The position numbers and the translations under genes were made by a program. 8,519 nt of DNA from assembly GCA_002279765.1 (NCBI GenBank), contig NCCR01000177.1, positions 7,558 to 16,076 on the forward strand. The letters are read 5' to 3'. Position 1 is the stretch's first letter. Every line of letters begins with the position of its first letter. Positions 1 to 8,519 of this stretch are shown here, piece by piece. This stretch comes from Verrucomicrobia bacterium 12-59-8 (GTDB lineage Bacteria; Verrucomicrobiota; Verrucomicrobiae; Verrucomicrobiales; Verrucomicrobiaceae). The notes beneath the pieces are model-generated. The model saw only the letters and a list, made by a program, of their open reading frames with translations. It searched no databases and was not told the origin of the DNA.

Positions 1-290
1 GTGTTTGGTTTGAACCCGCACCCCTCACAAAGAGGCTTCTTGTGTTTTGTGTACTCTCTATCCTTTTCTTTGTGGCGAAGCCTAACGCCACCAGAAGCCA
101 CTATTTTGGCACGATAGTTTCTGGTAGAGCATCGACCACACCTAGGAGCGAATCTTGGAAATCCGTCTCTTCCGATGTTTTTTCTTTCTTGTTTGTTCTC
201 TTTGCAATCTACGCACATTCCCTGAATCGTTATTGGCTCAGGCTTGAGACTCCTGACGAACGTTCCGTTTTGATTCCTTGCTATTTGCAT
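1..290 (-). CDS. HNH endonuclease with zinc-ribbon N-terminus (3' end cut by window edge)
   Basis: This open frame runs from ATG at 290-288 to the left window edge without a stop; 96 residues are visible. Two CxxC pairs (Cys26/Cys29 and Cys51/Cys54) lie about 22 residues apart and make a zinc-ribbon-like unit. A basic stretch follows (residues 70-85), then a third CxxC in the context LCEGCGFKPN (residues 87-96). A CxxCGF motif of this kind normally opens the zinc-binding core of phage HNH endonucleases, just upstream of their catalytic His-containing motif, which would lie outside the window. Upstream, the frame is closed by a TAA at 345-347 with no other ATG or GTG, so ATG 290 is the likely start; AAGAG about 9 bases upstream is a weak Shine-Dalgarno site. 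It lies downstream of the capsid operon terminator. Such genes are often free-standing homing endonucleases. The catalytic part is unseen, so a non-nuclease zinc-ribbon protein remains possible. Confidence 0.72.
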   Translation of the reverse strand, partial: MQIARNQNGTFVRSLKPEPITIQGMCVDCKENKQERKNIGRDGFPRFAPRCGRCSTRNYRAKIVASGGVRLRHKEKDREYTKHKKPLCEGCGFKPN

Positions 291-300
291 GCTGCGACTC

Positions 301-337
301 TTAAAAGAATTTTGGGCGGCGGATGACCGCCGCCCAA
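301..337 (-). terminator. Rho-independent terminator of the head operon
   Basis: A perfect 11-bp inverted repeat pairs 312-322 with 327-337 around a 4-base loop (323-326). The stem core is GC-only (GGGCGGCGG with its complement). Read on the minus strand, the stem is followed within three bases by the U-rich run TTCTTTT (about 303-309). It lies 37 bases past the capsid protein stop codon, the expected place for a late-operon terminator. On the plus strand the base run after the stem is much less T-rich, so it probably acts mainly on minus-strand transcription. The HNH gene starts 22 bases beyond the stem, so that gene would depend on read-through or its own promoter; I see no clear promoter. 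Confidence 0.75.
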
Positions 338-374
338 GTAATCTTTACTCTACAAAGACTAGAGAGTCGAGGGC

Positions 375-1283
375 TTACGCGCCTCCTGTGCTCCCCCACA
401 CGCCCAACGGGTCCGTGACTCCAAAAGAATATCTCTCGCGGGCTTTATACCGCATGTTACCCGTGGTGAAATCACCGTCATCGCCTGTCGTCAGCGGAGC
501 GCGTTGGAAGTGCTTGAGGCCTTCCGGAACGTCCGTGATGATGTAGTACGAGTCGGGATCGGTCAGGAAGTTGTTGATCTTGTAACCTTTCGAGAAGGTT
601 GCCATCGCCTTCATCGCGTTGAGATCGTTGTCGGTTGTGCCGGGGCGCAGCTCCGAACCCATGATGCGCTTCAGTGTGAACTGAAGGTCACGGGGCGCGA
701 TCACCTTGACAGGCTTCGCGTTGATCAGAAGACCACGCTCGTCAACCCATTGGCCGATCTGGATCGCAGCGTTCTCAAGCGCAGCTTCGGAAACGTCCGC
801 AGCCGTTGATTGAGTGTTGCTGTTGGAACGGCCAGCCCGTGTCGGGTGAGCCGTGCTGAACAGCGTGACGCCGTCGCCCGAGTAGAAGGACGTGAAGCCG
901 TCATTCAGGATGGCAGCAGCTTTTGTCTGCTTGGTGTAAGCCATCGAACGAGCCAGAGCGCGCGTGTAGCGCTGCGAGAGCGAGGCGTAGAGGTTATCCT
1001 CCACAGCTTCTTCCGTGAGGATGAAGCCCATCGCGATCGTCTCGTGGTTGTAACGAGCGGCCCACGCTTCACCAGCGTCATCAAAGTGGACTTCAGCACC
1101 CTCGTCTTTGACTTCCGCTTGGCCAAAGCCATACAGCTTTTGCTCTTCTTCAAACGAACGCTTGGAGCTGTACGTCTGATAGATTTCAGCGTGCTCGTTT
1201 TCATAAGTGTCGTACTCAAGACCGAACAGAGCGTTCAGGCCCGGCACGAGCTCCTTTTGAATTTGTGCGCGAGAGATAACCAT
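375..1283 (-). CDS. Major capsid protein, Mu gpT-like (HK97 fold)
   Basis: This 302-residue protein is the probable shell subunit of the phage head. Its sequence resembles the Mu-like major head subunit (gpT) group of HK97-fold capsid proteins. The N-terminal part (residues 1-60) begins with an amphipathic helix followed by a Gly/Glu-rich segment (YGFGQAEVKDEG, about 51-62). A long segment around residues 75-125 (from RYNHETIAMGFILTEE onward) is the family's typical spine-helix region, and FSTAHPT is the usual phrase before the variable loop. The C-terminus ends FGVTDPLGVWGSTGGA. Length is normal for the family, with no N-terminal scaffold or protease domain fused. The start ATG at 1283 has AGGAG (1294-1298) 10 bases upstream, overlapping the TAG stop of the preceding gene, so the two are probably translationally linked. 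As last gene before a strong terminator and directly after a structural protein, the context supports the call. Confidence 0.85.
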   Translation of the reverse strand: MVISRAQIQKELVPGLNALFGLEYDTYENEHAEIYQTYSSKRSFEEEQKLYGFGQAEVKDEGAEVHFDDAGEAWAARYNHETIAMGFILTEEAVEDNLYASLSQRYTRALARSMAYTKQTKAAAILNDGFTSFYSGDGVTLFSTAHPTRAGRSNSNTQSTAADVSEAALENAAIQIGQWVDERGLLINAKPVKVIAPRDLQFTLKRIMGSELRPGTTDNDLNAMKAMATFSKGYKINNFLTDPDSYYIITDVPEGLKHFQRAPLTTGDDGDFTTGNMRYKARERYSFGVTDPLGVWGSTGGA

Positions 1284-1293
1284 GTGAGCCTAA

Positions 1294-1298
1294 CTCCT
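1294..1298 (-). promoter_or_regulatory. Shine-Dalgarno site of the capsid gene, overlapping the upstream stop
   Basis: AGGAG on the minus strand lies 10 bases before the capsid ATG (1283) and overlaps the TAG stop (1297-1299) of the preceding gene. Ribosomes terminating on the decoration gene would sit on this site, consistent with coupled translation of the two shell proteins. Confidence 0.65.
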
Positions 1299-1896
1299 AT
1301 CGGGCCGTGGCAACGCGGAACGCATGGATCGCAGCGTTCCAGCAAACGTGAACGTCCGTGTAGGCGTCACCAACGGCAGAGCCGGGGCGGTTCACAAAGC
1401 CAACAACACGGAACGGAAGGGTGTCTGTCGTAGCAGTCGTGCCGTTCACGCCGTGGCTGGATTGACCAGTCGTTGCGTTTACGCCAGAGCCTTGGACAAG
1501 ATCGCAGTTTTTTCCGAGCTCAGATTGAGCAACAGCGCTGTTCGCTTGGACTTCGAACACAAGGTCCGGATCGTCCGCGACCATAGCCACGATATCCGAA
1601 GCGACAACGTTACCCGGATAGAAGGGGCGATGCACAATCTGGCCTGTCGCCGGGTCCGTGTAGCGGACGCCGCGAAGAACACCCAGAGGTTTGGTGAGGG
1701 AGGCTGTGCCCGTCTCTTTGACGATATAGCCTTCGCTTGTCGTGTCGGCGGAGCCGCCCAGACGCACGACATCGTTCTCACCGATCGCGGTTGCGTAACC
1801 GCTCAGGATGCGATAGTGACGAACAGCGCCAGCGTATGCGCGACCGCCCAGATAGGCGACCGGCTTAAGACCTGACGGATTGGCAGTGGTTGCCAT
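1297..1896 (-). CDS. Probable head decoration / minor structural protein
   Basis: A 199-residue protein from ATG 1896. It opens with ATTANPSGLKPVAYLGG and continues with a beta-rich, Gly/Thr-rich sequence lacking membrane segments, coiled coils or catalytic motifs. It looks like a phage structural family commonly encoded next to major capsid genes, with the phrases 'NPxGLxPV', 'GVLRGVRYTDPATG' and 'DDPDLVFEVQANSAVAQSELGKN' as landmarks. Residues about 140-165 form a Gly/Ser/Thr-rich loop. By position just before the capsid gene, like lambda gpD before gpE, a shell-decorating role is inferred. The exact function is not shown by sequence. Start choice: GGAGG (1902-1906) lies 5 bases before ATG 1896, which makes it the best start. 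An in-frame ATG at 1908 would add four residues (MEEG) and has its own GGAG at 1917-1920, so dual initiation is conceivable. The Shine-Dalgarno site lies inside a strong hairpin (see separate entry). Confidence 0.65.
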   Translation of the reverse strand: MATTANPSGLKPVAYLGGRAYAGAVRHYRILSGYATAIGENDVVRLGGSADTTSEGYIVKETGTASLTKPLGVLRGVRYTDPATGQIVHRPFYPGNVVASDIVAMVADDPDLVFEVQANSAVAQSELGKNCDLVQGSGVNATTGQSSHGVNGTTATTDTLPFRVVGFVNRPGSAVGDAYTDVHVCWNAAIHAFRVATAR

Positions 1897-1899
1897 ACC

Positions 1900-1934
1900 T
1901 TCCTCCATAAAGCCGTCTCCGGCTTATGGAGGAA
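1900..1934 (-). promoter_or_regulatory. RNA hairpin burying the decoration-gene ribosome binding site
   Basis: In the minus-strand transcript, 1934-1920 pairs with 1915-1900. This gives 15 base pairs with a single bulged U (at about 1909) and a 4-base GAGA loop at 1919-1916 closed by a G-C pair, which fits the stable GNRA tetraloop class. The 3' arm contains the GGAGG Shine-Dalgarno sequence (1906-1902) and an in-frame AUG (1908-1906); the 5' arm supplies the complementary CCUCC (1928-1932). The preferred AUG (1896-1894) is only three bases after the stem. No U-run follows on either strand, so this is not an intrinsic terminator. The pairing is read directly from the sequence. Control of translation, RNase processing or mRNA stabilisation are inferred roles. 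Confidence 0.7.
1902..1906 (-). promoter_or_regulatory. Shine-Dalgarno site of the decoration gene (start-deciding)
   Basis: GGAGG on the minus strand, five bases before ATG 1896. It favours that start over the in-frame ATG at 1908-1906, whose G is shared with the first base of this site. All five bases are paired in the hairpin described above. Confidence 0.7.
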
Positions 1935-1943
1935 CGGCAGAAA

Positions 1944-2555
1944 CTAACGTGTTGGACTTTTCGACTGAGTCGAAACTACTGATGGCCGCAGCATAGGCAT
2001 GCGAGCATCTTGAATTCTGAGCAGGTTAGCGGACATGCCAGCGTTCTGAGCGACACGTTGCTTCCTGTAGTATTCCTCGCGAGCCTTAACCGTGGCCGTG
2101 GGAATTTTAGCCAGCATGCTATCACCGATGATGATGCTGTCTTGACCTTTGCCGCCATTCACGAGCGTTCTCGCAATGGTGGGTTGCTCTTCCGGTCTAA
2201 CAACAATCCAGCCCTCACGAAGGCGGCCAGACACGTTTGTCAGATCGTTCTGAGCTCCGACCTTCACCCTCAGCCAACGGAAAGACCAGCCGGGCTCAGG
2301 CTCAGGATCGGGGAGAGACGCTCTCGGAAGCCAAGTTGCAGGCTCACGCGATTCTGCGTCTCTTGTTTCGGAAGACCGTGAAACACGAAGAACCTCGTCC
2401 TCGTTATCCATAAAGTCTTCAGAGCCATCCGCTGACGGGCCGAGAAAAACACCAGTTTCCTCGGGATTAGTCGCCGCATTGACGGCGTTAATCAGCTCTT
2501 CTTTGCTAGGCCGACTAGCTTCAGACGCGGCTTCTTTCTTGGGGCGATTTGTCAT
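1944..2555 (-). CDS. Head-region protein of unknown function
   Basis: A 203-residue hydrophilic protein with no membrane segment or signal peptide. The first 85 residues are charged, low in hydrophobic content and probably disordered (rich in Glu, Asp, Ser, Pro, ending in PDPEPEPGW). A compact core follows: GWSFRWLRVKVGAQNDLTN (residues 89-107) then RLREGWIVVRPEEQPT (111-126). The segment MLAKIPTATVKAREEYYRKQ (about 148-167) looks helical. The 'GWxxRW ... N(V)xxRLREGW' arrangement resembles a family of uncharacterised phage proteins encoded between scaffold and capsid genes; I recognise the pattern but know no function for it. Start: AGAGG lies five bases before ATG 2555, and the stop of the scaffold gene is 12 bases upstream. 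It is followed by the 47-base gap that holds the hairpin. A capsid assembly or head-completion role is only inferred from position. Confidence 0.7.
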   Translation of the reverse strand: MTNRPKKEAASEASRPSKEELINAVNAATNPEETGVFLGPSADGSEDFMDNEDEVLRVSRSSETRDAESREPATWLPRASLPDPEPEPGWSFRWLRVKVGAQNDLTNVSGRLREGWIVVRPEEQPTIARTLVNGGKGQDSIIIGDSMLAKIPTATVKAREEYYRKQRVAQNAGMSANLLRIQDARMPMLRPSVVSTQSKSPTR

Positions 2556-2567
2556 TGGAACCTCTTA

Positions 2568-3647
2568 CTAGGACTGCTGCTTGCGCAATTCGAGCGCATA
2601 TCTGCGGATGGCTTCTTTAGCCGGAATGTGAGGCATCAGTTGAACTGCAAGTTCAGCCTGAGCTTTCGAAACCGTGACCTTGTTTGACGAAGGTTCCTTA
2701 CGCTGCGGAGAAGATGCGGCAGCGGAGCGAGACACGGGAGTCACATTGTCCGAAGATTGTTTCCTAGGAGGATCAGTCTTCCCAGATGACGGGGCTGGGG
2801 CCAAGCCGTAGGCGGAGAGAAGCGGCTTCATCTTTTCGTCAATGTAACTATAGTAGGAATCATCTTGCGGTGTAAGCCCCCTGTTTTTCAGAGCTTCTTC
2901 GCTAAACTCAAGAGCCGCCTGAGTCAGAACCTTGTGCTTCGTGAACCATTGATTGTTGCCAATCCACGATTGGGTTTTGGGGTCAAGGTTCGATTGGGCG
3001 GGCGGACGCGGCATTTCCGGCAGGCGGATCGGCTGAGCGTTGGCGGCTGACGCCTCACTCAGAACGGCGCGTTGCAGGTTTTCTTGCGCCTTTGTGATCG
3101 CCTCTGAGTCGCCAGACTCGTTAGCGTCTCGCAACGCGACGCGGGCCGACTCCAGCTTGATCTTGGCCGCTTCCTTGATTTGATCGACGGAAAGCTTGCC
3201 TGTATCAGCAAGAATCTTTTCGAGAACTTGATTGCGCTCAAAGAGCGCGCGGGCATAGTTGGTCGCCTCAATACGAGCTCGCGCCTCTTGCTCTTTCGCA
3301 CGGCGCTCGTCGTTGCGCTGGCGAATCACGACCGGGATGCGCTTAGCAAGGCCTTTGTTGCCCTGAAGAGTTTTCAGCTCTTCTTCGATCGCCTTGTCTT
3401 CGTCGTCATAGTTGCTGTCGATCGGAGCTGCCTCGCGGCCTCTATCCTGAGGCGGAGTATCGTCCTCGATAATTACATCATCTTCGTCGGAAATGACTAC
3501 TTCGTCGTCCGTTCCCGGTTTGTTCTCGTCAATAGTGACCTCATCAACTTCTCCGTTGATAAGCTTGTTGAAACGCTCAATATCTGCGTTTTGTTGTGCC
3601 TTCTTTTCATCGCCCGTTTTAGGGACGTGAACTGCAATAGTAGCCAT
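2568..3647 (-). CDS. Probable capsid scaffolding protein
   Basis: This 359-residue protein has the make-up of a phage scaffold. A strongly acidic, probably disordered region (residues 33-90, with runs such as SDEDDVIIEDD) leads into a long charged helical or coiled-coil section (about 84-200). A conserved-looking patch follows with WIGNNQWF (228-235) and DDSYYSYIDEKM (262-273), typical of putative scaffold/assembly proteins in many podo- and siphophages. After a Ser/Pro-rich linker (about 284-325) it ends in a basic helix (KEAIRRYALELRKQQS), the kind of tail that contacts the coat protein in known scaffolds. It lies between portal and capsid genes, as scaffolds usually do. I see no serine protease motif, so capsid maturation by a fused protease is not supported. 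ATG 3647 has GAGG seven bases upstream; the GroES-like gene stops 17 bases before. Confidence 0.72.
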   Translation of the reverse strand: MATIAVHVPKTGDEKKAQQNADIERFNKLINGEVDEVTIDENKPGTDDEVVISDEDDVIIEDDTPPQDRGREAAPIDSNYDDEDKAIEEELKTLQGNKGLAKRIPVVIRQRNDERRAKEQEARARIEATNYARALFERNQVLEKILADTGKLSVDQIKEAAKIKLESARVALRDANESGDSEAITKAQENLQRAVLSEASAANAQPIRLPEMPRPPAQSNLDPKTQSWIGNNQWFTKHKVLTQAALEFSEEALKNRGLTPQDDSYYSYIDEKMKPLLSAYGLAPAPSSGKTDPPRKQSSDNVTPVSRSAAASSPQRKEPSSNKVTVSKAQAELAVQLMPHIPAKEAIRRYALELRKQQS

Positions 3648-3664
3648 GTTTCTTCCTCGAAAGA

Positions 3665-4096
3665 CTAGACGCGAGTGTACTTGGTGATGTCAGAAATGAC
3701 GCCCTCAACGGTATCGTCATTGATAATGCGCAGCTCAATGCCGGTGACGCGGGACTGAATGCGAGTGCCAGAGTAGGACTTGAACAGAACCCAATCGCCC
3801 TCTTTGCACCATGGGCCGTTGGGGAATTTGCGCTTGTCCATGTAGGCGTCAGAGCCGACCTTGGCGACGTAGCCCATGCACGCAGCAAGCTTCTCTTTTT
3901 CGAGAAGGGCAGGATCGATATGGATTCCGCCGTCGCTACGCTCCTTCATCTTCGGGAGCACAATCAGAATGCGCCAGCCCGAGACGTCAACGTTACGAAC
4001 AGCTTCCTCAACAACATCAACAGCGTGAGCGTCATACGCCGCCACGGCTGAGGTAGGGCCAATGGCAGGTTTAGGGAGCTTAGTCAGATCAAGCAT
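3665..4096 (-). CDS. GroES-like co-chaperonin (phage Cpn10)
   Basis: A 143-residue protein whose residues about 40-135 match the Cpn10/GroES beta-barrel. The entry strand is GWRILIVLPKMKE (40-52). A mobile-loop-like SDGGIHI segment (54-60) follows, then MGYVAKVGSDAY (74-85, equivalent to GroES 'GxVxAVGxG'). Next come WCKEGDWVLFKSYSGTRI (96-113, equivalent to 'vkvGDxVlFxxyxGt') and LRIINDDTVEGVI near the C-terminus (equivalent to 'iixExDIlgvi'). GroES-type proteins cap GroEL and define the folding cage. Phage versions such as T4 gp31 replace host GroES to fold large capsid proteins, which fits its place between portal and scaffold genes. Unusual: about 38 residues precede the barrel, and the loop reads Ile-His-Ile where E. 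coli GroES has Ile-Val-Leu. Start ATG 4096 has only a weak GGA seven bases upstream; 24 bases separate it from the previous stop. Confidence 0.85.
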   Translation of the reverse strand: MLDLTKLPKPAIGPTSAVAAYDAHAVDVVEEAVRNVDVSGWRILIVLPKMKERSDGGIHIDPALLEKEKLAACMGYVAKVGSDAYMDKRKFPNGPWCKEGDWVLFKSYSGTRIQSRVTGIELRIINDDTVEGVISDITKYTRV

Positions 4097-4120
4097 AAAA
4101 AATCCAATCTCTTGCGAACG

Positions 4121-4492
4121 TTATTCGCCAGCTTCAAGTTTGGATTCGCGATCTTTTATATGTGCGGCAATGACGTGGTATTCCGAAAGCTTTCCGAAGT
4201 CAAGCTTCTTTTTCTCTTCAAAGTTGTTTTCCCCAACTTGTGCGGAGCCGAACGCAATTTTTCTTACCTCGGCTACGTTTTCGGCAATCCATTTCAGCAC
4301 TTCAGAGCTAGGCACTTCAGCGCTTGGAATAATCTTTAGTTGGTTCCAAACGATATTCAGCGCTTGGAGCCTGCCAAGGATATAAGCCATTTCACCGGAC
4401 GCCATATCAGGCGACGTGACAAGACCAACCTCAATCTGGTTGATCTTGTCCGCAATTTCGTTCATGAGCTTTTTGACGTTGAGTTCGGCCAT
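4121..4492 (-). CDS. Small protein of unknown function between portal and co-chaperonin genes
   Basis: A 123-residue, mostly helical, charged protein without membrane segments, Cys pairs or recognisable catalytic motifs. The N-terminal half (about 1-60) looks like two amphipathic helices. The C-terminal half has a KKKLDFGKLSEYHVIAAHIKD segment. Its ATG overlaps the portal stop by one base (TAATG at 4494-4490), a classic arrangement for translational coupling, so ribosomes finishing the portal probably restart here; there is no strong Shine-Dalgarno site of its own beyond AAGAAG at the portal end. I do not recognise the family. Its position suggests a role in head assembly or chaperonin action, but nothing in the protein proves it. 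Confidence 0.7.
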   Translation of the reverse strand: MAELNVKKLMNEIADKINQIEVGLVTSPDMASGEMAYILGRLQALNIVWNQLKIIPSAEVPSSEVLKWIAENVAEVRKIAFGSAQVGENNFEEKKKLDFGKLSEYHVIAAHIKDRESKLEAGE

Positions 4493-7032
4493 TACTTCTT
4501 GCCTTTGTTTCCGTTGTTATTCTGCATTGCTTTCTGGCGACTCTTCTCAGCAGCCGTTCTGGCGCTGATGTCTTTCAGCCTGACAAGCGTTTCCATTGTA
4601 AGGCGTTTCTTGTTGACGTCAACGCCTTCCGTGACTTCCAGCAGACGGATAGCCGCGTCGATCGCTTTGGACTCTGTATCGAGCTGGAGGCGCTCGGCTT
4701 TGTCTGCAATCTCAGCCGCAGTCTTGACGGCATTGAGCTCAAGCGCACCTTCCTTGACGCCGACTTCCCGAATCTTGAGCTGCACAAGCGGGTCTTCAGC
4801 CAGCTTCTGAGCTTCCTGCTGCTGATTCTGCTGCTTCGATTGGGCAAGCACTTGTTGCGCAGCCTGAGCTAGTTGCGGAGCAAGGGCTCTTTCAACTTCT
4901 TCCGGAAGCGGCTTCTCAGGATCGGGGAGAGCTTGGCCGTAGATGGCTTCGATCTTCTGGCGATACAGGTACGCGACGTGCTCAGCAATGTGAGCAGCGA
5001 TTGCAGCCTGAATGGAGGCCGCGTCAGGGGATTGGCCGACCATCTGCTGAATGAGCGGGTCTTGAACCATCGCCATGTGAACGGCGATGTGCGACTCGTG
5101 ATGCTGATGATCGAAGACCTTCACGGGGTCTTTCATCAGGACGCGCATGTTTTCCGAGACAGGATCAAGCGGATCAATCTCGTCATCGAGCGGAACGATC
5201 TTGTCCGCGTTCGGGATTTCCATCGCCTCAAGGAAGCTTCTGTGCAGCTCTTTGTGGTCATATGTGTTAGGCGGAGCAGCTTGAGCTGTGTTGATAGCTT
5301 CTCTGTAAGCAACAACTCTTTGCGCCATTGAGGAAGCATTTGGATCGGTAGACGGAATAACGCGCAGCGGGGCGGCGAAATCCTTTTCGAAGTCAGCATC
5401 ATCGTCATCGACATAGCGATACGCGCCATATCTTTCTTTGACGATATCCATCATGATATCGAGCTCGCGCGAGAGAGAGCGCAGGAACCCGATCTTGACG
5501 CTGTTCTGGATTACGAGCGATTCTTCAAGAATGGCCAGAACTGAGCCGACCGGAGCCTCTTTGCCGATGTCGGAAACAGCAGCGTCGATCGATGACGCCG
5601 TGCGGCGGGCCTCGTCAACAAGCTTGTCCAGAAGGCCAGCGAGAACGGCAGACGGCTCCTTGAACGGGAGCGGCATGATCGAGTCGGAAAGCTTCGTTCC
5701 TTGGAAATCGACGTCGCGCCATTCGCCCGGCTTGAGCGGCTTGTCGTCCTCGCGGACGCGGAAGCCGCGCGTGCGGAAACCGGCGGGAAGGTTGGAAAGC
5801 GTGCCAGCGTCAACCAGCTGGCGGAGGATAGACGTTCCGCCTTCGGCAATGCCGCCGATCAGGTGAACGAGGCCGATACCATAAACCGAATATCCGGTGA
5901 TGTACTGGTAGGCCGTGAAGTATCTGCGGCGCTCGTAGTCGGAGCCTTCCTTCCAGTTTCTTCTGACATTCAACACTTGTTGCGAAGCTTTGTCGATCAC
6001 AACCAGATAAGGAACGGCGCGTCTGCTGGTGTTTTGATCGTCACCTTTGACTTTCAAGTCAACGTGGAATTCGAGGATTTCATGCTGGCTGGGGATCGAG
6101 GGCGGAGTGCGGCCATCTGTCGCATCTTGCTCCTTGCGCGGCTCTTCTCTATTGATCGACACTGGCGAAGGGAGCGAAATCTCTTTCCACATGCCGCCGT
6201 CCATGAGCTGGACGACTTCACTCGGGAACATCAGCTGCTTGTGACAGATGCGCGGGCATTGGTCGATATCTGTTGTGCCGTAGGGCATGATCAGATCAAG
6301 CGGGTGAATGTAGCGATTCTCAATCTTCTTTGTGACGGAGTTGTAATACGTCTTCTTGAAGCCCGAACCAGACAGATGCACCATGAACGCCAGACGCGAC
6401 TGCTCATCGGAGTAGCCCGGCACGTCATTCAGGATGACGCAGTTGACTTCCTTGGTGACGCGGCGAAGGCGCTTTGCGATTCCTTTTTTCTTGCTGTTGA
6501 GTTCGGCTTTCGCCGGGCCGCGCGCGGGCGCGAGGTCGCGAACGGTCTTGGCCCAGCCCCGCGTAACAGCTTCAAGCAAGACGGGATGGAACACGCCGCA
6601 CGCTTTAGGCCACGGATCGTGGCGCTCTTCAACGCTCATGCCCAGCAGCCGAAGGCCGCGAGCCAGCATTTCTTCCCAATCTTTTCTGGTGTCTTTGTCG
6701 ATTCTAAGCTGATCAAGACACTCTTGGGAAATAGTCGCAAGAACCTCTGCGTCCAAGGTTTCAGCGAGGTTGTCTCCAAACTCGCCACTTACGGGCTTGT
6801 CTGCGGCAGTCTCATCTTCGCTGAAATCAACGGTTACGGAGCCGTCATCGTTGTGTGTCTGTTTGCCAACGCCAAGTTCGTCCATGAGAGCTTCTTGCTC
6901 TTGGAACGGATCGAGCCCGCCAGCCTCTACCTCAACCTGAACGTTAGAAAGGCTTGGCACAGGCTCACGATCTCCCTCTTCCATGGAGAAGAGAACTTCA
7001 TCGGGAGTTTGAACCGACTTGCCAACATTCAT
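4492..7032 (-). CDS. Portal protein (P22-like / large portal family)
   Basis: An 846-residue protein that probably forms the dodecameric ring through which DNA enters and leaves the head and on which TerL docks. The first ~95 residues are acidic and likely flexible. A core begins with DKDTRKDWEEMLARGLRLLG (about 112-131). It includes DPWPKACGVFHPVLLEAV (about 139-156), a phrase characteristic of a widespread phage portal family, and a mid-region with SGSGFKKTYYN and DLIMPYGTTDIDQCPR. The EGGTSILRQLVDAGTLSNLP segment (about 385-405) and a later DHQHHESHIAVH stretch (about residue 640) are also typical. The last ~130 residues are helical, Gln-rich (about 725-745) then charged, resembling the C-terminal barrel/crown of P22-type portals. 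Length is at the large end for portals. ATG 7032 has GGAAG seven bases upstream and lies 15 bases after the terL stop. The terL-portal order is standard. Confidence 0.85.
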   Translation of the reverse strand: MNVGKSVQTPDEVLFSMEEGDREPVPSLSNVQVEVEAGGLDPFQEQEALMDELGVGKQTHNDDGSVTVDFSEDETAADKPVSGEFGDNLAETLDAEVLATISQECLDQLRIDKDTRKDWEEMLARGLRLLGMSVEERHDPWPKACGVFHPVLLEAVTRGWAKTVRDLAPARGPAKAELNSKKKGIAKRLRRVTKEVNCVILNDVPGYSDEQSRLAFMVHLSGSGFKKTYYNSVTKKIENRYIHPLDLIMPYGTTDIDQCPRICHKQLMFPSEVVQLMDGGMWKEISLPSPVSINREEPRKEQDATDGRTPPSIPSQHEILEFHVDLKVKGDDQNTSRRAVPYLVVIDKASQQVLNVRRNWKEGSDYERRRYFTAYQYITGYSVYGIGLVHLIGGIAEGGTSILRQLVDAGTLSNLPAGFRTRGFRVREDDKPLKPGEWRDVDFQGTKLSDSIMPLPFKEPSAVLAGLLDKLVDEARRTASSIDAAVSDIGKEAPVGSVLAILEESLVIQNSVKIGFLRSLSRELDIMMDIVKERYGAYRYVDDDDADFEKDFAAPLRVIPSTDPNASSMAQRVVAYREAINTAQAAPPNTYDHKELHRSFLEAMEIPNADKIVPLDDEIDPLDPVSENMRVLMKDPVKVFDHQHHESHIAVHMAMVQDPLIQQMVGQSPDAASIQAAIAAHIAEHVAYLYRQKIEAIYGQALPDPEKPLPEEVERALAPQLAQAAQQVLAQSKQQNQQQEAQKLAEDPLVQLKIREVGVKEGALELNAVKTAAEIADKAERLQLDTESKAIDAAIRLLEVTEGVDVNKKRLTMETLVRLKDISARTAAEKSRQKAMQNNNGNKGKK

Positions 7033-7047
7033 AGCTACGCTTCCAGA

Positions 7048-8519
7048 CTAGAAAACCGAATAATAACTGTTGGATTTCTTTTTGGTGTCTGGACCGTCGC
7101 TCCAGTCCTCATCGCGCTCCAGTCGAATAACGCCGCCTTGGCGGGCCGTCTGGATAGCCTGAGTCCCTGAGTCAACGTAGTCATCGCCGTCTTGAGCGTT
7201 GGGAAACGCTTCAAACTGCTCTATGACCTTTTTCGTCTCATCGTTGCTGATATACCATACCTGACCGGACTTGAAAATATCACTAATTGCGTTTACGCGC
7301 AATATCTTGTCATTTTTGGCGCGGCCCGGCTGGAAAGGCGTAACCGGAAGCCCCTTCATTCTGAGCTCTGGAATCAATGAGGTTCCCTGAGCGGTGTTCT
7401 CAATCAGGAGGCAGTCAGGCTTGAACTTGTCGAAAAGCCGCTTGGCTTCGTTCTTCAGGTCTGGGAATTCGAGCCTCCCCCGGAATGCGTCAATCAGCAT
7501 GAACTGCGGGTAAAGCTTACCTCCGGGGCCAGCCTTCATGAACATGCCCCAGGTACTACACGCAGAGTAGTTGGACCGAGTATTCGCCGTTGTGGCTGTG
7601 TCCCAAGATTGAATAATGTATTCAAAATCTGGAACCTTGCCGTCTTTGTCAACGTCCCACTCGCGCCACCAGCTAGCCTTGATGAGGGCCGCCGCAACCG
7701 AGACAGGGCTCTGCTGATACTGAGCCGACCAGCGCTGAATCGGGAGCTCGTCCCTGATCTTCTCAAGTTCCTTGATGCTCCAGAACTGCGGCCACAAGGC
7801 CTTGCCGCTCGGCAAAATTGCAGGGAAATCAATGACTTCCCACTCACCCTCTTCTCCGCGATCCTTGGCCGCCTTGATGACTTGGCCAACAAGGTCGCGC
7901 TGCGACCAGCGCGTCACGCAGATGATGATGGCTCCGCCCGGCTGAAGACGCTGGCGGGCCAGCATGAACCAACTCATGGCGCGATCGTAGATGGATTGGT
8001 CGCCAGCCTCAGCCGAGAGGGCCTCGGCTTCGGTGTGCGGGTCATCGATTAACAACAAATCTGCCCCTCTGCCAGCGAGGGCACCGCCCATGCCGACAGC
8101 ATAGTATTCGCCAGCGGCGCTGGTATTCCACCTTCCGGCAGCGGTTGAGTCCGCCGCCAGCTTCACGTCATTAAAAACCGCCTTGTAGTCGGGCGTCTGC
8201 ATAAGGTTCTTGACCTGACGGCCAAAGCCCTGCGCGAGTTCCGCGGTGTTGGAAACCTGCATGATTTTTCGTTTCGGATATTTTCCGATGTACCAAGCCG
8301 GAAGTATTACTGAAGTGTTGACGCTCTTTGAGTTATGCGTAACAATGTAACCTCTTCCAGCCAAGAAGAGGCCGTCCTCGCGCTCAACAGTTATGCAGCG
8401 AGTCGGGACAGTGTCCACCGCCACAACGGAGCGGATGTATCTATAAGGCCTCGCGGCGTCGTACGTTCTTTCGTTTTTTCTAGGCAGGTAGCAAGAATCT
8501 TTCATGTAGAAAATGACAC
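7048..8519 (-). CDS. terL: Terminase large subunit with intein (5' end outside window)
   Basis: TerL is the packaging motor: an ATPase that pumps DNA through the portal and a nuclease that cuts the concatemer. The frame stays open to the right edge, so the gene starts beyond 8519; the ATG at 8505 lies inside the intein and is not a real start. Counting from that Met, residues 1-58 are intein and the extein resumes at Ser59. Ser59-Lys-Ser is the end of the Walker A P-loop. Walker B is LLLIDDPH (150-157, Asp-Asp in place of Asp-Glu). The coupling motif is CVTRWSQRDLVG (196-207). RNase-H-like nuclease motifs follow: QSWDTA (Asp302), LLIEN (Glu369) and DGDDYVDSGTQA (Asp442/Asp445). GRLEFPDLKNEAKRLF and the IEN-x-AQGTSLIPELR region are typical of the T4/P22-like TerL group. 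It ends SNSYYSVF and is followed 15 bases later by the portal gene. Confidence 0.93.
   Translation of the reverse strand, partial: VIFYMKDSCYLPRKNERTYDAARPYRYIRSVVAVDTVPTRCITVEREDGLFLAGRGYIVTHNSKSVNTSVILPAWYIGKYPKRKIMQVSNTAELAQGFGRQVKNLMQTPDYKAVFNDVKLAADSTAAGRWNTSAAGEYYAVGMGGALAGRGADLLLIDDPHTEAEALSAEAGDQSIYDRAMSWFMLARQRLQPGGAIIICVTRWSQRDLVGQVIKAAKDRGEEGEWEVIDFPAILPSGKALWPQFWSIKELEKIRDELPIQRWSAQYQQSPVSVAAALIKASWWREWDVDKDGKVPDFEYIIQSWDTATTANTRSNYSACSTWGMFMKAGPGGKLYPQFMLIDAFRGRLEFPDLKNEAKRLFDKFKPDCLLIENTAQGTSLIPELRMKGLPVTPFQPGRAKNDKILRVNAISDIFKSGQVWYISNDETKKVIEQFEAFPNAQDGDDYVDSGTQAIQTARQGGVIRLERDEDWSDGPDTKKKSNSYYSVF
8332..8519 (-). mobile_element. Intein C-terminal splicing region inside terL Walker A
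   Basis: The last 40 or so residues before Ser59 form a standard intein C-terminal splicing domain. RYIRSVVAVDTVPTRCITV leads into EDGLFLAGRGYIVTHN, matching blocks F and G (D-x-LFLA-x-G-x-IVTHN). The penultimate His and terminal Asn (8335-8337 and 8332-8334) are the catalytic pair for Asn cyclisation, and Ser at +1 (8329-8331) is an allowed nucleophile. The sequence splits directly into the terminase P-loop (S-K-S), so it must be excised to give a working ATPase. Only the C-terminal piece is present; the N-terminal splicing blocks and any homing endonuclease domain lie past 8519. Residues YLPRKNERTYDAARPY just upstream belong to the intein and not to the terminase. The motif assignment is established knowledge of inteins; splicing activity is inferred. 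Confidence 0.9.

What the first reader, a model, noticed from the sequence alone, without database searches (positions are those of the whole stretch)
8332..8519. Intein interrupts the packaging ATPase exactly at its P-loop
The terL frame reads ...LFLAGRGYIVTHN followed immediately by SKS and then normal terminase. THN/S is an intein C-terminal junction, and S-K-S is the tail of a Walker A motif (many relatives read PPRHSKS or similar). Insertion there disables the motor until the intein excises itself, so packaging depends on protein splicing. P-loops of essential phage ATPases are known favoured intein sites. The sequence outside the window decides whether this is a full intein with endonuclease, a mini-intein or half of a split intein. 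The last option is worth checking because the visible piece is a clean C-terminal domain.
Basis: partly seen in the sequence, partly recalled or inferred. Interest (0 to 1): 0.75.

Follow-up and report, generated by a model that had tools for sequence, protein, structure and literature searches.

The report
Class 3 intein in phage terminase
The gene for this phage's DNA-packaging motor carries a self-removing protein insert (an intein) in its ATP-binding loop; the insert looks like a member of an already known class that many environmental phages share, so this is a well-supported but ordinary new member.

Summary
Confirmed, with two corrections. The minus-strand TerL frame (7048-8517) opens with 62 residues of an intein C-terminus ending CITVEREDGLFLAGRGYIVTHN, followed by +1 Ser and KS of the P-loop. 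147 of 219 collected relatives carry an insert at this point, PPRH|[S/T/C]KS; in 68 of 80 related viral loci one open frame holds N-extein, intein and C-extein. First correction: it looks like a class 3 intein. It has the block F Cys (C41) and block G Thr of the WCT motif; 160 of 160 relatives that reach block B have the Trp, and 109 of 142 start with Ala, none with Ser. C41 aligns with the catalytic Cys of a solved class 3 intein. Second: it is very probably not split. Its first 24 visible residues match the end of the endonuclease region of continuous relatives, and the ATG at 8505 is an internal codon without a visible ribosome site. The N-terminal half lies beyond the window and was not recovered, so Trp, block A and endonuclease core are inferred. 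P-loop inteins and class 3 inteins in phages are published. New member of a known kind.

The parts
8332..8517 (-). Visible C-terminal 62 residues of the intein (V1..N62), open at the window edge
8446..8517 (-). Residues 1-24 (VIFYMKDSCYLPRKNERTYDAARP): match to the end of the endonuclease region of relatives
   Evidence: aligned with FYA[KS]D...LPRKEERT of full-length relatives, about 10 residues past the end of the Pfam LAGLIDADG_3 match in P0012; absent from the mini-inteins P0020 and P0035
8332..8445 (-). Residues 25-62: C-terminal splicing region, blocks F and G
   Evidence: TIGR01443 match to residues 39-62; 6rix match to residues 24-62
8395..8397 (-). Cys41, block F position 4, predicted initiating nucleophile of class 3 splicing
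   Evidence: Cys in 166 of 166 aligned intein rows, window included; aligned with residue 124 (Cys) of 6rix
8332..8340 (-). Thr60-His61-Asn62: block G Thr of WCT, penultimate His, terminal Asn
   Evidence: Thr in 166 of 166 and His in 154 of 166 rows
8329..8331 (-). [quoted passage not shown]
8503..8505 (-). ATG, internal Met5 of the visible piece; not a credible gene start
   Evidence: upstream GTGTCATTTTCTAC has no Shine-Dalgarno-like stretch (read by eye); the aligned residue inside relatives is A 110, L 30, M 13 (window included) and others, of 166 rows
7048..8331 (-). C-extein: TerL from SKS of the P-loop through the Terminase_6C nuclease domain, stop included
   Evidence: PF17289 E 1.1e-10; phrog_38 E 1.2e-81

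Best explanation
The window ends inside a continuous class 3 intein, most likely with a LAGLIDADG homing endonuclease (expected total about 320-345 residues, from relatives), inserted in terL between PPRH and SKS of the P-loop. Shown: a C-terminal splicing region with block F Cys, block G Thr, His, Asn and +1 Ser; the end of the endonuclease region; continuity of the arrangement in relatives. Inferred: after translation of the TerL-intein precursor, Cys41 attacks the bond after the N-extein's PPRH, the N-extein passes to +1 Ser, Asn62 cyclises, and TerL is joined as PPRHSKS, restoring the Walker A loop. Until then the ATPase site is split, so an active motor should form only after splicing. 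The endonuclease would cut intein-free terL alleles at the P-loop codons during co-infection and spread the insert by repair.
For: 147 of 219 collected relatives have an insertion at this exact site. Trp of WCT in 160 of 160 rows that reach block B, Cys in 166 of 166, Thr in 166 of 166 (148 site-a rows including the window, 18 site-b rows). Block B most often reads DGEHLW (94 rows), the DxxH form that PMC6195587 describes for class 3 (passages). The only PDB hits of the 64-residue piece are replicative-helicase chains, Cys on Cys in 6rix; the mini-intein relative P0035 hits 6bs8 at 4.9e-14. LAGLIDADG_3 passes its cut-off in P0012, P0010, P0123, P0121 and P0208, 5 of the 7 relatives scanned; P0001 (no intein) and P0035 (mini-intein) lack it. 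One open frame through N-extein, intein and C-extein in 68 of 80 viral loci. Of the 12 misses, L024 is also one frame at this site, L050 and L062 begin at their contig edge, and nine (L072-L080) carry a class 3-like insert near the P-loop of other terminases. Intein-free alleles: P0001, 90% identical, PPRHMKS, and syntenic contig L081.
Against: The window's own N-terminal half, Trp and endonuclease core were not seen: no genome is held and the window's end is not in viral contigs by exact match. Relatives were gathered with terminase and with one of these inteins as query, so counts overstate uniformity. Asn and the S/T/C at +1 were required by my junction finder, and Thr by the pattern. One viral locus at the same site, L024, has Gly in place of the block G Thr, so Thr is not universal. 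0 of 80 genome loci met the single-frame pattern; I did not examine them further. The two inspected loci L246 and L248 are the same contigs as L039 and L056, already among the 68, so only L245 is new. No splicing was measured.
Confidence: 0.9

Rival explanations
1. Split intein: the frame is an independent C-half starting at ATG 8505, the N-half fused to the N-part of TerL elsewhere.
For: An ATG lies 14 bases from the edge; the window does not show the N-half.
Against: No Shine-Dalgarno-like sequence; residues on both sides of the ATG align with the interior of continuous relatives, 12 of which also have Met there. 68 of 80 viral loci are continuous. Five relatives are N-truncated; for one of them (P0036) the closest contig, L245, reads continuously, the other four were not checked. 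A profile of the N-terminal intein part finds nothing in the window (best E 1.3).
Confidence: 0.03
2. Mini-intein or intein with a decayed endonuclease: splices but cannot home.
For: Two relatives are mini-inteins (P0020, P0035). The endonuclease core of the window's intein is not visible.
Against: The window keeps the end of the endonuclease region, which both mini-inteins lack.
Confidence: 0.1
3. A class 1 intein with a nucleophilic first residue.
For: The N-terminal residue is not visible; 9 of 142 relatives start with Cys; inserts at other TerL sites (about 163, 177, 224, 468) look class 1 by eye.
Against: Cys41 and Thr60 match the class 3 pattern of all 147 relatives aligned at this site, and the solved sequences it hits are, as far as I can match entry codes to papers, class 3 inteins.
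Confidence: 0.03
4. A degenerate intein that no longer splices, leaving this phage defective.
For: Cannot be excluded from a C-terminal fragment.
Against: The visible splicing residues are intact and the TerL frame is open and 90% identical to an intein-free relative.
Confidence: 0.03

Closest known systems
Class 3 DnaB inteins of M. smegmatis (DnaBi1) and M. chimaera (DnaB1); PDB entries 6bs8 and 6rix (that these codes are those inteins is partly recalled)
   Same: Block F Cys and block G Thr, +1 Ser, and for DnaBi1 insertion in a P-loop whose serine is the +1 residue (PMC6195587, passages).
   Different: Host protein is a phage terminase; the full-length relatives keep an endonuclease that DnaBi1 lacks.
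TerL1-a and TerL1-b inteins of mycobacteriophages (PMC5050341, passages)
   Same: P-loop insertions in TerL; [quoted passage not shown]
   Different: Other terminase type. TerL1-a lies between the invariant Lys and Thr; here the insert lies two residues earlier. That survey gives TerL6 a single site, in the C-motif.
P-loop TerL inserts of Bacteroides phage B124-14, Porphyromonas phage005b, Gordonia phages YungMoney and Verity
   Same: In-frame insert with HEW in block B, block F Cys and a following Ser (read by eye).
   Different: Inserted after GK, two residues later; 29-31% identical over the matched part.

Membership tests
Intein | C-terminal block G ending His-Asn followed by Ser/Thr/Cys | tested here: met
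   THN|S at 8329-8340; TIGR01443 above cut-off
Intein | N-terminal blocks A and B in the same frame | not testable with these tools
   beyond the window; no genome or longer contig found. Present in relatives
Intein | Inserted in a host protein that exists without it | tested here: met
   PPRH-x-KS or its like is uninterrupted in 71 of 72 proteins without a site-a insert (the exception, P0127, is another terminase with its own insert) and in 80 of 80 loci L081-L160
Class 3 intein | Cys at block F position 4 | tested here: met
   C41, aligned with Cys at residue 124 of 6rix
Class 3 intein | Thr at block G position 5 | tested here: met
   T60
Class 3 intein | Trp at block B position 12 and no required nucleophile at residue 1 | not testable with these tools
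   Outside the window. Relatives: Trp 160 of 160; first residue not C/S/T in 133 of 142
Class 3 intein | Block F branched intermediate in splicing | not testable with these tools
   needs biochemistry
LAGLIDADG homing intein | LAGLIDADG core | tested here: inconclusive
   Only 24 residues of the region are visible; they match relatives that have the core
Split intein | Two separate genes with their own starts | tested here: inconclusive
   No ribosome site at ATG 8505, no N-half in the window, continuous relatives, but the rest of the genome was not available
Terminase large subunit, Terminase_6C type | P-loop ATPase plus RNase H-like nuclease domain | tested here: met
   PF17289 for the nuclease domain, phrog_38 over residues 63-468

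The most novel reading that the evidence does not exclude
The class 3 chemistry makes packaging a redox checkpoint: oxidation of the initiating cysteine (C41) would hold TerL unspliced and the motor off until the cell is reducing again, as reported for the P-loop class 3 DnaBi1 intein of M. smegmatis (PMC6195587, passages). The evidence here does not exclude this, and nothing here tests it.
Probability: 0.08. Interest if true: 0.55.

Novelty: new member of a known kind. Interest (0 to 1): 0.25.

Why it matters
It adds an environmental group to the P-loop terminase inteins that is rare in the phage records searched: 3103 records matched the full TerL-intein query, but only 1 of 50,697 had a place covering 80% or more of it, at 27% identity. 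Practically, such an intein need not begin with Cys or Ser, so a search for the N-terminal half by that rule could miss it.

Tried and rejected
Extending the contig: no genome is held, an exact search of viral contigs with the last 52 bases found nothing, and a single-protein search of viral contigs with the window's TerL found no relative. Metagenome scans were capped at zero.

Idea that the window's intein moved from the second TerL site (IDDPH|S), because its last 22 residues resemble site-b inteins. Mean identity is 50.1% to 147 site-a and 49.7% to 18 site-b inteins. In the tree of full inteins 17 site-b inteins form one clade (support 0.97) without the window, which branches at the base of a clade of 120 site-a rows (0.77). 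In a tree of the 62 columns alone its place is unresolved, next to a mixture of both sites. Three rows were dropped from the full tree (mini-inteins P0020 and P0035, short P0121_b). Rejected for lack of support.

Donor of the diverged flank: the first try printed nothing because its pattern failed; repeated, the best matches over 26 residues are P0005 and P0001, 19 of 26 each, so no donor was found.

Two steps I do not count as evidence: the full-intein profile searched against the window contained the window's own fragment, so its hit is circular; and the junction patterns printed no match for the named phages, whose inserts I then read by eye.

No structure prediction or fold search was run.

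Full report
What is there. The minus strand of the window carries a packaging and capsid module: TerL (8517-7048, open at the edge), portal (7032-4492), a 123-residue protein, a GroES-like protein, three proteins of unknown function, and a major capsid protein. The TerL frame has no stop. Its first 62 residues are not terminase: the seven closest phage records (42-46% identical) align from residue 62, though among the 40 listed the weaker ones start anywhere from 3 to 72; phrog_38 aligns from 63 and syntenic L081 from 61. They end in THN, followed by S-K-S of the terminase. One PHROG terminase profile, phrog_36964 (890 positions), matches residues 8-95, that is, across the junction (E 1.2e-7).

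It is an intein. The piece scores above the NCBIfam cut-off for intein C-termini (TIGR01443, 18.1 against 15.6 bits); that model did not match four of five related inteins given in the same call, so it is a weak guide here. Searching the protein database with residues 1-64 gave 8 of 12 candidates at E <= 1e-3, best 1.6e-18, all with terminase domains (two of the domain names recalled). The whole protein finds TerLs with and without an insert (7999 of 8000 scored candidates pass, the best 120 are listed). From three searches I collected 219 distinct proteins: 147 have an insertion at the window's site, 18 at a second site IDDPH|S, fewer elsewhere; 63 have none detected, one of which (P0127) is a different terminase with an insert that the TerL profile could not see. 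At the window's site the flank is PPRH or a variant such as APRH or GPRH on one side and [S/T/C]KS on the other, so the insert lies in the Walker A loop, just before the residue that precedes the Lys.

It looks like a class 3 intein. Published definition (passages of PMC5050341, PMC7664689, PMC5222942, PMC6195587): no required nucleophile at residue 1, and a Trp-Cys-Thr triplet in blocks B, F and G, the Cys starting the reaction. In 166 aligned rows (142 full and 5 truncated at site a, 18 at site b, and the window) Cys and Thr are present in 166, and Trp in all 160 rows that reach block B. The first residue at site a is Ala in 109 of 142, Cys in 9, never Ser. The window shows the Cys (C41) and the Thr (T60). 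The 64-residue piece hits three PDB sequences at E <= 10, all named replicative DNA helicase: 6rix, 6riy and 6bs8. PMC7664689 and PMC6195587 describe crystal structures of the M. chimaera and M. smegmatis class 3 DnaB inteins; that these are the same entries is partly recalled. In the alignment C41 falls on residue 124 of 6rix, the number PMC7664689 gives for the catalytic cysteine. Cautions: my junction finder required Asn followed by S, T or C, so those features are conserved by construction; Cys, Thr and Trp were not required. One viral locus at this site, L024, has Gly where the others have the block G Thr.

It is very probably continuous, not split. Residues 1-24 (VIFYMKDSCYLPRKNERTYDAARP) align with the end of the endonuclease region of full-length relatives (ISFYAKDVAHLPRKEERT in P0012, starting about 10 residues after the Pfam LAGLIDADG_3 match ends) and are missing in the mini-inteins P0020 and P0035. 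The ATG at 8505 is the fifth codon of this stretch, with no Shine-Dalgarno-like sequence before it by eye; 12 relatives also have Met there inside the frame. In 68 of the 80 viral loci, PRH, the insert and [STC]KS lie in one open frame, inserts 320-345 residues long, 64 of 68 with a GLMDTDG-like LAGLIDADG motif (the pattern required Thr in block G). Of the 12 misses, L024 is one frame at this site but without that Thr; L050 and L062 begin at the contig edge; L072-L080 carry class 3-like inserts near the P-loop of other terminases. None of the 80 genome loci met the pattern and I did not examine them. One N-truncated relative on a 65-kb contig (P0036) could have been a split gene; its closest viral locus L245 is continuous. 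The two others inspected, L246 and L248, are contigs already counted as L039 and L056. A profile of the N-terminal intein part finds nothing in the window (best E 1.3).

Empty site and mobility. The nearest intein-free relative P0001 is 90% identical over 88% of the query and reads PPRHMKS. Contig L081 carries 7 of the 9 window genes in the same order with an uninterrupted TerL, also PPRHMKS. Of 72 collected proteins without an insert at this site, 62 have Thr, 5 Met, 2 Ser and 2 Gly before KS, and P0127 lacks the motif. The five with Met (P0001, P0002, P0003, P0004, P0006) are among the window's closest kin; P0005, 73% identical and without an insert, has Ser. So a residue that the intein can use as +1 is common at this site without any intein. 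The first 25 TerL residues after the junction differ from P0001 at 7 of 25 positions against 29 of 355 further on (Fisher p 0.005), and from P0002 at 9 of 25 against 43 of 355 (p 0.003), while P0001 and P0002 differ there at 2 of 25 against 41 of 355. Against P0004, P0008 and P0009 the effect is not significant (p 0.20, 0.20, 0.19). Eleven pairs were tried after seeing the pattern, and no donor was found. It is what gene conversion of the flank during homing would leave, but it is weak.

How it most likely works. Inferred from class 3 chemistry: C41 attacks the N-terminal junction, the N-extein passes to +1 Ser, Asn62 cyclises, and PPRHSKS is restored. The unspliced precursor has its ATP-binding loop broken, so packaging should wait for splicing; this was not tested.

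What is known. [quoted passage not shown] PMC7886860 (passages) reports inteins in TerL of crAss-like phages, one TerL with two. Four cultured phages fetched here have P-loop TerL inserts with HEW and a block F Cys, placed two residues further on, after GK (read by eye). Searches showed me no paper that describes the exact PPRH|[S/T]KS site, but I saw their hits only as listings or passages, and Tori and Perler 2011 on class 3 inteins was not held. I call it a new member of a known kind.

Noticed in passing
P0001-P0219 (relatives of the window's TerL): TerL is an intein hot spot: 34 of 219 proteins have two or more insertions, one (P0186) three resolved ones; sites lie at the P-loop, about profile positions 163, 177, 184 (IDDPH|S), 224 (|TRW) and 465-468. 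By eye the inserts at 163, 177, 224 and 468 lack the block F Cys and most begin with Cys, so class 1-like and class 3-like inteins share one protein.
   Followed up: partly
window 7048-8331: The TerL stretch next to the junction is more diverged from the two closest kin without an insert than the rest, possible flank conversion; weak and post hoc.
   Followed up: partly
window 3665-4096: GroES-like co-chaperonin gene (PF00166 E 1e-6, phrog_3188 E 3.2e-12) inside the capsid module, between portal and capsid genes, also present in order in L081 and the other syntenic loci listed.
   Followed up: no
window 3-290 (-): Cysteine-rich ORF running off the left edge, reminiscent by eye of a zinc-ribbon HNH endonuclease start; no Pfam family above cut-off, no convincing PHROG match, and not among the genes matched in L081.
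   Followed up: partly
L241, L242, L243, L244: TerL genes of Bacteroides phage B124-14, Gordonia phages YungMoney and Verity and Porphyromonas phage005b carry P-loop inserts with class 3-like residues; their annotations name only a terminase.
   Followed up: partly
L072-L080: Viral contigs with class 3-like inserts (H-E-W or similar block B) in more distant terminases, several right after GK of the P-loop.
   Followed up: no
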